From Akkermansia sp. (GTDB taxonomy: Bacteria; Verrucomicrobiota; Verrucomicrobiia; Verrucomicrobiales; Akkermansiaceae): a stretch of DNA of 64,000 nucleotides. Below the pieces are notes generated by a model, which searched no databases, was not told where the DNA came from, and saw nothing but the letters and a program-made list of their open reading frames with translations. Each line of letters starts with the position of its first letter. Position 1 is the first letter of the stretch. The stretch is from positions 124,001 to 188,000 of the forward strand of contig JAFWZG010000054.1 of assembly GCA_017517385.1 (NCBI GenBank). The letters are read 5' to 3'. Positions 1 to 64,000 of the stretch are shown here, one piece after another. Made by a program: the position numbers and the translations under genes.

Positions 1-87
1 AGTGGCGCCGTTCGCGCCGCTCTCTGGCTGGCCGATAAGCCCGCCGGTCTCTACACCATGCAGGATGTGCTGGGTTTCAATGACTGA
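1..87 (+). CDS. dapB: 4-hydroxy-tetrahydrodipicolinate reductase, C-terminal end only
   Basis: Only the last 28 codons lie in the window, read in frame from base 1 to a TGA at 85-87. The visible residues GAVRAALWLADKPAGLYTMQ followed by DVLGF match the conserved C-terminal end of DapB, which reduces hydroxytetrahydrodipicolinate to tetrahydrodipicolinate in lysine and peptidoglycan precursor synthesis. The stop overlaps the folK start by 8 bases, suggesting one operon. No catalytic residues are visible, so the call rests on the C-terminal signature alone. Confidence 0.75.
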   Translation, partial: SGAVRAALWLADKPAGLYTMQDVLGFND

Positions 88-580
88 ACCTGTCAAAGCC
101 TGTATAGCTCTTGGTTCCAACGTGGGAGATAGATTAGCCACGTTGGAACGAGCTTGTGATTACCTGGCCGACGTCTTCGGCAGCCTCCGCCTTTCCCAAT
201 TATATGAAACGGAGCCGGTCGGCTGCCCGGAAGGCTCCCCCCTGTTTCTGAATGCCTGTGTAGAGGTAAGCACGGATATGGAGCCAAAAGCGCTCCTTTC
301 TCTCTGTCAGAAAATCGAAAATGAGCTTGGCCGTGAACGTACCGGCGAGTACGGCGCACCCCGCACCTGTGATGTGGATGTGATTTATCACGGCGAAACC
401 ATAATGAATACGCCTGAGCTGACACTCCCGCATCCACGCGCACACATACGCGAGTTTGTTCTGAGGCCTCTTTGTGATATAGACCCGCAACTGCGCCTTC
501 CCGGACAACCTCTTACGGTGAGTGAACTTCTTGCTGCCCTGCCCGCCGAGAGGCCGCAGGTCGTTCCTTTTGATTTGTAA
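80..580 (+). CDS. folK: 2-amino-4-hydroxy-6-hydroxymethyldihydropteridine diphosphokinase
   Basis: HPPK transfers diphosphate from ATP to 6-hydroxymethyl-dihydropterin, the step before dihydropteroate synthase in folate synthesis. The 166-residue protein has the N-terminal LGSNVGD, the YETEPVG segment, the family signature RTCDVDVI with its metal-binding Asp pair, and the LPHPRAHIREFVLRPL block. The ATG at 80 is preferred to an in-frame GTG at base 2, because homologues begin a few residues before the ALGSN motif and the upstream part is dapB in another frame. The gene lies 10 bases before panB, whose product uses a folate cofactor. Confidence 0.95.
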   Translation: MTEPVKACIALGSNVGDRLATLERACDYLADVFGSLRLSQLYETEPVGCPEGSPLFLNACVEVSTDMEPKALLSLCQKIENELGRERTGEYGAPRTCDVDVIYHGETIMNTPELTLPHPRAHIREFVLRPLCDIDPQLRLPGQPLTVSELLAALPAERPQVVPFDL

Positions 581-590
581 TTGAATAGCC

Positions 591-1355
591 ATGAACAGCA
601 AAATCGCCGCAATCATCGCCCGTAAGGGTAATGTGCCTGTTTCTGAACTGACTGCTTATGATTACCCCACTGCCCGCCTCGTGGATGAGGCTGGAGTGGA
701 TATGATTCTTGTGGGTGATTCGCTCGGTATGGTTATGCTCGGCTACCCGGACACCACCCACGTAACCCTCGCGCATATGCTTCACCATGTAGAGGCTGTG
801 GCCCGTGCTGCAAAAAATGCTGTGGTTGTGGCTGACATGCCTATCAATACATACAACACCCCGGAACAAGCTCTAGAAACGGCACGCGCTCTCATGGCGG
901 TGGGCGCTGATGCTGTAAAGCTTGAAGGTGGCGAAGCCATGGAAGCGCAAATTCGTGCCATTACCCAAGCGGGAATTCCCGTGCAGGGCCATATCGGACT
1001 CCTGCCCCAGAAAGTGAAGGAAGAAGGTGGCTACCGCATGCATGGCAAGACGGACGAGGAAGCGGCTGCTATCATGCGTGATATGGAGGCGGTGGTACGT
1101 GCCGGCGCATTCTCCGTGGTTATCGAGTGTACCAAGCATGCTGTAGCCAAGGCGATTACTAAAGCATGTCCCATCATCACTATCGGCATCGGCGCGGGCC
1201 GAGGCACCTGTGATGGTGAGGTTGCTGTATTCCATGACTTGGTGGGTGCATATCCGTGGTTCATCCCGTCATTTGCCAGACCAAAGGCTAACATTGCCTC
1301 TGAAATCACACGTTCTGTGAAAGAATACATCGCTGAGGTTCAGAAGCCTATCTGA
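591..1355 (+). CDS. panB: 3-methyl-2-oxobutanoate hydroxymethyltransferase
   Basis: Ketopantoate hydroxymethyltransferase moves a one-carbon unit from 5,10-methylene-tetrahydrofolate to 2-oxoisovalerate, the first committed step to pantothenate and coenzyme A. The 254-residue protein (the family is usually about 260-280) shows TAYDYPTARL, the metal-binding VGDSLGMV, VADMP, KLEGG and GHIGLLPQ motifs of the TIM-barrel family in order. It lies 10 bases after folK, with no evident promoter between, so folate and pantothenate synthesis are probably co-transcribed. No strong Shine-Dalgarno precedes the ATG. Confidence 0.96.
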   Translation: MNSKIAAIIARKGNVPVSELTAYDYPTARLVDEAGVDMILVGDSLGMVMLGYPDTTHVTLAHMLHHVEAVARAAKNAVVVADMPINTYNTPEQALETARALMAVGADAVKLEGGEAMEAQIRAITQAGIPVQGHIGLLPQKVKEEGGYRMHGKTDEEAAAIMRDMEAVVRAGAFSVVIECTKHAVAKAITKACPIITIGIGAGRGTCDGEVAVFHDLVGAYPWFIPSFARPKANIASEITRSVKEYIAEVQKPI

Positions 1356-1395
1356 TATTCAACAGCTGCCCCGTGGCAAACGTCGGAGGATTGAC

Positions 1396-2046
1396 ATGAA
1401 ATCCATTTTCATTTTCGCATCAGCTGCATTGTTTTTCGCACTCGGCTGGTATTCCGGCATGGAAGCTCCCATGCAACCTGCTCTCTGGGGAGCTGTTGGA
1501 ACGTCAGTCCTTCTCTATTGGCCACGCCGTTCGGTGATGCAGGTAATATCCCTTTGCTGGCTGTGTGTCCTGCTGTACGGAGTGGCGGCGTTTGTTGTGG
1601 CTCCCCGTGAGGAGGGGTATATGCCTAGTGGCGCAGCCATGATCGTGCTTTTCGCCGTGCCGTTTCTGATGGTGCTAGTGCCCATCGTGGTAATATTTTT
1701 CCGTGCTGCTTATCGTGACCACATGCGCACAGTACTAGAAGAGGCCGTCCTCGCCGCTACTGATCCTCTTGCAGGGCCGGAAAGCGGAGCTATGGAAAAG
1801 GCCCTAGAACTATTGCGGCAAGGAACATGTGCAGACTTCATACCAGACGCCATGGTAGACCGCGATGAACTTGTATTCGAAGCGGTGGACACACCAGATT
1901 CACAAGCCGTTCAGAATGCAGTTGAGCTCATCCCCTTGCTTGGGAAAGCAGGAGCATATATCAGCGAAGACGCTCTTAAATCTGCCCGTTATAACTGCCC
2001 ACCCTCCATTCAGGAGGCCCTGAGTAAGTTGCCCATAGAGAAATAA
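1396..2046 (+). CDS. Predicted inner-membrane protein, unknown function
   Basis: I do not recognise this 216-residue protein. The first 110 residues hold about four hydrophobic segments: near residues 2-22, 27-43, 46-75 and 78-103. The remaining half is soluble and acidic, and looks helical. The ATG follows a good Shine-Dalgarno sequence (GGAGGA at 1385-1390), which is unusual in this window. It lies 40 bases after panB and may be the last gene of that operon; a weak hairpin (AAGCT/AGCTT) follows near 2087-2102. No catalytic motif is visible. Confidence 0.7.
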   Translation: MKSIFIFASAALFFALGWYSGMEAPMQPALWGAVGTSVLLYWPRRSVMQVISLCWLCVLLYGVAAFVVAPREEGYMPSGAAMIVLFAVPFLMVLVPIVVIFFRAAYRDHMRTVLEEAVLAATDPLAGPESGAMEKALELLRQGTCADFIPDAMVDRDELVFEAVDTPDSQAVQNAVELIPLLGKAGAYISEDALKSARYNCPPSIQEALSKLPIEK

Positions 2047-2114
2047 ATCATCAATTTATCTTTCTATTGACCCTTAACTCTTTGCAAAAGCTCGTCAGCT
2101 TGCTCTCTTTTACC

Positions 2115-2142
2115 TTGACGGAATCATCCGTACGGGTATTAT
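2115..2142 (+). promoter_or_regulatory. Promoter of the GH16 gene
   Basis: TTGACG at 2115-2120, a 16-base spacer, and TATTAT at 2137-2142. The predicted transcript would start near 2149, leaving a leader of about 75 bases before the ATG at 2225. This also argues against the upstream in-frame ATG at 2156, which would lie almost at the transcription start. Confidence 0.6.
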
Positions 2143-2224
2143 GGCATAATCTGAGATGAGATTACAAGAACTCTTTTTGGAGTCTTTTCTCCCTCTCTCC
2201 ATACCACATACAAGCGCATCACTT

Positions 2225-3157
2225 ATGAAAAAGCATTTATACGGCTTACTGTTAGCGGCAGCTTTGCCTGCCACTGTATCTACTGCACAGGCTGATGATT
2301 ATACAGGCTGGCAAGCTACTCACCCGGAGTGGACGATGGTGTTCAATGATGATTTTTCCGGCACGCGCTTGGATACTACTAAATGGAATAGGTTTGAGTA
2401 TGTGAACTGGACCGTTGATTGGTCTCGCTATCAGTCCCGAGATGAATCCTTAGTGACAGTAAACGGGGATGGCACTGTTTCCTTGTGGGGTAAGTATGGC
2501 GACTATACCAGCCAAAATGACCCAACAGGCGCTAATGATACCTATGCCTGCGGCGGTATCTTTACAGACAAGACCTTCACTTTCCAATACGGATATGTGG
2601 AGGTTCGTGCCAAGTTCGACTGCGCACAGGGCGCTTGGCCTGCGATTTGGATGATGCCTACCGCTGGTCCTTGGCCTCAGACGGGAGAAATCGATATTAT
2701 GGAGCATTTGAACAGGGACGGCATCATTTACCAGACAGTGCATTATAATAACCAATGGGGTAATGCCGTTTCTAATTCAACCGTAGGCGCAAATGGCACC
2801 AGCACCGCATACTTCATGACGCAGGAAGAGAAGGCGGCATTCCATACGTATGGTGTAGAGTGGACTCCGGAGGCAGTTACTTTCTATATGGATGGTAGGA
2901 GCACCCTCACCCTCCAAACACAGGAGGGCAACCCCAATTGGCCTTTCAACAAGGACAACAACCCCTATTACCTCTTGCTGGACATGCAGTTAGGTGGAAG
3001 TTGGGTAGGTGATATCGGTGACATAGGTGACGGAGTTGCCATGACTATTGACTATGTGCGTGTCTACTCCACCCCCACCAATGTGCCAGAACCCACTACA
3101 GCTACATTGAGTCTGTTAGCTTTGGCTGGCCTGGCAGCACGTCGGCGCAGGCGATAA
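2225..3157 (+). CDS. Secreted GH16 family glycoside hydrolase with PEP-CTERM anchor
   Basis: The 310-residue protein begins with a signal peptide (MKKHLYGLLLAAALP, cleavage near AQA-DD) and then one GH16 beta-jellyroll domain. The GH16 catalytic signature E-I-D-I-M-E is at residues 155-160, with Glu155 as likely nucleophile, Asp157 as helper and Glu160 as acid/base. The nearby WPAIWMMP is typical of laminarinase-like members that cut beta-1,3 or beta-1,3-1,4 glucans; some gut relatives act on mucin O-glycans. The C-terminus has VPEPTTA, a hydrophobic stretch and a run of arginines, which is a PEP-CTERM signal handled by an exosortase. The substrate cannot be read from sequence. The gene has its own promoter and terminator. 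Confidence 0.9.
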   Translation: MKKHLYGLLLAAALPATVSTAQADDYTGWQATHPEWTMVFNDDFSGTRLDTTKWNRFEYVNWTVDWSRYQSRDESLVTVNGDGTVSLWGKYGDYTSQNDPTGANDTYACGGIFTDKTFTFQYGYVEVRAKFDCAQGAWPAIWMMPTAGPWPQTGEIDIMEHLNRDGIIYQTVHYNNQWGNAVSNSTVGANGTSTAYFMTQEEKAAFHTYGVEWTPEAVTFYMDGRSTLTLQTQEGNPNWPFNKDNNPYYLLLDMQLGGSWVGDIGDIGDGVAMTIDYVRVYSTPTNVPEPTTATLSLLALAGLAARRRRR

Positions 3158-3182
3158 TGCCTTTATACTTCGTCGCGTCCAC

Positions 3183-3218
3183 AAGGGGGAAGAACTTTTA
3201 CCGTTCTTCCCCCTTTTT
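3183..3218 (+). terminator. Rho-independent terminator after the GH16 gene
   Basis: Perfect 13-base stem at 3183-3195 and 3203-3215, a 7-base loop, and a T run to 3218. It lies 26 bases after the stop codon. Confidence 0.9.
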
Positions 3219-3328
3219 CATCCCCTGACCTCTATGCATGATTATACCCTTTGGCTAGTTTAAAAGATTTCCGACTTTGTTTTGTTATTTTTAAGGCTGC
3301 AAGAGTTTAGTGGCGTGTAATTCTATGC

Positions 3329-3357
3329 TTGCAATTATTCCCATATCATGGTAATAT
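3329..3357 (+). promoter_or_regulatory. Promoter of the phosphatase-kinase operon
   Basis: TTGCAA at 3329-3334, a 17-base spacer, and TAATAT at 3352-3357. Transcription would start near 3364, downstream of the ATG at 3348, so translation from 3381 is favoured. Confidence 0.6.
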
Positions 3358-3380
3358 GCTCGGAGAAAGAGCGGGAAGAC

Positions 3381-5510
3381 ATGCAAAGGAAGTTTCTCAC
3401 ATGGCTGCTGGTGCTGATATGTTCGGCGTTTGCCGTGGCAGGACTGCTGTCATTCCTCCAGTTCCAGAGACAAGCGGAATCACGAGCGAAGGCTCTCATG
3501 AGCAATCGCCTCTATGACCTTATGCTACTGATTCGCTTCACACAGGATAACATGCGCCATGTGGAGCAGATTAATGACCGCAGCACACTGGAACGAACAA
3601 GAGCCGCAGCCAGAATCATTAGCCAAAATCCGGCCATTATAAAGGATTACGAGCTCATGCAAGGCCTGTGCAATGAACTTGGCGCCACGCAGCTCTGCAT
3701 TAGTAACGAAGAAGGGACCATCGTTGCAGGCGTTCCGAAAAATGTCGTTGGCTTTAAATTGGGAGACCACGAACAGAGCCGCTACTTTCTTGACTGTATC
3801 AATGAACCGGGGCATGAATTAGTACAGCGCCCCAGAAACAGTGCATTGGACGGCAAACTACTGCAATACGCAGGCGTGACACGCCCGGATGCGCCCGGCG
3901 TACTCCAGCTGGGCTTTGCTGTTCAGCATGAGCAGTCTGTACGTGAAGCCATCGGGCTTGACACTCTGATTGAGCAGGTCATGCAGGGAGCGAGTGAGCA
4001 TGTTATTGCCTTCCGTGATGGCCAGTTGCTGAACCGTGGTGCTCTGAATCTCCCCACATCCACCCTGCTCTCACAGCCGCTGAACTCAGTAGGCGAGGTA
4101 AGTACAGGTGGTGTGAGCTATGCTACATATGCCATTGAAGAGAACGGTATCCGCCTTGTCTCCTTCATGCCGTGGCAGGAAATTAGCAAGGTGAGCTTCA
4201 AATCTCTGCGTTATATGCTGCTGAGCAATATGGTATTGTTCTTGCTCATGTTCGTGATTGTGTGGTGGCTGCTGCGCATTTACGTGCTGAGCGGTTTGCA
4301 GCGTATCAATAATGGGCTTCGCCGTATAACTGAGGGGTATACGGAAGAAAGAATTGAGGAGAAAAGCACTCCGGAGTTCACAAGGCTCTCTACCGGTATC
4401 AATGCGATGGTGGATTCGTTACAGTCATATGCTGATCAGAAGCGAGAACACCTTATGAAAGAATTGCATCTCGCAGCGGCAATTCAGCATACCGTGCTCC
4501 CCAGCAAGTTTCCGGCTTTCCCAGACAGAACAGATTTTGATATATATGCCTCGTGTCTTCAGGCTCAGACGGTAGGCGGAGATTTCTATGACTTTTTCAT
4601 GCCGGATGATAAGCACATCTGCTTCTTGCTCGGAGATGTGTCAGGCACTGGCATCCCCGCAGCGCTGTTCATGATGCGCGCCATCTCTATCATCCGCGAA
4701 CTGGCAAATACCGGAGCAACACCCCGAGAACTTGTTACTGGCACTAATAAAATCCTTTGTCGAGAGGGGGCGGACATGAAGCTTTCTCTCTTCTACGGGC
4801 GCCTGAACGTCTCCACCGGAGATCTTCGCTTTGTAAATGCCGGCACACCACAGGCTCTGCTCTGCCATGTCAGTGGAAACTATGAGATGCTAGCCATGCA
4901 TTCTGGCGCAGTATTAGGGGCATATTCAGGAGCAGCCTATAGTGAATGCCGCTTCCATCTGCAGCCCGGAGACAGGCTTTTCCTCTATACCCAAGGTGTG
5001 ATAAACGCCACAGACTCTGAGCATACCCCCTTCGGAGCGGCACGTCTTCAGGAGGCTCTCACGCGGGAAACAAGCTCGGTGTCTGAAACTATACGCGGAA
5101 TTCGAGCAGCTCTCCAGCAATTCACTGGCAATATGGAACAAAAGAGCGATATTACTATGCTGTCGCTTGAATACCGAGGAAAGTGGACAATCAATTACCA
5201 CACGTCCTTTACTGCAGGTGAACCTGCAGCATTTGAGAAAACGCTGCAAGAAAAACTAGAAAGCGTATTTGCCGCTCCGGATAGTATTACAGAATTACAA
5301 GCTGCCGTCACCGCCATACTTAATGTATTTGCGCCGGATACCCGGGTGCATATTCAGTTACGCTGCAATGAACAGGAGGCAAGACTTACCCTGACTTACA
5401 ATCAGCCCCACTTTAATCCTCTCATAGTTCTGCCGCACCTGCCGCTAGATAAAATCACCTTCCTTACTTCACAGGAAAGCAGCACACTTAAACTGCGAAA
5501 ATCTCTCTGA
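3381..5510 (+). CDS. Membrane sensor SpoIIE-type PP2C serine phosphatase with a degenerate C-terminal RsbW-like domain
   Basis: A 709-residue signalling phosphatase. One membrane helix near residues 5-27 is followed by an extracytoplasmic sensor region of about 240 residues, possibly Cache-like. A second helix lies near 275-303, then a HAMP-like linker to about 350. The PP2C/SpoIIE domain spans about 358-595, with metal-binding Asp in GGDFYD (Asp401) and GDVSG (Asp419), followed by NAGTP. Such enzymes dephosphorylate serines, often on STAS anti-anti-sigma proteins. Residues about 600-709 resemble an RsbW-type HATPase (AVTAILNVF, then QPHFNPL), but the ATP-binding DxGxP motif has decayed. The stop overlaps the kinase start by one base (TGATG). 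The start at 3381 is set by the promoter. Confidence 0.88.
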   Translation: MQRKFLTWLLVLICSAFAVAGLLSFLQFQRQAESRAKALMSNRLYDLMLLIRFTQDNMRHVEQINDRSTLERTRAAARIISQNPAIIKDYELMQGLCNELGATQLCISNEEGTIVAGVPKNVVGFKLGDHEQSRYFLDCINEPGHELVQRPRNSALDGKLLQYAGVTRPDAPGVLQLGFAVQHEQSVREAIGLDTLIEQVMQGASEHVIAFRDGQLLNRGALNLPTSTLLSQPLNSVGEVSTGGVSYATYAIEENGIRLVSFMPWQEISKVSFKSLRYMLLSNMVLFLLMFVIVWWLLRIYVLSGLQRINNGLRRITEGYTEERIEEKSTPEFTRLSTGINAMVDSLQSYADQKREHLMKELHLAAAIQHTVLPSKFPAFPDRTDFDIYASCLQAQTVGGDFYDFFMPDDKHICFLLGDVSGTGIPAALFMMRAISIIRELANTGATPRELVTGTNKILCREGADMKLSLFYGRLNVSTGDLRFVNAGTPQALLCHVSGNYEMLAMHSGAVLGAYSGAAYSECRFHLQPGDRLFLYTQGVINATDSEHTPFGAARLQEALTRETSSVSETIRGIRAALQQFTGNMEQKSDITMLSLEYRGKWTINYHTSFTAGEPAAFEKTLQEKLESVFAAPDSITELQAAVTAILNVFAPDTRVHIQLRCNEQEARLTLTYNQPHFNPLIVLPHLPLDKITFLTSQESSTLKLRKSL

Positions 5511-8119
5511 TGAAACTCTCTCCGCTCAACTCAGCGCCTCATGGTGCGCCGCCTCCTCCCATTGTTCCCCCTGGTGCAGCGAATCCGCCCCCCCCGGTTC
5601 ACCCCATATTGGAGGAGACCGATGCTATTGCACCAGAGCCTGTAACTGAACCTGCAGAAACAGGCAACCAACGCGCCCCCCTACCCCCGGAAACGCAAGT
5701 AGGAGAATATATTATTATATCCAAACTCGGTCAAGGAGGATTTGGTATTACTTACCGGGCACGCCACTGCACGCATGGCTCTATCGTGGTTATTAAGGAG
5801 CATATTCCGACTAATCTTGCCATGCGTATGCCCGGAAGTACCTTCGTGAGCAGCATATCTCCGGAGACGGATGAACGCTTCAAAGCCACCCAGGCCGAGT
5901 TCATGGAAGAAGTCGTGGTGCTCATGGGGTTGGAACATCCGGGCATTGTGCCCATTATCTCCGGTTTTGAAGAAAACGGTACAGCTTATTACGTGATGCC
6001 GTATGTGGAAGGTAAATCACTAGAGCTGCCGGAACAACCTACACTGGACAAAACACGCCAGGCAATGGAGGCTCGCAAGAATAAGCAGCTACTGCGTTCT
6101 CTGCTTTATACTTTGGAATACATGGAGCAGCACGGAATTGTGCACCGCGATATTAAACCGGAAAATATCCTTGTAAATACCGAGGGCCGCCCCATCCTGC
6201 TTGACTTCGGCTCCGCTCGTCAGCATCAGGAAGGGAAAATTTACACCAACATCTACACGCCTGATTTTTGTGCTCCGGAGCAAAGCACTGCCCGTACAGA
6301 TGCCCAGATGAGCGCGGCCATAGGCCCGCAGACGGATATATATGCGCTAGGTGCTACCTTTTATTACCTTATCACTCGCCTGCTCCCACCGAAGTCCGAA
6401 ATGCGCGTACTCGCCTCACCGGATCCGTACAAACCCTTGGCCGGGCGACCTTATTTGGAAGAGTTTTACAGCCGCCACTTCCTGCAAGCAATAGACCGAG
6501 CCCTTTCCTTAGACCCGACAGAACGCTGGAAGAGTGCTGCCTCTTGGCGTGACAGCATGGAAAGCGGCATCATCCCCCCGCCATCTGGCCTCATGCGCCG
6601 TATGCGTATTCTCATGACATCTAGCGTAGCCATCGTCGTTACTTTGGCAGCGCTGAGCATATGGGCGCTTAAAGAAAAAGAGCAGGCTATGAAAATTTAT
6701 AACAACAGCCTCACCTTCACTGAGGGCATGCTCTATGATTTTAACGATGAGCTTGCAGACATCCCAGGCTCTACGGCTTTGCAGCAGCAGCTGGGTAACA
6801 ATCTCAAAAATTACCTTAATTCCATGGAGAGTCTCCCTATCGCTCAAGATGAAACACTTCAGCGAGCGCTGGCTATCGCATGGAAAAACCTTGGTTCCGT
6901 ACATGTTCAGCAAGGAGAACTGGCTGCTGCAACGGACGCTTACCGGAATGCTACGAAACTTCTGCAGTCCCTTCATGATGCATATCCTGATGACCAGCGC
7001 TACCGCTTTGAACTGGCACGCACTTGGTTGCTGCGTGCGGAGGTAGGACGAAGGCGTAACATGAACGAGCAGGCTCGAATACTTGTGAGCCAAGCGCTGA
7101 ATGTGTTGCGCTCGCTCTGCGATCAGTCGCCGGACAATCCTGATTATCGCTGCGAACTCGGGAAAGCCATGGATTACTCTGCACGCTTTGCTATAATCTC
7201 CGGAAATCTTTCCATGAATAGCTTGACTATTGATAACATGGTTCGCATGTTCCGAGAGCTCATCGCCAAATACCCACGGCATGAAAATGCTCGTATGGGT
7301 CTGGCTCAGGCTCTCATCAGCCAAGCGAATGTTCTAATGGAGGCGGAAGATTTTAGTACAGCAAATCTTCTTCTCAATGAGGCGCATGATATATACACGT
7401 CTCTTGCTACCTCACATCCTCACCGATTGTCATTCAAAGTCGGCCTTTCGACCGAGACATACGCCCGAGGATTGATGCATATGCTCATGAGTACCGCAGC
7501 TACCAATGGTACAGTGCGCCATAAGCATGATGAAGAAGCCATGATTGCCTTTAAGCAAAGCATTTCGCTTTCAGAAGAGCTGGAATCCCTTGATTCTAAT
7601 AACACGGACTATCTATTCCAGCAATGCCGAGCCATGTCCTACATGATTGAAATCATGCTGCGCCGCCATCTTTACAATCAGGCGGAAGCGTACTGTAACA
7701 CAGTCATGCAGAAAACGGAACGCCTGCTTGCCACCGCTCCGGGTAATGTGGAATATTCCATGATTGTGGCCGGGGCACACCGAGGAAAAGCCATCGCGTA
7801 TTCCTCCAATGAACAGCGTAGCGCAAGCGCCACTGAGGAGTTCGAAAAATATCGCAGTATTGTTCGGCAGTTACTGCAGGATTCCCCTGCTAACCCGCGG
7901 CTTAAAACTCTTTACACGGATGCTCTCATAGAATCAGCAGCACATGCCATCGTGCGCGGCAGGCATGAGGATGCAAAAATGTGGCTGGAGCAAGCCACAG
8001 TACTGCTGGCTGACATAGTACGGCGTGAGCAAGATAATGCGACAGCTCATAAATATCAGCAACGGGCACGTGAACTCCTTGAGAGCATTTCTGAGCCGCA
8101 CCCCACGCAGGCAGAATAA
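5510..8119 (+). CDS. Membrane-anchored Hanks-type serine/threonine kinase with long helical repeat tail
   Basis: An 869-residue kinase. A proline-rich N-terminus (about 1-55) precedes the catalytic domain with the G-loop GQGGFG near 73, the VVIKEH lysine, the catalytic loop HRDIKPEN (Asp214) and DFGSARQ (Asp232), so it should be active. A single membrane helix near 366-387 leaves about 480 residues of helical, TPR-like repeats on the other side. These probably bind proteins or an envelope signal. The start overlaps the stop of the phosphatase by one base, so the pair are translationally coupled and likely act on the same phosphoprotein. The same kinase-helix-repeat architecture is common in Verrucomicrobia and Planctomycetes. 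Substrates are not identifiable. Confidence 0.92.
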   Translation: MKLSPLNSAPHGAPPPPIVPPGAANPPPPVHPILEETDAIAPEPVTEPAETGNQRAPLPPETQVGEYIIISKLGQGGFGITYRARHCTHGSIVVIKEHIPTNLAMRMPGSTFVSSISPETDERFKATQAEFMEEVVVLMGLEHPGIVPIISGFEENGTAYYVMPYVEGKSLELPEQPTLDKTRQAMEARKNKQLLRSLLYTLEYMEQHGIVHRDIKPENILVNTEGRPILLDFGSARQHQEGKIYTNIYTPDFCAPEQSTARTDAQMSAAIGPQTDIYALGATFYYLITRLLPPKSEMRVLASPDPYKPLAGRPYLEEFYSRHFLQAIDRALSLDPTERWKSAASWRDSMESGIIPPPSGLMRRMRILMTSSVAIVVTLAALSIWALKEKEQAMKIYNNSLTFTEGMLYDFNDELADIPGSTALQQQLGNNLKNYLNSMESLPIAQDETLQRALAIAWKNLGSVHVQQGELAAATDAYRNATKLLQSLHDAYPDDQRYRFELARTWLLRAEVGRRRNMNEQARILVSQALNVLRSLCDQSPDNPDYRCELGKAMDYSARFAIISGNLSMNSLTIDNMVRMFRELIAKYPRHENARMGLAQALISQANVLMEAEDFSTANLLLNEAHDIYTSLATSHPHRLSFKVGLSTETYARGLMHMLMSTAATNGTVRHKHDEEAMIAFKQSISLSEELESLDSNNTDYLFQQCRAMSYMIEIMLRRHLYNQAEAYCNTVMQKTERLLATAPGNVEYSMIVAGAHRGKAIAYSSNEQRSASATEEFEKYRSIVRQLLQDSPANPRLKTLYTDALIESAAHAIVRGRHEDAKMWLEQATVLLADIVRREQDNATAHKYQQRARELLESISEPHPTQAE

Positions 8120-8125
8120 TTCAAC

Positions 8126-8154
8126 TTGCAGAATAAAATATACTGTGCTAGAAT
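8126..8154 (+). promoter_or_regulatory. Promoter of the SulP gene, near-leaderless
   Basis: TTGCAG at 8126-8131, a 17-base spacer, and TAGAAT at 8149-8154. Only 8 bases separate the -10 box from the ATG at 8163, so the mRNA should begin at or next to the start codon. Confidence 0.65.
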
Positions 8155-8162
8155 AGAATTGT

Positions 8163-10016
8163 ATGGGAGCTTTGGCACATCGTATCAAACTCGGCTGGAA
8201 AGGCCTGCGCCTCTATCTGGCACAGGGAATGATTGACCTTCTTCCTGCTCGCCATGCCCTTAGCGGGTACAATCTTTCTAAAGCCGGCCGAGACACCAAG
8301 GCCGCGCTGGATGTAGCGCTGGTGGGATTGCCGCAAGGCATGGCCTTCGCGGCCATGGCTGGGCTGGATAGTATATATGGCATCATGGCTGCCACTGTAG
8401 GTACATTCATTGCACCTCTTTTTACACGTTGTAGTCTGACGGTCAGCGGGCCAAGTAATGCCACAGCATTCATGTTGGCCAGCTTCTTTCTTGCCTCTTC
8501 TCCGGCCATACAGAGCCAGCCCGCAATTTTCGTTCCTCTGATTGTATTCTTGGCCGGGCTGGTATGCGTCATTGGCGCCTTTGTGAAAGCCACAGAGATG
8601 CTGCAATTTGTGAGTCGCAGCGTTCTGGTAGGTTATATCACAGGTGCGGCAACTCTCATTATCGCCTCTCAGCTGCGGTATGTGATGGGCATTAATGATG
8701 TAAACGCCGGTAGCTCATTCTTTACAATGAGCTCAGCCATTATTAATAATCTGGATAAGGTACAATGGCAGCCAATAGTGTTAGGCGTGCTGTCATTCCT
8801 GATGTTTATCCCGCTCAAGAAGCACTTTAAGTTCCTTCCTACCTTTGCGGTGATTCTACTGACCATGAGCGTGCTGAACTGGGCGCTCAGCCAGCCATGG
8901 GCCGGTGGTTATTTTGCGGATGTTCGCATGCTCAAAGACTTCACCATGAGTGATCTCACATGCACGCCGCCCTCAGTATGGGCTATCTCAGGGCATCTGG
9001 CAGAACTCTTCCCCGTCGTTATCGGTATAGCGTTCCTCTCCACGCTGGAACAGACCGTAATGAGCAAGACGCTTTCAGCAAAGACAGGTGAGCCGGTCAA
9101 TCTCAATCAGGACACATTTGCCGTGGGTATGGCTAATATCGGATCAGCCTTCACCACATCTCTCCCCTGCTCAGCTTCACTTACCCGCTCCATGCTGAAT
9201 TATACAGCTGGCGCTGCGACGCGTTTTTCCGGCGTTATTTGCGGCCTGCTTTGTCTGGGTATCACCTTTGTACTGGCCAGCTTCCCCATCATCTCCTGCA
9301 TACCACACAGCGTACTTGCAGCACTCGTGCTGGCTAATGCCGTATCACTGTACGATAGAAAACTGCTGCGCATCTGTTTCCGCTCCACTAGAGGAGATGC
9401 AGTAGTACTACTTATCACCTTCATAGCATCACTTCTACTGCCTCTTCACATTGCCATTTTCGTGGGTGTTGTCATCTCCGTTTCCCTCTTCCTGAGAAAA
9501 GCCGCTAAGCCGGAGCTAGTAGAATACACCTTTGATAAGGAAGGTACTCTCATGGAAGTGAGCAGTCAGGCTAGCCGCCTGCCTCAGATTTCCATTGTCC
9601 ATGTGGAGGGCGACCTCTTTTTCGGCGCTGCGGATCTCTTCCGCAAACAGGTATCTCGTATTGCGGAAGATTCCTCACTCGCCGTCATCGTTCTCCGCAT
9701 GAGGAATGCTCGCAATCTGGATGCCACCTCCGTCTGCGCTCTGGAAGAACTCATTAAATTCACACGAGAGAAAGGCCGCCACCTAATCGTATCCGGCGCA
9801 GGGCGCCAAGTTTTCCGTGTTCTACGCAAAAGTGGTGTGCTAGAGGTTCTGCAGGCAGACTGTGACCGCAGCAAGGGTGAAAGCAACATCTTCATTTACG
9901 AACCGAAGAACCCGAACATCTCCACCCGTAAAGCCCTCATGCGTGCCCAGAAGCTTCTCGGCACCCGTGATGCTGACATCTCGATTTACACCACAGAGAC
10001 CCACACGACTGCCTGA
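8163..10016 (+). CDS. SulP-family anion transporter with STAS domain
   Basis: A 617-residue inner-membrane transporter of the SLC26/SulP family, which moves sulfate, bicarbonate or other anions. The membrane domain fills about residues 45-445, with the family segment VALVGLPQGMAFAAMAGL near the start. A cytoplasmic STAS domain lies at about 474-575 (ISIVHVEGDLFFGAAD, NLDATSVCALEEL). Substrate is not evident; the nearby cysK would fit sulfate but is in another transcription unit. The stop overlaps the mutY start (TGATGATG). The STAS domain directly downstream of a kinase/phosphatase pair could be regulated by it, which is inference from neighbourhood only. Confidence 0.92.
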   Translation: MGALAHRIKLGWKGLRLYLAQGMIDLLPARHALSGYNLSKAGRDTKAALDVALVGLPQGMAFAAMAGLDSIYGIMAATVGTFIAPLFTRCSLTVSGPSNATAFMLASFFLASSPAIQSQPAIFVPLIVFLAGLVCVIGAFVKATEMLQFVSRSVLVGYITGAATLIIASQLRYVMGINDVNAGSSFFTMSSAIINNLDKVQWQPIVLGVLSFLMFIPLKKHFKFLPTFAVILLTMSVLNWALSQPWAGGYFADVRMLKDFTMSDLTCTPPSVWAISGHLAELFPVVIGIAFLSTLEQTVMSKTLSAKTGEPVNLNQDTFAVGMANIGSAFTTSLPCSASLTRSMLNYTAGAATRFSGVICGLLCLGITFVLASFPIISCIPHSVLAALVLANAVSLYDRKLLRICFRSTRGDAVVLLITFIASLLLPLHIAIFVGVVISVSLFLRKAAKPELVEYTFDKEGTLMEVSSQASRLPQISIVHVEGDLFFGAADLFRKQVSRIAEDSSLAVIVLRMRNARNLDATSVCALEELIKFTREKGRHLIVSGAGRQVFRVLRKSGVLEVLQADCDRSKGESNIFIYEPKNPNISTRKALMRAQKLLGTRDADISIYTTETHTTA

Positions 10017-11017
10017 TGATGAAAGTGGAGCATTACAAGGCATTCTCTCAGGCTCTGGTAGATTGGTTCCTCGCAAACGGTCGGGATTATCCATGGCGTC
10101 GCACCACCAATCCGTGGGCTATATTGGTGAGTGAAATCATGCTGCAACAAACGACTATCCCGACTGTACTGGCGAGATATGAGGCATGGATGAATCAGTT
10201 CCCCACGCCCGCCCATCTAGCAGAAGCGGACGAGGAAACAGCGTTGCGCTCATGGGAAGGGCTTGGCTATTACCGCCGCGTACGCTCGCTGCGTGCAGCT
10301 GCCATAGCTATTTGCGAGAAGCATGCTGGAGTTTTTCCCTGCGATGAAACAACCATCCGAACCCTGCCCGGCATCGGAGATTACACCACAGGAGCCCTGC
10401 TTAGCTTTGCATACAACCACCCCGCTCCATTAGTGGACGCAAACGTGAGCAGAGTCTTCGCCAGAGTATTCAACGATGCTACCCCCATCGACAGCCCGGC
10501 AGGACGCCGAAAACACTGGGAACTGGCAGCAAAGCTTGTCCACCCAACTAATCCGAGGGCCTATAATTCCGCCATCATGGAACTAGGGCAAACACTTTGC
10601 ACAACCGGTGGCCCCACCTGCTTACTTTGCCCCGTACGAGAATTCTGCACAACCACCGAACCAGAGAAGCTTCCCGTTAAACTCCTCAAAAAAGAGGCAA
10701 GCGCAATAGAGCACTGGGATATCTGGCACCTTTCGCCCCAAGGGCTCCTTATGGAAAAACAGCCTGATGGCAAACGCCACGAGGGAATGTACCGACTGCC
10801 TCGCCGCGAGCAGAATGAAGTTTCAAAACTCCCTCACATGTGTGATCAGAAGTACAGCGTAACGCGTTACAAAGTCACCCGCCATCTCCACCGTGGGAAC
10901 GTTGCCTCACCCAAAAACAACGAACGATTTATCCCACTCTCTGAGCTTCATTCAACCCCCATGGCCAGCCCGGACCGTAAACTAGTAAAGCGTTTTCTAG
11001 ACGATTCCGAGCAATAA
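10016..11017 (+). CDS. mutY: A/G-specific adenine glycosylase
   Basis: MutY removes adenine mispaired with 8-oxoguanine in base-excision repair. The 333-residue protein has the catalytic Glu in SEIMLQQT, the helix-hairpin-helix LPGIGDYTTGAL, the catalytic Asp in LVDANVSRVF, and the four-cysteine iron-sulfur loop with spacing C-x6-C-x2-C-x5-C (CTTGGPTCLLCPVREFC). The C-terminal NUDIX-like recognition domain is present but short. The ATG at 10016 overlaps the SulP stop; a second ATG immediately follows at 10019 and either could be used. Coupling to a transporter gene looks positional rather than functional. Confidence 0.95.
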   Translation: MMKVEHYKAFSQALVDWFLANGRDYPWRRTTNPWAILVSEIMLQQTTIPTVLARYEAWMNQFPTPAHLAEADEETALRSWEGLGYYRRVRSLRAAAIAICEKHAGVFPCDETTIRTLPGIGDYTTGALLSFAYNHPAPLVDANVSRVFARVFNDATPIDSPAGRRKHWELAAKLVHPTNPRAYNSAIMELGQTLCTTGGPTCLLCPVREFCTTTEPEKLPVKLLKKEASAIEHWDIWHLSPQGLLMEKQPDGKRHEGMYRLPRREQNEVSKLPHMCDQKYSVTRYKVTRHLHRGNVASPKNNERFIPLSELHSTPMASPDRKLVKRFLDDSEQ

Positions 11018-11077
11018 TCAGCAGCGCCTAAAAACACAAGCAAAGTTAAAGAAAATCGTCATTCCAAATTTTTAGCC

Positions 11078-11106
11078 TTGCGCTGCAAAGAAATACGTTG
11101 TAAAAT
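11078..11106 (+). promoter_or_regulatory. Promoter of pgk
   Basis: TTGCGC at 11078-11083, a 17-base spacer, and TAAAAT at 11101-11106. Predicted start near 11113 gives a leader of about 44 bases before the ATG at 11157. Confidence 0.6.
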
Positions 11107-11156
11107 AACCACGCGGAGCTGTACGCTCTGAAAAACTTCTAACCAAAAACAACAAT

Positions 11157-12356
11157 ATGGCTAAACTCACTGTACGTGACCTCGACGTTGCCGGTAAGGA
11201 AGTCCTCATGCGCGTGGACTTCAACGTTCCCATGAAGGATGGTGCTATCACGAACGATGCTCGCATCGTGGCTGCTCTGCCCACCATCAAGTACCTCTTA
11301 GAGAAGGGTGCCCGCTTGGTGCTCTGCTCTCACCTGGGCCGCCCCGAGGGTACCGGCTATCAGGCTGAGTTCTCCCTGAAGGCTGCTGCCGAGTGCCTTT
11401 CCGGCCATCTGGGCAAGCCTGTTGCATTCGTTCCCGAGACCATCGGTGAGGCTGCCACAGCCGCCCGCGCCGCTCTGCAGGATGGCGACGTGATGCTGCT
11501 GGACAATGTTCGCTTTGACAAGAAGGAGAAGAAGAACGACGCTGAGTTCGCCAAGGCTCTGCTTGGTAACGCCACACTGTACGTGAACGATGCTTTCGGT
11601 TCCGCTCACCGTGCCCACGCTTCTACTGAGGGTGTGACCCACTTCGCTGAGAAGTCCGCCATGGGCTTCCTCATCGAGCACGAGCTCGAGTACCTTGAAG
11701 GTAAGCTCGAGTCTCCCGAGCAGCCCTTCGTTGTTATTATGGGCGGCGCTAAGGTTTCTGACAAGATTCAGGTGCTCTCCAAGCTCATGGAGAAGAGCCA
11801 GACCTTCATCATCGGCGGTGCTATGGCCAACACCTTCCTTGCCGCTCAGGGCAAGAACGTGGGTAATTCCAAGATTGAGGCTGATAAGCTTGATCTTGCC
11901 AATCAGATTCTGGCTGATGCCGCTGCTAAGGGTGTGAAGTTCATCCTTCCCGCTGACACCCGCTACACCTTCAAGTTCGAAGAGGGTGCTGAGACCTTCT
12001 GCACTGCTCCCTGGGCTGAAGGCGGCGAGGTTCCCGAGGGTGGCATGGGCATCGACATCGGTGACAAGGCCATCGAGGAGATGTGCGCCATCATCAAGGA
12101 AGCTAAGACTGTGCTCTGGAACGGCCCGCTGGGCGTGTTCGAGCTGGATTCCTTCTCCGAGGGCACCAAGGCCATCGCTGAGTGCCTGGCAGAGAGCGAT
12201 TGCATCTCCATCGTTGGTGGTGGTGACTCCGTGACCGCTGCGAAGAAGTTCAAGGTTGCTGACAAGCTCTCCTTCTGCTCTACTGGTGGTGGCGCTTCTC
12301 TGGAGCTGCTTGAGGGCAAGATTCTGCCCGGTATCGGCTCCCTGAGCGAGAAGTAA
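11157..12356 (+). CDS. pgk: Phosphoglycerate kinase
   Basis: Converts 1,3-bisphosphoglycerate and ADP to 3-phosphoglycerate and ATP in glycolysis. The 399-residue protein is of normal length, with the substrate motif RVDFNVPM, HLGRPEG, the hinge VIMGGAKVSDKI, and the nucleotide motifs GGGDSVTAA and GGGASLELLEG. Codon use is noticeably more uniform than in neighbouring genes, as expected for a highly expressed glycolytic gene; that strong bias also produces a long antisense reading frame that is an artefact. The gene is monocistronic, with its own promoter and terminator. Confidence 0.98.
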   Translation: MAKLTVRDLDVAGKEVLMRVDFNVPMKDGAITNDARIVAALPTIKYLLEKGARLVLCSHLGRPEGTGYQAEFSLKAAAECLSGHLGKPVAFVPETIGEAATAARAALQDGDVMLLDNVRFDKKEKKNDAEFAKALLGNATLYVNDAFGSAHRAHASTEGVTHFAEKSAMGFLIEHELEYLEGKLESPEQPFVVIMGGAKVSDKIQVLSKLMEKSQTFIIGGAMANTFLAAQGKNVGNSKIEADKLDLANQILADAAAKGVKFILPADTRYTFKFEEGAETFCTAPWAEGGEVPEGGMGIDIGDKAIEEMCAIIKEAKTVLWNGPLGVFELDSFSEGTKAIAECLAESDCISIVGGGDSVTAAKKFKVADKLSFCSTGGGASLELLEGKILPGIGSLSEK

Positions 12357-12380
12357 TACTTTTTGCACCAAGCAATTTCA

Positions 12381-12415
12381 AAAAAGGTGGAGCGTGAAAA
12401 CGCTCCGCCTTTTCT
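12381..12415 (+). terminator. Rho-independent terminator after pgk
   Basis: Hairpin with GGAGCG/CGCTCC core (12389-12394 and 12401-12406), extended by AAGGT/GCCTT with a wobble pair, a TGAAAA loop and a short T run. It lies about 25 bases after the pgk stop. Confidence 0.8.
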
Positions 12416-12565
12416 CATATAAGGAAAACAGGCATAGGCACCGTATCTGCTCATATATACTGTTATCCTCCTACAAGTATGACATTTTGCCACGGTATCA
12501 TCAGAGTTTAACACAGCAGGGGTTGACAAGTGCGATAAAATGTAAACAGAAATCCTCGAGAGCCT
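12416..12565 (+). other. Intergenic region before cysK, no clear promoter
   Basis: About 150 bases without a gene. A perfect TTGACA lies at 12523-12528, but no -10 box follows at normal spacing; the nearest candidate, TAAAAT at 12536-12541, is only 7 bases away and has no -35 of its own. I see no conserved thiamine-pyrophosphate riboswitch core, although thiE and thiM lie downstream. Confidence 0.4.
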
Positions 12566-13492
12566 ATGGCTATTCACACATCCATCAGCAGCATTATCGG
12601 CAGCACCCCCTTGCTGGAGCCTGTCAATTACAATCGCGAGCATCAGTTGCAGGCACGCCTGCTTGTGAAGCTCGAATACCTGAATCCCACGGGTTCTGTT
12701 AAAGACAGAGCGGCTCTCGCCATTATCAATGATGCTGAGGCCACTGGTAGACTCTGCCCCGGTGGTACAATTATCGAGCCCACCAGTGGCAATACCGGAA
12801 TCGGTCTAGCAGCCTTGGCCGCTGCTCGTGGCTACCGTGCCATCTTGGTAATGCCGGAAAGCATGAGCGTGGAGCGCCGCAATATCCTGAAAGCTTACGG
12901 CGCGGAAATTGTTCTTACGCCTGCGCCTGAGGGCATGACAGGAGCTGTTCAAAAGGCGGAAGAACTGCGAGAGTTCATTCCGGGGGCCATCGTGGCAGGA
13001 CAATTCGAGAATCCGGCTAATGCAGCTGCCCACATAGCTTCAACTGGCCCGGAAATATGGGCAGATACCGAGGGCACTGTCAATGCTGTCGTCATTGGAA
13101 TCGGGACAGGTGGCACTATTACCGGCACCGGCAAATACCTCAAAGAGAAAAATCCGTCAATCCGAATCATTGGAGTAGAACCGGAGGCATCCCCCCTGCT
13201 GAGCGGAGGAAAGCCCGGGCCGCACTCCATTCAGGGTATCGGTGCTAATTTCATTCCACCAGTGCTGAATATGGGCGTGTGCGATGAGGTAATACCAGTG
13301 GATAATGAGATGCCCTTCACTGCGGCAAAAGAACTTGCCCGAAAAGACGGCGTACTCGTAGGCATATCCTCCGGTGCTGCATTGTATGCTGCCACTCAGG
13401 TTGCAAAACGCCCGGAGATGGCAGGTAAAACAATCGTTGCGATTCTGCCCGACAGTGCTGACCGTTATTACTCCACGCCCCTTTTCGGATAA
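12566..13492 (+). CDS. cysK: Cysteine synthase (O-acetylserine sulfhydrylase)
   Basis: A PLP enzyme that makes cysteine from O-acetylserine and sulfide. The 308-residue protein has the PLP-lysine motif NPTGSVKDRAAL, the substrate loop TSGNTGIGLA, the phosphate-binding GTGGTITGTGKYL and the C-terminal SSGAAL. It is of normal length for CysK/CysM. Its stop overlaps the thiE start by one base, so it leads a cysK-thiE-thiM operon. Cysteine is the sulfur source for the thiazole moiety, which makes the linkage sensible. CysK and CysM cannot be separated with certainty. Confidence 0.95.
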   Translation: MAIHTSISSIIGSTPLLEPVNYNREHQLQARLLVKLEYLNPTGSVKDRAALAIINDAEATGRLCPGGTIIEPTSGNTGIGLAALAAARGYRAILVMPESMSVERRNILKAYGAEIVLTPAPEGMTGAVQKAEELREFIPGAIVAGQFENPANAAAHIASTGPEIWADTEGTVNAVVIGIGTGGTITGTGKYLKEKNPSIRIIGVEPEASPLLSGGKPGPHSIQGIGANFIPPVLNMGVCDEVIPVDNEMPFTAAKELARKDGVLVGISSGAALYAATQVAKRPEMAGKTIVAILPDSADRYYSTPLFG

Positions 13493-14106
13493 TGAACACA
13501 GCAAATTATCATCTTTATCTTGTTACAGACGAAATCGAGCGCTGCAAACTCGGCCTCGTAGAAACTGTGAAGCGTGCCGTTGAAGGCGGCGTCACCATCG
13601 TACAGTACCGCTCTGAAAAGCTTAGTCACGAGCAACAGAAAGAGCAAGTTTTACCTCTACAGAGCTATCTGCGCAGCGTTGGCGTCCCACTTATCATCAA
13701 TGATAACGTGCAGCTGGCTGTGGAGATTGATGCAGATGGCATCCACATTGGCCAGCAAGATATGCCCGTCCCGCAAGCCCGCGCACTCATCGGGCCTCAT
13801 AAGATACTGGGGCTTACTGTCACCACTCCGGAAGAAATGGCAGCAGTTGATGTATCTCAGGTGGATTACTTGGGCTGCGGGCCGGTATTTCCTACTATTA
13901 CGAAAGACGATGCTCCTCCGGCTATGGGCATTGAAGGGTGGGCCGAACTAGCACGTACGAGCCCACTGCCCGTGGTAGCCATTGGCGGCCTCAATCGTGA
14001 ACGCACAGCAGCCATTCGTGCAACAGGCCTCGCAGCAGGCGTGGCGGTCGTGTCGTATATCTGCGCTTCCGACAACCCCACACAAGCAGCACAAGAACTT
14101 ACATGA
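13492..14106 (+). CDS. thiE: Thiamine-phosphate synthase
   Basis: Joins HMP diphosphate and thiazole phosphate to give thiamine phosphate. The 204-residue TIM barrel shows the family blocks LYLVTD near the N-terminus (as LYLVTDE), YRSEKLS, INDNVQLAVEIDADGIHIGQQD, LGCGPVFPTITK and AIGGLN. The start overlaps the cysK stop by one base and the end overlaps thiM by four, so all three should be translated in step. ThiC, ThiG and ThiD are not in the window; with ThiM present this pair can also work as a salvage route. Confidence 0.95.
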   Translation: MNTANYHLYLVTDEIERCKLGLVETVKRAVEGGVTIVQYRSEKLSHEQQKEQVLPLQSYLRSVGVPLIINDNVQLAVEIDADGIHIGQQDMPVPQARALIGPHKILGLTVTTPEEMAAVDVSQVDYLGCGPVFPTITKDDAPPAMGIEGWAELARTSPLPVVAIGGLNRERTAAIRATGLAAGVAVVSYICASDNPTQAAQELT

Positions 14107-14915
14107 AAAACTTTTTAATCATCGCCGCTGAGGTACTCAGTTCACTTCGAGAGCGCCGCCCGCTCATTCTCAGTCTCACGAACAACGTCGTGCAAAGCAT
14201 TACGGCCAATATGCTGCTCTCTGTTGGAGGAGTGCCCGTCATGCTGACTCACGAACTGGAGATTCGCGAGCTACTAAACAGCTGTGCAAATGGCATGCTT
14301 GTCAATGTAGGCACCCTTTCTGAGCAACAAGCTCAAACCATGCGCACCGCTGTGAAAGATGCGCAGGCGGCAAATGTACCATGGGTGCTAGACCCCGTAG
14401 CAGTGGGGCTTCTGAGCTTCCGAACTTCCGTATGCCGAGAACTGCTACTCACTCCGCCTGCAATGATTCGAGGAAATGCTTCGGAAATCATAGCTCTTGC
14501 TGGAGCCCAAGGCGCCCTGTGCCGAGGAGTGGAAAGCACCGCAGAAAGTGCTGACGCCGTGACCGCTGCCCAAGCACTTGCTCAGCGAACCGGAGCAGCA
14601 GTTCTCGTTACCGGAGAAACGGATTACGCCACAGACGGCCTCACCACCATCGCCTGTCATAATGGAGACGAAATTATGACTCGCGTTACCGGTGTAGGCT
14701 GCGCTATGGGAGCGCTCTCAGCTGCATGCGTGGCATGTGCAGATACCCCGTTGCATGCGGCAGTAGCCACGGCAGCTATTCTGGGATTAGCAGGAGAAAA
14801 AGCAGCCGCAAGGGCTTCGTATCCTGGCACTTTTGCTGCTCTACTACTGGACGAGCTTGCCTCATTAAGCCCGGATGATATAACAAATTTTGCCAGACTG
14901 GAAAAGATAGCGTAA
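14103..14915 (+). CDS. thiM: Hydroxyethylthiazole kinase
   Basis: Phosphorylates 4-methyl-5-(2-hydroxyethyl)thiazole for thiamine salvage, supplying ThiE. The 270-residue ribokinase-fold protein has LTNNVVQSITANMLLSVGG at the substrate site, the conserved LDPVAVG, RGNASEI and the C-terminal VTGVGCAMGAL loop with the active-site Cys. It overlaps thiE by four bases (ATGA). It ends the operon; no terminator hairpin is clear before the next promoter at 14935. Confidence 0.95.
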   Translation: MKNFLIIAAEVLSSLRERRPLILSLTNNVVQSITANMLLSVGGVPVMLTHELEIRELLNSCANGMLVNVGTLSEQQAQTMRTAVKDAQAANVPWVLDPVAVGLLSFRTSVCRELLLTPPAMIRGNASEIIALAGAQGALCRGVESTAESADAVTAAQALAQRTGAAVLVTGETDYATDGLTTIACHNGDEIMTRVTGVGCAMGALSAACVACADTPLHAAVATAAILGLAGEKAAARASYPGTFAALLLDELASLSPDDITNFARLEKIA

Positions 14916-14934
14916 TAACTGACGCCTATTTAGC

Positions 14935-14962
14935 TTGACTTAAATATTTTAACTGATAGTAT
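14935..14962 (+). promoter_or_regulatory. Promoter of the DUF1015-serA operon
   Basis: TTGACT at 14935-14940, a 16-base spacer, and TAGTAT at 14957-14962. Predicted start near 14969, about 23 bases before the ATG at 14992. Confidence 0.65.
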
Positions 14963-14991
14963 ATTAGAGAACATCTGTCACTCTCACAATT

Positions 14992-16233
14992 ATGGCCACC
15001 ATACGCCCATTCGCCGCCGTGCGACCGCCTAAGCAGTACGCTGAGCAGGTTTCCAGCCTGCCGTACGATGTTATGAATCACGATGAAGCCTGCGCTATGG
15101 CTGCAGGAAATCCGTCTTCTTTCCTTCACATCTGCCGCGCAGATATTGATACCAATGAAGAGCAGATTCATGATGCTGTGACTTACGAAAAGAGCCGTGA
15201 TAACCTTCAGGACTTCATCCGTAAAGGGTTCCTTCAGCGCGACGATGCCCCGTACTATTACATTTATCGTCAGATTATGTGGGGGCGCGTGCAAACCGGC
15301 ATTGTGGGCTGCGCTAGTGTGGATGAGTACCTGAATAACACCATACTCAAGCACGAGCTCACCCGCAAAGAAAAGGAGCTGGATCGCATCAACCACTTTG
15401 ACACCTGCTCTTGCCAGACAGAACCCGTATTCCTTGCATACCGCAAGCATGAAGGCATATCAGCAGCAATTCGTGAGTGGATAAAGTTCCACAAACCGGA
15501 ATATGAGTTCACTACAGATGATGGCGTCACCCACCTGCTCTGGCCGGTAACGGAGCCTGAAGTCATCGAGAGCATTCGCAAGGGCTTCGAAGAAGTACCC
15601 GCTCTCTACATCGCGGATGGCCACCATCGCACAGCCAGCAGTGCCGCTGTGAGCGCTAAGCGCCGAGAAGCTCACCCTGACTATACAGGTGAAGAAGAAT
15701 TCAATTACCTCATGGCCGTCACCTTCTGCGATGAGGATCTCTTCATTATGGACTACAACCGCGTGGTCATGGATTTGAATGGGATGACGCCGGAGCAGTT
15801 CATCGCAGTCATCTCTGAGAAGTTTGATGTAACCCCCGCCCCTGTCGGCGCTCCTTATGCCCCGCGCCATAAGCATGAGTTCGGAATGTGCTTGGGGGGC
15901 ACATGGTACAGCATCACCGCTAAAGATGGCAGTTTTGACGCGTCACACCCGATTGAGAGCTTGGATTGCGCCATTCTTCAGGCCAACTTGTTGGCCCCCG
16001 TGCTTGGAATCACGGATCCACGCACAAGTGAGAGAATAGATTTCGTAGGTGGTATCCGCGGTCTTCAAGAGTTGGAGTCTCGCACCGGTTCCGGCGTAGC
16101 ATTCTCACTGTATCCGGTCACAATGGCAGATTTATTCCATGTGGCAGACAGCGGTGAAATCATGCCTCCCAAATCCACTTGGTTTGAGCCGAAACTTCGT
16201 TCCGGCCTGTTCCTTCACGAAATTGAACGCTAA
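14992..16233 (+). CDS. DUF1015 family protein
   Basis: A 413-residue cytoplasmic protein of the widespread but uncharacterised DUF1015 family, recognised from the N-terminal IRPFAAVRPP and SLPYDVM, the central LYIADGHHRTASS (Asp209 to Arg213), and FNYLMAVTF. It is of normal family length. The ADGHHR element resembles motifs in ParB-like nucleotide-using enzymes, but this is only a resemblance. It has its own promoter and lies 20 bases before serA; DUF1015 beside a 3-phosphoglycerate dehydrogenase is a recurrent arrangement in other bacteria, so a role in serine metabolism is likely. The exact reaction is unknown. Confidence 0.88.
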   Translation: MATIRPFAAVRPPKQYAEQVSSLPYDVMNHDEACAMAAGNPSSFLHICRADIDTNEEQIHDAVTYEKSRDNLQDFIRKGFLQRDDAPYYYIYRQIMWGRVQTGIVGCASVDEYLNNTILKHELTRKEKELDRINHFDTCSCQTEPVFLAYRKHEGISAAIREWIKFHKPEYEFTTDDGVTHLLWPVTEPEVIESIRKGFEEVPALYIADGHHRTASSAAVSAKRREAHPDYTGEEEFNYLMAVTFCDEDLFIMDYNRVVMDLNGMTPEQFIAVISEKFDVTPAPVGAPYAPRHKHEFGMCLGGTWYSITAKDGSFDASHPIESLDCAILQANLLAPVLGITDPRTSERIDFVGGIRGLQELESRTGSGVAFSLYPVTMADLFHVADSGEIMPPKSTWFEPKLRSGLFLHEIER

Positions 16234-16253
16234 ACAACTTTACATATACCATC

Positions 16254-17822
16254 ATGAAAATTCTCATTCCCACTAAGCTGGATAAAGCAGCTGCCGGTGC
16301 TCTGATTGCAGCCGGTTACGAGGTTATACAGGATGACACCACCCCCCTTACAGAGCTAGCAGCTGCGCACCCTGATGCTGCCGGTATGATTGTGCGCTCA
16401 GAAAAAGTTACTCCTGCCATTATAGATGCACTGCCCGGTCTTAAATGTGTTATCCGAGCCGGTGCCGGTTATGATAACATTGATTACGTCTATGCCCGCA
16501 CCAAGGGAATCGATGTCATGAATACCCCCGGCGCCAACTCCAACGCTGTAGCGGAGGAAGTTATCGCCATGATTCTGGCCGCTTATCGTTACGTAGTACC
16601 GGCAGATGTCACCACACGTGCCGGCGAGTGGAACAAAAAGAAATATATGGGCCGCGAGCTTACCCGTAAGACGGTGGGTATTCTGGGCCTTGGCAACATC
16701 GGCCGCCTACTCGTCAAACGTCTTCAGGGCTTCGAGTGCACAGTGTTGGGTTATGACCACTTCCTCTCCAAGCAGCGCGCTTTGAACATCGGCGCGACCC
16801 CCTCCACGCTTGAGGAAATTTTCTCCACGGCTGATATCATTTCCATTCACGTACCCGGAGGTCCGGCTACTAAGAACATGATTAATGAACAACTTATCGG
16901 CATGATGAAAGATGGCGCCATGCTGGTGAATTGCGCACGTTACGGGGTGGTGGATGAAGACGCTATTCGAGCGGCTCGTGCAGCTGGCAAGAACATCATG
17001 TACTGCACAGATGTACACCCCAAAGATACTGCGACCCTGCAGCCCAGCGCCGACGTAGCTGACATCCTCTTGCCCCACCTCGGAGCCAACACAGCGGAAG
17101 CTAACAAACTTGCCGCCATGCGCTCGGCTTCCCAAATGGAGGAGTACTTTACCAATGGTGACACCTCATGCGTTATCAACGCTGAAAAACCCAACAACAT
17201 CAACCCTGCCCACCTTCAGCTCGCCGCCATGCTCGGCAAGCTTTGTTACCAGGCTGGCGGCGCCAAGCCCATCCGTAAGATTGAGTGTACCTTCTACAAT
17301 AATCTTCGATCCTATCGCAAGTGGTTCACGCCGTGGATTCTTCAAGGTGCAGTCCCCGGAGCTGAACATGGGCTCATGCCTGCAGCCGCGGAACAGAGTT
17401 TGAGAGAACATGGTATTGTATTCAACGCCCGCGAGCCAATGGATGACAAGCTCTATGATGATGCTCTTACTCTGGACATCTATATGGAAGAAAACGGCGA
17501 GCAGATAAAGACCAGCGTACGCGGTATGGTTGTAGATGGAGAGCCGGTAGTTTCCCGCATCAACAACTTTGACCACCTGTACGCCTCCCTTGCTGGCCAC
17601 ACACTTGTGCTGCGCTACCAGGACCGTCCCGGTGTCATCGCTACGATAGGCCAGATTATCTCGCAGGCTGGCATCAACATCGAAAACATGGTCGCTCCCC
17701 GTGATCACGCCAGTGGAGAATCTCTGGCCGTAATCAAAACAGATAAGTTGGTCAGTGAAGACATGCTGGAGCTCATTTATCGAGCAATCGCGGCAAAACA
17801 AGCATTCACCCTGTCTTTATAA
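16254..17822 (+). CDS. serA: D-3-phosphoglycerate dehydrogenase
   Basis: Oxidises 3-phosphoglycerate to 3-phosphohydroxypyruvate, first step of serine synthesis. The 522-residue protein is a long-form enzyme: a D-2-hydroxyacid dehydrogenase core (residues 1-315) with the NAD motif GLGNIG at about 145-150, the catalytic Arg in CARYGVVDED and His in LLPHLGA; an intervening domain to about 440; and a C-terminal ACT domain (LRYQDRPGVIATIGQII), which usually binds serine for feedback control. The catalytic Glu normally in an EP context is replaced locally by TDVHPKD. It follows DUF1015 in one transcript and is terminated at 17837. Confidence 0.95.
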   Translation: MKILIPTKLDKAAAGALIAAGYEVIQDDTTPLTELAAAHPDAAGMIVRSEKVTPAIIDALPGLKCVIRAGAGYDNIDYVYARTKGIDVMNTPGANSNAVAEEVIAMILAAYRYVVPADVTTRAGEWNKKKYMGRELTRKTVGILGLGNIGRLLVKRLQGFECTVLGYDHFLSKQRALNIGATPSTLEEIFSTADIISIHVPGGPATKNMINEQLIGMMKDGAMLVNCARYGVVDEDAIRAARAAGKNIMYCTDVHPKDTATLQPSADVADILLPHLGANTAEANKLAAMRSASQMEEYFTNGDTSCVINAEKPNNINPAHLQLAAMLGKLCYQAGGAKPIRKIECTFYNNLRSYRKWFTPWILQGAVPGAEHGLMPAAAEQSLREHGIVFNAREPMDDKLYDDALTLDIYMEENGEQIKTSVRGMVVDGEPVVSRINNFDHLYASLAGHTLVLRYQDRPGVIATIGQIISQAGINIENMVAPRDHASGESLAVIKTDKLVSEDMLELIYRAIAAKQAFTLSL

Positions 17823-17836
17823 CTTTACTCATACAA

Positions 17837-17870
17837 CCCTCGCTGCGCACACATGCAGCGAGGGCTGTTT
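17837..17870 (+). terminator. Terminator after serA
   Basis: Perfect 10-base stem at 17837-17846 and 17855-17864 with an 8-base loop, followed by a modest CTGTTT tract. Confidence 0.75.
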
Positions 17871-17929
17871 CCCTGGGAGAATCCCCACCAGCAAAGGATG
17901 ATTTTTTTCTGGCATGAGCCATTTGTTGT

Positions 17930-17958
17930 TTGCATTCTGAGATAAAATATGATAGGAT
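17930..17958 (+). promoter_or_regulatory. Promoter of the secreted-protein cluster
   Basis: TTGCAT at 17930-17935, a 17-base spacer, and TAGGAT at 17953-17958. Start near 17965 leaves about 43 bases before the ATG at 18008 and excludes the upstream in-frame ATG at 17930. Confidence 0.55.
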
Positions 17959-18007
17959 GCAATCATCATCGAGAACTCAGATAATTTCACCACATCTCAC
18001 AAGTTTT

Positions 18008-19504
18008 ATGAAATTTAAGTCATTTATCGTAGCGCTGCTTGCATGCGGCGCGTCATATGTGGCGTCGGCTGAAGTCTATAACATCACGCTTTCAAACGCT
18101 CAACGCTATACACAGTGCCGCATCGTATACAGCACTGATTCAATGACCAAATTCAGAGGTTTAGATCGCAGCGGCCGAGAAGTTACACTCGAGGTACGAA
18201 CATCAAGCATTCTGGTGAAACAGGAAGTAGCGGAAGCAACCGCTCCCGCTGCACCCGCTCCCGCTGCTCCAGAAACACCAAGCACCCCTGAGCCCGAGAC
18301 AACGCAAACAGAAGCACCAGCAGCTGAGCCTCAGACGACTGAAGGCGAAACGTCATCTGCAGAAGCGGCACCCTCGGAAGCGACACCGGCAACACCTGAG
18401 GCCCCACAGGTTGCAGTGGCAGAAGATTCATCTCGTCGCCTGCGCGAGAAGCTTGATCAGGTAAAAGCAGAATATCAAGCTCTTTCCTCCCCTTCTTCAT
18501 CACTCACTTCCATTTATAATTCCCGGCTTCGCACGCTGGAGCGCAATATGACGGAGCTCCACCGCCTGGCTACACAGGTATCTGAACTCCAAGCAAAATA
18601 TAATACCGTAGTAGGCGGGGATTACACATTCACCATCGTACCCAACGCAGACCGCGATAAATACCAGCGAGATGGCCGTGCTGCATATGATGCCATGGTT
18701 ATTGATGTGCGTGAGTATCGCAACCAGCGCAAGGTGGGCGGTTTGGATAAGTTTGAAATTCTCCGCGACCGTTATCAAGGCATCCCCGAATACCGAGAAG
18801 CATATAACTGGTATATGACTACTCTGCGAGATTTGGAACGCCGCTGGGGTAACCTCCTGCGCCGTGAGGAGCAACGCCGTGCGCGTTATAATAACGGACG
18901 CAGGGAGGAAATGCGCCATCAAGACGAAGCGGCCCTTCGGCGTTTGGCTGCTCAGTTCGAGCAGCAAGGTGAACAGCTCGCACAGGTATGGTTCAACCCT
19001 GATGCTCGTAATCTGCTCATGCTTCGTACGGCCTCCAATAAAGTGCGTGACGCCATACGCCGCAATGAAAACGGACTTCGCGATGAAGCAATTGGTACGG
19101 TGCCGCAACTTATCAACAACTTCTGGACTGTCATGGACCAAGCTCGCGATTTGATGATTCGCGGTGATTTTGAAGGGGCCAAAAAGCTACTTGATGAAGA
19201 TGAGAATTTCAAGAAGCTGGTTCGCTTAAACACTGAGTTATTCCCCAATGATTATAGGACGCCTCTCCGCAATCAGCGTCAGGCATTGGAGCGAGAAATT
19301 CAAAAACGCAAGCGCGACCGTAATAATCTTCAAAACCAGCTTCAGAATGCGATTAGCAGATTGGAGCGTTCTTCCTCCGCTGCCGAAGCTCAGATGGATA
19401 ACCTCCTCGAGCAGATTCGCAAAGAAAGAGAGCATGACACAGAGACCTCAACGGCTGAAATTGAGGAATCCTCACCGCAGCCGGCAAGTGGTAACGAAGG
19501 CTGA
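18008..19504 (+). CDS. Secreted coiled-coil protein with Ala/Pro/Glu-rich linker, unknown function
   Basis: A 498-residue exported protein I do not recognise. Signal peptide MKFKSFIVALLACGASYVASA, then a small beta-rich segment (EVYNITLSNAQRYTQCRIVY to about residue 65). A low-complexity linker rich in Ala, Pro, Glu and Thr follows (about 75-140), then a long helical region with strong coiled-coil character and many Arg/Glu residues to the end. The linker suggests that the helical part is held away from the envelope. The N-terminal beta segment looks like a recurring module in secreted Verrucomicrobia proteins, which is inference. It is followed by a terminator. Confidence 0.75.
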   Translation: MKFKSFIVALLACGASYVASAEVYNITLSNAQRYTQCRIVYSTDSMTKFRGLDRSGREVTLEVRTSSILVKQEVAEATAPAAPAPAAPETPSTPEPETTQTEAPAAEPQTTEGETSSAEAAPSEATPATPEAPQVAVAEDSSRRLREKLDQVKAEYQALSSPSSSLTSIYNSRLRTLERNMTELHRLATQVSELQAKYNTVVGGDYTFTIVPNADRDKYQRDGRAAYDAMVIDVREYRNQRKVGGLDKFEILRDRYQGIPEYREAYNWYMTTLRDLERRWGNLLRREEQRRARYNNGRREEMRHQDEAALRRLAAQFEQQGEQLAQVWFNPDARNLLMLRTASNKVRDAIRRNENGLRDEAIGTVPQLINNFWTVMDQARDLMIRGDFEGAKKLLDEDENFKKLVRLNTELFPNDYRTPLRNQRQALEREIQKRKRDRNNLQNQLQNAISRLERSSSAAEAQMDNLLEQIRKEREHDTETSTAEIEESSPQPASGNEG

Positions 19505-19522
19505 TTTCCATTCCTGATAAGA

Positions 19523-19550
19523 CCGGGCGAGCCCCTCGCCCGGCCTTGTT
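19523..19550 (+). terminator. Terminator after the coiled-coil gene
   Basis: Perfect 9-base GC-rich stem CCGGGCGAG (19523-19531) and CTCGCCCGG (19535-19543) with a 3-base loop, then CCTTGTTGT. Confidence 0.75.
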
Positions 19551-19565
19551 GTATCAACAAGCCCC

Positions 19566-19970
19566 ATGGCAGTTTTAAAACATATTTTCGCGTTGGCCGC
19601 GTTATTACCCGGCCTGGTACAAGGAGCAATTCCTCAGGAAATTGACTCCGCCTTTGCACATTACTCAGCCTTACCTAACACACTTGTTCCGATTTTGGAA
19701 AGTGTTACGGATCGTGAAAGTGCTGACGCGGCAGCCCCTCGCCTGAATGCAGTGCTACCCCGTGTATACGACGCTCGCACTGAGCTATCAACTATCAATT
19801 CTCTACCACCTCAGGTGCGCCGAGAAGTCTTGCAGAAATATGAGCAATCAATGCGCGAAAACTGGGGCAAACTTTACGAACAACTTTTCCGCCTTCAGCA
19901 GGCCCGTTGCTATAACTCCTTAGCCTTCTTTAGACAATTTCACGCATTATGTGCAATGCTCAACAAATGA
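19566..19970 (+). CDS. Small secreted helical protein, paralogue A
   Basis: A 134-residue exported protein with signal peptide MAVLKHIFALAALLPGLVQG and an all-helical mature part. It has the motif V-T-D-R-E-S-A-D-A-A-A-P near residue 45, and the next gene has the closely similar I-Q-D-R-D-S-A-E-A-A-V-P, so the two look like diverged tandem duplicates. The function is unknown. Its last four bases overlap the next start (ATGA), so the pair is translationally coupled. Confidence 0.75.
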   Translation: MAVLKHIFALAALLPGLVQGAIPQEIDSAFAHYSALPNTLVPILESVTDRESADAAAPRLNAVLPRVYDARTELSTINSLPPQVRREVLQKYEQSMRENWGKLYEQLFRLQQARCYNSLAFFRQFHALCAMLNK

Positions 19971-20485
19971 CACGCAAAGTTTCCACCGCCTTCCTTCTCA
20001 TTTCTTCGGTACTTGCTCAGGACACTCTGATACCGCAGACACTTCCAGAAACAACAAATAACTCGCGTCCCTCCCTCCCGGCTTCCCCCATTCCGGGAAG
20101 TACCATTTCACCCCAAAGAAACCAACGGTCTGCTACTGAGGAACTTGAAATTTCACCGGGAGAAGCCCGCATTCGAGCCGGAATTGTATTGCTTGGTATT
20201 CTTCACGATACTATGGCCCGCATTCAGGACCGGGACTCAGCAGAAGCAGCCGTGCCCACCATTCTGCGGCTTGTACGAGAGTTCCAGACATGGGGACAAG
20301 GGTTTACTGCGCTACCTCCGCTGGATGAAGAAACCCAAAGCGATTACGAAAAGCGTTACATCCCCATCATTAATAATCTTAATGAAAACATCCAAATTCA
20401 GGCAGACCGCATAGCTGCTGCCGAGTTCTATGGCTCTGAAGCTCTGCCTGCAGCGCTTGTGCGCCTTATTAACTCAGTACAATAA
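19967..20485 (+). CDS. Small secreted helical protein, paralogue B
   Basis: A 172-residue protein with a signal peptide (MTRKVSTAFLLISSVLAQ) and a Pro/Ser/Thr-rich segment (about 20-60). The helical domain carries IQDRDSAEAAVPTI, which matches the paralogue just upstream. The ATG at 19967 gives a four-base overlap and a good signal peptide, so it is preferred to the in-frame ATG at 19949. It ends 7 bases before the GH110-like gene, suggesting that the secreted pair and the enzyme are expressed together. No function is known to me. Confidence 0.75.
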   Translation: MTRKVSTAFLLISSVLAQDTLIPQTLPETTNNSRPSLPASPIPGSTISPQRNQRSATEELEISPGEARIRAGIVLLGILHDTMARIQDRDSAEAAVPTILRLVREFQTWGQGFTALPPLDEETQSDYEKRYIPIINNLNENIQIQADRIAAAEFYGSEALPAALVRLINSVQ

Positions 20486-20492
20486 ATTGACT

Positions 20493-22499
20493 ATGCTCCG
20501 ATACGCATTACCCGCAATGTTGCTGATAGTGCCTCAGATTGTAGCCACGGCTGCGCAGCCTGAATCCGCATACACCGAGGAGGTAAACCTTACCTCAGGA
20601 CGACGCATGCTAGCCATCCCTGCCCCCCCCGGAAAGACACTTAATGGCACGGCTCCCCAAGGTGAGGGCGCTCCATTTCGTGTGCTTAACGGCAGTGAAG
20701 TCATATGGGAAGGCAAGGCCGGTGAATCCTTTAATCTTCCCGTACAACACCGCAACGTATACCTTGTGAGCGAAACGGCTAATAACAAGGACTGGCAGAA
20801 CTTATACTTCAGCGATGCCACCGCTGCCTCCGCTCCCACGGAGACATCATATCATTTTTCTGCACCGGAAAATGCCGCGGATGTCGGCCCAGCTCTACGC
20901 AGCATACTCAGCAAGACCGGGGCCACTCCGGAAGAAGCCGGCGAAATTACCATTAATCTCGCCCCCGGTGAATATCACTTCTACCCTGATGGAGCTCTGC
21001 GCATGAGCTATTACATCTCTAATCATGACCAGCAAAATATTCAGCCGGTAGCCATGCCTATTGTTGGGCAGAAAAATCTTACCATTAATGGCAACGGAGC
21101 CGTTCTCATTTTCCATGGCAAGATACAGCCGGTGCTCTTCATGGATAGCGAAAACGTGAAGCTGCGGGATGTAACCATCCGCCACGACAATCCTTACTAC
21201 AATGAAGGCCGTATCGTTGAAATTAAGGAAGGGACCACCACGCTGGAGTACCCCGAACAATTCAGCTGGGAAGTGCGTGATGGCGTATATTACCTGACCG
21301 GCGACGGCGAGCCTAAAGCACCGGGTGCAGTGCTGGCTTTTCAATCTGATGGCCAGATGGTTCCCACCGGACGATGGGGTGACATTGGCTGGCCGAGCAA
21401 ATGCGAGCAGGTTGCCCCCAACCGTGTGCGATTCCATACAGATGCCACAAGCCAAGGACTCAGTGTAGGAAACATCCTCGTACAGCGCCATTATGGCCGC
21501 CCTCATCCTGCCATGGTTCTTTATCGAGCAAATGCCACCACGCTCGAAAATGTCGTTTTTCAGGATAGCCAAGGTATGGCCCTGATTGCCCAGCGCAGCC
21601 GTGACATCACTATTCTTGGTGGTGGGTGTGTATGCGCTCCGGGACGAGTCTACACAGTCTCCGCAGATGCCACGCACTTCTCCAACTGCGTCGGCACCAT
21701 TACCGTAGAGAACGCACTTTACGAAGGCATGATGGATGACGCCATTAATGTTCACTCCACCTGTCTGCAAATTACAAACAAGACGAATGATCGAGAAATC
21801 ATCGCGCGTTACATGCACCCTCAGGCTGTTGGCTTTGAAGTGTTCATGCCCGGCGAGCGCGTCCAGTTCATTACAGGTGAAACCCTTGAAAATCAGCCAG
21901 AACTGGCAGTTATCAAAGAAGTGAGAAAACTGGATGAAAACCACCTTCGTATCACATTTGAGAATCCATTGCCGGAGAAGATAGATGCAGGTTATGCCAT
22001 TGAAAATGCTGACTGGTATCCGGCCGTGAATTTCATTGGCTGCACGGTTCGCCACAACCGTGCTCGCGGCTCACTCTTTACTACTCCAAAGCCTGTAGTA
22101 GTGAGAGGCTGCCATTTCATGGCCTCCCATGGTTCAGCCATTCTCTTGGCGGGTGATGCTCAGGGATGGTATGAAAGTGGCCGCTGTCTGGATGTTCTCA
22201 TCACAGATAACGTTTTTGACCACAATCTCACGGCACGCTATCAGTTCACAGAAGCAATTATCTCCATTTACCCCATGGTGAATAAGCCGCAGAATCAGCA
22301 GGTACGCTATCATCAGAACGTCATCATTGAAGGTAACACCTTCCGTACTCACAGAGTACCGCTCATTTATGCCATTTCCACTAATAACCTCATCTTCCGG
22401 AATAACGATGTCACCTATGATGACAAGTATCCCAGCATACATAATGGCACCCCCTACATTCTCCACCACTGTGGCCACACCGAGCTGCAGGAGCTCTGA
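20493..22499 (+). CDS. Secreted GH110-like alpha-galactosidase (parallel beta-helix)
   Basis: A 668-residue exported protein. A signal peptide ([22 protein letters not shown]) precedes a right-handed parallel beta-helix. Features matching GH110 alpha-1,3-galactosidases are [17 protein letters not shown] and [13 protein letters not shown] with an Asp pair at 415-416, likely catalytic. [19 protein letters not shown] and then [17 protein letters not shown] also match. GH110 enzymes remove terminal alpha-1,3-galactose from blood-group B and related host glycans, which fits a mucin-feeding gut bacterium. Exact specificity (branched B antigen versus linear alpha-Gal) cannot be read. The start at 20493 is chosen because it begins the signal peptide. 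A weak internal promoter (TACAAT near 20479) may exist. Confidence 0.8.
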
Positions 22500-22513
22500 T
22501 ACACCTATTTCAC

Positions 22514-23134
22514 ATGGCTAAGAAGTTTACCGAACATACAGCACGCGCTAATAAGCACACGGCCCGCCCTGAGCAGGGCAAGCAAACTCAACGCTTTGAG
22601 AAAGCACCTACTCGCACAGTTGTAAAGCCCCTCGATGAAGGTACCTTACAAGATATCTTGGCGGCTCAACCTCAGGGGCTGTATCTTGTGCTGGACTGTG
22701 TGCAGGATCCTCATAATCTCGGAGCTATTCTCCGCACGGCAGATGGCGCCGGCGTGGCAGCAGTCATCACGCCTAAAGATAAATCCGTCGGCATCACAGA
22801 GACCGTTCTCCGTGTATCAGTAGGAGCAGCAGAAAAGGTTCCTTTTGTGCAGGTAACCAATCTGGCCCGCACCATGAAAATGATGAAGGATGCCGGTATC
22901 TGGTTTGTGGGTACCTCGGACCACGGTGACCGGGATTTGTACGAGATGGATATGAAAGGCGGCATTGCCCTCGTTATGGGAGCTGAAGGGGATGGCATGC
23001 GACGCCTCACTGAAGAGAACTGCGATTTCCTCATCCGCATTCCGATGTATGGAAGCGTACCCTGCCTGAACGTATCTGTTGCAACGGGTGTATGCTTATA
23101 CGAGGCCGTCCGTCAGCGTACTATTAAGAAATAA
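22514..23134 (+). CDS. rlmB: TrmH/SpoU-family RNA 2'-O-methyltransferase, RlmB-like
   Basis: A 206-residue SPOUT methyltransferase that uses S-adenosylmethionine to methylate a ribose in rRNA or tRNA. All three motifs are visible: [21 protein letters not shown] and the C-terminal knot [17 protein letters not shown]. RlmB, which makes Gm2251 in 23S rRNA, is usually about 245 residues with an N-terminal L30e-like RNA-binding domain. Here that domain is replaced by a short basic, low-complexity tail (about 45 residues). The target is therefore uncertain, and a tRNA target is also possible. It is followed closely by the phosphoesterase. Confidence 0.85.
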
Positions 23135-23137
23135 ATC

Positions 23138-23932
23138 ATGCCCACCATCGAAAGCATTAACCCGCCGGCCGGAATGCTGGTTCGATTCATATCCGATTTG
23201 CACTACGGACATGAACGCTGTGAAGCCCCACCTCCTCAGGAACTGGCTAAGCTTCTCCTGACAGATGGCGTTGGGATGCTGGTGGTGGTCGGAGATTTGG
23301 CAGAAACCCGTAAATGCGCATGGCAGGAACGGGGCAAGACCTTGCGGCAAGATTTCCGAGAAGAATGCAGCCGCCGTGGAGTGCAACTTGTGGAAATCTC
23401 CGGCAATCATGATCCGGACGTCCCCCCTATGCTCATCCGCTTCTGGGAGGGGCGAGTTGTTGCCATGCACGGGCATGCGCTCTACCGAGAGGTAGCGCCA
23501 TGGAGCTGGGAATACCTGCGCAATAAAAAGAAGTGCCGCGCACTTATTGCTTCCTATCAAGACCGTGATGATATTCTTGAAGCACGTCTCGAACTCTCTC
23601 GTGAAATGTGCCAACTCACAGCCCCAATTCTTCGCCGTGAAGGCATCAAGAACAAATATCTAAGGGGCTTTCTTCATTGCTTCTGGCCACCTCAGCGGCC
23701 ATGGAACATTGTGTGGAGCTGGCTTACTTGCGCCTCACGCGCCGAGCGCTTCGCTCGCCGTTATTTCCCAGAGGCCGAGACTGTTATTCTTGGGCACTTT
23801 CACCGTTTTGGCAACTGGAAATGCAGGCGTCGCCATATCCTGAATACCGGAGCATGGTTTCGTCACGCCACGCCGTACTACACAGATATGATAGACGGCA
23901 AGGTTATTGCATACCGTAAAGTATTTTCCTGA
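23138..23932 (+). CDS. Calcineurin-like metallophosphoesterase
   Basis: A 264-residue protein with the full dinuclear-metal motif set: ISDLHYGHE, VGDLAE, SGNHD, MHGH and GHFHRFG. It therefore should hydrolyse a phosphoester or pyrophosphate. The size and order of motifs are similar to UDP-2,3-diacylglucosamine hydrolases (LpxH/LpxI-type), but I cannot confirm that substrate. It starts 3 bases after the rlmB stop, so they share a transcript. No signal peptide is seen, and a cytoplasmic place is likely. Confidence 0.82.
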   Translation: MPTIESINPPAGMLVRFISDLHYGHERCEAPPPQELAKLLLTDGVGMLVVVGDLAETRKCAWQERGKTLRQDFREECSRRGVQLVEISGNHDPDVPPMLIRFWEGRVVAMHGHALYREVAPWSWEYLRNKKKCRALIASYQDRDDILEARLELSREMCQLTAPILRREGIKNKYLRGFLHCFWPPQRPWNIVWSWLTCASRAERFARRYFPEAETVILGHFHRFGNWKCRRRHILNTGAWFRHATPYYTDMIDGKVIAYRKVFS

Positions 23933-23958
23933 ATACCGCACGCGTACGTGGAATTTGC

Positions 23959-23987
23959 TTGCTTGTGCAAGTCAAGCGTGATAGAAT
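23959..23987 (+). promoter_or_regulatory. Promoter of purE, near-leaderless
   Basis: TTGCTT at 23959-23964, a 17-base spacer, and TAGAAT at 23982-23987. The ATG at 23998 is only 10 bases further, so the predicted leader is about 3 bases. Confidence 0.6.
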
Positions 23988-23997
23988 GCGGGGTAGC

Positions 23998-24405
23998 ATG
24001 AAAGTTATCACCATCTACGGCAGCAAGAGCGACCTTCCGTTCATGGAACCCGCTCGCACATATTTTGCAGAGAACAATGTTGAGCATGAAGAAGTCATCT
24101 ACTCGGCTCATCGTGATTTACCTGCACTCATCGAATACCTTAAGGAGCTTGAAGAGAGTGGAACAAAGGCTGTGCTCCTCTGCGTGGCCGGGCTTTCTGC
24201 TGCCCTGCCCGGTGTGGTTGTCATGAACACGCAGCTTCCTGTTATTGGTGTGCCTGTTCCCTGCGGTCCTCTGAATGGCGTGGATGCGCTGCTGGCTATC
24301 TCTCAGCTCCCCGGTGGTGTTCCTGCCACGACAGTGGGTCTCCACAAGAAAACACCGGTTAACGCTGCGATGGCCGCCCACCGCATCATTAACCTCGCCA
24401 AGTAA
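23998..24405 (+). CDS. purE: PurE-family carboxyaminoimidazole ribonucleotide mutase/carboxylase, atypical
   Basis: A 135-residue PurE-fold protein of purine synthesis, acting on N5-CAIR or AIR. It has the N-terminal GSKSDLPFM and the catalytic YSAHRDLP typical of bacterial N5-CAIR mutases. The next motif, normally GGAAHLPG, is AGLSAALPG, nearer to class II AIR carboxylases, which read AGxSxALSG. It is therefore a mixed type, and the direct use of CO2 versus N5-CAIR cannot be decided. It is also shorter than typical PurE (about 160). No purK is adjacent; pyrR and pyrB follow. The start is set by the promoter. Confidence 0.85.
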   Translation: MKVITIYGSKSDLPFMEPARTYFAENNVEHEEVIYSAHRDLPALIEYLKELEESGTKAVLLCVAGLSAALPGVVVMNTQLPVIGVPVPCGPLNGVDALLAISQLPGGVPATTVGLHKKTPVNAAMAAHRIINLAK

Positions 24406-24426
24406 GAAATCATCTTTTTGTCGACC

Positions 24427-24945
24427 ATGCCCACCATCATCAAAGACGAAATCGAGAGGGCATTGGATGCCTGGGTATCTCACTTGCTTCAAAGCTCCGC
24501 TGTCAAAAACGGAGAGCCGCTGGCTATTGTCGGCATCGTCAGCCATGGTGATGTACTGGCACGCAGGCTTGTGCAGCGGCTTGAGCAACATAACGTCAAG
24601 GCGCTGTACGGAGCCATTGATGTGACTCTCTACCGTGATGATTTGGATTTACGTGGGAAACGCCCTGCTCTGCGTTCTTCTCACCTGCCGTTCTCCACGG
24701 ATGATTTTACTCTGATTCTTACAGATGATGTACTGAGCACCGGCCGTACGGCGCGTGCCGCACTGGATGTGCTCTGGGAGTATGGGCGTCCGGCTAGGGT
24801 TGAACTGCATTGTTTGGTGGACAGGGGCGGAAGACAGCTGCCCATTTGTCCTAACTATGCAGCTTTCAATTTGACAGCCGCCCCCGGCACTTCCGTAAAA
24901 GTTCATCTCCAGGAAATTGATGGAGAGGAAAACATTACCTACTGA
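24427..24945 (+). CDS. pyrR: PyrR-like uracil phosphoribosyltransferase/regulator
   Basis: A 172-residue type I phosphoribosyltransferase. The PRPP-binding loop FTLILTDDVLSTGRTARAA, the ALYGAIDVTLYRDD segment and the GRPARVELHCLVDRGGRQLPI block are those of PyrR. PyrR of Firmicutes attenuates pyr operons by binding UMP and leader RNA, and has weak UPRTase activity. The ATG at 24427 is preferred to a TTG at 24418. It lies 28 bases before pyrB. I see no antiterminator/terminator pair in the 21 or 28 bases around it, so its regulatory mode here is open. Confidence 0.9.
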   Translation: MPTIIKDEIERALDAWVSHLLQSSAVKNGEPLAIVGIVSHGDVLARRLVQRLEQHNVKALYGAIDVTLYRDDLDLRGKRPALRSSHLPFSTDDFTLILTDDVLSTGRTARAALDVLWEYGRPARVELHCLVDRGGRQLPICPNYAAFNLTAAPGTSVKVHLQEIDGEENITY

Positions 24946-24973
24946 CCTGCCATTCAACAGTTTTTCATACGCT

Positions 24974-25903
24974 ATGAATCCGCGAAAAGATTTAATCACC
25001 ATCGACGCCCTGAGCGATGAGGATATCCGGACCATTCTGGATAGCACCTCAGCCATGAAGGACATCTTTACCAAAAGCGTAAAGAAGGTACCGGCACTGA
25101 AAGGCAAGTCGGTGTTGACTCTCTTCTACGAACCGAGTACGCGAACCCGCTCCTCCTTTGAGGTCGCAGCCAATCGCCTTTCGGCAGATGTCACCACCTT
25201 CACCGTTTCCACCTCCTCTGTAGTTAAGGGGGAAAGCGTACATGACACCATTGACACGCTCATGAGCATGAAAATGGATTATATCATCGTTCGCCACAAA
25301 AACAGCGGCATTCCCGCTGTCATTGCCCGCCATTGCAAGGCTTCCGTCATCAATGCCGGTGATGGTTCACATGCGCACCCCAGCCAGGCATTTCTTGATG
25401 CCTTCACCATTCGCGAAAAATATGGTGATGTTGCAGGGCGCCGTGTCGTAATTATTGGTGACATTCTTCACAGCCGAGTGGCCCGTTCCACCAGCACAAT
25501 TTTGCGCAGACTCGGTGCAGAAGTAGCGTACATGGGCCCCAGCCCGCTTGTGCCGCCCACAGCACATACCGGCATTCCGCGCTTCACCAATTGGAACCAA
25601 ATTTTTGACTGGAAACCAGATATCATTTACCTGCTGCGCGTACAGAATGAGCGCATAGATACCCCCTTCTTCCCGGCAGCTGATTATCATCAAGCCTTTG
25701 GTGTAACAGAGGAGCGTCTGCGCCGTATTGATGACCTTAATCTCAGCATTATGCATCCCGGGCCTGTTAACCGAGGTGTTGAAATATGTGATGATGCTAT
25801 GGAATATCGCAATTGCTTAATTAACAATCAGGTTGAAAACGGAATTGCCGCTCGCATGAGCATTCTTTACCACCTTACCCCCCAAACGCAGAGCCATGAC
25901 TAA
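24974..25903 (+). CDS. pyrB: Aspartate carbamoyltransferase catalytic subunit
   Basis: Makes carbamoyl-aspartate from carbamoyl phosphate and aspartate in pyrimidine synthesis. The 309-residue protein has the carbamoyl-phosphate motif EPSTRTRSSFE near residue 54, HPSQAFLDAFTI, and the aspartate-domain ending HPGPVNRGVEI. The ATG at 24974 gives the normal length; an upstream in-frame ATG at 24917 would overlap pyrR. It overlaps the downstream dihydroorotase-like gene by 8 bases. There is no pyrI regulatory subunit, so the enzyme probably belongs to the class that pairs with a dihydroorotase-like partner. Confidence 0.96.
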   Translation: MNPRKDLITIDALSDEDIRTILDSTSAMKDIFTKSVKKVPALKGKSVLTLFYEPSTRTRSSFEVAANRLSADVTTFTVSTSSVVKGESVHDTIDTLMSMKMDYIIVRHKNSGIPAVIARHCKASVINAGDGSHAHPSQAFLDAFTIREKYGDVAGRRVVIIGDILHSRVARSTSTILRRLGAEVAYMGPSPLVPPTAHTGIPRFTNWNQIFDWKPDIIYLLRVQNERIDTPFFPAADYHQAFGVTEERLRRIDDLNLSIMHPGPVNRGVEICDDAMEYRNCLINNQVENGIAARMSILYHLTPQTQSHD

Positions 25904-27194
25904 TACTTACATCACGAATGCCACCTGGGCTCTCACAGGTGAAAAGATGGACCTGCGCATGGGGCAGGCCGGCGATGAACTCGCCACCATCTTCCTGAAT
26001 GACATTCCGCTTCAGGGAGTTAACGCCATTTCTCCCGCCGGAGAAATGCAGATTCCCACAGGCGCCAGAGTCATCGATGCGGAAGGCCAATTATTCATGC
26101 CCGCCCTCTTTGACATGCACGCCAGTATCAACCTTGCAGGCAGAAGCAAGCGAGAAAGCATCTACCGTGCCGGGCAAGCAGCTAACCACGGTGGCGTATG
26201 GGGTATGCTTGTGATGCCCTCCTCCGGTTTTGTTTTTGATAATGCCGCCACTCTGGACAGCTTTCAGGACGCCGTAAGCCAGCGCTCATTTGCTACCATG
26301 ATTCCTGCCGGCTGTATATCAGAGAATATGCAGGGAGAACAGCAGGCACCTTATAACACACTGGCAGCACGCGGAATAAGCATCCTTAGTGACGCTGGAA
26401 AGATGCCCTCGAACTTGCTCATGCTGCACAGGGCTATGAAGTATGCTGCTGAAATGGGGCTTACGTTCGCCATTCGTGGTGATGTCCCGGTGCTGACAGA
26501 CAAGACCTACATGCACCCCAGCACAACCTCGTACAACCTTGGTTTACATGGCACGCCGGCTTGTGCCGAAGAAATAGGGATTGAGACGCTCATCCGCCTC
26601 GCGCGAGATGCCGGAGCCAAGCTTCACCTGCAGACGGTAAGCACAGCAGAAGGCGTTAATATTATTCGCCGGGCAAAGGCCTCCGGCATGAAAGGACTCA
26701 CTGCTGAAGTTGCGCTCCATCACCTTCTATACACTCATGAGAACGTGGGAGATTATGACACCACCTTTAAGACAGTTCCGCCTCTGCGTGAGCAGACAGA
26801 CTGTGACGCGCTGCTTGCTGGCGTAAAGGATGGCACCATTGATTGTATTGTAACGGATCACACCCCCTGTATGCCCTTCGCGAAGAAACAGGACTTTGTT
26901 AGCGCTCCACAGGGGATGGTGGCTCTGGATAATTTCCTTCCTTGCATTTACACACACCTCATCAGCACTGGCAAGCTTACTTGGGCTGATGTATGCCGTG
27001 TATGTTGTACAAATCCGGTTCACATTGCTAACCCCTATGATCAGGAAGAAGATGTTCCGATGAATGCACCGCTGATGCTCTTTGCCCCGGAGGTGCACCA
27101 CAAAGTAACTCCTGATTCCCTGTACTGCGGCACGCTGAACACGCCACTTCTGGAAACAGTTCTGAGCGGGGCCGTCACTTTACCTCTCTATTGA
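25896..27194 (+). CDS. Dihydroorotase-like protein lacking metal ligands (PyrC' / PyrX type)
   Basis: A 432-residue amidohydrolase-fold protein, clearly homologous to dihydroorotase over its length (YDTTFKTVPPLR, DGTIDCIVTDHTP, APQGMVALD). Key catalytic residues are changed. The HxH metal pair is H-A-S (His75, Ser77), the second-metal histidine in the HVST region is Thr (LQTVSTAE), and TDHAPH is TDHTPC (Asp321, Cys325). It probably cannot hydrolyse dihydroorotate. The same loss is known in PyrC' of Pseudomonas and relatives, where the protein is a structural partner of PyrB; the 8-base overlap with pyrB supports that here. A true dihydroorotase should be elsewhere. Confidence 0.85.
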   Translation: MTNTYITNATWALTGEKMDLRMGQAGDELATIFLNDIPLQGVNAISPAGEMQIPTGARVIDAEGQLFMPALFDMHASINLAGRSKRESIYRAGQAANHGGVWGMLVMPSSGFVFDNAATLDSFQDAVSQRSFATMIPAGCISENMQGEQQAPYNTLAARGISILSDAGKMPSNLLMLHRAMKYAAEMGLTFAIRGDVPVLTDKTYMHPSTTSYNLGLHGTPACAEEIGIETLIRLARDAGAKLHLQTVSTAEGVNIIRRAKASGMKGLTAEVALHHLLYTHENVGDYDTTFKTVPPLREQTDCDALLAGVKDGTIDCIVTDHTPCMPFAKKQDFVSAPQGMVALDNFLPCIYTHLISTGKLTWADVCRVCCTNPVHIANPYDQEEDVPMNAPLMLFAPEVHHKVTPDSLYCGTLNTPLLETVLSGAVTLPLY

Positions 27195-27228
27195 TTTTTT
27201 CCATTAATATCCTGCAATCTTTCCAGAC

Positions 27229-28170
27229 ATGGTCATTTACATCATCAGTGATGGCAAAAAGGGACACCTCTCTCAGACTCGAGGCCTAGCAGAAGCTCTG
27301 CTGGAACGAGCCCGTGAGGTTCGCCCGAATCTTCAACACTCTTGCCATGAAGTGCCGATAAACGGCAAGAGCTGGTTTGCCAAGCTTTTTTACAAGGGTA
27401 AAGATTTAGATTTACCCCGCCCCCACCTCATTCTCTGCGCCGGTCACAGTACACACTTGGCAGCGCTTAGTCTGGCTCGCCACTTGCGCTGCCTGTGCAT
27501 GGTCTGCATGAAGCCCAGCCTGCCGGCTCGCTTATTCAACCTTTGCATCATGCCTCGCCACGATGTTCCGGAAGGCGGAGTACCGACCGCACGCATGTTC
27601 CTGACGAATGGCGCCATCAACTGCATTAAGCCTAGGCCAGATGTGGAGAAAAAGGAAACGCTCGTTCTCATCGGTGGACCTAGCAAAGAATTCAAGTGGG
27701 AGGCCGAGCATGTACTCACACAGCTTACCACTATTGCGAGTAAGAGCACCAGCTCCATCGTTCTCACCACATCACGCCGTACTCCGGCTGATTTTGTGCA
27801 GGATGTCACCACGGCCTGCCCAAATATTCGCGTGGAGCCCGTTGAACAGACCGGCCCCACATGGGTGGCGGATCATCTGGCATCAGCCCGCGAAGTGTGG
27901 GTAACTCAGGATAGCGTATCCATGGTGTACGAAGCACTTTCCAGTGGGGCACCAGTAGGCATCATTGAAATGCCCCGCAAAGGCAATCCCCATAAGGATA
28001 AACCCTCTCGAGTAGTTCGCGGCCTTCAAATGCTTATTTCCGATGGCGGCACCACTACCTTTACGGAGTGGGCCCGCACCGGTAAGATTGTCCAGCCCAA
28101 ATCCGTTCTTAATGAAGCAGGCCGAGCTGCTGAATACATTCTGAACACTTTCCCTCAATTACTGCCATGA
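27229..28170 (+). CDS. ELM1/GtrOC1-family protein, putative glycosyltransferase-like
   Basis: A 313-residue protein of the ELM1 family. Marks are the N-terminal ISDGKKGHLSQTRGLAEAL, the CAGHSTHLAALSLAR segment, IGGPSKEFKW, and the C-terminal VTQDSVSMVYEALSSGAPVGI, which resembles the sugar-nucleotide pocket of GT-B glycosyltransferases. Its bacterial function is not established; plant ELM1 proteins act in mitochondrial fission. It overlaps the next glycosyltransferase by four bases (ATGA), so it is translationally coupled to two GT4 genes and probably works in surface glycan or lipooligosaccharide assembly. That role is inference from context. Confidence 0.8.
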   Translation: MVIYIISDGKKGHLSQTRGLAEALLERAREVRPNLQHSCHEVPINGKSWFAKLFYKGKDLDLPRPHLILCAGHSTHLAALSLARHLRCLCMVCMKPSLPARLFNLCIMPRHDVPEGGVPTARMFLTNGAINCIKPRPDVEKKETLVLIGGPSKEFKWEAEHVLTQLTTIASKSTSSIVLTTSRRTPADFVQDVTTACPNIRVEPVEQTGPTWVADHLASAREVWVTQDSVSMVYEALSSGAPVGIIEMPRKGNPHKDKPSRVVRGLQMLISDGGTTTFTEWARTGKIVQPKSVLNEAGRAAEYILNTFPQLLP

Positions 28171-29285
28171 AAATAATGCACCTTCTGCCATCCTTGTCAT
28201 CCGGCGGTGTAGAGCAAGTTGTGCTCGAGCTCTGTCAGGGCCTTTGTGCGCAGGGGGTGGATTGTGTCGTAGTATCCGCAGGAGGCCCGATGGTGAGCGC
28301 CATTGAATCCACCGGAGCCCGGCATATTGCCCGCCCCATCGGCAAAAAAAGTCTTAAAACCTTCATTCAGGTAGGCAAGATGGTTCGCCTGCTTAAGGAG
28401 GAAAAGCCCGATGTGCTGCACCTGCATTCTCGCGTACCGGCTTGGGTGGGATATCTCGCATGTAAAAGACTTCGTCCGGAGTTGAGACCGCACATCATTA
28501 CCACCTTCCACGGCTTCCACTCGGTAAACTTTTACTCTGCGATAATGGCCAAGGGGGATAGAGTTATTGCTGTCTCAGAGTGCATGAAAGAACATATTCT
28601 TCAGCAATATCCCCGTAAAGTGGCAGAAGAGAACATCGTTGTCATCCCCAACTCCGTAGATACGGACATCAACTTCCCGGAATATACCCCCTCGGAGGAA
28701 TGGCTCAACGAATGGAACTCTACCTATCCTGAGTTGAAAGGTAAGTATACCCTGTGCCTGCCCGGACGTATCACCCGCATTAAGGGTGCCACGCATCTGG
28801 CACCAATTCTCTCAACCCTGCACGAGAAAGGCATTCCGGCCCATGCTGTAATCGTGGGTGAAACCAAGAAAGGCAAAGAATCCATCCGAAAGGAAATAGT
28901 TGATACTCTGGAGCAAGTCGGCATGAGCGACCATGTAACTTGGACCGGCCATCGTACAGACCTGAGAGATGTACTCTGTGTATGTGATGTAACTCTTTCA
29001 CTTACACTTCAGCCTGAATCCTTCGGTAAAACAACACTGGAAGCACTTGCACTAGGACGCCCGGTGGCAGGTTATGAACATGGTGGAGTGGGAGAGCAGC
29101 TGGATGTTTTCCTTCCTGACGGCCGAGTCCCCACCAAGAACACCGCAGCCATGGCTGATGTGCTGGCCCGCTGGTACAAAGAAAAGCCCAAGCCCAAGCT
29201 TCCGGTACCTTCTCCCTACCGCCGAGAAGATATGATTCAAGCGCACCTGAAGCTATACCGGGAACTCTGCCAGAGCTCTTCATGA
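28167..29285 (+). CDS. GT4-family glycosyltransferase, first of tandem pair
   Basis: A 372-residue GT-B glycosyltransferase with glycine-rich N-terminal LPSLSSGGVEQVVLEL, HLHSRVPAW, CLPGRITRIKG and the donor-site EX7E motif intact in ESFGKTTLE (Glu284 and Glu292). It should be a retaining transferase, with sugar donor unknown. It is about 30-40% similar by eye to the next gene, including LRDVLC-CDVTLSLT and LEALALGRPV, so the pair arose by tandem duplication. It is coupled on both sides by four-base overlaps. Likely pathway: core lipooligosaccharide or other surface glycan. Confidence 0.9.
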   Translation: MKIMHLLPSLSSGGVEQVVLELCQGLCAQGVDCVVVSAGGPMVSAIESTGARHIARPIGKKSLKTFIQVGKMVRLLKEEKPDVLHLHSRVPAWVGYLACKRLRPELRPHIITTFHGFHSVNFYSAIMAKGDRVIAVSECMKEHILQQYPRKVAEENIVVIPNSVDTDINFPEYTPSEEWLNEWNSTYPELKGKYTLCLPGRITRIKGATHLAPILSTLHEKGIPAHAVIVGETKKGKESIRKEIVDTLEQVGMSDHVTWTGHRTDLRDVLCVCDVTLSLTLQPESFGKTTLEALALGRPVAGYEHGGVGEQLDVFLPDGRVPTKNTAAMADVLARWYKEKPKPKLPVPSPYRREDMIQAHLKLYRELCQSSS

Positions 29286-30376
29286 AAATCATCCACTACA
29301 GCCCGCACATGAGCGCTGGAGGTCCTGCTGCACTGGCAGCGGACCTTGCCCGGACGCTGCAGGCTGAAGATTGTGAGAATGTAGTGGTGGCTCCTCCGTG
29401 TGAGCTTATCAGCCGCTTGCACGCTGCTAAAGTGAAGCACATTTCTTGCCGAAGGCCGAATATCCTGACAGTCTGGCGCGAAATCAGACGGGTAAAGAGC
29501 ATTATCCGCAGGCAGGCTGCAGACGTTGTGCAAGTGTATTCTGCGGATGCCGCATGGGTGGTATCCATGGCATGCCGTAGACTGAAGAAAATGAAAGTGC
29601 CCCCAATCATCGGAGTCATTACCGGATACATAGCTAAGGGCCTACCAGCATACGGATGGAAGTTCTGTGATTACTACACAACTATTTCCAAACACTTACG
29701 CAATGAGCTCCGGGCTGATTCCAGCCCACTAAAATGCGCTCCGTGGGTAATTCCCTACGGTACGGACGAGAATATGTGCAACCCGGCATATCGCCCCACA
29801 TCTGGTTGGCTTACACAGTGGCGCAAGAATCATCCTGAAATAGACCACAGTCTCGCTGTCTGTGTGCCCGGCGGCATTACCCCTAGGCGCGGGCTAGAGG
29901 ATATTGTTCCTGTTCTTACAGGGCTGCTACGTTCTGGCATCTCAGCACATGTTTACATAGAGGGTGATCCACGTTTAGCCAGTACGGACTACGTGAATGA
30001 ATTAAAAGCCATGTACGCAGCGGCACAGCTGGACAACCATATAACGTGGCTGGGGGCTCGGCCAGATTTAAGAGATGTGCTTTGCGGCTGTGATGTAACG
30101 CTTTCTCTCACGAGACACCCTGCCACTTGGGATCGTGCAGTATTAGAAGCCCTAGCATTGGGCCGCCCGGTCATTGGATATGATCATGGAGTTGTTGGAG
30201 AGCTTTTGGACGCCTTCCAGCCAGAAGGGCGAGTAGCTCCGGGGGATATCCCCGCCATCATAGACACGCTCACTCAATGGAACACATACCCTCCCAGCCC
30301 GGTGTCAGAAGTTCCTTATCCTTATAAACTGAGTGATACCGCTGCAACTTATCGCAAACTGTATTCAGAAATATGA
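29282..30376 (+). CDS. GT4-like glycosyltransferase with lost EX7E motif, second of tandem pair
   Basis: A 364-residue GT-B protein paralogous to the preceding gene (shared LRDVLC-CDVTLSLT, LEALALGRPVIGYDHGVVGELLD). The donor-binding EX7E motif has changed: ESFGKTTLE is ATWDRAVLE, so the first Glu is Ala281 while Glu289 stays. The fold is otherwise complete, with HYSPHMSAGGPAALAADLA at the N-terminus. Either catalysis uses another residue or the protein has become a partner of the first enzyme. It overlaps by four bases with the first gene. No terminator is clear after it; the next promoter begins 44 bases on. Confidence 0.82.
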   Translation: MKIIHYSPHMSAGGPAALAADLARTLQAEDCENVVVAPPCELISRLHAAKVKHISCRRPNILTVWREIRRVKSIIRRQAADVVQVYSADAAWVVSMACRRLKKMKVPPIIGVITGYIAKGLPAYGWKFCDYYTTISKHLRNELRADSSPLKCAPWVIPYGTDENMCNPAYRPTSGWLTQWRKNHPEIDHSLAVCVPGGITPRRGLEDIVPVLTGLLRSGISAHVYIEGDPRLASTDYVNELKAMYAAAQLDNHITWLGARPDLRDVLCGCDVTLSLTRHPATWDRAVLEALALGRPVIGYDHGVVGELLDAFQPEGRVAPGDIPAIIDTLTQWNTYPPSPVSEVPYPYKLSDTAATYRKLYSEI

Positions 30377-30419
30377 GTGCCGATAAGTTAAAGAATATCA
30401 GCCACTTCAAAAATAAGGA

Positions 30420-30448
30420 TTGACAATCAAGGCAAAACCAAGTATTGT
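30420..30448 (+). promoter_or_regulatory. Promoter of the secreted-protein gene at 30534
   Basis: A consensus TTGACA at 30420-30425, a 17-base spacer, and TATTGT at 30443-30448. It implies a leader of about 79 bases, which could hold regulation, but I see no structure in it. Confidence 0.6.
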
Positions 30449-30533
30449 AACCGCGCGCCCACATATCGAGCCAGATGACGCTTAAACATTATCGTTGCTG
30501 TCCAAAAAGTGGGGATTAACAGCATATTTTATC

Positions 30534-31151
30534 ATGAAAAAAGCACTTCTCATTCTTACCGCGCTGACCACCCTGCCCGTTCTCGCACAAGAACAGGTAG
30601 TAGAAGAAGCGACCGCACCCATGATTATTCCCAAGGAAGAAGGAGCCCGCCAGCTCACTTGGTATGAAATTGACCCGGGCGTACGCAAATACCTCATTCT
30701 TCTGACTGCTAACACCATGGAGCTCAGCGCTCAACTTTCGGATGGAGGCGTGAATCTCACTCCCGAGCAGAGCTTTGATATGATGGAACAGGTTATCCTC
30801 CGTACTCCGTTGGACAGCCTTACAGGTGAATATCTCCAATTTGTGACGGAGGCAAACGAACTTAACTATCGCATTATCGCCACGCTCAAAGAGGAAAAGC
30901 CTGAAAACCATGCCGGAGTCATCGCCATTACCAATCGTTTCCAAGGCGAAATTGATGCATTGAACGAAAAATACCCTCAGGCTAGCCGCTATTTCAGTCA
31001 GAGTGCCCAGATGGAGATTGCCATGCTGCTCACCCGTGAGCTGGACATTCAGCGAGTCATGATTCAGGCCGCGATGGCCGGTAAAACCCAGCAGGAAGCC
31101 ATGAAGACCGTCGTGGAGCACCTGCGATACGAAGCTGAGCATCAGTTTTAA
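30534..31151 (+). CDS. Secreted helical protein, unknown function
   Basis: A 205-residue exported protein with signal peptide MKKALLILTALTTLPVLAQ. The mature part is helical and Glu-rich (ELSAQLSDGG, MEQVILRTPLDSL, TQQEAMKTVVEHLRYEAEHQF) and I recognise no family or motif. The ATG at 30534 fits the signal peptide, rather than an in-frame ATG at 30495. Monocistronic with own promoter and a strong terminator. It is of the same general kind as the small secreted proteins at 19566-20485, although no clear sequence match is seen. Confidence 0.72.
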   Translation: MKKALLILTALTTLPVLAQEQVVEEATAPMIIPKEEGARQLTWYEIDPGVRKYLILLTANTMELSAQLSDGGVNLTPEQSFDMMEQVILRTPLDSLTGEYLQFVTEANELNYRIIATLKEEKPENHAGVIAITNRFQGEIDALNEKYPQASRYFSQSAQMEIAMLLTRELDIQRVMIQAAMAGKTQQEAMKTVVEHLRYEAEHQF

Positions 31152-31174
31152 CCTATACTAAGCTTTACATTACG

Positions 31175-31218
31175 CACAAAAGAACGGTTGAAGACAAGAG
31201 CTCAACCGTTCTTTTGTG
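31175..31218 (+). terminator. Strong hairpin terminator after 30534 gene
   Basis: A perfect 17-base stem at 31175-31191 and 31202-31218, with a 10-base loop. The A-rich and T-rich ends of the two arms make it effective in both directions. Confidence 0.88.
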
Positions 31219-31238
31219 TCTGTTTTTATGCCAACGGC

Positions 31239-31267
31239 TTGCAAAAAGCATAAATCTGTGGTATATT
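31239..31267 (+). promoter_or_regulatory. Promoter of aguB, leaderless
   Basis: TTGCAA at 31239-31244, a 17-base spacer, and TATATT at 31262-31267. The ATG at 31273 follows after 5 bases, so transcription should start on or within one base of the A of the start codon. Confidence 0.65.
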
Positions 31268-31272
31268 TCGGC

Positions 31273-32127
31273 ATGCCCCGAATCGCACTTATCCAGCAGG
31301 AGGCCGTTGCTGACCCCGCCGAGAACAAGCGCCTGCAAATGGCAGCCATACGTGAAGCTGCAGCAGGCGGTGCGCAGATTGTGTGCACGCAGGAAATGTG
31401 CACCACCCTCTACTTCTGTCGCACTCAGGATTGCGAATTATTCAATACCGCAGACTCCATCCCCGGCCCTTGGACTGACGAGCTCTGTGAACTTGCTCGC
31501 GAGCTTGGCGTTGTTATTGTGGCCGCCGGCTTTGAAAAGCGAGCAACGGGACTTTACCACAATTCTGCTTGGGTGATAGATGCAGATGGCAGTTTTCTTG
31601 GCCTGTACCGGAAGATGCACATACCGCAAGATCCCGGATTTGAAGAGAAATTTTATTTCACACCGGGCGACTTGGGCTACAAATGCTTTGACACGAAATA
31701 CGGCCGCATAGGCGTTCTCATCTGCTGGGATCAGTGGTACCCGGAAGCCGCACGTCTCACCGCCATGCAGGGGGCTGAAATTATCTTCTACCCCACAGCC
31801 ATCGGCTGGATTCCCGGTGAAGAAGAGCTTTACACAGCTCAGCACTGTGCGTGGGAAACTGTACAACGCGGCCATGGCGTAGCAAACGGGTGCTACATCT
31901 GCGCCGTAAATCGCTGTGGCGTTGAGGGTGAAACCACTTTCTGGGGACAAAGTTTCGTTAGCGACTACTGTGGCCAGATTGTGACAAAGGCCCCCATCCA
32001 CGAGCGCACCATTCTTTACGCAAACCTTGATTTAGCTGCATTGGAGGCCCACCGCCGCATCTGGCCCTTCTTCCGAGATCGCCGCATAGATTCCTACAGC
32101 GGCATCACTCAGCGATGGGGTAAATAA
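31273..32127 (+). CDS. aguB: N-carbamoylputrescine amidase
   Basis: A 284-residue nitrilase-superfamily enzyme that hydrolyses N-carbamoylputrescine to putrescine. The catalytic triad is visible: Glu in TQEMC, Lys in YRKMHIP and Cys in LICWDQWYPEAARL. WGQSFVSDYCGQIV and HRRIWPFFRDRRIDSY near the end are typical of AguB. The family partner agmatine deiminase (aguA) is not adjacent. The start at 31273 follows from the promoter, which removes 19 residues of an upstream in-frame extension. The next gene begins 9 bases on. Confidence 0.93.
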   Translation: MPRIALIQQEAVADPAENKRLQMAAIREAAAGGAQIVCTQEMCTTLYFCRTQDCELFNTADSIPGPWTDELCELARELGVVIVAAGFEKRATGLYHNSAWVIDADGSFLGLYRKMHIPQDPGFEEKFYFTPGDLGYKCFDTKYGRIGVLICWDQWYPEAARLTAMQGAEIIFYPTAIGWIPGEEELYTAQHCAWETVQRGHGVANGCYICAVNRCGVEGETTFWGQSFVSDYCGQIVTKAPIHERTILYANLDLAALEAHRRIWPFFRDRRIDSYSGITQRWGK

Positions 32128-32135
32128 TATTCTGC

Positions 32136-33443
32136 ATGAGTACTGATACACAGAGCACACCGAAACCGCCGCTGAGAGTCATTGTGGTGGGCATGGGAGT
32201 GCGCTCCATGATATACACCCGAGTAGCGCTCACGAATCCGGAGCTTCTGGAGATTGTGGGCGTAGTTGATACTGATGAGCGTCGGCGTGAATACGCCAGA
32301 GTGACATTTGGGTTAAGCCCTGAAAACTGCTTCTCTACGGTGGATGAGCTTGTGGCCGTGCCAAAGTTTGCAGATGCCGTCATTAACGGCACCATGGATC
32401 GCCTACATGTTAGCACCAGCCTGCCCATTCTCCGGCATGGCTATGACATGTTGCTGGAAAAGCCTTTCGCCATACATGAGGAAGAGGCCCAAGAGCTTCT
32501 GACCTGCGCCAGAGAGACAGGACGCACCGTCATGGTATGCCACGTGCTCCGATATGCCCCCTTCTATCAGCGCTTCAAGCAAGCCATGGAGAGCGGAGAA
32601 ATCGGTAAAGTGATTAATATCCGCATGTCCGCTCAGGTGAACTACTTCCATGAAAGTGTCTCCTTTGTGCGAGGCAAATACGCTTCAGCTGAAATCTGCG
32701 GCTCCGGTATGCTGCTGACCAAATGCAGCCATGACTTGGATTTGATGGCTTGGCTCATGGGCTCGAACACGCCCAAGCGAATCTCCAGCGTCGGCAGCAT
32801 GTTCCAGTTCGTGCCGGAAAATGCACCGGAAGGAGCTGGAACACGCTGCCTTACGGATTGCCCGGTAGAACGCGATTGCCCGTATTCTGCCCGGCGCCTC
32901 TACATAGAGAGCCCCCAGAGATGGGCTGATAATGTATGGCATGATTCCAACATCCGACGCCCTGAAACGGATGAAGAAAAAGAGGCCATACTCAGCACCC
33001 CTGATAATCCTTACGGGGCCTGCGCATACCGCTGCAAGACAGATATCGTGGACCACCAGTCCGTCCTCATCGAGTATGAAGATGGCGCTACAGGCACCTT
33101 CTCCATGACTGGCGGCGCCTCCATCTCCAATCGCCGTATACATGTCACCGGTACGCGCGGTGAAATCTATGGCACATTCGAGAACGGGCGCTTCACTATT
33201 TCCTCTATTGCCCCTCAGGCCCCGGATGGCCGACTGAAGCATGTGGTGGATGTCACGGAAGCACAGGAAGGCCGTCATCACGGTGGCGGAGACCGAGAAG
33301 TGGTTCTTGATTTCATCGCTTACCTTCGTGGTGAGCCAACATCCCCCGGAAAAACACTTCTGGAAGATTCCGTAAACGGCCACCGTATCGTCTTCCTCGC
33401 AGAAAAATCCCGGCAGGCTAACGGAGCCATGCTGGACTGGTAA
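32136..33443 (+). CDS. Gfo/Idh/MocA-family NAD(P)-dependent oxidoreductase
   Basis: A 435-residue oxidoreductase. N-terminal Rossmann fold with VVGMGVRS, the conserved LEKPFA, the VCHVLRYAPFYQ stretch, and a C-terminal alpha/beta dimerisation domain (GSGMLLTKCSHDLDLMAWL, with the likely catalytic Asp-x-x-Asp). A cysteine-rich insert (TRCLTDCPVERDCPY) is seen near residues 230-245, present in a subset of family members. Substrates are usually sugars or cyclitols, and this one is not identified. A possible -10 box (TAATAT, 32125-32130) has no good -35, so it likely shares the aguB transcript. Confidence 0.88.
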   Translation: MSTDTQSTPKPPLRVIVVGMGVRSMIYTRVALTNPELLEIVGVVDTDERRREYARVTFGLSPENCFSTVDELVAVPKFADAVINGTMDRLHVSTSLPILRHGYDMLLEKPFAIHEEEAQELLTCARETGRTVMVCHVLRYAPFYQRFKQAMESGEIGKVINIRMSAQVNYFHESVSFVRGKYASAEICGSGMLLTKCSHDLDLMAWLMGSNTPKRISSVGSMFQFVPENAPEGAGTRCLTDCPVERDCPYSARRLYIESPQRWADNVWHDSNIRRPETDEEKEAILSTPDNPYGACAYRCKTDIVDHQSVLIEYEDGATGTFSMTGGASISNRRIHVTGTRGEIYGTFENGRFTISSIAPQAPDGRLKHVVDVTEAQEGRHHGGGDREVVLDFIAYLRGEPTSPGKTLLEDSVNGHRIVFLAEKSRQANGAMLDW

Positions 33444-33458
33444 ACTCATGCTCACCAC

Positions 33459-36400
33459 ATGCCGGAGATAGATACTAAACAAACGCCCGACTTCCGTTAC
33501 CCTGATTTGCCTATTTCACGCCGTCGGCAGGAAATAGCGGCAGCACTGCGCAAAAATCAAGTCATCGTAGTCGTGGGTGAAACCGGTAGCGGTAAGACCA
33601 CGCAGCTTCCAAAAATCGCGCTGGAGGTGGCAGGAAATCGTCGCGGCATGTTGGGATGTACTCAGCCCCGAAGATTGGCTGCCGTGGCCGTAGCACGCAG
33701 AATTGCGGAAGAACTAGGCTGTGAGCCGGGCCAATATGTGGGCTATCAGGTGCGCTTTGATGACAAAACCAGCCGCGATACCAAGCTGAAACTCATGACA
33801 GACGGCATCCTGCTGGCCGAGACTCAGGATGACCGGGATTTACGCAAGTATCATACCATCATTTTGGATGAAGCCCACGAGCGCAGTCTGAACATTGATT
33901 TCTTGCTCGGCTACATGAAGCTTCTACTGGCCCGCCGCCCAGATTTGAAGCTCATCATATCCTCTGCCACCATGGATGCCGGCTCATTCTCCGAGTTCTT
34001 TGGAGGAGCCCCCATTATCAACGTGGAGGGGCGCACGTACCATGTGGACATGCACTACATGCCCCAGCGCCACCCGGACGAAGAACTCCCTCAGCATGTA
34101 GCAAGAGCCGTCACTTGGCTTTCCGAGTATGATGAAAAGGGAGACGTGCTCATCTTCCTTCCCGGCGAGCGAGAAATCCGCGATTGTGCAGATGAGTTAC
34201 AGTATCAGAATCTCCCGCATACGGATATTCTCCCCCTCTTTGCACGCCTCGGGCTGGGGGAACAGCAGCGTATCTTCCATCCGCAGAAAGGTAGACGCCG
34301 TATCGTTCTTGCCACGAACGTGGCAGAAACCTCGCTCACCATTCCCGGTATCATTTATGTGATAGACAGTGGTCTTGCTCGAATCTCGCGCTATCTTCCC
34401 GGCCGCCAGATTCAGCGCCTCCAGGTGGAGCCCATTTCCCAAGCCAGTGCGCGCCAGCGAGCAGGCCGCTGCGGTCGTGTGACAGAAGGTGTCTGCATCC
34501 GCCTGTACTCTGAAACAGATTTTGAAGGCCGCGAACCCTTTACCGACCCAGAAATCAAGCGCAGCGCTCTTGCAGGAGTCATCCTGAGAATGGCAGATTT
34601 GCGCCTGCCCCCGTTGGGAGAGTTTCCCTTGCCGGACCCTCCCAGCGCACGCCTTGTCAACGAAGGGTACAAAACTCTGCGTGAAATCGGTGCACTTGAT
34701 AGGCAGAAGAAGATGACAGACACCGGCCGCAGTCTGGCTCGCCTTCCGCTAGACCCGCGGTTGGGCCGTATGCTGCTGGAAGCTGAGCACGAAAAGTGCT
34801 TGGCGGAGATGCTCGTCATAGTGGCAGGCCTGAGCATCATGGATCCTCGCGAGAGGCCCCAAGAGTTTGCCACACAGGCAGATCAAGCCCACGCGCAGTG
34901 GAAAAATGCGGACAGTGATTTCCTCTCCATGCTTTCGCTGTGGAGAAGCACGCTCGCTTTTCAGGAAAAGCGCTCACTCAAACGTAACCAGTTGCGTAAA
35001 TGGTGCAGCAAAAACTACATTAACTTCCTGCGAGTAGTCGAGTGGCATAATCTTGTGCAGGACTTAGGCGCAGCTCTTCAGGATACCCTTCGCTGGCGCA
35101 TACCTGCTCTACCGGATGAAGCCCAGCAAGCTACTCCGGAAATGATACACCGCTCTCTGCTCGCTGGCGCCCCACTGCAGATAGGCGTATGGCGACCGGA
35201 AGACAAAGTCTACCGCGGCGCCGGCGGACGAGACTTCTCCATTTTCCCCGGCAGCGGAATGTTCCGCCGCAATAAACGAGCAGAATGGATATTCGGAGCT
35301 GAGCTTGTAGAAACCAGCCGCCTGTTCATGCGCCGCTGCGCTGTGCTAGACCCAGCGTGGGTGGAACAAGTAGCCCCGCAGCTCTGCGCCTGCCATGCGT
35401 ATGATGCCGGATGGGACAAAGACGCAGGCGTAGTTCATGCTAAAGAACGGGTCACTTGCGGAGGACTCACCATCATTGACGGTCGCCGGATATCCTACGC
35501 CCGTTACAACCTCCCGGCAGCTCGCGAAATCATGATTCGTGAGGGCATTCTGGACATGCAGCTGCGCGATGAGCCGCCCTTTATCCGCCACCTGCAGGAC
35601 ATGCGCGAAAAGGTGCGAACGGTGGAATCCAAACTTCGCCGCCGTGATTTGATATGGTGCGCTGAGGGTGTGTACTCCTTCTTTAATAGCATTCTGCCCA
35701 AGGATTGCGCATCCGCCAGAGCTTTACGCCGCTGGCGAGAAAAAGCCGAGAAAACAAAGCCCGATATACTCTTCGTCCCCTACGAGGATTGTGTCTACCC
35801 GGGAGAAGATAAAGCACCTGCTGATTTTTACCCTGATGAGCTACACGTAGCCGGCGAGACCTATGATGTGTACTACGCTCACAATCCGGGTGAGTCAGAT
35901 GACGGCGTAACACTTGGGGTTCATATAGACCAACTGGATACCTTCCCGGACTGGTTACCGGAATGGGGTGTTCATGCCCACTTGGCGGATCGCGCTGAAA
36001 TCCTCCTGCGCACCTTGCCAAAGGACATGAGGAACTTCCTGATGCCCATTGGCGAGAGAGCAGATGACTTCTCTGAGGACTGGTATGACCGCGAACCGGA
36101 CAGGCCGCTAGGCCAAGCGTTGGCTGAGTTTGTGATGCGCCGCACACAAAAATTCTGCAATGCTCAGCAGTTTGACTTCTCCCGTATTCCCGCTGAACTT
36201 ATCACAAAAATCTGGGTTAGTGATGATAAGGGACAAGAACTTGCCATGGGTACCGATATGGCGACCCTGCGAGAAAAATTGGAGTCTTACAAACAGAAAC
36301 GCTTCCATAAAAAAGCCTCACGCGCATTCTCCGCTACGGCTATGACTCGCTGGGACTGCGGAGACCTGCCGACCGCCGTAGATGTAGGCACCGGAACCGG

Positions 36401-37175
36401 TTACCCCGCGCTTTGCGATGACGGAGAACGCGTGAAAATCAAAGTATACCCCACGCAAGAGGAAGCCAACCATGCACACCGTTTCGGTGTGCGCAGGCTT
36501 GCCCTCATCCACCATGCTGATTTCATCAGCAGCATCCGCAAACGCCTTCCCATCAAATCCGTAGAAGCTAAGCTTGCAATGACCTCTTTGGGTGTTCAGC
36601 CTAAAAATAATGTGGCTGACACCATCTATGCCGCTATGGATGCCACACTGGCCCCTCTGCCTCGCACTGCAGATGAGTTTGATGCAGCCTGTCTCCGCAT
36701 GAGAGAACGCCTGTACGATACCATTGCCGGCCCGCTCAGCAAGCTGTGGGAACAACTCGCTGCCACAGAGGCTCCTCTCAGGGAGTTTTGCCTCACAGCC
36801 TCTCGTGACAGATACGCGGCCCGCATAGCCGAGGATTTGCAGCGAGAGTGGCAGTGGCTCACACGCCCCTTCTTCCTCTCAGCCGCTGCACCTGCGTTGC
36901 TGCAGGATCTCAGCCGTTTTGCACGCGGTATTCAGCAGCGCCTGCAGAAGATTGCCCAGCAACCCGCCATCCGTGAACTAGAACGCATCGAAACACTAAA
37001 CACCACCATCAAGCCGGATTTCTACTCGGAATACCTCCGCCATAATGAATCTCCCGCATGGCAGGCATATGGGTTCATGGTAGCAGAATTCCGCCTGTCC
37101 ATCTTCGCCCCCACTTTAGCTTGCAAGGGACGCGCCTCCGCGAAAAAACTGACAGCAGCTGCAGAACAGCTTTAA
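33459..37175 (+). CDS. hrpA: ATP-dependent RNA helicase HrpA (DEAH box)
   Basis: A 1238-residue DEAH helicase (E. coli HrpA about 1300). Motif I GETGSGKTT, motif II DEAHERS, motif III SSATMDA, motif V NVAETSLTI and motif VI QRAGRCGR are all intact. They are followed by HA2/OB segments and the long C-terminal region with the HrpA-specific DUF3418 part. HrpA resolves stalled ribosomes and processes mRNA in E. coli. It lies 16 bases after the oxidoreductase and could be in that operon. It is distinct from the HrpB-type helicase at 48864. Confidence 0.95.
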   Translation: MPEIDTKQTPDFRYPDLPISRRRQEIAAALRKNQVIVVVGETGSGKTTQLPKIALEVAGNRRGMLGCTQPRRLAAVAVARRIAEELGCEPGQYVGYQVRFDDKTSRDTKLKLMTDGILLAETQDDRDLRKYHTIILDEAHERSLNIDFLLGYMKLLLARRPDLKLIISSATMDAGSFSEFFGGAPIINVEGRTYHVDMHYMPQRHPDEELPQHVARAVTWLSEYDEKGDVLIFLPGEREIRDCADELQYQNLPHTDILPLFARLGLGEQQRIFHPQKGRRRIVLATNVAETSLTIPGIIYVIDSGLARISRYLPGRQIQRLQVEPISQASARQRAGRCGRVTEGVCIRLYSETDFEGREPFTDPEIKRSALAGVILRMADLRLPPLGEFPLPDPPSARLVNEGYKTLREIGALDRQKKMTDTGRSLARLPLDPRLGRMLLEAEHEKCLAEMLVIVAGLSIMDPRERPQEFATQADQAHAQWKNADSDFLSMLSLWRSTLAFQEKRSLKRNQLRKWCSKNYINFLRVVEWHNLVQDLGAALQDTLRWRIPALPDEAQQATPEMIHRSLLAGAPLQIGVWRPEDKVYRGAGGRDFSIFPGSGMFRRNKRAEWIFGAELVETSRLFMRRCAVLDPAWVEQVAPQLCACHAYDAGWDKDAGVVHAKERVTCGGLTIIDGRRISYARYNLPAAREIMIREGILDMQLRDEPPFIRHLQDMREKVRTVESKLRRRDLIWCAEGVYSFFNSILPKDCASARALRRWREKAEKTKPDILFVPYEDCVYPGEDKAPADFYPDELHVAGETYDVYYAHNPGESDDGVTLGVHIDQLDTFPDWLPEWGVHAHLADRAEILLRTLPKDMRNFLMPIGERADDFSEDWYDREPDRPLGQALAEFVMRRTQKFCNAQQFDFSRIPAELITKIWVSDDKGQELAMGTDMATLREKLESYKQKRFHKKASRAFSATAMTRWDCGDLPTAVDVGTGTGYPALCDDGERVKIKVYPTQEEANHAHRFGVRRLALIHHADFISSIRKRLPIKSVEAKLAMTSLGVQPKNNVADTIYAAMDATLAPLPRTADEFDAACLRMRERLYDTIAGPLSKLWEQLAATEAPLREFCLTASRDRYAARIAEDLQREWQWLTRPFFLSAAAPALLQDLSRFARGIQQRLQKIAQQPAIRELERIETLNTTIKPDFYSEYLRHNESPAWQAYGFMVAEFRLSIFAPTLACKGRASAKKLTAAAEQL

Positions 37176-37179
37176 TGAT

Positions 37180-37208
37180 TTGTCAACTGCAGAAAATAGT
37201 GTTAATAT
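37180..37208 (+). promoter_or_regulatory. Promoter of the multiheme cytochrome gene
   Basis: TTGTCA at 37180-37185, a 17-base spacer, and TAATAT at 37203-37208. The -10 box overlaps the in-frame ATG at 37207, so that ATG is probably part of the promoter. A GTG follows at 37216 after 7 bases. Confidence 0.6.
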
Positions 37209-37215
37209 GACGCTC

Positions 37216-39291
37216 GTGAAGAAACTGCTTTTACCGGCCGCTATGCTGCTTATCTGCTCCTGCGATGAAGGCGTGGATTCGAGCGCCCATGCCGGAAACC
37301 GCAATCAGCAGGAGGACAGCCTCAGCTCTCGCCAATGTGCAGCCTGCCATGCCAAGGAATATGAAGAATGGGCCGGTAGTGATCATGCATGGGCTTATCG
37401 CAACACTCGCCAAGAGCTTGATTCTGAGCCCTTCCATGGCCAGCAGCTGAATGCCCACGGCTCCGTACTCACCTTCACAACTTCTCGCGAAGGCAATCTC
37501 CTCCTCTCTGACAGCCAAAGCGGCCGTACTTTCACCGTTCATTCCGTGCTCGGACGTCGCCCGCTAGTGCAATATCTTGTACAGGGTGATGATGGCAGCC
37601 TGCATACCCCTAGCGCAGCATGGGATACGGAGAAACGTGAATGGTTTGACATGTTTGAGGCAGACACCCGCCTCAGCAGCGAAGGCGCGGCCACGCGCTC
37701 ACCCGGCGACTGGGGACACTGGCTTGGCAGAGGCATGAACTGGAACTCTCAATGCGCCTGGTGCCATACCACACACTTCAGAAAAAATTACGATGCCACG
37801 GCAAACCACTACGCCTCCACTTGGAGAGAACCGGGTGTGAGCTGCCTCCAGTGCCACAAAGCTGCAGAAACGCCCTCTGCTGATGGCTGCCTTGTGGCCC
37901 CGGCACATCGTAAGCTTTCTGCCCAGCAGGTGCATGATAACTGCGCCACCTGTCACGCCCGCCGTGAGGAGTTTGATGACCGCTTTGTGGTAGGTGACCG
38001 CTTTGATGACCATTTCCGCTTGGAGCTTCCTACCATCAAAGGCATATTCTGGCCGAACGGTATGCAGAGAGATGAATCATACTGCGAAACCGGTATACGC
38101 CTGAGCCGCATGGGTGCTGCCGGCGTCACCTGTCTAGATTGTCATAATCCTCACACCGCTACGCTTAAGCTGCCTCAGGAAGATAATTCACTTTGCATGC
38201 GCTGCCATGCCAGTGGCACAGTAGTAGGTAGCACACCAAGTCCCGTCATTAATCCCGCTACACATACCCCCTGCCCGCAGAACAGTAAGGGCGCACGCTG
38301 CGTGGAGTGTCACATGCCGGAGAGCCCCTACATGGCTCGCGACCTGCGCCGAGACCATTCCTTCAATTCACCGGATCCCACGCTCAGCGCGGAAATTGGC
38401 ACACCGAATGCCTGCATCATGTGCCATACAGATAAAGATAACGCCTGGGCAGCAGAGGTAATACAGCGAGCCTACCCGGAGCAGCGTAACGCCAGATATC
38501 GCAATCGCACGCGCGCCATTCACCACGCGCTGGAAGGGAATGGAGACACCGAGGCTCTGCTGGCTGCACTTAAGGAAGAAAGCGTGCCGGGGTGGAAAGC
38601 CACCATTCTGGAACTGCTGGCATGGCAGGAACCTTCAGAGGCCATCCTGCAAGCAGCCCGAGATGCAGCAAAGGATGAAAACGCCATGGTAAGAGCCGCA
38701 GCAGCCAGAGTACTGGGAGAAGAAGCTGAGAGCATGATTCATGATTCCGTGCTCCTTGTTCGCAGGGCCGCGGCTTGGCCTATTATTGAGAAGCTTATCC
38801 AGAATCCGGAAGCGGCTGACATTGTGCGGGAGCAGGAAAGCATCGTAGCGCATCAGTCAGACCAGCCAACCGGAGCCATGCAGCAGGCTAGGCTTGCAGA
38901 AGCTCGCCAGCAACACGAAGAGGCCGAGCGCCAGTACCAAAGAGCTCTTCAGCTAGACCCCGCCTCCGCAGTCGTCTACATGGATTACGCCGTCTTTCTA
39001 GCTAGAAGAGGCAGAAACATGGACGCTCTGCAGCAAATGATAAACTGCACCAAAGTAGCCCCTGATAACCCTGAAGTTTTCTATAGATTAGGGCTCATTT
39101 TTGCGGAGCTTGAGCGGTTCGATTATGCACTGAGTGCTTTCAATCGAACGCTTGAGTTGGATGCAGCATTCCACCGAGCTAGATACAACAAAGCCATTCT
39201 TCTTCAACATCTTGGGCGGCATGATGAAGCTTCACGTGAGATTCAGCTCATGCGCGCCCTTCAATCTCCACCTACACCTTCTGCACCATGA
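37216..39291 (+). CDS. Octaheme c-type cytochrome lipoprotein with TPR tail
   Basis: A 691-residue exported protein. Signal peptide MKKLLLPAAMLLICSC carries a likely lipobox ending at the second Cys. Eight CxxCH haem-binding motifs (CAACH, CAWCH, CLQCH, CATCH, CLDCH, CMRCH, CVECH, CIMCH) lie between residues 41 and 404. Then come an Ala-rich, HEAT-like helical segment and about three TPRs (from about 550). This is a cytochrome c554/octaheme type, probably in the periplasm or outer envelope, for electron transfer or nitrogen/sulfur oxide reduction. Its partner is unknown. The GTG start is set by the promoter; ATG 37207 and TTG 37180 are alternatives. Confidence 0.85.
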   Translation: MKKLLLPAAMLLICSCDEGVDSSAHAGNRNQQEDSLSSRQCAACHAKEYEEWAGSDHAWAYRNTRQELDSEPFHGQQLNAHGSVLTFTTSREGNLLLSDSQSGRTFTVHSVLGRRPLVQYLVQGDDGSLHTPSAAWDTEKREWFDMFEADTRLSSEGAATRSPGDWGHWLGRGMNWNSQCAWCHTTHFRKNYDATANHYASTWREPGVSCLQCHKAAETPSADGCLVAPAHRKLSAQQVHDNCATCHARREEFDDRFVVGDRFDDHFRLELPTIKGIFWPNGMQRDESYCETGIRLSRMGAAGVTCLDCHNPHTATLKLPQEDNSLCMRCHASGTVVGSTPSPVINPATHTPCPQNSKGARCVECHMPESPYMARDLRRDHSFNSPDPTLSAEIGTPNACIMCHTDKDNAWAAEVIQRAYPEQRNARYRNRTRAIHHALEGNGDTEALLAALKEESVPGWKATILELLAWQEPSEAILQAARDAAKDENAMVRAAAARVLGEEAESMIHDSVLLVRRAAAWPIIEKLIQNPEAADIVREQESIVAHQSDQPTGAMQQARLAEARQQHEEAERQYQRALQLDPASAVVYMDYAVFLARRGRNMDALQQMINCTKVAPDNPEVFYRLGLIFAELERFDYALSAFNRTLELDAAFHRARYNKAILLQHLGRHDEASREIQLMRALQSPPTPSAP

Positions 39292-40082
39292 ATTTAGACC
39301 CTCAGACCACCATCCTAATTTCCTTAGGAGTGCTTCTCTTGTTCATCATCCTTTTCGCTGTATTCAAGGGTGTCATCCGTATGATTCTGCTTGCGGCTGC
39401 GGTCATAGCATCAGTAGCTTTATGGATATTCCTTCAGAACAAAGGATTCACCCTACTTGCGCTTATAACGGATTCTCCCCAGCCGTGGATGGTGCAGGCA
39501 TTGGCTTGGACACTGTCCATTTTTGCCTTTGCTGTAATCCTGCATGGCATGAATTGGTTCTCCCAACTCTTTTCTTGGAGACGTGGCGGAGCCAGCCCCT
39601 GCGGAATTATCACAACAGTACTTATGACGGCGCTCATGTTGTGGGTAGGAAGTGTAGGCATTTCTTACTACGGCAACATTGCCCGCATTTCCTACTATCG
39701 AGACCTCGCCTTGGCTCATCAGCAGCACCAGCAAGCCCCGCCCATGCCCTGGTTCACCCAAGCAAAAAATATCATCAGAAAGGCTGAAGCCACAGCTTGG
39801 TTGCGTACCATTGACCCGCTGGAAACTCCGGCGCAGGCTAATCTCGCTTGCATTGTTGCCTATGGCTGCACCCTGACCGAACCTGAGTTTACCCGATTTT
39901 ACGAGGAGAGACTCGCTAACAGCGGCGTTCCGCACCCTACGCGTTTTCTGGAACTGTTCCGGGATAAGGGATTGAGAACGCTGGTACGAGAAGGTCGCTT
40001 TGTGACCCTGCTCGAGAACAAGAGCCTCAACGCTTTCCTCCAACTGCGCAATACTCAGCAAGTCATGGAAAAAATTATCTGA
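39288..40082 (+). CDS. CvpA-like integral membrane protein
   Basis: A 264-residue membrane protein with four or five hydrophobic segments in the first half (residues about 10-25, 33-52, 67-87, 103-126). Residues 1-160 resemble the CvpA (colicin V production) family, which is linked to cell-envelope upkeep. The rest is soluble and looks helical. It overlaps the cytochrome stop by four bases (ATGA), so the two genes are translationally coupled and it may help insert or hold the cytochrome. The family call is moderate. Confidence 0.55.
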   Translation: MNLDPQTTILISLGVLLLFIILFAVFKGVIRMILLAAAVIASVALWIFLQNKGFTLLALITDSPQPWMVQALAWTLSIFAFAVILHGMNWFSQLFSWRRGGASPCGIITTVLMTALMLWVGSVGISYYGNIARISYYRDLALAHQQHQQAPPMPWFTQAKNIIRKAEATAWLRTIDPLETPAQANLACIVAYGCTLTEPEFTRFYEERLANSGVPHPTRFLELFRDKGLRTLVREGRFVTLLENKSLNAFLQLRNTQQVMEKII

Positions 40083-40099
40083 TATGCCGCCAAAGGAAC

Positions 40100-40128
40100 T
40101 TGCACAGCTCTGTTAAAGAATATAAAAT
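40100..40128 (+). promoter_or_regulatory. Promoter of the AI-2E-family gene, leaderless
   Basis: TTGCAC at 40100-40105, a 17-base spacer, and TAAAAT at 40123-40128. The ATG at 40136 follows after 7 bases. The TTG that could otherwise serve as an in-frame start is the -35 box. Confidence 0.65.
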
Positions 40129-40135
40129 AATCGCG

Positions 40136-41257
40136 ATGGAAACCTCCGGAGAAACAGACACACAAAAGGAAAAGCAGACGGGATGGGGTGAAGGTGCCCG
40201 TTTCCTCCTTACTGCGGCTTGCACTATTATCGTTCTCTTTGGCCTGAGAGAAGCCAAAGACATGCTCCTGCCAATCGTCATGGCTGTGTTTCTAGCTGTC
40301 ATAAGCTATTCTATTACAGATATTCTGCGTCGCTGGCTACACTTTCCACACTGGCTTGCGGTATTCTTCACCGTAGTGGCAGACGCCGGTATCATCTATG
40401 GTGCAGCTTCTATTGTGAGAATCTTGGCTGCAGATATGCAGAACACCCTCAGCGGACCTTTCATGCAGCAGATGCACCAAAAGTACCTATTCCTCATGCA
40501 GCTGCTCGAAGACTGGGGATACAGCTCTGACGCTCAACAGTTTATTCAGAATCCTACAGACTACATCAGCCCTTCATTAATCATCAGTTTTTCACAGAAA
40601 CTGGGCGGGCAAGTCATTTCCATGACCTCTGTTACTGTTCTCGTTCTCGTATTGATGACATTCCTGCTCGGTGAGGCTCCCCTCTTCATGAAAAACTTCC
40701 GTTCCCTGCCTAACAGCATGCAGGGAAAAGGAAAAGTGGTAGACGCTCTCAAGAGTATTCAGCGCTACCTTTTCATCAAAACGATAGCCAGCGCCTGTAC
40801 CGGCTTGCTCGCATGGTGCCTGTGCCACATCATGGAGGTTCCATTTGCTTTCCTGTGGGGGCTGGTGGCCTACCTGCTGAACTACATCCCCACCATTGGT
40901 TCCATTGTGGCGGCTATTCCTCCTATCCTTCTTGCGTTTATCATGGGAGATGTGAGTGATGTAGTTATTGTATCTGCTGGCTACGTCGCCATTAATTTCG
41001 CTATAGGCAATGGCATAGAACCGCTTTTCCTTGGTAAAGAGTTCGGTATTGCCACTTCCGTAGTACTGCTTTCCGTTATCGTCTGGGGATGGGTTTGGGG
41101 GCCTTGCGGCATGCTGATGGCCGTCCCCATCACCGTTATGTTAAAACTTGCCTTTGAAAATTCAAGGGACCTTTACTGGGTGGCCGTCATCATTGATGAC
41201 CATCCCAACACAGACGAAAAAGATTTAAATAACAAAGAAATAACAACAAATACATAA
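40136..41257 (+). CDS. AI-2E family transporter
   Basis: A 373-residue inner-membrane protein of the AI-2E (TqsA/YdiK) family, with about eight membrane segments and the family's conserved late block LLNYIPTIGSIVAAIPPILLA (residues about 248-268). Members export autoinducer-2, Na+/H+ or unknown solutes, so the function is not fixed. The N-terminus is short and polar (METSGETDTQ). lysA begins 6 bases after it, so they are likely to be co-transcribed. Confidence 0.88.
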   Translation: METSGETDTQKEKQTGWGEGARFLLTAACTIIVLFGLREAKDMLLPIVMAVFLAVISYSITDILRRWLHFPHWLAVFFTVVADAGIIYGAASIVRILAADMQNTLSGPFMQQMHQKYLFLMQLLEDWGYSSDAQQFIQNPTDYISPSLIISFSQKLGGQVISMTSVTVLVLVLMTFLLGEAPLFMKNFRSLPNSMQGKGKVVDALKSIQRYLFIKTIASACTGLLAWCLCHIMEVPFAFLWGLVAYLLNYIPTIGSIVAAIPPILLAFIMGDVSDVVIVSAGYVAINFAIGNGIEPLFLGKEFGIATSVVLLSVIVWGWVWGPCGMLMAVPITVMLKLAFENSRDLYWVAVIIDDHPNTDEKDLNNKEITTNT

Positions 41258-41263
41258 TAACCT

Positions 41264-42550
41264 ATGCATTCATTCGCATACAACAACGGCACCTTGTGCT
41301 GCGAGGACGTGAATCTCGCAGATATTGCACATGCCGTCGGCACCCCCACCTTCGTCTACAGTCGCAAGACCATCATGGATGACTTAGCTGAGCTGCAGCG
41401 AGAGCTCGCTCCGCTGGATGCACATGTAGCCTATGCCGTGAAAGCCTGTTCCAACAAGGCCATCCTTAACCTCATGGCGAAACAGGGCGTTGGCTTCGAT
41501 ATCGTCTCCGGCGGCGAACTCTGGCGTGTCGTCAATGCCGGAGGCGACCCCACCCTGTGCACCTACGCCGGTGTTGGCAAAACAGAGGCAGAAATCCGCT
41601 ATGCCCTCTCGCTGAACATCTACTGCTTCAACTGTGAAAGCGAGAACGAGCTGCGAGAAATCAATCGAATCGCCGGAGAAATGGGAGTAAAAGCACCCGT
41701 AGCTGTTCGAGTGAACCCCAATGTTGAGGCTCACACACACAAGTACATCACCACGGGCACCAAGGAGAACAAGTTCGGTGTAGACTTCGCACGCATCGAA
41801 GAGCTGTACGCCACCATTGCTGCCGAAATGCCGAATCTCTACATTCGCGGCCTCCAGATGCACATCGGCTCCCAGCTCACACAGGTAGAGCCCTTTGTGA
41901 AAGCAGTCACCAAAGTAGCCCCACTTGTCTCTAAGTTTAAGGAGCTTTACAATATCGAGTTCTGGAGCATCGGCGGCGGTATCGGCATCGTGTACGATGG
42001 CTGCCTAGCCTCCGGTAAAGAAGAGTGGTGGGCTGCTCATCCTGAGCAAATTACACTCAAGAGCTACGTTCAGGCCCTCATTCCCCTGCTGCAGCCGCTT
42101 GGCCTGAAAATTCTACTGGAGCCCGGTCGCCGCTTGGTGGGCAATGCAGCCTGCATGCTGACCACCTGCCTGTACGAGAAGAAGGGCGAAGCTAAGACCT
42201 TCAAGATGATTGATGCCGGCATGAACGACATTATCCGCCCGGCCCTCTACGAAGGCTACCACGAAATCTGGCCTGTGAAGGAGCACAGCGGTGATACCAT
42301 TGTAGCTGACATCGTAGGCCCCATCTGTGAGAGCGGTGACTTTCAGGCTCAGAACCGTGAGATTGCTGACGTCAAACCCGGCGAAATTCTGGCCGAGATG
42401 AGTGCCGGCGCCTATGGTTTCAGCATGGCCAGCACATACAACTCACGCCCGCTGGCAGCGGAGGTGCTGGTGGATGGTGACAAGTGGCACATTATCCGCC
42501 GTCGTCAGACGCTGGAGCAGATAGTAGAAGGCGAGTGCCTACCCGAGTAA
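41264..42550 (+). CDS. lysA: Diaminopimelate decarboxylase
   Basis: Decarboxylates meso-diaminopimelate to lysine. The 428-residue PLP enzyme has the cofactor lysine in VAYAVKAC, HIGSQL, the glycine-rich IGGGIGI, LEPGRRLVG, GPICESGD and SAGAYGFSMASTYNSRP at the C-terminus. It is of normal length for LysA. It probably shares the AI-2E promoter. The tail of dapB at the window start is the other lysine-pathway gene here but is far away. The beta-CASP gene starts 10 bases on. Confidence 0.96.
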   Translation: MHSFAYNNGTLCCEDVNLADIAHAVGTPTFVYSRKTIMDDLAELQRELAPLDAHVAYAVKACSNKAILNLMAKQGVGFDIVSGGELWRVVNAGGDPTLCTYAGVGKTEAEIRYALSLNIYCFNCESENELREINRIAGEMGVKAPVAVRVNPNVEAHTHKYITTGTKENKFGVDFARIEELYATIAAEMPNLYIRGLQMHIGSQLTQVEPFVKAVTKVAPLVSKFKELYNIEFWSIGGGIGIVYDGCLASGKEEWWAAHPEQITLKSYVQALIPLLQPLGLKILLEPGRRLVGNAACMLTTCLYEKKGEAKTFKMIDAGMNDIIRPALYEGYHEIWPVKEHSGDTIVADIVGPICESGDFQAQNREIADVKPGEILAEMSAGAYGFSMASTYNSRPLAAEVLVDGDKWHIIRRRQTLEQIVEGECLPE

Positions 42551-42560
42551 ATACCACACC

Positions 42561-43925
42561 ATGATTACACTCACCAATCTGACAGCAGGACCGGAAATCG
42601 GTGCCAACTGTTACCTGCTTGATATGGAGGGTTCACGCATCGTGCTCGATTGCGGCATGCACCCCAAGCAGGATGGTAATGCCGCCAAGCCTAATTTCTC
42701 CCTTATCGGCGCAGCGGATCCGGATGCCATCTTCATCACCCACTCTCACTTGGATCACATCGGCACTCTGCCTGTTTTTCAGGACGAATACCCCCGCGCT
42801 GAGGTTATCATGACCGTCGGCACGGCAGAGGTGGGCGATGCTATGCTTCACAACTCCGTGAACGTGATGACAGCCAAGCGCATGGGTGAAGGTATCATCG
42901 AATACCCCTTTTTCACCCACGGCGAGCTGCAACGCCATGTGAATGCATGGGTTACCCGTCCCTACAACGAGCCCTTCCGCACCGGTAACAACGGCACCAT
43001 ACTTGCTACACTGCACGATGCCGGGCACATCCTCGGCTCCTGCGGCGTATTGCTGGAGGGAATGAGCGGTACAACCGTTTTCTACACCGGAGATGTTCAG
43101 TTTGATAATCAAACTCTTATCAGCGGTGCTGATTTCCCTCAAAGCGGTGTGGACGTTCTTATCATGGAGTGCACACACGGTCTCAAAGACCGCGACGCGG
43201 ACTACACCCGCGAAAAGGAACTGCTGCGCTTTGCCCGCGCTATCCGCGAGGTACTGGAGGACGGTGGCGCCGTACTCATTCCCGTATTCGCCCTTGGCAA
43301 AAGTCAAGAACTCCTCTGTGAAATCGGCAGATTCAAGCGCAAAGGGCTCATCCCGGATGCTCCCGTATACTTTGGCGGCCTGAGCTCCAAAATCACGCAA
43401 GTTTACGACCGCCTTTGCGACAGTACCCCGCGCCTCAACCCCGGCTATCGCATCAAGGATGACGTGGAGACCCACGGATTGCCCAAACAAGACAAAGGCC
43501 CCCTTGTCGCCACTCCCGGCAATATCTACCTCGTGTCCAGCGGCATGATGAGTGAACACACAGTTTCCTACAAAATGGCGGCTCAGGTACTGCCGCACAA
43601 AAAAGACGCCATCCTCTTCGTAGGTTATAGTGACCCCGAATCCCCCGCAGGACGCATTAAGGCCACCCAGCCCGGCGAGAACGTGAAGCTTAACGGCAAG
43701 GGGCAAGCATATCCCCTGCTTTGTCGCACGGAATGCTTCGACTTCTCAGGCCATGCCACGCGCTCCGCTCTAGTGGATTACGCCTGTCGCCTCCGCCCGC
43801 ACACCATCGTACTGGTGCACGGTGACGAAGATGCCATGGCCAGCATGCAAGCCACGCTGACCGAGGCTCTGCCTGACAGCCGTATTCTCTGCCCCCGTCC
43901 CGGAAAGACTGTGCGCCTAGCTTAA
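42561..43925 (+). CDS. Metallo-beta-lactamase/beta-CASP family ribonuclease-like protein
   Basis: A 454-residue protein with an MBL core and inserted beta-CASP domain: metal motif THSHLDHIG, DAGHILGS, YTGDVQF, and C-terminal FSGHATRSALVDYA with the RMMBL end HTIVLVHGDEDAM. This set identifies an RNA-processing nuclease of the CPSF/RNase J superfamily. It is of the short bacterial type and does not have the C-terminal domain of RNase J. The precise RNA substrate is unknown. It ends with a terminator and has no promoter of its own, so it likely shares the lysA transcript. Confidence 0.88.
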   Translation: MITLTNLTAGPEIGANCYLLDMEGSRIVLDCGMHPKQDGNAAKPNFSLIGAADPDAIFITHSHLDHIGTLPVFQDEYPRAEVIMTVGTAEVGDAMLHNSVNVMTAKRMGEGIIEYPFFTHGELQRHVNAWVTRPYNEPFRTGNNGTILATLHDAGHILGSCGVLLEGMSGTTVFYTGDVQFDNQTLISGADFPQSGVDVLIMECTHGLKDRDADYTREKELLRFARAIREVLEDGGAVLIPVFALGKSQELLCEIGRFKRKGLIPDAPVYFGGLSSKITQVYDRLCDSTPRLNPGYRIKDDVETHGLPKQDKGPLVATPGNIYLVSSGMMSEHTVSYKMAAQVLPHKKDAILFVGYSDPESPAGRIKATQPGENVKLNGKGQAYPLLCRTECFDFSGHATRSALVDYACRLRPHTIVLVHGDEDAMASMQATLTEALPDSRILCPRPGKTVRLA

Positions 43926-43937
43926 AATACCTTAATC

Positions 43938-43965
43938 TGCGGGCCCGCAAGGGCCCGCATTTTCC
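43938..43965 (+). terminator. Terminator after the beta-CASP gene
   Basis: Perfect 9-base stem TGCGGGCCC (43938-43946) and GGGCCCGCA (43951-43959) with a GCAA tetraloop of the stable GNRA kind, then a T run (43960-43963). Confidence 0.9.
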
Positions 43966-43997
43966 AGCATCAAACATTCCAACAAACAACACCCCCT

Positions 43998-44936
43998 ATG
44001 AATATATTCAAAAAAATCTTTGTAACAGCCCCGTCTGAGGATTTAACTATTACAGAACGAGCAGAAGGCTGCCTGATGGGCCTCATGTGCGGAGATGCAC
44101 TGGGCGCCCCCATTGAGTTCCATTCACCTTATGATTTCAAAACTAAGTACCCTCATGGTATTCATGATATGGAAAATGGATGGGGAGTAACCTATCACAT
44201 CAGAAAAGGCGAAATAACGGATGACTCCGAGATGGCCATCTGCTTGCTCCATAGTTTAGTAAAATCTCAAGGCTACAACAAGGAAGAAGCCCTCGCCCAA
44301 TATAAAGGCTGGCTTGCATCCGGTCCGAGTGATGTAGGTATTACAATCCGTTCCGCCCTAAGAGGAAGCTATAATCCAGATTCACAGGCCAATGGCGCAC
44401 TCATGCGTGTGGCACCCATTGCCATTCATGCAGCCTTCCACCCGGAATGTGACTGGCAGGCAGCTGCCGCAGATGACTGCGCGCTCACTCACATCAATGG
44501 ACATTGCCAGTGCGCCAATATCGTTTATGTAGAATCACTCATGTTAGCCATCCAAGGCAAAAAACCTGAGTATATATATGCGGCAGCTTGTAACCGCGCC
44601 AAAGAATTGCAGGATGATGTTCTCGTTGACCTTCTGCAAAAGGCAGTCTCGGAGGAGCCTGCATACTATCCGAACGCAGGGTGGCTCAACATCGCATTCC
44701 AAGCGGCCTATTATTGGTTATTGCATGCCAAGGATTATCCCTCGGCCATGCGTGCCATCGTTAACAAAATAGGCGATCCTGACACCAATGCCGCTATAGT
44801 CGGCGCTCTTCTCGGTGCCATCTATGGCCGCCGCGGCATCCCAGCTCGCTGGCAAAGCACAGTGCTGGATTACGAGAATGACCGCCCTGCGGCCTATCAT
44901 GCCACCACGGCCATGGAGCTACTGACAAGGCTTTAA
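43998..44936 (+). CDS. ADP-ribosylglycohydrolase family protein
   Basis: A 312-residue protein of the DraG/ARH fold. Signatures are GLMCGDALGAPIEF near residue 30, the metal-binding TDDSEMA, and the late IGDPDTNAAIVGALLGAIYG. These residues bind two Mg2+ ions in enzymes that remove ADP-ribose from proteins or nucleic acids. The canonical first motif is kept, so it should be active. The substrate is unknown; no ADP-ribosyltransferase lies nearby. The stop overlaps the stop of the ABC-F gene on the other strand by three bases, with no terminator between. Confidence 0.88.
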   Translation: MNIFKKIFVTAPSEDLTITERAEGCLMGLMCGDALGAPIEFHSPYDFKTKYPHGIHDMENGWGVTYHIRKGEITDDSEMAICLLHSLVKSQGYNKEEALAQYKGWLASGPSDVGITIRSALRGSYNPDSQANGALMRVAPIAIHAAFHPECDWQAAAADDCALTHINGHCQCANIVYVESLMLAIQGKKPEYIYAAACNRAKELQDDVLVDLLQKAVSEEPAYYPNAGWLNIAFQAAYYWLLHAKDYPSAMRAIVNKIGDPDTNAAIVGALLGAIYGRRGIPARWQSTVLDYENDRPAAYHATTAMELLTRL

Positions 44937-46915
44937 TCAGCAGCAAGCTCAGCTTCCGCCTGTTCGATGGCAGTAGAAAGCTCTTCCCAGCGAGAGAAGA
45001 GAGCCTCTGATTCTCGCTCTAGGGTCTGATACTGCTGAGTGAGCTCCATGAGCTTCTGATTATCACTCATATTTTCAGGCTTTTCCAGCTCGGCTGAGAT
45101 TTCAGCTTTAGCATCATCCTTTTCTGCAATAGCAAGTTCCACCTGCTCCAGCTCATTCTGCAAGGGCTTAAGGATGCGTGCGCGACGCTCACGCTCCTGA
45201 GCTCTGGCGCGGCGCGCATCCTTCTTATTGACGATACCGGCCGTCGGGTCTGCAGCGGTTGAAGACTGCGAGGCAACCGAAGCGGCCTCCTTCATGCGGC
45301 GCTCCTCTGCCTCCACGGTTTCTATGTACTGAGAAACATTCCCGTGGAAAAGGCGCGGGGCGTGCCCAAGACGGAACTCCAGCACTTTATTAACAATCGG
45401 GTCAAGGAACTGACGATTGTGAGAAACGATACAGTACGAACCGGGATACTCGGCAAGCGCCGCCTGCAGCACCTCCTGACTCTGGAAGTCTAGGTGGTTT
45501 GTCGGTTCGTCCATAATAAGGAAGTTGGCAGGCTTCAGCAGCATGCAGACCAAAGCCACGCGTGAACGCTCGCCACCACTCAATACCCCTATCTTCTTGA
45601 AGACGTCATCGCCACGGAACAGGAAGCACCCCAGAATGTTGCGTACCAGCGGGCGCGTCTCACGGCTGGCAGCTGCCTCCACACACTCCAGCACAGTCTG
45701 CTCGTTGTTGAGCACGTCGGCGTGAGTCTGTGAGAAGAATGCCACCTGCGTGTGATGCCCAAAGGAGAACTTGCCACTGTCCGGCTCCTCAGTGCCGGAT
45801 ATAATTCTGGTAAACGTGGACTTACCGGATCCATTCACACCCACTATGGCAATGCGGTCACCCTTGTCCATCCGGAAGTCATAACCATCCAGCAAGCGTA
45901 TGGGGCCATATGCCTTGCAGGCTTTTTCCAAATGCACCACCGTGTTACCACCGGGAGGAGGAGGAGGGAAATGAAAACTCATCACAGCATCATCATCCTC
46001 CACCTCAATAATCTCTATCTTCTCAAGCTGCTTAATGCGGCTCTGTGCCTGACTGGCTTTGGTTGCCTTAGCGCGGAAGCGATCGATGAAGGCCTGCGTC
46101 TTAGCAATCTCACGCTGCTGAGCCTTAGCCTGACGCAGCAAAACTTCCTTGCGGGCCTTACTTTCTTTCAGATAGAATGAGAAATTACCGGAGTATTCCT
46201 CTGCCCGGCCGTGATGGAAGGCAATAGTGCGAGTAACAAGGCTGTCCAGCAGAGCGATATCATGGCTGATAATACAGATAGCACCGCGATAATTGCGCAT
46301 GTTCTGCTCCAGCCAGCGCTGGCTCTGAATATCAAGGTGATTCGTGGGCTCGTCCAAGAGCAAAACCTCCGGCTCCTGCAGCAGCAGACGGGCCAAAGCT
46401 ATACGCATCTGCCAACCACCGGAAAACTCGCCGCAATCACGCGTAAAATCCTTATCCGCAAAGCCAAGCCCACGGAGAATGGCCTCCGTGCGCGGACGAA
46501 GTGAAGCGGCATCGCGGTCTTGCAGAATGAGCTCCAGCCGCCCGATTTCTTCCAGTGTATCGCGATATTCCGCACTGTCAGCCGGTAAGTTCTGCAAATC
46601 AGCAGACAATTCATCAACCGTTTGCTGCAGCTCCACAATATTCCCTACAGAACCCAGCACCTCATCCAGCAGAGGGCGCCCGGAAATATGAATACCATCC
46701 TGCGGCAGATAGCCCACATGGGTGTGCTTCGGCAGCAAAACCTTACCGCGATCAGGCTCCTGCACCCCCACGATACACTTCATGAGGGTCGATTTTCCGG
46801 CGCCGTTCTGCCCTGCAAAGGCGATACGCTCCCCCCGTTCCACAACGAAGGAGAGCGAATCGAAAAGTACGCGGGGACCGAACTCAATGTGCAGGTCCTG
46901 GACGGCAAAAACCAT
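44933..46915 (-). CDS. ABC-F family ATPase (ribosome-associated type)
   Basis: A 660-residue protein with two ABC nucleotide-binding domains in one chain and no membrane domain. The first has GQNGAGKST, FSGGWQMRIALARLL and LLDEPTNHLD; the second has GVNGSGKST, LSGGERSRVALVCMLL and MDEPTNHLD. The P-site interdomain linker lies at about residues 240-320, and a C-terminal coiled coil runs to the end. ABC-F proteins bind the ribosomal E site and help stalled complexes or resist antibiotics. The subfamily (EttA, Uup, YheS-like) is not fixed, although length and a C-terminal coil favour Uup/YheS types. The start overlaps the cyclophilin stop by one base (TAATG). Confidence 0.93.
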   Translation of the reverse strand: MVFAVQDLHIEFGPRVLFDSLSFVVERGERIAFAGQNGAGKSTLMKCIVGVQEPDRGKVLLPKHTHVGYLPQDGIHISGRPLLDEVLGSVGNIVELQQTVDELSADLQNLPADSAEYRDTLEEIGRLELILQDRDAASLRPRTEAILRGLGFADKDFTRDCGEFSGGWQMRIALARLLLQEPEVLLLDEPTNHLDIQSQRWLEQNMRNYRGAICIISHDIALLDSLVTRTIAFHHGRAEEYSGNFSFYLKESKARKEVLLRQAKAQQREIAKTQAFIDRFRAKATKASQAQSRIKQLEKIEIIEVEDDDAVMSFHFPPPPPGGNTVVHLEKACKAYGPIRLLDGYDFRMDKGDRIAIVGVNGSGKSTFTRIISGTEEPDSGKFSFGHHTQVAFFSQTHADVLNNEQTVLECVEAAASRETRPLVRNILGCFLFRGDDVFKKIGVLSGGERSRVALVCMLLKPANFLIMDEPTNHLDFQSQEVLQAALAEYPGSYCIVSHNRQFLDPIVNKVLEFRLGHAPRLFHGNVSQYIETVEAEERRMKEAASVASQSSTAADPTAGIVNKKDARRARAQERERRARILKPLQNELEQVELAIAEKDDAKAEISAELEKPENMSDNQKLMELTQQYQTLERESEALFSRWEELSTAIEQAEAELAAD

Positions 46916-47439
46916 TACTTACCGAGTTTGCTGTTCCAGCGAGTAATGTTGGCAGCCTGTTCTTCGAAAAGGTCTGCGCAGTCATCGTGAATTTCGATGT
47001 CAGTAATCTTGTCCCCCTGACGAACAGAGTCCACAACCTTCTGGTCTTCGGGAGAGCAAACCTCACCGAAAATGGTGTGCTTACCATTGAGCCAATCCGT
47101 GGGAACATGAGTGATGAAGAACTGGGAGCCATTGGTGCCCTGCCCCGTCCAGCTTCTGCCGGCATTAGCCATAGCAAGCAGGCCGGGACGATTGAACTTG
47201 AGATCCGGACGGCACTCATCATCAAACTTGTAGCCGGGGCCACCACAACCGGTGCCGTCGGGGCAGCCACCCTGAATCATGAAATCAGCAATCACGCGGT
47301 GGAAAGTAAGCCCCTTGTAGAAACCACGCTTGGCCAGATTCAGGAAGCTGGCAGCGGTCATAGGGGTCTTGGAAGCGAAAACAGTCAGGTTGATATCGCC
47401 ACGGCTGGTCTTGATGGTGATTTTCTTGTCAGTTGCCAT
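46915..47439 (-). CDS. Cyclophilin-type peptidyl-prolyl cis-trans isomerase
   Basis: A 174-residue cytoplasmic cyclophilin with FHRVIADFMIQGG, the GTNGSQFFIT catalytic block (Arg, Gln, Phe set) and WLNGKHTIFGEV. It folds proteins at proline bonds. It is the same length as small bacterial PpiB enzymes and has no signal peptide. It is co-transcribed with the ABC-F ATPase from a promoter 6 bases upstream, and the two share a one-base overlap. A link between translation rescue and protein folding is plausible but not shown. Confidence 0.95.
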   Translation of the reverse strand: MATDKKITIKTSRGDINLTVFASKTPMTAASFLNLAKRGFYKGLTFHRVIADFMIQGGCPDGTGCGGPGYKFDDECRPDLKFNRPGLLAMANAGRSWTGQGTNGSQFFITHVPTDWLNGKHTIFGEVCSPEDQKVVDSVRQGDKITDIEIHDDCADLFEEQAANITRWNSKLGK

Positions 47440-47445
47440 GCGCGC

Positions 47446-47474
47446 ACCATATCAGCATACATCAAGCTATTCAA
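47446..47474 (-). promoter_or_regulatory. Promoter of the cyclophilin/ABC-F operon, leaderless
   Basis: On the minus strand, TTGAAT (47474-47469), a 17-base spacer, TATGGT (47451-47446). The ATG at 47439 follows after 6 bases. Confidence 0.58.
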
Positions 47475-47516
47475 GAAGAAAGAGTGACATGGTATCTAGA
47501 TTCTGCTGATTAAAGC

Positions 47517-47546
47517 TTGCGTTGAGAGGGGTGGCTGTCCTATAAT
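47517..47546 (+). promoter_or_regulatory. Promoter of the thioredoxin-like gene, leaderless
   Basis: TTGCGT at 47517-47522, an 18-base spacer, and a consensus TATAAT at 47541-47546. The ATG at 47554 follows after 7 bases. The upstream in-frame ATG at 47545 lies inside the -10 box. Confidence 0.65.
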
Positions 47547-47553
47547 GCCGGGC

Positions 47554-48864
47554 ATGAAGAAAACAGCACTACTCACCATACTGTCCATTCTCGGTATAAC
47601 AACTGCCGGTGCCGCAGAACCTGAGATGCGTGCAGCTCTGGCAAAATGGGAACAGCAGATGACCGAGTATCACGCGGCGCTCCAAGTGGCAAGTACGGAC
47701 GAACAGCGCGCAGCAGTGCGTGTACCGGATGGCCGCGATATGGCTGCAGAGCTCTGGCGCAGCGTGAACCGCAAAGTAGGCGAGCGTGAAGAACTGGTAC
47801 GTCCGACCGCTCAGGAGCGCATGAACGGGGCTGTGGACGAGCGAAAAATGGTATCAGTCTATGAGTTTGAACAGCCCTGGGCCGCTCCCGCCGTAGTGTG
47901 GTTTCTCAATCACCCGGATGCCTTTGCCCAAGTATTCGGCAACAGACAGCGCCAAATTTCCTTCTATGCAAATGCCCTGCTGGAGAGTGTGAACCGAGTT
48001 CACTTTAGCAGCCCGTATATCGCAGACTCCTGCGCTAAGCTCTCAGAGAGCCAAAGCGTAAGAGTATACGAACTGCTGCAGAAAATCTACAGCCGCAATC
48101 AGGATTTAACAGCCCGTGCAAGCGCCGCCATGGCCATGTGCATCATGCTCACTAATCCGACCATTCAGGGCGCGGAAGGCAGTGCCGCCATGGCTCGCAG
48201 CAAACAGCTTTACTTCTTGCGACAGGCAGCACGCATTTCTCCGGAAGATACGATGTTCGGTAATCGCTCCATGAATGATGCCATTCTGGAAATGACCTAT
48301 GTTCTGCGAAACCTCAGCGTGGGCAGCATCCCGCCCCAGCTCAAGGTTAAAGGCATGGATGGTAATGAGACCACCTTCCCGGTACAAGGCCGCGCCAACC
48401 TCATTTTCTTCTGGTCCCCTTCAGAGCAGGTTGGCCTGAATGTTGTTACAAAGCAGCATCTGCTCGCTCAGCAGTTCCCCGGGCTGGTATTCTGCCCCAT
48501 CACGGTACACGCTAATCACGCTGAATGGCTCATGGAGCTGCGCCAACTTGGAATCGTGGGTAACTGCTTCATGGATAATGAGCAGAACAGCAATGGTAAA
48601 GCATACCGCATCTCTCAGCTTCCCACAGCTGTACTCGTGGGGCCTGACAGCCGCATCCTCTTCATAGGCTATCCGAATCTCGGCCTGCAAACGGCTCTGG
48701 ATAATCTCTATGCCAGTCAGCGGGAGCGCGGCGCCCGTGTTGTTGTGGAAGGAACCCCCAGTGAAACGGACGCCCCTACTATTCAACCCGGTTCACAGCC
48801 TACGGGGCCCACCGGCAGAGATTCTGCGCCGCCCGCTCTGCGTGATATGCCTGATGACATCTGA
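47554..48864 (+). CDS. Secreted protein with C-terminal thioredoxin-like fold lacking CxxC
   Basis: A 436-residue exported protein. Signal peptide MKKTALLTILSILGITTAGA, then a helical region (about 20-250), then a thioredoxin-like domain (about 255-390) recognised from LKVKGMDGNETTFPVQG, ANLIFFWSPSEQ and ISQLPTAVLVGPDSRILFIGY. The cis-Pro is kept (QLPTAV). The usual CxxC is WSPSE, so it cannot do dithiol exchange. The end is proline- and threonine-rich. The role is unknown; it may be a redox-inactive relative of TlpA/ResA. The stop overlaps the hrpB start by one base (TGATG), which is surprising for a secreted protein. Confidence 0.75.
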   Translation: MKKTALLTILSILGITTAGAAEPEMRAALAKWEQQMTEYHAALQVASTDEQRAAVRVPDGRDMAAELWRSVNRKVGEREELVRPTAQERMNGAVDERKMVSVYEFEQPWAAPAVVWFLNHPDAFAQVFGNRQRQISFYANALLESVNRVHFSSPYIADSCAKLSESQSVRVYELLQKIYSRNQDLTARASAAMAMCIMLTNPTIQGAEGSAAMARSKQLYFLRQAARISPEDTMFGNRSMNDAILEMTYVLRNLSVGSIPPQLKVKGMDGNETTFPVQGRANLIFFWSPSEQVGLNVVTKQHLLAQQFPGLVFCPITVHANHAEWLMELRQLGIVGNCFMDNEQNSNGKAYRISQLPTAVLVGPDSRILFIGYPNLGLQTALDNLYASQRERGARVVVEGTPSETDAPTIQPGSQPTGPTGRDSAPPALRDMPDDI

Positions 48865-51395
48865 TGTCTTCCATGCTCCCCATTGAGGCCATTCGGCCGG
48901 ATATAGATGAAGCCGTGCGCAAGCCCGGCTTCTGTGTCTTGCTCAGCGCACCGACCGGCAGTGGCAAGTCCACCCGCGTGCCTCTTATGCTGGAAGCTGC
49001 CGGCGTAGCGGAAAGAGGCACCATCATCGTGGTCCAGCCCCGAAGACTGGCAGCTCGTCTCCTAGCCGGCTATGTGGCTCGCCAATACCCATGCTCTCTC
49101 GGCAAGGAAGTTGGTTATACCGTGCGCTTTGACTCCCGCCAGAGCCCATCCACACGCATTCTATATGTGACGGATGGTATACTGGAGCGCCGCCTCACTG
49201 AAGATCCGGAGCTTAAAGGCGTCAGCGCCGTTATCTTTGATGAAGTTCACGAGCGCCGCCTCTCGGGAGACCTGTGTCTGGCACGCGTGCTGGAATTACA
49301 GAGCGGCAGTCGAAAGGACATCGGAGTCTTTGTGATGTCGGCCACGCTTGAGTTGGATAAGTTGCAGGATTACCTCCCACAAGCGACTGTTCTCCGGGCC
49401 GAAGGGCGACTCTATCCTGTGGAGATTAGTTACATGCCCCCGGCTCCGGTACGTGATAGCCGCGGCTATATGAATCTTCCCCCGGTGTGGGACCAATGCG
49501 CCTCCGCTGTACGCAAACTGACAGAACAGCCGGACAGCGGCGACATTCTCGTATTCCTTCCCGGCACTTACGAAATTCGCCGAACTGTAGAAATCCTTGA
49601 AAATGTGGGCTGGCTGCGAGGGCGCGAGGTATATGCTCTTCACGGTCAACTCACGCCTGATATGCAAGCCCGTGCCGTGGATAAAGGGGATGTTCCCCGC
49701 GTTATTGTGAGCACAAATATCGCGGAGACCTCTCTTACCATCGAAGGTGTGCGCTCTGTGGTGGACAGCGGTACAGCCAGAGAATCCCGTTGGGACCCGG
49801 TCCGCGGGCTGAGTACGCTTCATATTGTTCCCATCTCACAGGCTCAGGCAGAACAACGCACAGGCCGAGCCGGTCGACTGGGCCCGGGGCGCTGCATCCG
49901 CCTCTGGAGTGAAGCGGAGCACCGCCGCCGCTGCCCCTATCCGGCACCGGAAGTCCACCGCGCAGACATATCTGCCGCCTTCCTGAACCTTCTGGCATGG
50001 GGGTGCAAAGGCCTGAACGGCATACGCTCCTTCTACTGGCCAGATGCCCCCACTGAGGCGGAAACCGCACGAGCTTGGACTCTGCTGCAGGAGCTAGGCG
50101 CTGTCACAGAAGCCGGCGAACTGAGCCCCATCGGGCGCCAAATGCTCCGTTATCCGCTTTCCCCTGTGCTGTCGCGCCTGCTGGTGGCTGGCGCGGAATA
50201 CAACTGCACGGCAGAAGCCGCAGCCATCGCGGCATTGATTCAAGGCGAGAATGTAGCTCTCGCTGCCGGCCTGAGCGACAAGCTGCATGAAGAAGAAGAC
50301 TTCACGGATTTTCAGGCTGAGTGGCGTGCCGTACAAGCGGCCGAGCATCTCAGATATGATGCCGCAGCTTGTACGCGCCTAGGCATCATGGCGAGAGCCG
50401 CGCGTGAGGTACAAGCCGCATACCGCCAGCTCATGCACGGTGACAACACTCCGCCGGATTTTGCAGCAAACAGGAGCGGTGTCATCTCCGCGCTGCTCGG
50501 CTCCTTCCCGGCGAACGTCGCAGCCAAAAATAGCGCCGCAACCGGTACCGCGCGTATCACTGCTCGCCGCAGCGGAAAAATAGCCTCAGTTGTAGCAAAA
50601 CAGGCAGATATTTTTCTTGCCGCTGAAATTGCAGAGATAGGTGGTAAGGGCGTAGAAACTCGGTTGAGCCGCTGCACTCGTCTAGAGCTGAGTGATTTAA
50701 TTACTCATGAGGACGATATCCCCGTATATGACTCCACTCGCAAGAGAGTGCTGAACATACACCGCACGCTCTACCGAGATTTAGTGCTGAACGAGAAAGA
50801 AAACGGTGACGCCACTCCTGACGACGCAGCGCCACTTCTGGCAGACCGCGTGGTACGCGGCGAGCTTAGACTGGAAGGCTGGGACGGCCACGTGTTGCAA
50901 TGGATTAACCGCCTCACCTGCCTACGCAATGCCATGCCGGAGCTGGAGTTGCCAGAGTTTGGCGAAGAAGACCGCCTTATGGCCATTACAATGCTCTGCG
51001 ATGGAGCAGTAAGCTATAAAGAAATCGCGGCTCGCCCCGTATTGCCCATTCTCGGAGAATGGCTTTCGCCTTGGCAGAAAGACTGCTTAAATCGTTATGC
51101 ACCCAAGGCCATCAAGCTAGCAAATGGGCGAGAAGTAAAGCTTCTGTACCGAGAGGATGGCACCCCCACCTTCGGTCTCAAGTGCCAGCTGCTCTTTGGC
51201 GTTCCTTCCACGCCAACTATAGCGGATGGGCGCGTGAAGTGCCTCATTGAAATCCTTGCGCCGAATCAGCGCCCCTATCAGACCACATCCGATATAGAAT
51301 CCTTCTGGCGAAATGGTTATCCGCAAATGAAAAAAGACCTTGCAGGTAGATATCCCCGCCATGACTGGCCGGATACTGCACCGGATGCAAAATAA
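48864..51395 (+). CDS. hrpB: ATP-dependent helicase HrpB
   Basis: An 843-residue DEAH-like helicase, near E. coli HrpB in length (about 809). Motif I is APTGSGKST, motif II DEVHERRL, motif III SATLELD, motif V STNIAETSLTI and motif VI EQRTGRAGR. The HrpB-specific C-terminal domain begins around residue 600 and ends near ESFWRNGYP. The biochemical role is poorly defined even in E. coli. It is coupled to the upstream secreted protein by a one-base overlap. A shared terminator follows. Confidence 0.94.
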   Translation: MSSMLPIEAIRPDIDEAVRKPGFCVLLSAPTGSGKSTRVPLMLEAAGVAERGTIIVVQPRRLAARLLAGYVARQYPCSLGKEVGYTVRFDSRQSPSTRILYVTDGILERRLTEDPELKGVSAVIFDEVHERRLSGDLCLARVLELQSGSRKDIGVFVMSATLELDKLQDYLPQATVLRAEGRLYPVEISYMPPAPVRDSRGYMNLPPVWDQCASAVRKLTEQPDSGDILVFLPGTYEIRRTVEILENVGWLRGREVYALHGQLTPDMQARAVDKGDVPRVIVSTNIAETSLTIEGVRSVVDSGTARESRWDPVRGLSTLHIVPISQAQAEQRTGRAGRLGPGRCIRLWSEAEHRRRCPYPAPEVHRADISAAFLNLLAWGCKGLNGIRSFYWPDAPTEAETARAWTLLQELGAVTEAGELSPIGRQMLRYPLSPVLSRLLVAGAEYNCTAEAAAIAALIQGENVALAAGLSDKLHEEEDFTDFQAEWRAVQAAEHLRYDAAACTRLGIMARAAREVQAAYRQLMHGDNTPPDFAANRSGVISALLGSFPANVAAKNSAATGTARITARRSGKIASVVAKQADIFLAAEIAEIGGKGVETRLSRCTRLELSDLITHEDDIPVYDSTRKRVLNIHRTLYRDLVLNEKENGDATPDDAAPLLADRVVRGELRLEGWDGHVLQWINRLTCLRNAMPELELPEFGEEDRLMAITMLCDGAVSYKEIAARPVLPILGEWLSPWQKDCLNRYAPKAIKLANGREVKLLYREDGTPTFGLKCQLLFGVPSTPTIADGRVKCLIEILAPNQRPYQTTSDIESFWRNGYPQMKKDLAGRYPRHDWPDTAPDAK

Positions 51396-51398
51396 AAT

Positions 51399-51424
51399 CA
51401 CCGTGCCTGTAAATAGGCACGGTG
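51399..51424 (-). terminator. Terminator between hrpB and hisC
   Basis: Perfect 10-base stem CACCGTGCCT/AGGCACGGTG (51399-51408 and 51415-51424) with a 6-base loop. On the minus strand it is followed by an attttatttt tract, so it mainly serves hisC; on the plus strand it is also the only hairpin after hrpB. Confidence 0.85.
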
Positions 51425-51448
51425 TGAGAAAAATGCTAGTGAAAGGCT

Positions 51449-52549
51449 TTACTTGCCCAACAGCTCAGCCAGCACCTCAAGGCAAAGAGCGTTCTCTCGC
51501 TCTGTACCAACGGTGATGCGTACATACTCGGGCAGCCCATAACCATCCATATGGCGGAGGATAACGCCCTTTGCCAGAGCGTCATTGAACACCTTGCGGC
51601 CCTGCCCGGTTTTCACCAGAATGAAGTTTGCCTGGCTGGGAACATAATCCACTCCCCAAGCCTCGAAAGCTGCATAATACTGCTTCTTGCCACGGTTCAC
51701 CATATCAACGGAGGCTGCAAGGTGCTCTGCATCATCCAGAGCAGCGACTGCTGCCACCTGCGACATGAGATTCATGTTAAACGGTGTGCGAGCCTTGTTC
51801 AGCAGGTCGGCAATCTCGGGAATCGTCACGCCATACCCCGCGCGCAGACCGGCAAGGCCGTATGCCTTGGAGAAAGTGCGCAGCAGAATGACATTCTTTC
51901 CGGCCTTCACATACTTGAGTGTATCAGGTTTATCATCCGCGAAATCGATATAAGCCTCATCGAAGGCTACAATGACATGCTCAGGGACAGCATCCATGAA
52001 GGCATCCATCTCAGCCTGAGTCACAACAGTACCAAGGGGGTTGGCCGGATTCGTGATGAAAATAAGGCGGGTCTGCGGAGTAATAGCGTCAAGGATAGCC
52101 TGCAAATCAGAACTGAAATCGTCCTTAATGGGAGCTTCCACATATTTAGCGCCGAAGAGCTTACACATGATAGGATACATGGAGAAGCTATGGCGGGCAG
52201 CGATGAGCTCTATCCCCTCGTGAAGGCAAGCGTGGCACAGCAGCTCGATAAGCTCACTGCTGCCACTGCCCACCACCGTCTGGTTAAACTCCACCCCGAA
52301 ACGCTCCGCAATCTTACTGCGCAGAGTAAAGGAAGCGCCGTCCGGATAAATGTGCACACCGGCAGCAGCCTTCTGAATGGCTTCAATGGCTTTAGGAGAC
52401 GGCCCAAGTGAGTTTTCGTTGGACGCGAGCTTCACGATATCGGCAGGACTCATTCCCAGCTCGCGGGCGGTTTCCTCGATGGGCTTGCCGGGCTGGTAAG
52501 CTACCAGATCCAGCACGTACTGATTGGCATACTGAGAGATGTTACTCAT
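51449..52549 (-). CDS. hisC: Histidinol-phosphate aminotransferase
   Basis: A 366-residue PLP enzyme of histidine synthesis that makes histidinol phosphate. It has the cofactor lysine in RTFSKAYGLAGLR, SNENSLGPSP near the N-terminus, NPANPLGT and FDEAYIDF. It is of normal length. Related enzymes also act on phenylalanine or tyrosine. It stands alone, away from other his genes, under its own promoter. Confidence 0.93.
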   Translation of the reverse strand: MSNISQYANQYVLDLVAYQPGKPIEETARELGMSPADIVKLASNENSLGPSPKAIEAIQKAAAGVHIYPDGASFTLRSKIAERFGVEFNQTVVGSGSSELIELLCHACLHEGIELIAARHSFSMYPIMCKLFGAKYVEAPIKDDFSSDLQAILDAITPQTRLIFITNPANPLGTVVTQAEMDAFMDAVPEHVIVAFDEAYIDFADDKPDTLKYVKAGKNVILLRTFSKAYGLAGLRAGYGVTIPEIADLLNKARTPFNMNLMSQVAAVAALDDAEHLAASVDMVNRGKKQYYAAFEAWGVDYVPSQANFILVKTGQGRKVFNDALAKGVILRHMDGYGLPEYVRITVGTERENALCLEVLAELLGK

Positions 52550-52569
52550 GGCTTGCTATTTCGTGCGGC

Positions 52570-52598
52570 ATTATAATACCTGTCATGAGCAAACTCAA
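52570..52598 (-). promoter_or_regulatory. Promoter of hisC
   Basis: On the minus strand, TTGAGT (52598-52593), a 17-base spacer, and a consensus TATAAT (52575-52570). A leader of about 14 bases precedes the ATG at 52549. The -35 box is only 3 bases from the -35 box of the divergent promoter. Confidence 0.65.
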
Positions 52599-52601
52599 GC
52601 C

Positions 52602-52630
52602 TTGAATCCGCCATGATTATCAGATAAAAT
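52602..52630 (+). promoter_or_regulatory. Promoter of the 52638 gene, leaderless
   Basis: TTGAAT at 52602-52607, a 17-base spacer, TAAAAT at 52625-52630, and the ATG at 52638 after 7 bases. Confidence 0.62.
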
Positions 52631-52637
52631 CAATCCC

Positions 52638-53651
52638 ATGAAAAAATGGCACAAGCGGACACTCATCGTCCTGATACTGGGTGCTCTGGGAATCGTGGCC
52701 CTAGGGTTTCGCCCGGCACTTTCTGAGGACGAGTTCGTACAGCTTACCCACACTATACAGGAAGTGCAGCTGCCGGAACATCTGGCTGACAGCGATTTCT
52801 CCTTCACGCATACTATCAAGCTTCATGAGCCACACCGCGGAACTTGGTTCGATGGTGGCTTGCAGAGCGTTCATCCGCAGATTCAGCCTGCCGAGTGGAA
52901 CATCCGGGTCTACTGCGAAAACGGCAAATTGAAAGTAGCAGCGGAGCCCCCTGAGATTCGCTCAGATATGGCACAGATGCAAGTTTCATGGTTCGCCGGC
53001 ATTGGAGATGTGAGTCATGTTCGCCGCCCCAACGGCCGCACCCATGCTGAATATCTTCTACATATCGGCTGCAGCATGAAGCGAACAGGATGCTTCTGGC
53101 AAGAGCCGGAGCGAGAGATGTTCATTCAGTTCATCACTGTAGATGTGGATGATAAAGCGGCAGATTTCGGCACGGCGCTGCTCACCTCGACCAATGACCC
53201 CTTCTTCTCCCGATTCAAGCAGTGCACGGAAGGACCGGCCCCCGAACTGCCGGCCCGCTACTGCGACAGTCCCATGGATAATGCACTCATGCGCATCCTA
53301 CATATGCTCGCCGCATGTACGGAAGATACCCATGAGATACTCACACCCCGCATCATCACCGGGGCCACTCAGCTTTCTCGTTTCGCCTCTGAGGCCGCTT
53401 GGCCTGACTGCTGGGGCGCCGCTTCTGAAACAGCAAGCAAAATTTCCTACCGCGTAGGCCCCACACTCCTTTACTTGGCAGAAAACGAATGCTTCGGCAA
53501 TCAGCAGCTCATCGACTTCATCAACGGGCCGGTTTTTGCAAAAGTTTTCGGAGAAAACTTCAGTGATGCAAAAAGTGGCGACGAATCCGACGTCCTCGAA
53601 GGCGTTGAAATTGAAATCATAAGAGACACCCCCGCGCAACCGCAGGAATAA
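52638..53651 (+). CDS. Exported or membrane-anchored protein, unknown function
   Basis: A 337-residue protein that I do not recognise. A positively charged start and a hydrophobic stretch (KRTLIVLILGALGIVALGF) give a signal anchor. The rest is mostly polar with two segments of possible globular character: about 40-180 (ISGV-like beta-rich, e.g. FSFTHTIKLHEPH, FIQFITVDVDDK) and 200-320. No catalytic motif is evident. It has a leaderless promoter and is followed by an A/T-rich hairpin and a strong hairpin terminator. Confidence 0.7.
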   Translation: MKKWHKRTLIVLILGALGIVALGFRPALSEDEFVQLTHTIQEVQLPEHLADSDFSFTHTIKLHEPHRGTWFDGGLQSVHPQIQPAEWNIRVYCENGKLKVAAEPPEIRSDMAQMQVSWFAGIGDVSHVRRPNGRTHAEYLLHIGCSMKRTGCFWQEPEREMFIQFITVDVDDKAADFGTALLTSTNDPFFSRFKQCTEGPAPELPARYCDSPMDNALMRILHMLAACTEDTHEILTPRIITGATQLSRFASEAAWPDCWGAASETASKISYRVGPTLLYLAENECFGNQQLIDFINGPVFAKVFGENFSDAKSGDESDVLEGVEIEIIRDTPAQPQE

Positions 53652-53685
53652 ATTGCAAAAAATAAATTAAAAAAATGCAATTTTT
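53650..53685 (+). terminator. Possible A/T-rich terminator hairpin after the 52638 gene
   Basis: An 8-base inverted repeat, aaattgca (53650-53657) and tgcaattt (53676-53683), with an 18-base loop and continuing T bases. It is weak because the stem is A/T rich and the loop long. Confidence 0.4.
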
Positions 53686-53688
53686 CTG

Positions 53689-53829
53689 TAGAATTTAGGA
53701 ATTTAATGCGTTCTTAGGAGTAGACCGGGGTGAGAGCCGGTCTGAGAGAAGACAGAAAAACTGTTTTTCATAGAGTAGGTGTAAGTACAAAAACGACCGG
53801 ATTGCCCATAGGGCGCCGGTCGTTTTTGT
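53689..53829 (+). ncRNA. Candidate structured small RNA, with terminator
   Basis: Between the 52638 gene and the next gene lies a 140-base stretch with no ORF over a few codons. It contains a possible -10 box TAGAAT (53689-53694), a perfect 7-base hairpin AGACCGG/CCGGTCT (53722-53728 and 53737-53743), and a second small hairpin ACAG/CTGT (53752-53755, 53761-53764) followed by five Ts. The terminator described at 53787 ends it. I see no match to a known RNA family (6S, tmRNA, RNase P or riboswitch). It could also be simply a 3'-UTR with two terminators, so it is a candidate only. Confidence 0.35.
53787..53829 (+). terminator. Very strong bidirectional terminator
   Basis: Perfect 14-base stem (53787-53800 and 53816-53829) with an inner GCCC/GGGC pair in the loop, and A/T tracts on both sides. 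It also serves the minus-strand gene that ends at 53834. Confidence 0.92.
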
Positions 53830-53833
53830 TTAC

Positions 53834-54637
53834 TCAGAGATAAAGGCTCTCCATATCATCCGGCACATGTATGGTGCCCTTATAGTGCTCGGTGGCCTCG
53901 GCGGTATATGTCTCGCGGCGTGAGGCAAGAGTCTTGTCCTCGGTATGGTACAGCAAAAGGTTCTTCACGCCCAGACCGGCGGCAAGGCGACCGGCATCAA
54001 GTGCGGTACTGTGGTGTTTCTCATAAGGCTTGAACCGCTCACGGTCAGCGTACAAACAAAAAGCTTCACAGAGCAACCAGTCAGCCCCCTCGGCATAAGT
54101 TTTCGCGCACTCATTGTATGGCTCATCACCCAAGCATGTCAGGCGCTGCCCATCCGGCAATTCAAGACAGAAACCATACTGCTTCGCCTTGGTAGAACCA
54201 ATATCAAAGGCATGAGCCTGCATACCGGCGGCAAAGAATGCCTCACCATCTGCTAAAGGATGCAAAAGGATGTCAAGGTGCAAATGCTTGCAGACCTTCC
54301 CCGGCAGAGTATGGCGGCAGATGAGCTCGAGCGTTTTCAGGCCTTCTTCATGACCGTAAAGATGAAGTTCACCGGAATACTTGCCGGCATTCATGGCCTG
54401 AGCAATCATGCGCACCACCCAAACTACGCCAAGAATGTGGTCGGTGTGCGTATGCGTGAGGAAAATATCGTGAATATCAGAAAGCGGCACCGATGCCTGT
54501 TCCAGTCGAGCCAAAATACCATTGCCACCGCCGGCGTCTACAAGGAGCACCTGATTTCCATTACGGATGGTAAAGCATGTGTTGTAACATTGAGTCACGG
54601 CGGCATTCCCCGTGCCAAGCATCGTCAGTTCTATCAT
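53834..54637 (-). CDS. Metallo-beta-lactamase-fold hydrolase, RNase Z-like
   Basis: A 267-residue protein with an MBL core: LGTGNA at the N-terminus, DAGGG, and the metal motif THTHTDHILG. The N-terminal strand and motif order match the RNase Z/ElaC type, but the long RNase Z exosite arm is not evident and the length (267) is below about 300, so the substrate may be different (a phosphodiester or lactone). The ATG at 54637 is fixed by the promoter; an earlier in-frame ATG at 54679 lies upstream of the predicted -35 box. A terminator serves its end. Confidence 0.82.
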   Translation of the reverse strand: MIELTMLGTGNAAVTQCYNTCFTIRNGNQVLLVDAGGGNGILARLEQASVPLSDIHDIFLTHTHTDHILGVVWVVRMIAQAMNAGKYSGELHLYGHEEGLKTLELICRHTLPGKVCKHLHLDILLHPLADGEAFFAAGMQAHAFDIGSTKAKQYGFCLELPDGQRLTCLGDEPYNECAKTYAEGADWLLCEAFCLYADRERFKPYEKHHSTALDAGRLAAGLGVKNLLLYHTEDKTLASRRETYTAEATEHYKGTIHVPDDMESLYL

Positions 54638-54644
54638 GCAGCTC

Positions 54645-54673
54645 AGTATAACACCTGCGCTCATGGGTGGCAA
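54645..54673 (-). promoter_or_regulatory. Promoter of the MBL gene, leaderless
   Basis: On the minus strand, TTGCCA (54673-54668), a 17-base spacer, and TATACT (54650-54645). The ATG at 54637 follows after 7 bases. It is divergent to the MFS promoter 26 bases away. Confidence 0.65.
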
Positions 54674-54698
54674 GTACATAACACGTTAGCAAGATAGA

Positions 54699-54727
54699 TT
54701 GCAGCACTCCACAAGTGAGAATAAAAT
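54699..54727 (+). promoter_or_regulatory. Promoter of the MFS gene, leaderless
   Basis: TTGCAG at 54699-54704, a 17-base spacer, and TAAAAT at 54722-54727. The ATG at 54734 follows after 6 bases. Confidence 0.62.
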
Positions 54728-54733
54728 GCCCAC

Positions 54734-55906
54734 ATGGGGCATACACAAAGAATTCACTTCATTATCATCTTTCTGCTGGTAAGCTTCAACCTTCGCATGA
54801 GTTTCTCAGCGGCAGACCCGCTGTTAGTATTTCTGATGAGAGACCTCGGGCTGAGCATCAGCGGCAGTGGGCTGTTCGGTCTGCTGCCCATCATCGCTCT
54901 GGGCGTAGCAGCGCCGCTCGGAGCGAACCTGACAGAGTTCATCAGGCCGAGAATGCTTATCATCTACTCCCTTCTGCTGGCGCTTGCAGGGGTAGTATGG
55001 CGAAGCTACGGAGGAATACCTGGGCTGTACGGCGGCACGATAATCATCGGGCTCGGGCTGGGAATTACCGGCTCTGTTATCCTCGGGATTGTAAAACAGG
55101 AGTTCCCCACGGATGCCGCGCAAATCATGGGTGCCTACACGGCCTGCGTAAGCCTTGGCACGGCCGTGGGCTCAGGCGCATCAGACCCGATAGCGCTGGC
55201 ACTCGGAGGCTGGCAGCGAGGATTACTGTTCTGGGGGCTGCCATTGCTGGTGGCCACACTACTGTGGGCAGAGCTGATTATGTTCACTCCGGAGCAAAAG
55301 AAGGAAGAACGCACTATATATGCTCCCATGCGGCCTCTCTTTCGGCAGAAGAAAGCATGGTTCGTCAGCATGTTCTATCTCTGCCGCGTGGCAGGGGCTT
55401 GGTTACTGATTGTATGGATGGCCACACTGATGAGAAGGCGCGGGCTTCCGCTGGTTGAAGCGGGGTTGGTGCTGTCTCTATCCACAGCATGCCAAATACC
55501 GGCTTCACTTCTCAGCAGTCATATAGCAAAGTGGTTAGGAGGCAAAGGAAAACTTATGAGCGTAGCCATCGTACTCTCCTGTATCAGCTGCTGGGGACTA
55601 TTGCTCGGCCCTCTCCACCTCTGGCCTTTATTTTCTATTTTGCTGGGGCTCAGTCTGGGAAGCATCTTCGCGCTGGGGATGGAGCTGATTATCATGAGCT
55701 CGGCGGATGAAGGCACCACGGTGGCTCTTTCCGGAATGGCGCAGGGGCTAGGCTTCATTGGCGGTGGGCTTCTCGCTTGGTCTGCCAGTCCGGCCATGCA
55801 ATCTGCTAGACCGGATATTTGGATGGCAATACTTTACACCACGATTGCACTTAGTGGGCTATTCTTCGGGCTTCACAGCATCCGCCCGGGTATCTGCCGA
55901 GTGTAA
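54734..55906 (+). CDS. MFS transporter, CynX/NimT-like
   Basis: A 390-residue integral membrane protein with about 12 hydrophobic segments. The pattern LRMSFSAADPLLVFLMRDLGLS near the N-terminus, followed by GLFGLLPIIALGVAAPLGANL, resembles the cyanate/nitroimidazole (CynX/NimT) subfamily of the major facilitator superfamily. The substrate is not known. It ends 6 bases before the stop codon of lpxK on the other strand, with no hairpin between the two. Confidence 0.88.
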   Translation: MGHTQRIHFIIIFLLVSFNLRMSFSAADPLLVFLMRDLGLSISGSGLFGLLPIIALGVAAPLGANLTEFIRPRMLIIYSLLLALAGVVWRSYGGIPGLYGGTIIIGLGLGITGSVILGIVKQEFPTDAAQIMGAYTACVSLGTAVGSGASDPIALALGGWQRGLLFWGLPLLVATLLWAELIMFTPEQKKEERTIYAPMRPLFRQKKAWFVSMFYLCRVAGAWLLIVWMATLMRRRGLPLVEAGLVLSLSTACQIPASLLSSHIAKWLGGKGKLMSVAIVLSCISCWGLLLGPLHLWPLFSILLGLSLGSIFALGMELIIMSSADEGTTVALSGMAQGLGFIGGGLLAWSASPAMQSARPDIWMAILYTTIALSGLFFGLHSIRPGICRV

Positions 55907-55912
55907 GCACCT

Positions 55913-57112
55913 TCAGAGCACGTTATTACTCCACTGAGGTGTAGGCTGAGGCTCTGCAAGGCCGCAAATGCGGTCAATCATACGATCCCAGTACTCCTGC
56001 CCCTGTTCGATATCAATCTGAATACGCAGGAAGTAAATGGGCACCTCCATCTCACCGGGTTTCAGGAAACGCACGGCATCCTTCTCAGTGGTGACGATGA
56101 TATCCATAGCGCGGTCCGCACAACGCTCCACAAAGGTTTCCAAATCAGCCTGATCGAACCAGTAATGATCCGGATAGCGGCGGCGAATTTCCACGTGAGC
56201 GCCCAAATCTTCCACAAGGCCCTCGAAGCTTTCCGGGCGAGCAATACCACTCATGCAGGCCACGTATTTATCCTTGAGGAAGCTAAGGGGCTGGCGCTCG
56301 CCGGTGAAGATATTCTCAAGATAGGAGGGGCCGTGATTCGTCACGATAATATCCGCAGTCTTGTTATACTTGCGAATAGTCGTGATAAGCTCACCCTGAG
56401 GCTTGCCGCCACTTTTAGTAAGAATAATATAACTCGCACGGGCCAGACTAGAACGAGGCTCACGCATCGTTCCACGGGGCAACAGCGAACCGGTGCCGAA
56501 GGGGAAACCGCAGTCCACCAGCACGATGTCAATCTCATGCTTGAGCTTGAGGTACTGCATGCCGTCATCCAAGATAAGGGTATTTCTTCCCAGCTGCTCA
56601 ATGGCAAATATGCCGGACTTCACGCGGTCTTTATCCACTAACACAGCCACGCCATCCAGATTTCGGGCCAGCATGAAAGGCTCGTCGCCAGCGTAAAGAG
56701 GGCCCAGATAACGCGTCACGCCATCACTGGCAATCTTTGGCAGATGCGACACGGGCTTACCATTGCTGTCAAACCACTCCTGAGGTTCATCAAGTGGTTC
56801 ACTCTTATAGCCGCGGGTCAAAATAGCGCATTTGCGACCACGCTCCACGAGCGTGCGAGAAAGTAACTCCACCACGGGAGTCTTACCGGTGCCACCGGCC
56901 GTGATGTTACCCACGCTCACCACAAATGTGCCCAGATAGCGAACAGTCTTCAGGCGGCGGCGGAATAAAAACAGGCGAGTCTTTATCAGAATGTAAAAGA
57001 AGAAGCTCGCAAATCGCAGCGCACACTTCATCAGCCACGCACGAAAACCATGCGCCCGCCCGAACACCACTTCGGTGCCCCATTCTGCGAACTCATCCAT
57101 GCGTGACTTCAT
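55913..57112 (-). CDS. lpxK: Tetraacyldisaccharide 4'-kinase
   Basis: A 399-residue inner-membrane kinase that phosphorylates the 4' position of the lipid A disaccharide. It has the Walker-type [52 protein letters not shown], and a hydrophobic N-terminal helix (about 25-50). It shows that this organism makes lipid A. The ATG at 57112 is set by the promoter and drops 12 residues of upstream frame. The length is somewhat longer than E. coli LpxK (328). Confidence 0.95.
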
Positions 57113-57119
57113 ACAGAGC

Positions 57120-57148
57120 ATTCTACTCCTCTCAGCCTCACATGTCAA
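57120..57148 (-). promoter_or_regulatory. Promoter of lpxK, leaderless
   Basis: On the minus strand, a consensus TTGACA (57148-57143), a 17-base spacer, and TAGAAT (57125-57120). The ATG at 57112 follows after 7 bases. The upstream in-frame ATG at 57121 to 57119 is part of the -10 region. Confidence 0.68.
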
Positions 57149-57175
57149 CAGAGAAGATACGGAAAAATTAAATAT

Positions 57176-58255
57176 TTACAAAGACAGGCAGGCGAGCAGT
57201 CGCTGCACACGCAGTCCCGGGAGATACCCCAGCTCCATTCCTCGCATAACATAAGCAAAGGAAACACCATCTTCAGGGCGACAGAAGGCGAAGGAGCCAC
57301 CGGCACCGGCATGACCGAAACCACCACCGGGGAAATAGGCAGATGGCTCACACATAGCACCGCATGTGAAGGAAGTGTGCTGGAGCAGTGTGCAATCCAT
57401 ACCGGCACTGAGCGGAGTACTCATCCACTCGGCCACCTCTGGAGCAAAAGGAGAACTAGGGAGCTGACCGAGCAAAGCCTGATAGAAAGCGGCTAATCCA
57501 CGCGAGGTTGCCACACCGCCTTTGGCCGGAGAGCCACACTGCCAAGCGTCAGGGGTAGACATTTCACGGGGCGAGTTCAACCCGACAATACTATGGAAAG
57601 CCCGATGAACAGTACTTGCTTCATCAAAATATTCACGATAAAACGGCGTGCGTGGCATGCTGCCCTGCATGCGGGGAGCACGAAGCTGAGCAACCTTGCT
57701 GTACAGGTCTTCCGGAAAATGACCGATGTAAAACTCCAGCCCCAAGGGAGCACGCACCTTCTTTTCCCAGTAATCACTCACCCTCATACCTGTGAGCTCC
57801 AGCATCAGGATATCCACCAGTGGCCCAAAGGTCTGCGGGTGGTAGCCATGCTGGGGCGGCCCCCATAGCGGGCGACTTTGTTCAATAGCCCGGCGGCATG
57901 CGTCCAAATCATTTATGTGCGCAGGTACAGCAAGAGCCGCAAAACCGCTCTGGTGAGAAAGCAGCTGGCCTACAGTAAGATGCGGCAAGGGAAAGCGCGG
58001 CCACAAGTCTCCCACCTCAAGTTCAGGGCCTCGGCAACAATCATACAGGGCTTGCAGGAGGCAAGCTGCGGCAGCAGGTTTAGTAGCAGAATAAATAGGT
58101 ACGAAAGTACCTGAGTTCCAAGGTGAGCCATGGCCATCATCACCTCCGCAAATGGTGACTAACTCCTGCCCATCCTGCCACACCGATACAGAGCCCCCCA
58201 GCTCACTTCCATCAGCCAGATTCTCACGGAAGGCCGTCTGCAGGCGAGAAATCAT
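57176..58255 (-). CDS. Serine beta-lactamase-family hydrolase (class C/esterase-like)
   Basis: A 359-residue protein of the beta-lactamase/EstB family. The nucleophile motif SxxK is seen as SATK in PIYSATKPAAA (about residue 55), and the third motif is FGHAGAGG. A Tyr in the second motif is likely (GYHPQTFG). No signal peptide is clear, so it is more likely a cytoplasmic esterase or peptidase than a secreted antibiotic-degrading enzyme. It overlaps the trmO stop by four bases, and belongs with trmO and the Nudix gene in one transcript. Confidence 0.85.
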   Translation of the reverse strand: MISRLQTAFRENLADGSELGGSVSVWQDGQELVTICGGDDGHGSPWNSGTFVPIYSATKPAAAACLLQALYDCCRGPELEVGDLWPRFPLPHLTVGQLLSHQSGFAALAVPAHINDLDACRRAIEQSRPLWGPPQHGYHPQTFGPLVDILMLELTGMRVSDYWEKKVRAPLGLEFYIGHFPEDLYSKVAQLRAPRMQGSMPRTPFYREYFDEASTVHRAFHSIVGLNSPREMSTPDAWQCGSPAKGGVATSRGLAAFYQALLGQLPSSPFAPEVAEWMSTPLSAGMDCTLLQHTSFTCGAMCEPSAYFPGGGFGHAGAGGSFAFCRPEDGVSFAYVMRGMELGYLPGLRVQRLLACLSL

Positions 58256-58917
58256 GGCTTATAAGAACGGATGGCTACGACATGAGCCACGCCATCATAC
58301 ACGCGGAAGCTCACCTCGAAAGGTTTGAGAATCACATAATACACCCGTTCCGGGTCCTGCTGGTAGGCCGGTCGGGGATCCTGAGCCAGCACCTCCATCA
58401 TGGCCGTCTCCCATTCACCAACGGCGGCTTTAGGCAAGGCGCAATCAATCTGCACCTCCAGCATGTGGCGGGGAGTGGCAGAGGTGAAACCACCTGAAGC
58501 ATCGGGAATGCTGTCGGAATAAGGTATATACGGTTTTACATCGTAAATGGGCGTACCGTCCACCATATCAGCGCCGGATACTCGCAGAACCGGTCCGTCT
58601 TCCACAGAAACAAGGCGAACCACGGAAAGGCCAAGCCCGTTCGGGCGAAACGGTGACCGAGTGGCAAAAACACCCATGCGAGTGTTCCCTCCCAGTCTCG
58701 GAGGACGCACGGTGGGATGCCAGCCGGCACCCTCATTGCAATGGAAGCCCCAGATTACCCATAAATGGCTGAAAGCTTCTATACCACGGACACACTCGGG
58801 ATTTCTGAATGCGGGCTCAAAAACAATTTCCGAGATAACATGAGGCGCAAGATTACTCTGGCGAGGGACGCCGAACTTATCCGCAAAGGGAGAGCGAATG
58901 TACGCCACTGGTTGCAT
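58252..58917 (-). CDS. trmO: tRNA (adenine(37)-N6)-methyltransferase TrmO-like
   Basis: A 221-residue TsaA/TrmO-family protein. The family pattern is the N-terminal AYIRSPFADKFGVPRQ, HLWVIWGFH and GGNTRMGVFATRSPFRPNGLGLS. TrmO uses S-adenosylmethionine to N6-methylate t6A37 in tRNA-Thr (GGU). The start at 58917 is preferred, because it gives the usual N-terminus and sits one base after the Nudix stop (TGAGATG); an in-frame ATG at 58938 would overlap that gene by 20 bases. It is a middle gene of a three-gene operon. Confidence 0.88.
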   Translation of the reverse strand: MQPVAYIRSPFADKFGVPRQSNLAPHVISEIVFEPAFRNPECVRGIEAFSHLWVIWGFHCNEGAGWHPTVRPPRLGGNTRMGVFATRSPFRPNGLGLSVVRLVSVEDGPVLRVSGADMVDGTPIYDVKPYIPYSDSIPDASGGFTSATPRHMLEVQIDCALPKAAVGEWETAMMEVLAQDPRPAYQQDPERVYYVILKPFEVSFRVYDGVAHVVAIRSYKP

Positions 58918-58918
58918 C

Positions 58919-59389
58919 TCAGACACCGAAGAAATCACGCATCACCTGCTCATACACGCCGCGCTTAAAGTCCGGCAGTGCGCCGAAGTCAAAATCAGCA
59001 GGCTGCACCCATTTATAATCGCGGAACTCCTTGTTATCCAGCCAAGGTTCAGCCTCGTCACTATGCATGAGACAAAGGAAATAATACTGCTCCTGCCCGG
59101 CGTATGGAATGCCTCGTTTACGCAGAACTCGCTCACGCTCAAGCGGTGGATAATCGTAGCGGTACGGCCCATGCTGAGCGACAACTTCGTATTCATTCGG
59201 GCGAAACCCGGTTTCTTCCATCCCTTCGCGGCAGGCAGCGCTGAGCGGAGACTCTCCCTTCTTAATTCCCCCTTGGGGGAACTGCCAAGCGCCGGCGGGT
59301 TTTACGCGTTCGCACACAAGCACAGTACCATCATGACGCTGGTAGATGATGGCGGCATTCGGCCGATAAAGTTCCGTTGTATGAGGCAT
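58919..59389 (-). CDS. rppH: Nudix hydrolase, RppH-like
   Basis: A 156-residue Nudix protein. The Nudix box is intact: GGIKKGE, then REGMEETG. The N-terminal YRPNAAII and WQFPQGGI are typical of RppH/NudH, the enzyme that removes pyrophosphate from the 5' end of mRNA before decay and also cleaves dinucleoside polyphosphates. The length is near E. coli RppH (176). The ATG at 59389 is set by the promoter; an upstream in-frame ATG at 59440 coincides with the -35 box. It leads an operon with trmO and the beta-lactamase-like gene. Confidence 0.82.
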   Translation of the reverse strand: MPHTTELYRPNAAIIYQRHDGTVLVCERVKPAGAWQFPQGGIKKGESPLSAACREGMEETGFRPNEYEVVAQHGPYRYDYPPLERERVLRKRGIPYAGQEQYYFLCLMHSDEAEPWLDNKEFRDYKWVQPADFDFGALPDFKRGVYEQVMRDFFGV

Positions 59390-59411
59390 AAGGACTAATG
59401 GTCGTGAGGGC

Positions 59412-59440
59412 AGTATAGCACGGCCATGCCTGTTTGGCAA
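59412..59440 (-). promoter_or_regulatory. Promoter of the rppH-trmO operon
   Basis: On the minus strand, TTGCCA (59440-59435), a 17-base spacer, and TATACT (59417-59412). The leader to the ATG at 59389 is about 15 bases. These boxes are identical to those of the MBL gene at 54637. Confidence 0.62.
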
Positions 59441-59511
59441 GCATGGAACATTCCCTTACGCACACTTTTTGAAAAGCGGTGATTCTATAACAAAGTTCGC
59501 CGATGGATGAC

Positions 59512-60564
59512 TCAAAGGTCATCCACCAAGGCGGAGCTTTTGGCGTATGCGGTGCTGCGAGCCTCAAAGAAGTCTGTTTTAATGAGGTTAGCATTGCTGT
59601 ACTGAGACACCCATGAGCAGTCAGCCGGCTCAGATTCATACCCTTCATAGACGGGTTCAAAACCAAGATTTCTCGCACGGAGGTTGGCAAGATAGCGGAT
59701 GTATGCCGTGAGCACAGAGGTGGACAGCCCCGGTATCTCATCCCCTATGACATAGCATCCCCATGCTATCTCCTGCTCCGCCCCTTCACGAATCATCGCG
59801 CGGTACTCCTCCACCAGCTCAGGGGTAAAAAGTTCGGGCTGCTCACGCTGGAGCTCACGTATGATATTCCGGAAGAGCCAGAGGTGAGTATTCTCATCAC
59901 GGTTGATGTAACGTATTTCCTGCGCGCTGCCGGGCATTTTCCCGTGGCGAGCAAGATTGTAGAAGAACATGAATCCACTGTAAAAATAAATGCCCTCCAG
60001 AATGTAATTAGCTATAAGCGTGCGAGCAAATGCCTGCGGGGTACGATGCTGCTGGAAATCATTATACAGATTACCGATGAAGGTATTGCGGCGGAGGAGA
60101 TGTTCATCCGTTTGCCACTGGTACAACACCTCTGTGCGGTGCTGCGGCTCGCAGATAGTATCCAGCATGTAGCTGTAGCTCTGGCTATGCACAGCTTCCT
60201 GAAAAGCCTGAATGCAGAGGCAGAGATTCACCTCATTAGCCGTGACATATTCCCCCACGGAGGGAAGATTTGCCGTCTGAATACTATCCAGAAACACAAG
60301 GAAGGAGAGTATTTTATCATATGCGCGGCGTTCTGCCGGAGACAGACGCGCATAATCCTTCACATCGGACGCGAGATTAATTTCCTCAGGTATCCAGAAA
60401 TTATTCATGGCCTGACGGTACCACTTGCTGACCCACGAATACTTCATATTATTGAAGTCGTTGAGGTTAGTGGTGTTACCGTTGATGATACGGCGGGTGA
60501 GCACATTGGTATCACCCTGCGGATTAAAGAGTGGCTTACGGGTTAACTGCTGCATGATTCGCAT
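59512..60564 (-). CDS. nrdB: Ribonucleoside-diphosphate reductase class Ia, beta subunit
   Basis: A 350-residue small subunit that holds the di-iron-tyrosyl radical. Iron ligands are visible: Asp in FLVFLDSI, EAVH, EGIYFYSG and RDENTHLWL. The Tyr four residues after the first ligand His (EAVHSQSYSY) is present, so this is a tyrosyl enzyme rather than the Phe-bearing class Ic type. The C-terminal SALVDDL is the tail that binds NrdA. It overlaps the nrdA end by 22 bases (13 if the ATG at 60555 is used), so the two subunits are coupled. Confidence 0.95.
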   Translation of the reverse strand: MRIMQQLTRKPLFNPQGDTNVLTRRIINGNTTNLNDFNNMKYSWVSKWYRQAMNNFWIPEEINLASDVKDYARLSPAERRAYDKILSFLVFLDSIQTANLPSVGEYVTANEVNLCLCIQAFQEAVHSQSYSYMLDTICEPQHRTEVLYQWQTDEHLLRRNTFIGNLYNDFQQHRTPQAFARTLIANYILEGIYFYSGFMFFYNLARHGKMPGSAQEIRYINRDENTHLWLFRNIIRELQREQPELFTPELVEEYRAMIREGAEQEIAWGCYVIGDEIPGLSTSVLTAYIRYLANLRARNLGFEPVYEGYESEPADCSWVSQYSNANLIKTDFFEARSTAYAKSSALVDDL

Positions 60565-63074
60565 TCTTCTATTTCGAGGCTCTTAGAACGGATGTAGTAA
60601 ATAGTCTTAACGCCGGACTCCCAGGCAAGGATGTACAGGTTAAGAATCTGACGAAGTGTGTGGGAAGTAGTAATGTAAAGGTTGAGGCTCTGCGCCTGGT
60701 CCACATGGCGCTGGCGGATGCCACAGGCACGCACGGACCACTGCTGGTCGATACGGTGTGCGCTCTTGTAGTACCAGAGCGTTTCCAATGACAACTCGGG
60801 AGCAACGCGGGGCATGAGCCCGGTTTTACGCTCCTCCATGAAGAAGAGCTTCATCACGGGATCAATCCCTGCCGTAGTACCGGCAATAGTTCCGGTGCTG
60901 CTGGTGGGGGCTACCGCAAGCAACCACGCATTTCTCAGACCGAAGGTTGCCACACGCTGCTGCAACTCCTGCCATTGAGCAGATGTGTACCCACGCTGAC
61001 GGAAGTACTCACCGGTCTGCCAATCACTTCCTTGGAAGTGCGAGTAAGCACCTTTCTGCTCTGCGATTTCGCAACTGGCGGAGATAGCCGCGTGGTTAAT
61101 CTGCTCAAAGAGCCTATCCGCGAGCGCGAGATGTTCCTCGCTTTCCCAGCGGACACCCTGCTTTGCCAGCATGTGGTGATAACCGCTTACGCCGAGGCCA
61201 ATAGGACGATACGCCGAGTTTGTAACAGCCGCATACGGCAACGGGTAAAGATTCAAATCAATAACATTATCCAGAGCACGCACGGCACTACGCGTGATAG
61301 CGGCAAGCTCAGCAGAGTCCTGAGTATTGATACGCCCCAGCGAAAGGCTGGCCAGATTGCAGACCACAAAATCCCCGGGACGAGTGGTTGTCACCACCAG
61401 AGTATCGCCATCCACTGTCTGCACCTTCTGCTCCACGGACTCGATAGCACTCATATTCTGAGCGATTTCAGTGCAGAGGTTACTGCAATAAATGACGCCG
61501 GCGTGCTTATTCGGGTTGGCCCGGTTCACGATATCGCGATTGAACGCAAAGGGCGTGCCGGTCTCCACCGCACTTTTGAGAATGAGGCGAATGAGTTCTT
61601 TAATAGGAATCACTCGCTTGTGAATGCGAGAGTCCGCCACACAGGAGTGATAGCGCTTTTCCCATTCTTCACCCCAGTAATCTTCCAGCGAGTACCCTTT
61701 CACACAGCGGACTTCATGCGGGCACATGAGGTACCACATCCCCTCTATATTGTCCCGCGCCTGCTGCCAGAAATAATCCGGATAGCACACAGCGGGGAAA
61801 ACGTCATGAGCTTTCAGTCGGTCATCTCCATTATTGGTGCGAAGCGCGAGAAACTCAGGCAAATCGCGGTGCCATGCATCAAGATACACGGCTACAGCCC
61901 CCTGCCTCACGCCAAGCTGATCCACCGCCACAGCAGTGTCATTCGCCAGACGAATCCAGCGGATAACGCCACCGGCAGCTCCGGGGAATCCACGTATAGC
62001 GCTGCCGGTGGCTCGCACCTTGCCAAAGTACAGGCCCATTCCTCCGCCATGCTTACTGACCTGGGCGAAGTTATCAATACTGCGGTAGATACCTTCCAGA
62101 CTATCAGGAACAGTATCAATGAAACAAGAGGAAAGTTGATGAAAAGGCTTGCGTGCATTTGCCAAGGTAGGCGTGGCCATGGTTACCTTCAGAGTGCTGA
62201 GCATATCATAGAAGCGAAGAACCCAACCACTGCGGTCCTTGTCTTCCTTCATCGCCAAATGCATGGCTATCCCCATGAACATCTCCTGAGGCGTTTCCGG
62301 CACCTCCCCGGTACGTGTTCGAATCAGGTAACGCCCGATAAGCATCTCAAGCCCGGAATAATTCAGGAGTTTGTCGCGTTCCGTTTTCAGCATACGCTCA
62401 AAGGCGTCCACTTCCGCGCGGCTGTAAGCCTCTGCCACAGCCGGAGCATACAATCCCTCACGTGCAAAATGTTGAATCTTATCATACAGGCTGTTCACCC
62501 CCACGCTCTCCGCATAGTTTCGGACATCATCATAAAAACGAAGCAGGCGGAAGCGGGCAGCAATCATCTCCCACTGTGGAGCGTCACGTGAGGTGAGCTC
62601 GGCCGCTGCCCCTGTAAGCACTTCCAAGGCAGCAGCCTTTGCTATTCCACTCCTATAAAAACTGTGAAACCGATTCGTGAGCAGGCTCAAAGAATACTCT
62701 TCACCCGGAAATTCCTGCTGCAGCTCCTTGAGTACAACGTCCAGCTCAGGTTCATTCCCGAAGTATGACATCAGCGTGGCTCGCATGGCTCGCAGGCGTC
62801 TGCGCTCATTGCGGTACAGAATGAAACTTCGGGCGGCCTCATAATGCCCTCCCACCATCAAAGCTTCTTCCACAATGTCCTGCACATGCTCCACTGGAAT
62901 GGCCCCCTCTCCGACAAGTAGCTTACGCTCCACCCTTTGCGCAAGCTCTCCAATAACCGACGCTCCCGGTGTCTGCCCCACGCTCTCGAATGCTAACCCG
63001 ATTACCCGCTCTATCTTTCCGCGGAGGTAGCTCTCTTCCTGACCGTTCCTTTTACGTATCTTCATTTCCTGCAT
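60543..63074 (-). CDS. nrdA: Ribonucleoside-diphosphate reductase class Ia, alpha subunit
   Basis: An 843-residue large subunit that reduces NDPs to dNDPs. N-terminal ATP-cone (KIRKRNGQEESYLRGKIE) for allosteric control, and catalytic motifs LSSCFID (first redox Cys), NLCTEI (thiyl Cys and Glu) and VVCNLASLSLG (second redox Cys). The C-terminal CESCSS pair passes electrons. ATG at 63074 or 63065 are both possible; each has AGGAA directly before it. It is transcribed with nrdB from a promoter at 63101. A long antisense frame inside the gene is not real. Confidence 0.96.
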   Translation of the reverse strand: MQEMKIRKRNGQEESYLRGKIERVIGLAFESVGQTPGASVIGELAQRVERKLLVGEGAIPVEHVQDIVEEALMVGGHYEAARSFILYRNERRRLRAMRATLMSYFGNEPELDVVLKELQQEFPGEEYSLSLLTNRFHSFYRSGIAKAAALEVLTGAAAELTSRDAPQWEMIAARFRLLRFYDDVRNYAESVGVNSLYDKIQHFAREGLYAPAVAEAYSRAEVDAFERMLKTERDKLLNYSGLEMLIGRYLIRTRTGEVPETPQEMFMGIAMHLAMKEDKDRSGWVLRFYDMLSTLKVTMATPTLANARKPFHQLSSCFIDTVPDSLEGIYRSIDNFAQVSKHGGGMGLYFGKVRATGSAIRGFPGAAGGVIRWIRLANDTAVAVDQLGVRQGAVAVYLDAWHRDLPEFLALRTNNGDDRLKAHDVFPAVCYPDYFWQQARDNIEGMWYLMCPHEVRCVKGYSLEDYWGEEWEKRYHSCVADSRIHKRVIPIKELIRLILKSAVETGTPFAFNRDIVNRANPNKHAGVIYCSNLCTEIAQNMSAIESVEQKVQTVDGDTLVVTTTRPGDFVVCNLASLSLGRINTQDSAELAAITRSAVRALDNVIDLNLYPLPYAAVTNSAYRPIGLGVSGYHHMLAKQGVRWESEEHLALADRLFEQINHAAISASCEIAEQKGAYSHFQGSDWQTGEYFRQRGYTSAQWQELQQRVATFGLRNAWLLAVAPTSSTGTIAGTTAGIDPVMKLFFMEERKTGLMPRVAPELSLETLWYYKSAHRIDQQWSVRACGIRQRHVDQAQSLNLYITTSHTLRQILNLYILAWESGVKTIYYIRSKSLEIEECESCSS

Positions 63075-63100
63075 TTCCTATATGTGGCGTATGATTGCGA

Positions 63101-63128
63101 ATAATAGCACCATATCTGCCAATGTCAA
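63101..63128 (-). promoter_or_regulatory. Promoter of nrdAB
   Basis: On the minus strand, a consensus TTGACA (63128-63123), a 16-base spacer, and TATTAT (63106-63101). A leader of about 20 bases precedes the start. Confidence 0.62.
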
Positions 63129-63132
63129 CACT

Positions 63133-63155
63133 AAAATTAGAAAAATTCTAATTTT
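63133..63155. promoter_or_regulatory. Palindrome beside the nrdAB promoter, possible operator
   Basis: An 8-base inverted repeat aaaattag (63133-63140) and ctaatttt (63148-63155) with a 7-base spacer, 5 bases upstream of the nrdAB -35 box. On the plus strand it is followed by a C and six Ts, so it could instead be a terminator for plus-strand transcription, although no plus gene lies before it. It does not look like the usual NrdR box pair. The rest of 63156-63302 holds no feature that I can support. Confidence 0.35.
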
Positions 63156-63302
63156 CTTTTTTGAGTGCAATAAAAATCACCACTATCAAAATAACAACGA
63201 TGGCGTATTCACCACAGCTCTTTTTAAGATTTGCTGATGAATAAATGAAACAGCAACAAATCTGAAACAGACCCCAGGCCCTATCATCCTAAGCATATTT
63301 TC

Positions 63303-63330
63303 TTGACATTCCGCATCACGCTCTTACAAT
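63303..63330 (+). promoter_or_regulatory. Promoter of the terminal secreted-protein gene
   Basis: TTGACA at 63303-63308, a 16-base spacer, TACAAT at 63325-63330, about 28 bases of leader to the ATG at 63365. An in-frame ATG at 63329 overlaps the -10 box. Confidence 0.6.
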
Positions 63331-63364
63331 GACGGGCGAAACGATTTCAATACCACCTACGACC

Positions 63365-64000
63365 ATGCTCTGCTGTCCCCCTTCCTCCAAGCGATTGTTC
63401 TGCGGACTCCTGCTCGCCACGCTGATAGCATCCCCCACGGCTATTTGTGTCGGCACGGGTGCTGTGCGCATGTCGGCGGAAGCAGCCTCACGTACAAGCG
63501 ATAGTGAATCCGTGGCAGCTATGTACAGCATCTGGCTGCAGGATATACAATACTCCCGAGAGAATAGCAATCTCGGTGTATGCGGCCGTCATGATATAGC
63601 TGCTGCCCAGCAGGCCATTTGCGAAGCCGCAGAAGCCGCGACTCAGGCATTTGCCGCGCAGATGGACTATGCAGCCTACTCACTGGAGCCTCTCCGCACC
63701 ACGCAGCCCGAGCGTTATCGCGCCTCCATGCAGCAGTACCGCAGCGCCCTGCTCTCGCTGATGCAGAAAGACCTGCAGCACATGCGCCGCAACTCCGTTC
63801 TCACCGAGCCGGAGCGCTGCCCCGAGCAAGCAGAGGCCGAGGAAGACCCTTTTGCCGCCGCCCTCAGCAACCGCCTCAGCACATGGGACACCTACCGCAG
63901 CGACCTGCCGGAGCTCCACGCCCATCTGCTGGCACAGCACCTCAGCCGCGTGCAGTTCATGGCCTCCCTCATGGCAGGAGACCGCCCGAGCAGGGATTTC
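63365..64000 (+). CDS. Secreted protein, unknown function, runs off the window end
   Basis: An open frame of 212 codons with no stop before the window end. A hydrophobic N-terminus (LFCGLLLATLIASPTAICV) suggests a signal peptide, although a run of Cys/Pro/Ser before it is unusual. The mature part is Ala-, Gln- and Glu-rich with heptad character (AAAQQAICEAAEAATQAFAAQ, LLSLMQKDLQHMRR), so a helical or coiled-coil protein is likely. No family is recognised. The frame uses many GC-rich codons, as in the other secreted proteins of the window. Confidence 0.65.
   Translation, partial: MLCCPPSSKRLFCGLLLATLIASPTAICVGTGAVRMSAEAASRTSDSESVAAMYSIWLQDIQYSRENSNLGVCGRHDIAAAQQAICEAAEAATQAFAAQMDYAAYSLEPLRTTQPERYRASMQQYRSALLSLMQKDLQHMRRNSVLTEPERCPEQAEAEEDPFAAALSNRLSTWDTYRSDLPELHAHLLAQHLSRVQFMASLMAGDRPSRDF

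Follow-up and report, generated by a model that had tools for sequence, protein, structure and literature searches.

A putative membrane sensor with degenerate SpoIIE- and RsbW-like domains encoded together with a Hanks-type kinase in Akkermansia sp.

Introduction

Escherichia coli RssB is a response regulator and protease adaptor that is not known to have an RsbW-like lobe, a transmembrane sensor, or a paired kinase gene. Its PP2C fold is without phosphatase function, and a PP2C switch has been proposed to couple input to binding in this protein (PMC5468089). Another pseudo-PP2C, TAB1, is a regulatory subunit of the Ser/Thr kinase TAK1 and carries substitutions at D239 and D282 (PMC8622459). 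Mycobacterium smegmatis RsbW3 is an RsbW homologue that has no kinase activity and acts by protein binding (PMC7693655). In Rv1364c of Mycobacterium tuberculosis, an RsbU-RsbW fusion (3ke6), a PP2C domain is followed by an RsbW-type domain in one chain. The metal ligands of the PP2C fold have been assigned in Bacillus subtilis SpoIIE, in which Mn1 (the M1 site) is held by D628, D746, and D795, and the M2 site is formed by D610, D628, and G629 (PMC3517971).

Here, we analyzed a gene pair in a 64,000-nucleotide stretch of Akkermansia sp. DNA (the window). An earlier note on this DNA had described the first gene as encoding a SpoIIE phosphatase with a decayed RsbW-type kinase domain, and had proposed a partner switch in which the fused kinase was exchanged for the separate Hanks kinase encoded by the second gene. 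The literature searched contained neither an account of these two proteins as a pair nor a report of a Hanks kinase paired with a single chain that carries both pseudoenzymes.

Results

The two genes are arranged as follows.

3381..5510, + strand: predicted sensor pseudophosphatase of 709 aa, in the order transmembrane helix, extracytoplasmic sensor, transmembrane helix, HAMP, degenerate PP2C (SpoIIE), degenerate RsbW-like domain (ORF, Pfam, and family-wide alignment)
3393..3449, + strand: first transmembrane helix, residues 5-23 (hydropathy; also a helix in the AlphaFold model)
4233..4289, + strand: second transmembrane helix, residues 285-303 (hydropathy)
4281..4424, + strand: HAMP domain (Pfam PF00672, E 8.6e-6, above the cut-off)
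4533..5174, + strand: PP2C/SpoIIE domain with a degenerate metal site (Pfam and Foldseek)
5178..5507, + strand: degenerate RsbW/SpoIIAB-like domain, with the N box replaced and the ATP lid and G2 box deleted (profile, AlphaFold, and Foldseek)
5510..8119, + strand: Hanks-type Ser/Thr kinase, whose start shares one base with the pseudophosphatase stop (TGATG; ORF and Pfam)
5711..6529, + strand: kinase catalytic domain (PF00069, E 6.3e-35)
6608..6664, + strand: kinase transmembrane helix, residues 367-385 (hydropathy)
6872..7330, + strand: TPR-like repeats beyond the kinase membrane helix, predicted to be extracytoplasmic (PF13428 and PF14559)

The open reading frame of the sensor protein spans 3348-5510; we preferred the start at 3381 because orthologues start at that Met. 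Its two membrane helices presumably flank an extracytoplasmic sensor domain, for which a PDB sequence search returned no matches. We placed the TPR-like repeats of the kinase outside the cytoplasm because of the charges at the ends of the membrane helix. Just upstream (2156-3157) is the gene for a secreted GH16 glycosidase carrying a PEP-CTERM sorting signal, and directly downstream (8163-10016) the gene for an anion transporter of the SulP type that ends in a STAS domain.

The window protein has a PP2C fold and matches the SpoIIE family (PF07228, E 7.5e-40; PP2C structures in Foldseek searches). With the full model, the top Foldseek match was Rv1364c (E 2.3e-18, 344 columns). The family membership asserted by the earlier note is thus confirmed. 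The active site, whose loss that note had overlooked, is not intact: only one of the three M1 ligands (D419) is retained, while Q538 and S589 substitute for the equivalents of D746 and D795. The relevant residues are located as follows.

4581..4583, + strand: D401, equivalent of SpoIIE D610 (M2 ligand), retained (alignment)
4635..4637, + strand: D419, equivalent of SpoIIE D628 (M1/M2 ligand), retained (alignment)
4992..4994, + strand: Q538, where SpoIIE has metal ligand D746; TDG to TQG (alignment; residue roles from PMC3517971)
5145..5147, + strand: S589, where SpoIIE has metal ligand D795; DDxT to SDIT (alignment)

The D795 position was assigned by a profile alignment to SpoIIE structures that extends to the DDxT motif. 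By the chain coordinates of this alignment, the first Asp of the motif is D795, on the assumption that the 242-residue chain consists of four tag residues and SpoIIE 590-827. The second Asp of DDxT is retained in the window protein (D590).

Loss of the two ligands extends across the family. The D795 equivalent is absent from all 29 family rows (26 distinct sequences), which have S, T, Q, K, E, H, R, or L instead. The D746 equivalent is lost from 27 of the 29, with Asp retained only in L009 and L010 and Glu occupying the position in six rows. Both equivalents are retained in 83 of 83 other SpoIIE-family proteins examined, which were chosen by query similarity, a choice that may favour the first metal loop, not the D746/D795 motifs. 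Among these 83 is the second SpoIIE protein of the same genome. Since the lost-ligand positions drift freely, the pattern speaks for a loss of catalysis rather than the acquisition of a new fixed chemistry. Further ligands have disappeared in some family members that retain the operon: the M2 Asp is also lost in L014-L016 (GGD to GGG), and the D628 equivalent in L025/L026 (GDV to GTV). In these members the decay has advanced further.

Residual or altered phosphatase activity would be compatible with the sequence, in which D401, D419, and D590 are retained. We therefore weighed the alternative of a normal kinase-phosphatase pair, in which only the RsbW part is dead and the PP2C domain, still active through an unusual metal site, removes phosphate from the partner kinase or from that kinase's substrates. 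Besides the retained M2 ligands and D590, the six rows with Glu at the D746 position favour this alternative, and kinase-phosphatase operons are common. We nevertheless consider it unlikely, given the loss of two M1 ligands, the occurrence of eight different residues at D795 with no fixed new ligand, and the additional losses in L014-L016 and L025/L026 in spite of a conserved operon.

The earlier note had assigned the C-terminal 110 or so residues to the RsbW type and had suggested structure prediction and a HATPase profile search for residues 600-709. The profile search did not help: Pfam detected no HATPase match in the C-terminal part alone, only weak unrelated ones. A profile-profile comparison (hhalign) of 26 orthologous C-termini with intact RsbW-type C-termini from Clostridia, Synergistetes, and other relatives gave a probability of 94% over 111 columns. 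None of 30 control profiles with shuffled columns exceeded 0.8%, which rules out a chance resemblance. AlphaFold modelled the domain with a pLDDT of 87 and the secondary-structure order E-H-H-E-E-E-E, from an alignment of 23 family sequences that included no intact relative. When this model was compared with the PDB by Foldseek, ranks 1-19 were all SpoIIAB, RsbW, or UsfX (top match 1til_E, E 1.3e-7). The predicted structure has a GHKL fold with RsbW topology, from which one helix and the lid are missing. The assignment to the RsbW type was thus borne out.

The motifs quoted in that note, AVTAILNVF and QPHFNPL, were indeed found at the catalytic positions. The N-box helix reads AVTAILNVF where intact relatives have DELFSNIA (the catalytic DELF-N box), and the G1 loop, DxGxPYDPL in intact relatives, reads NQPHFNPL in the window protein. 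In addition, about 24 residues with the ATP lid and the GGLG box (G2) are deleted. The clade belongs to a single Akkermansia-type genus of gut bacteria. None of its members that retain the domain still has the ATP-site motifs (N box, G1, and G2), which have been deleted or replaced, and a search of close orthologues for an intact ATP site found none in the clade. With the N box, G1, and the lid and GGLG box lost, ATP binding by the C-terminal domain is very unlikely, and its sequence and model identify it as a collapsed RsbW/SpoIIAB domain. The distant member L028 has lost the C-terminal domain entirely.

Both folds are retained under purifying selection despite the lost active sites. We calculated dN/dS for the close orthologue pairs L015/L016 and L025/L026, in which dS is informative (0.25-0.29 in the PP2C domain), and obtained 0.04-0.06 for the PP2C domain and 0.07-0.12 for the C-terminal domain. 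Full-length open frames and coupled starts are found in orthologues down to 31% identity. The low dN/dS (0.04-0.12) and the open frames argue against a pseudogene, a reading that we rejected. The switch helices show equal conservation in the pseudo clade and in active relatives (mean pairwise identity 53% in each); the two lost-ligand regions are less conserved than in active relatives (56 vs 70% and 49 vs 61%). The loss of both active sites, and of the whole C-terminal domain in L028, could be taken to mean that the protein is a functionless decaying remnant carried along with the kinase. This reading is largely refuted by the coupled full-length frames and the dN/dS values, and we assign it a negligible likelihood. 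Taken together, the sequence data argue strongly that neither the PP2C domain nor the fused RsbW-type kinase has enzymatic activity, and that both have been kept as folded modules.

Like RssB, the window protein would thus be a non-phosphatase with a PP2C fold. It shares with Rv1364c the order of a PP2C and an RsbW-type domain in one chain, but its RsbW domain lacks the N box, G1, and G2, its PP2C domain lacks two metal ligands, and it has a membrane sensor and a Hanks kinase instead of a partner-switch context. M. smegmatis RsbW3 differs from it in being a stand-alone protein in the SigF partner switch.

The second gene encodes, as the earlier note had stated, a separate, membrane-anchored Hanks kinase joined to the first by a one-base overlap. 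Its catalytic motifs are intact: the G-loop, the Lys (VVIK), HRDIKPEN, and DFG are all present in 29 of 29 family members examined. The kinase gene overlaps or abuts the sensor gene in every locus with both genes, the start codon nearest the upstream stop lying -19 to +1 nt from it (29/29). At the L011 locus, the contig edge is reached before the kinase. Three genomes of the genus carry a full-length kinase relative (36-37% identity) without the pseudophosphatase (L121, L122, and L123 in G001, G003, and G030), and the kinase can thus sometimes do without the sensor. In L121 and L122, the sensor-less kinase adjoins an ORF that we take, from its sequence, to be htpG-like. Genomes G016, G045, and G055 each contain two divergent copies of the pseudophosphatase-kinase pair.

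Having established the state of the two proteins, we turn to their relatives and genomic context. No Hanks kinase was found with relatives that have intact active sites, whereas the neighbourhoods of these relatives commonly include STAS and RsbW-type genes or domains. L114 (G005, same genus) and L034 (Flexilinea) share the sensor-HAMP-PP2C layout with the window protein (32-34% identity over the shared part), but their active sites are intact, separate intact RsbW and STAS genes are adjacent, and there is no Hanks kinase; in G005, the phosphatase gene lies between the STAS gene and the RsbW gene. Another genome of the genus, G012, encodes an intact fused SpoIIE-RsbW protein followed by a STAS gene (L127:4999-7724), a canonical fused partner switch. 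By contrast, loci of the clade have no small STAS gene and no intact RsbW beside the pair. In a maximum-likelihood tree of the HAMP-PP2C part, the pseudo clade, including L028, forms one side of a 99/99 branch. The degenerate C-terminal profile matches seven of the 289 genomes in the phylum sample, all in one of 152 genera. In the simplest history, a canonical partner switch would have undergone fusion with RsbW, lost STAS and both active sites, and become paired with a Hanks kinase; we infer this direction because the intact form is taxonomically widespread.

These data bear on the proposal of a partner switch in which the fused RsbW was replaced by the Hanks kinase, with kinase and phosphatase acting on one STAS protein, for instance through the STAS domain of the SulP transporter at 8163-10016. 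The transporter gene, with its STAS domain, begins only 43 bp after the kinase, and STAS genes often adjoin the intact relatives. However, of the other neighbourhoods examined, only that of the close relative L031 has the SulP-STAS gene as well, and for this lack of conservation we rejected SulP-STAS as a general partner. No clade member has a small STAS gene near the pair, and the phosphatase half is degenerate, with two of three M1 ligands lost. In the genome that contains the window, no RsbW-type ATPase (HATPase_c_2) was detected above the cut-off. The only stand-alone STAS protein of this genome is divergent, and its gene neighbours a DUF2851 gene on a different contig (C85); of the other two STAS domains, one belongs to the window's SulP transporter. 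An exchange of kinases within a partner switch, which the earlier note had favoured, is therefore highly improbable. With neither a phosphatase nor a conserved STAS partner, both halves of a partner switch would be missing, and the sequence data suggest that the pair is not a working one.

Discussion

Our findings suggest that a 709-aa membrane sensor derived from a partner-switch phosphatase, with both of its own enzymes dead, probably regulates the co-expressed Hanks kinase. The sequences show co-expression and the shared pattern of losses, and direct binding of the kinase is putative. The extracytoplasmic domain would sense a signal, which would pass through HAMP and the linker helix and reach the switch helices of the PP2C domain, as in active phosphatases of this fold. 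The resulting change in the switch would alter a binding surface (the PP2C face, the RsbW-like lobe, or both) rather than catalysis. This surface may hold the kinase or its substrate, so that kinase activity goes up or down, the live kinase being the output.

The roles of the two proteins might also be reversed, with the kinase as input and the sensor protein as output. The dead PP2C-RsbW body would then be a decoy or adaptor that binds a sigma-like, STAS-like, or protease target, and its phosphorylation by the kinase would control this binding. Precedents exist in RssB, a PP2C pseudoenzyme adaptor (PMC5468089), and in mycobacterial RsbW3, a kinase-negative RsbW homologue that acts by binding (PMC7693655). 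A transmembrane sensor and HAMP domain on the pseudoenzyme fit input better than output, however, and no candidate target is linked to the pair, which makes this arrangement quite improbable.

If the sensor is instead the input, as we prefer, the pair would resemble the eukaryotic TAB1-TAK1. In both cases a pseudo-PP2C goes with a kinase, and two metal aspartates are substituted at positions that we read, from the PP2C motifs, as equivalent (D239/D282 of TAB1 and D746/D795 of SpoIIE). TAB1 has no HAMP domain, membrane sensor, or RsbW domain, and the kinship that we claim is that of the PP2C fold only; the sensor-kinase interaction is putative here. We tentatively propose, as a plausible but far from assured reading, that the locus encodes a bacterial, transmembrane counterpart of TAB1-TAK1 in which two dead partner-switch enzymes directly gate a co-translated Hanks kinase. 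If true, this would show a sigma-factor switch converted into a receptor-kinase pathway.

Annotation pipelines will call the protein a phosphatase, which it very likely is not. The locus offers a case in which both catalytic halves of a partner switch appear dead while the sensing and binding scaffold is retained and tied to a Hanks kinase. Two questions thereby become accessible to experiment: the route by which extracytoplasmic signals reach bacterial Hanks kinases, and the possible reuse of the PP2C allosteric switch in the absence of catalysis, which has been proposed for RssB.

The sensor could also have a different physical target, either one of the genome's other Hanks kinases (approximately 38 matches in all) or a partner of another kind. 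In this 2.66-Mb genome, the 38 family matches, several of them clustered (contigs C37, C50, C92, and C99), stand against two SpoIIE proteins and one other PP2C, an unusual excess of kinases.
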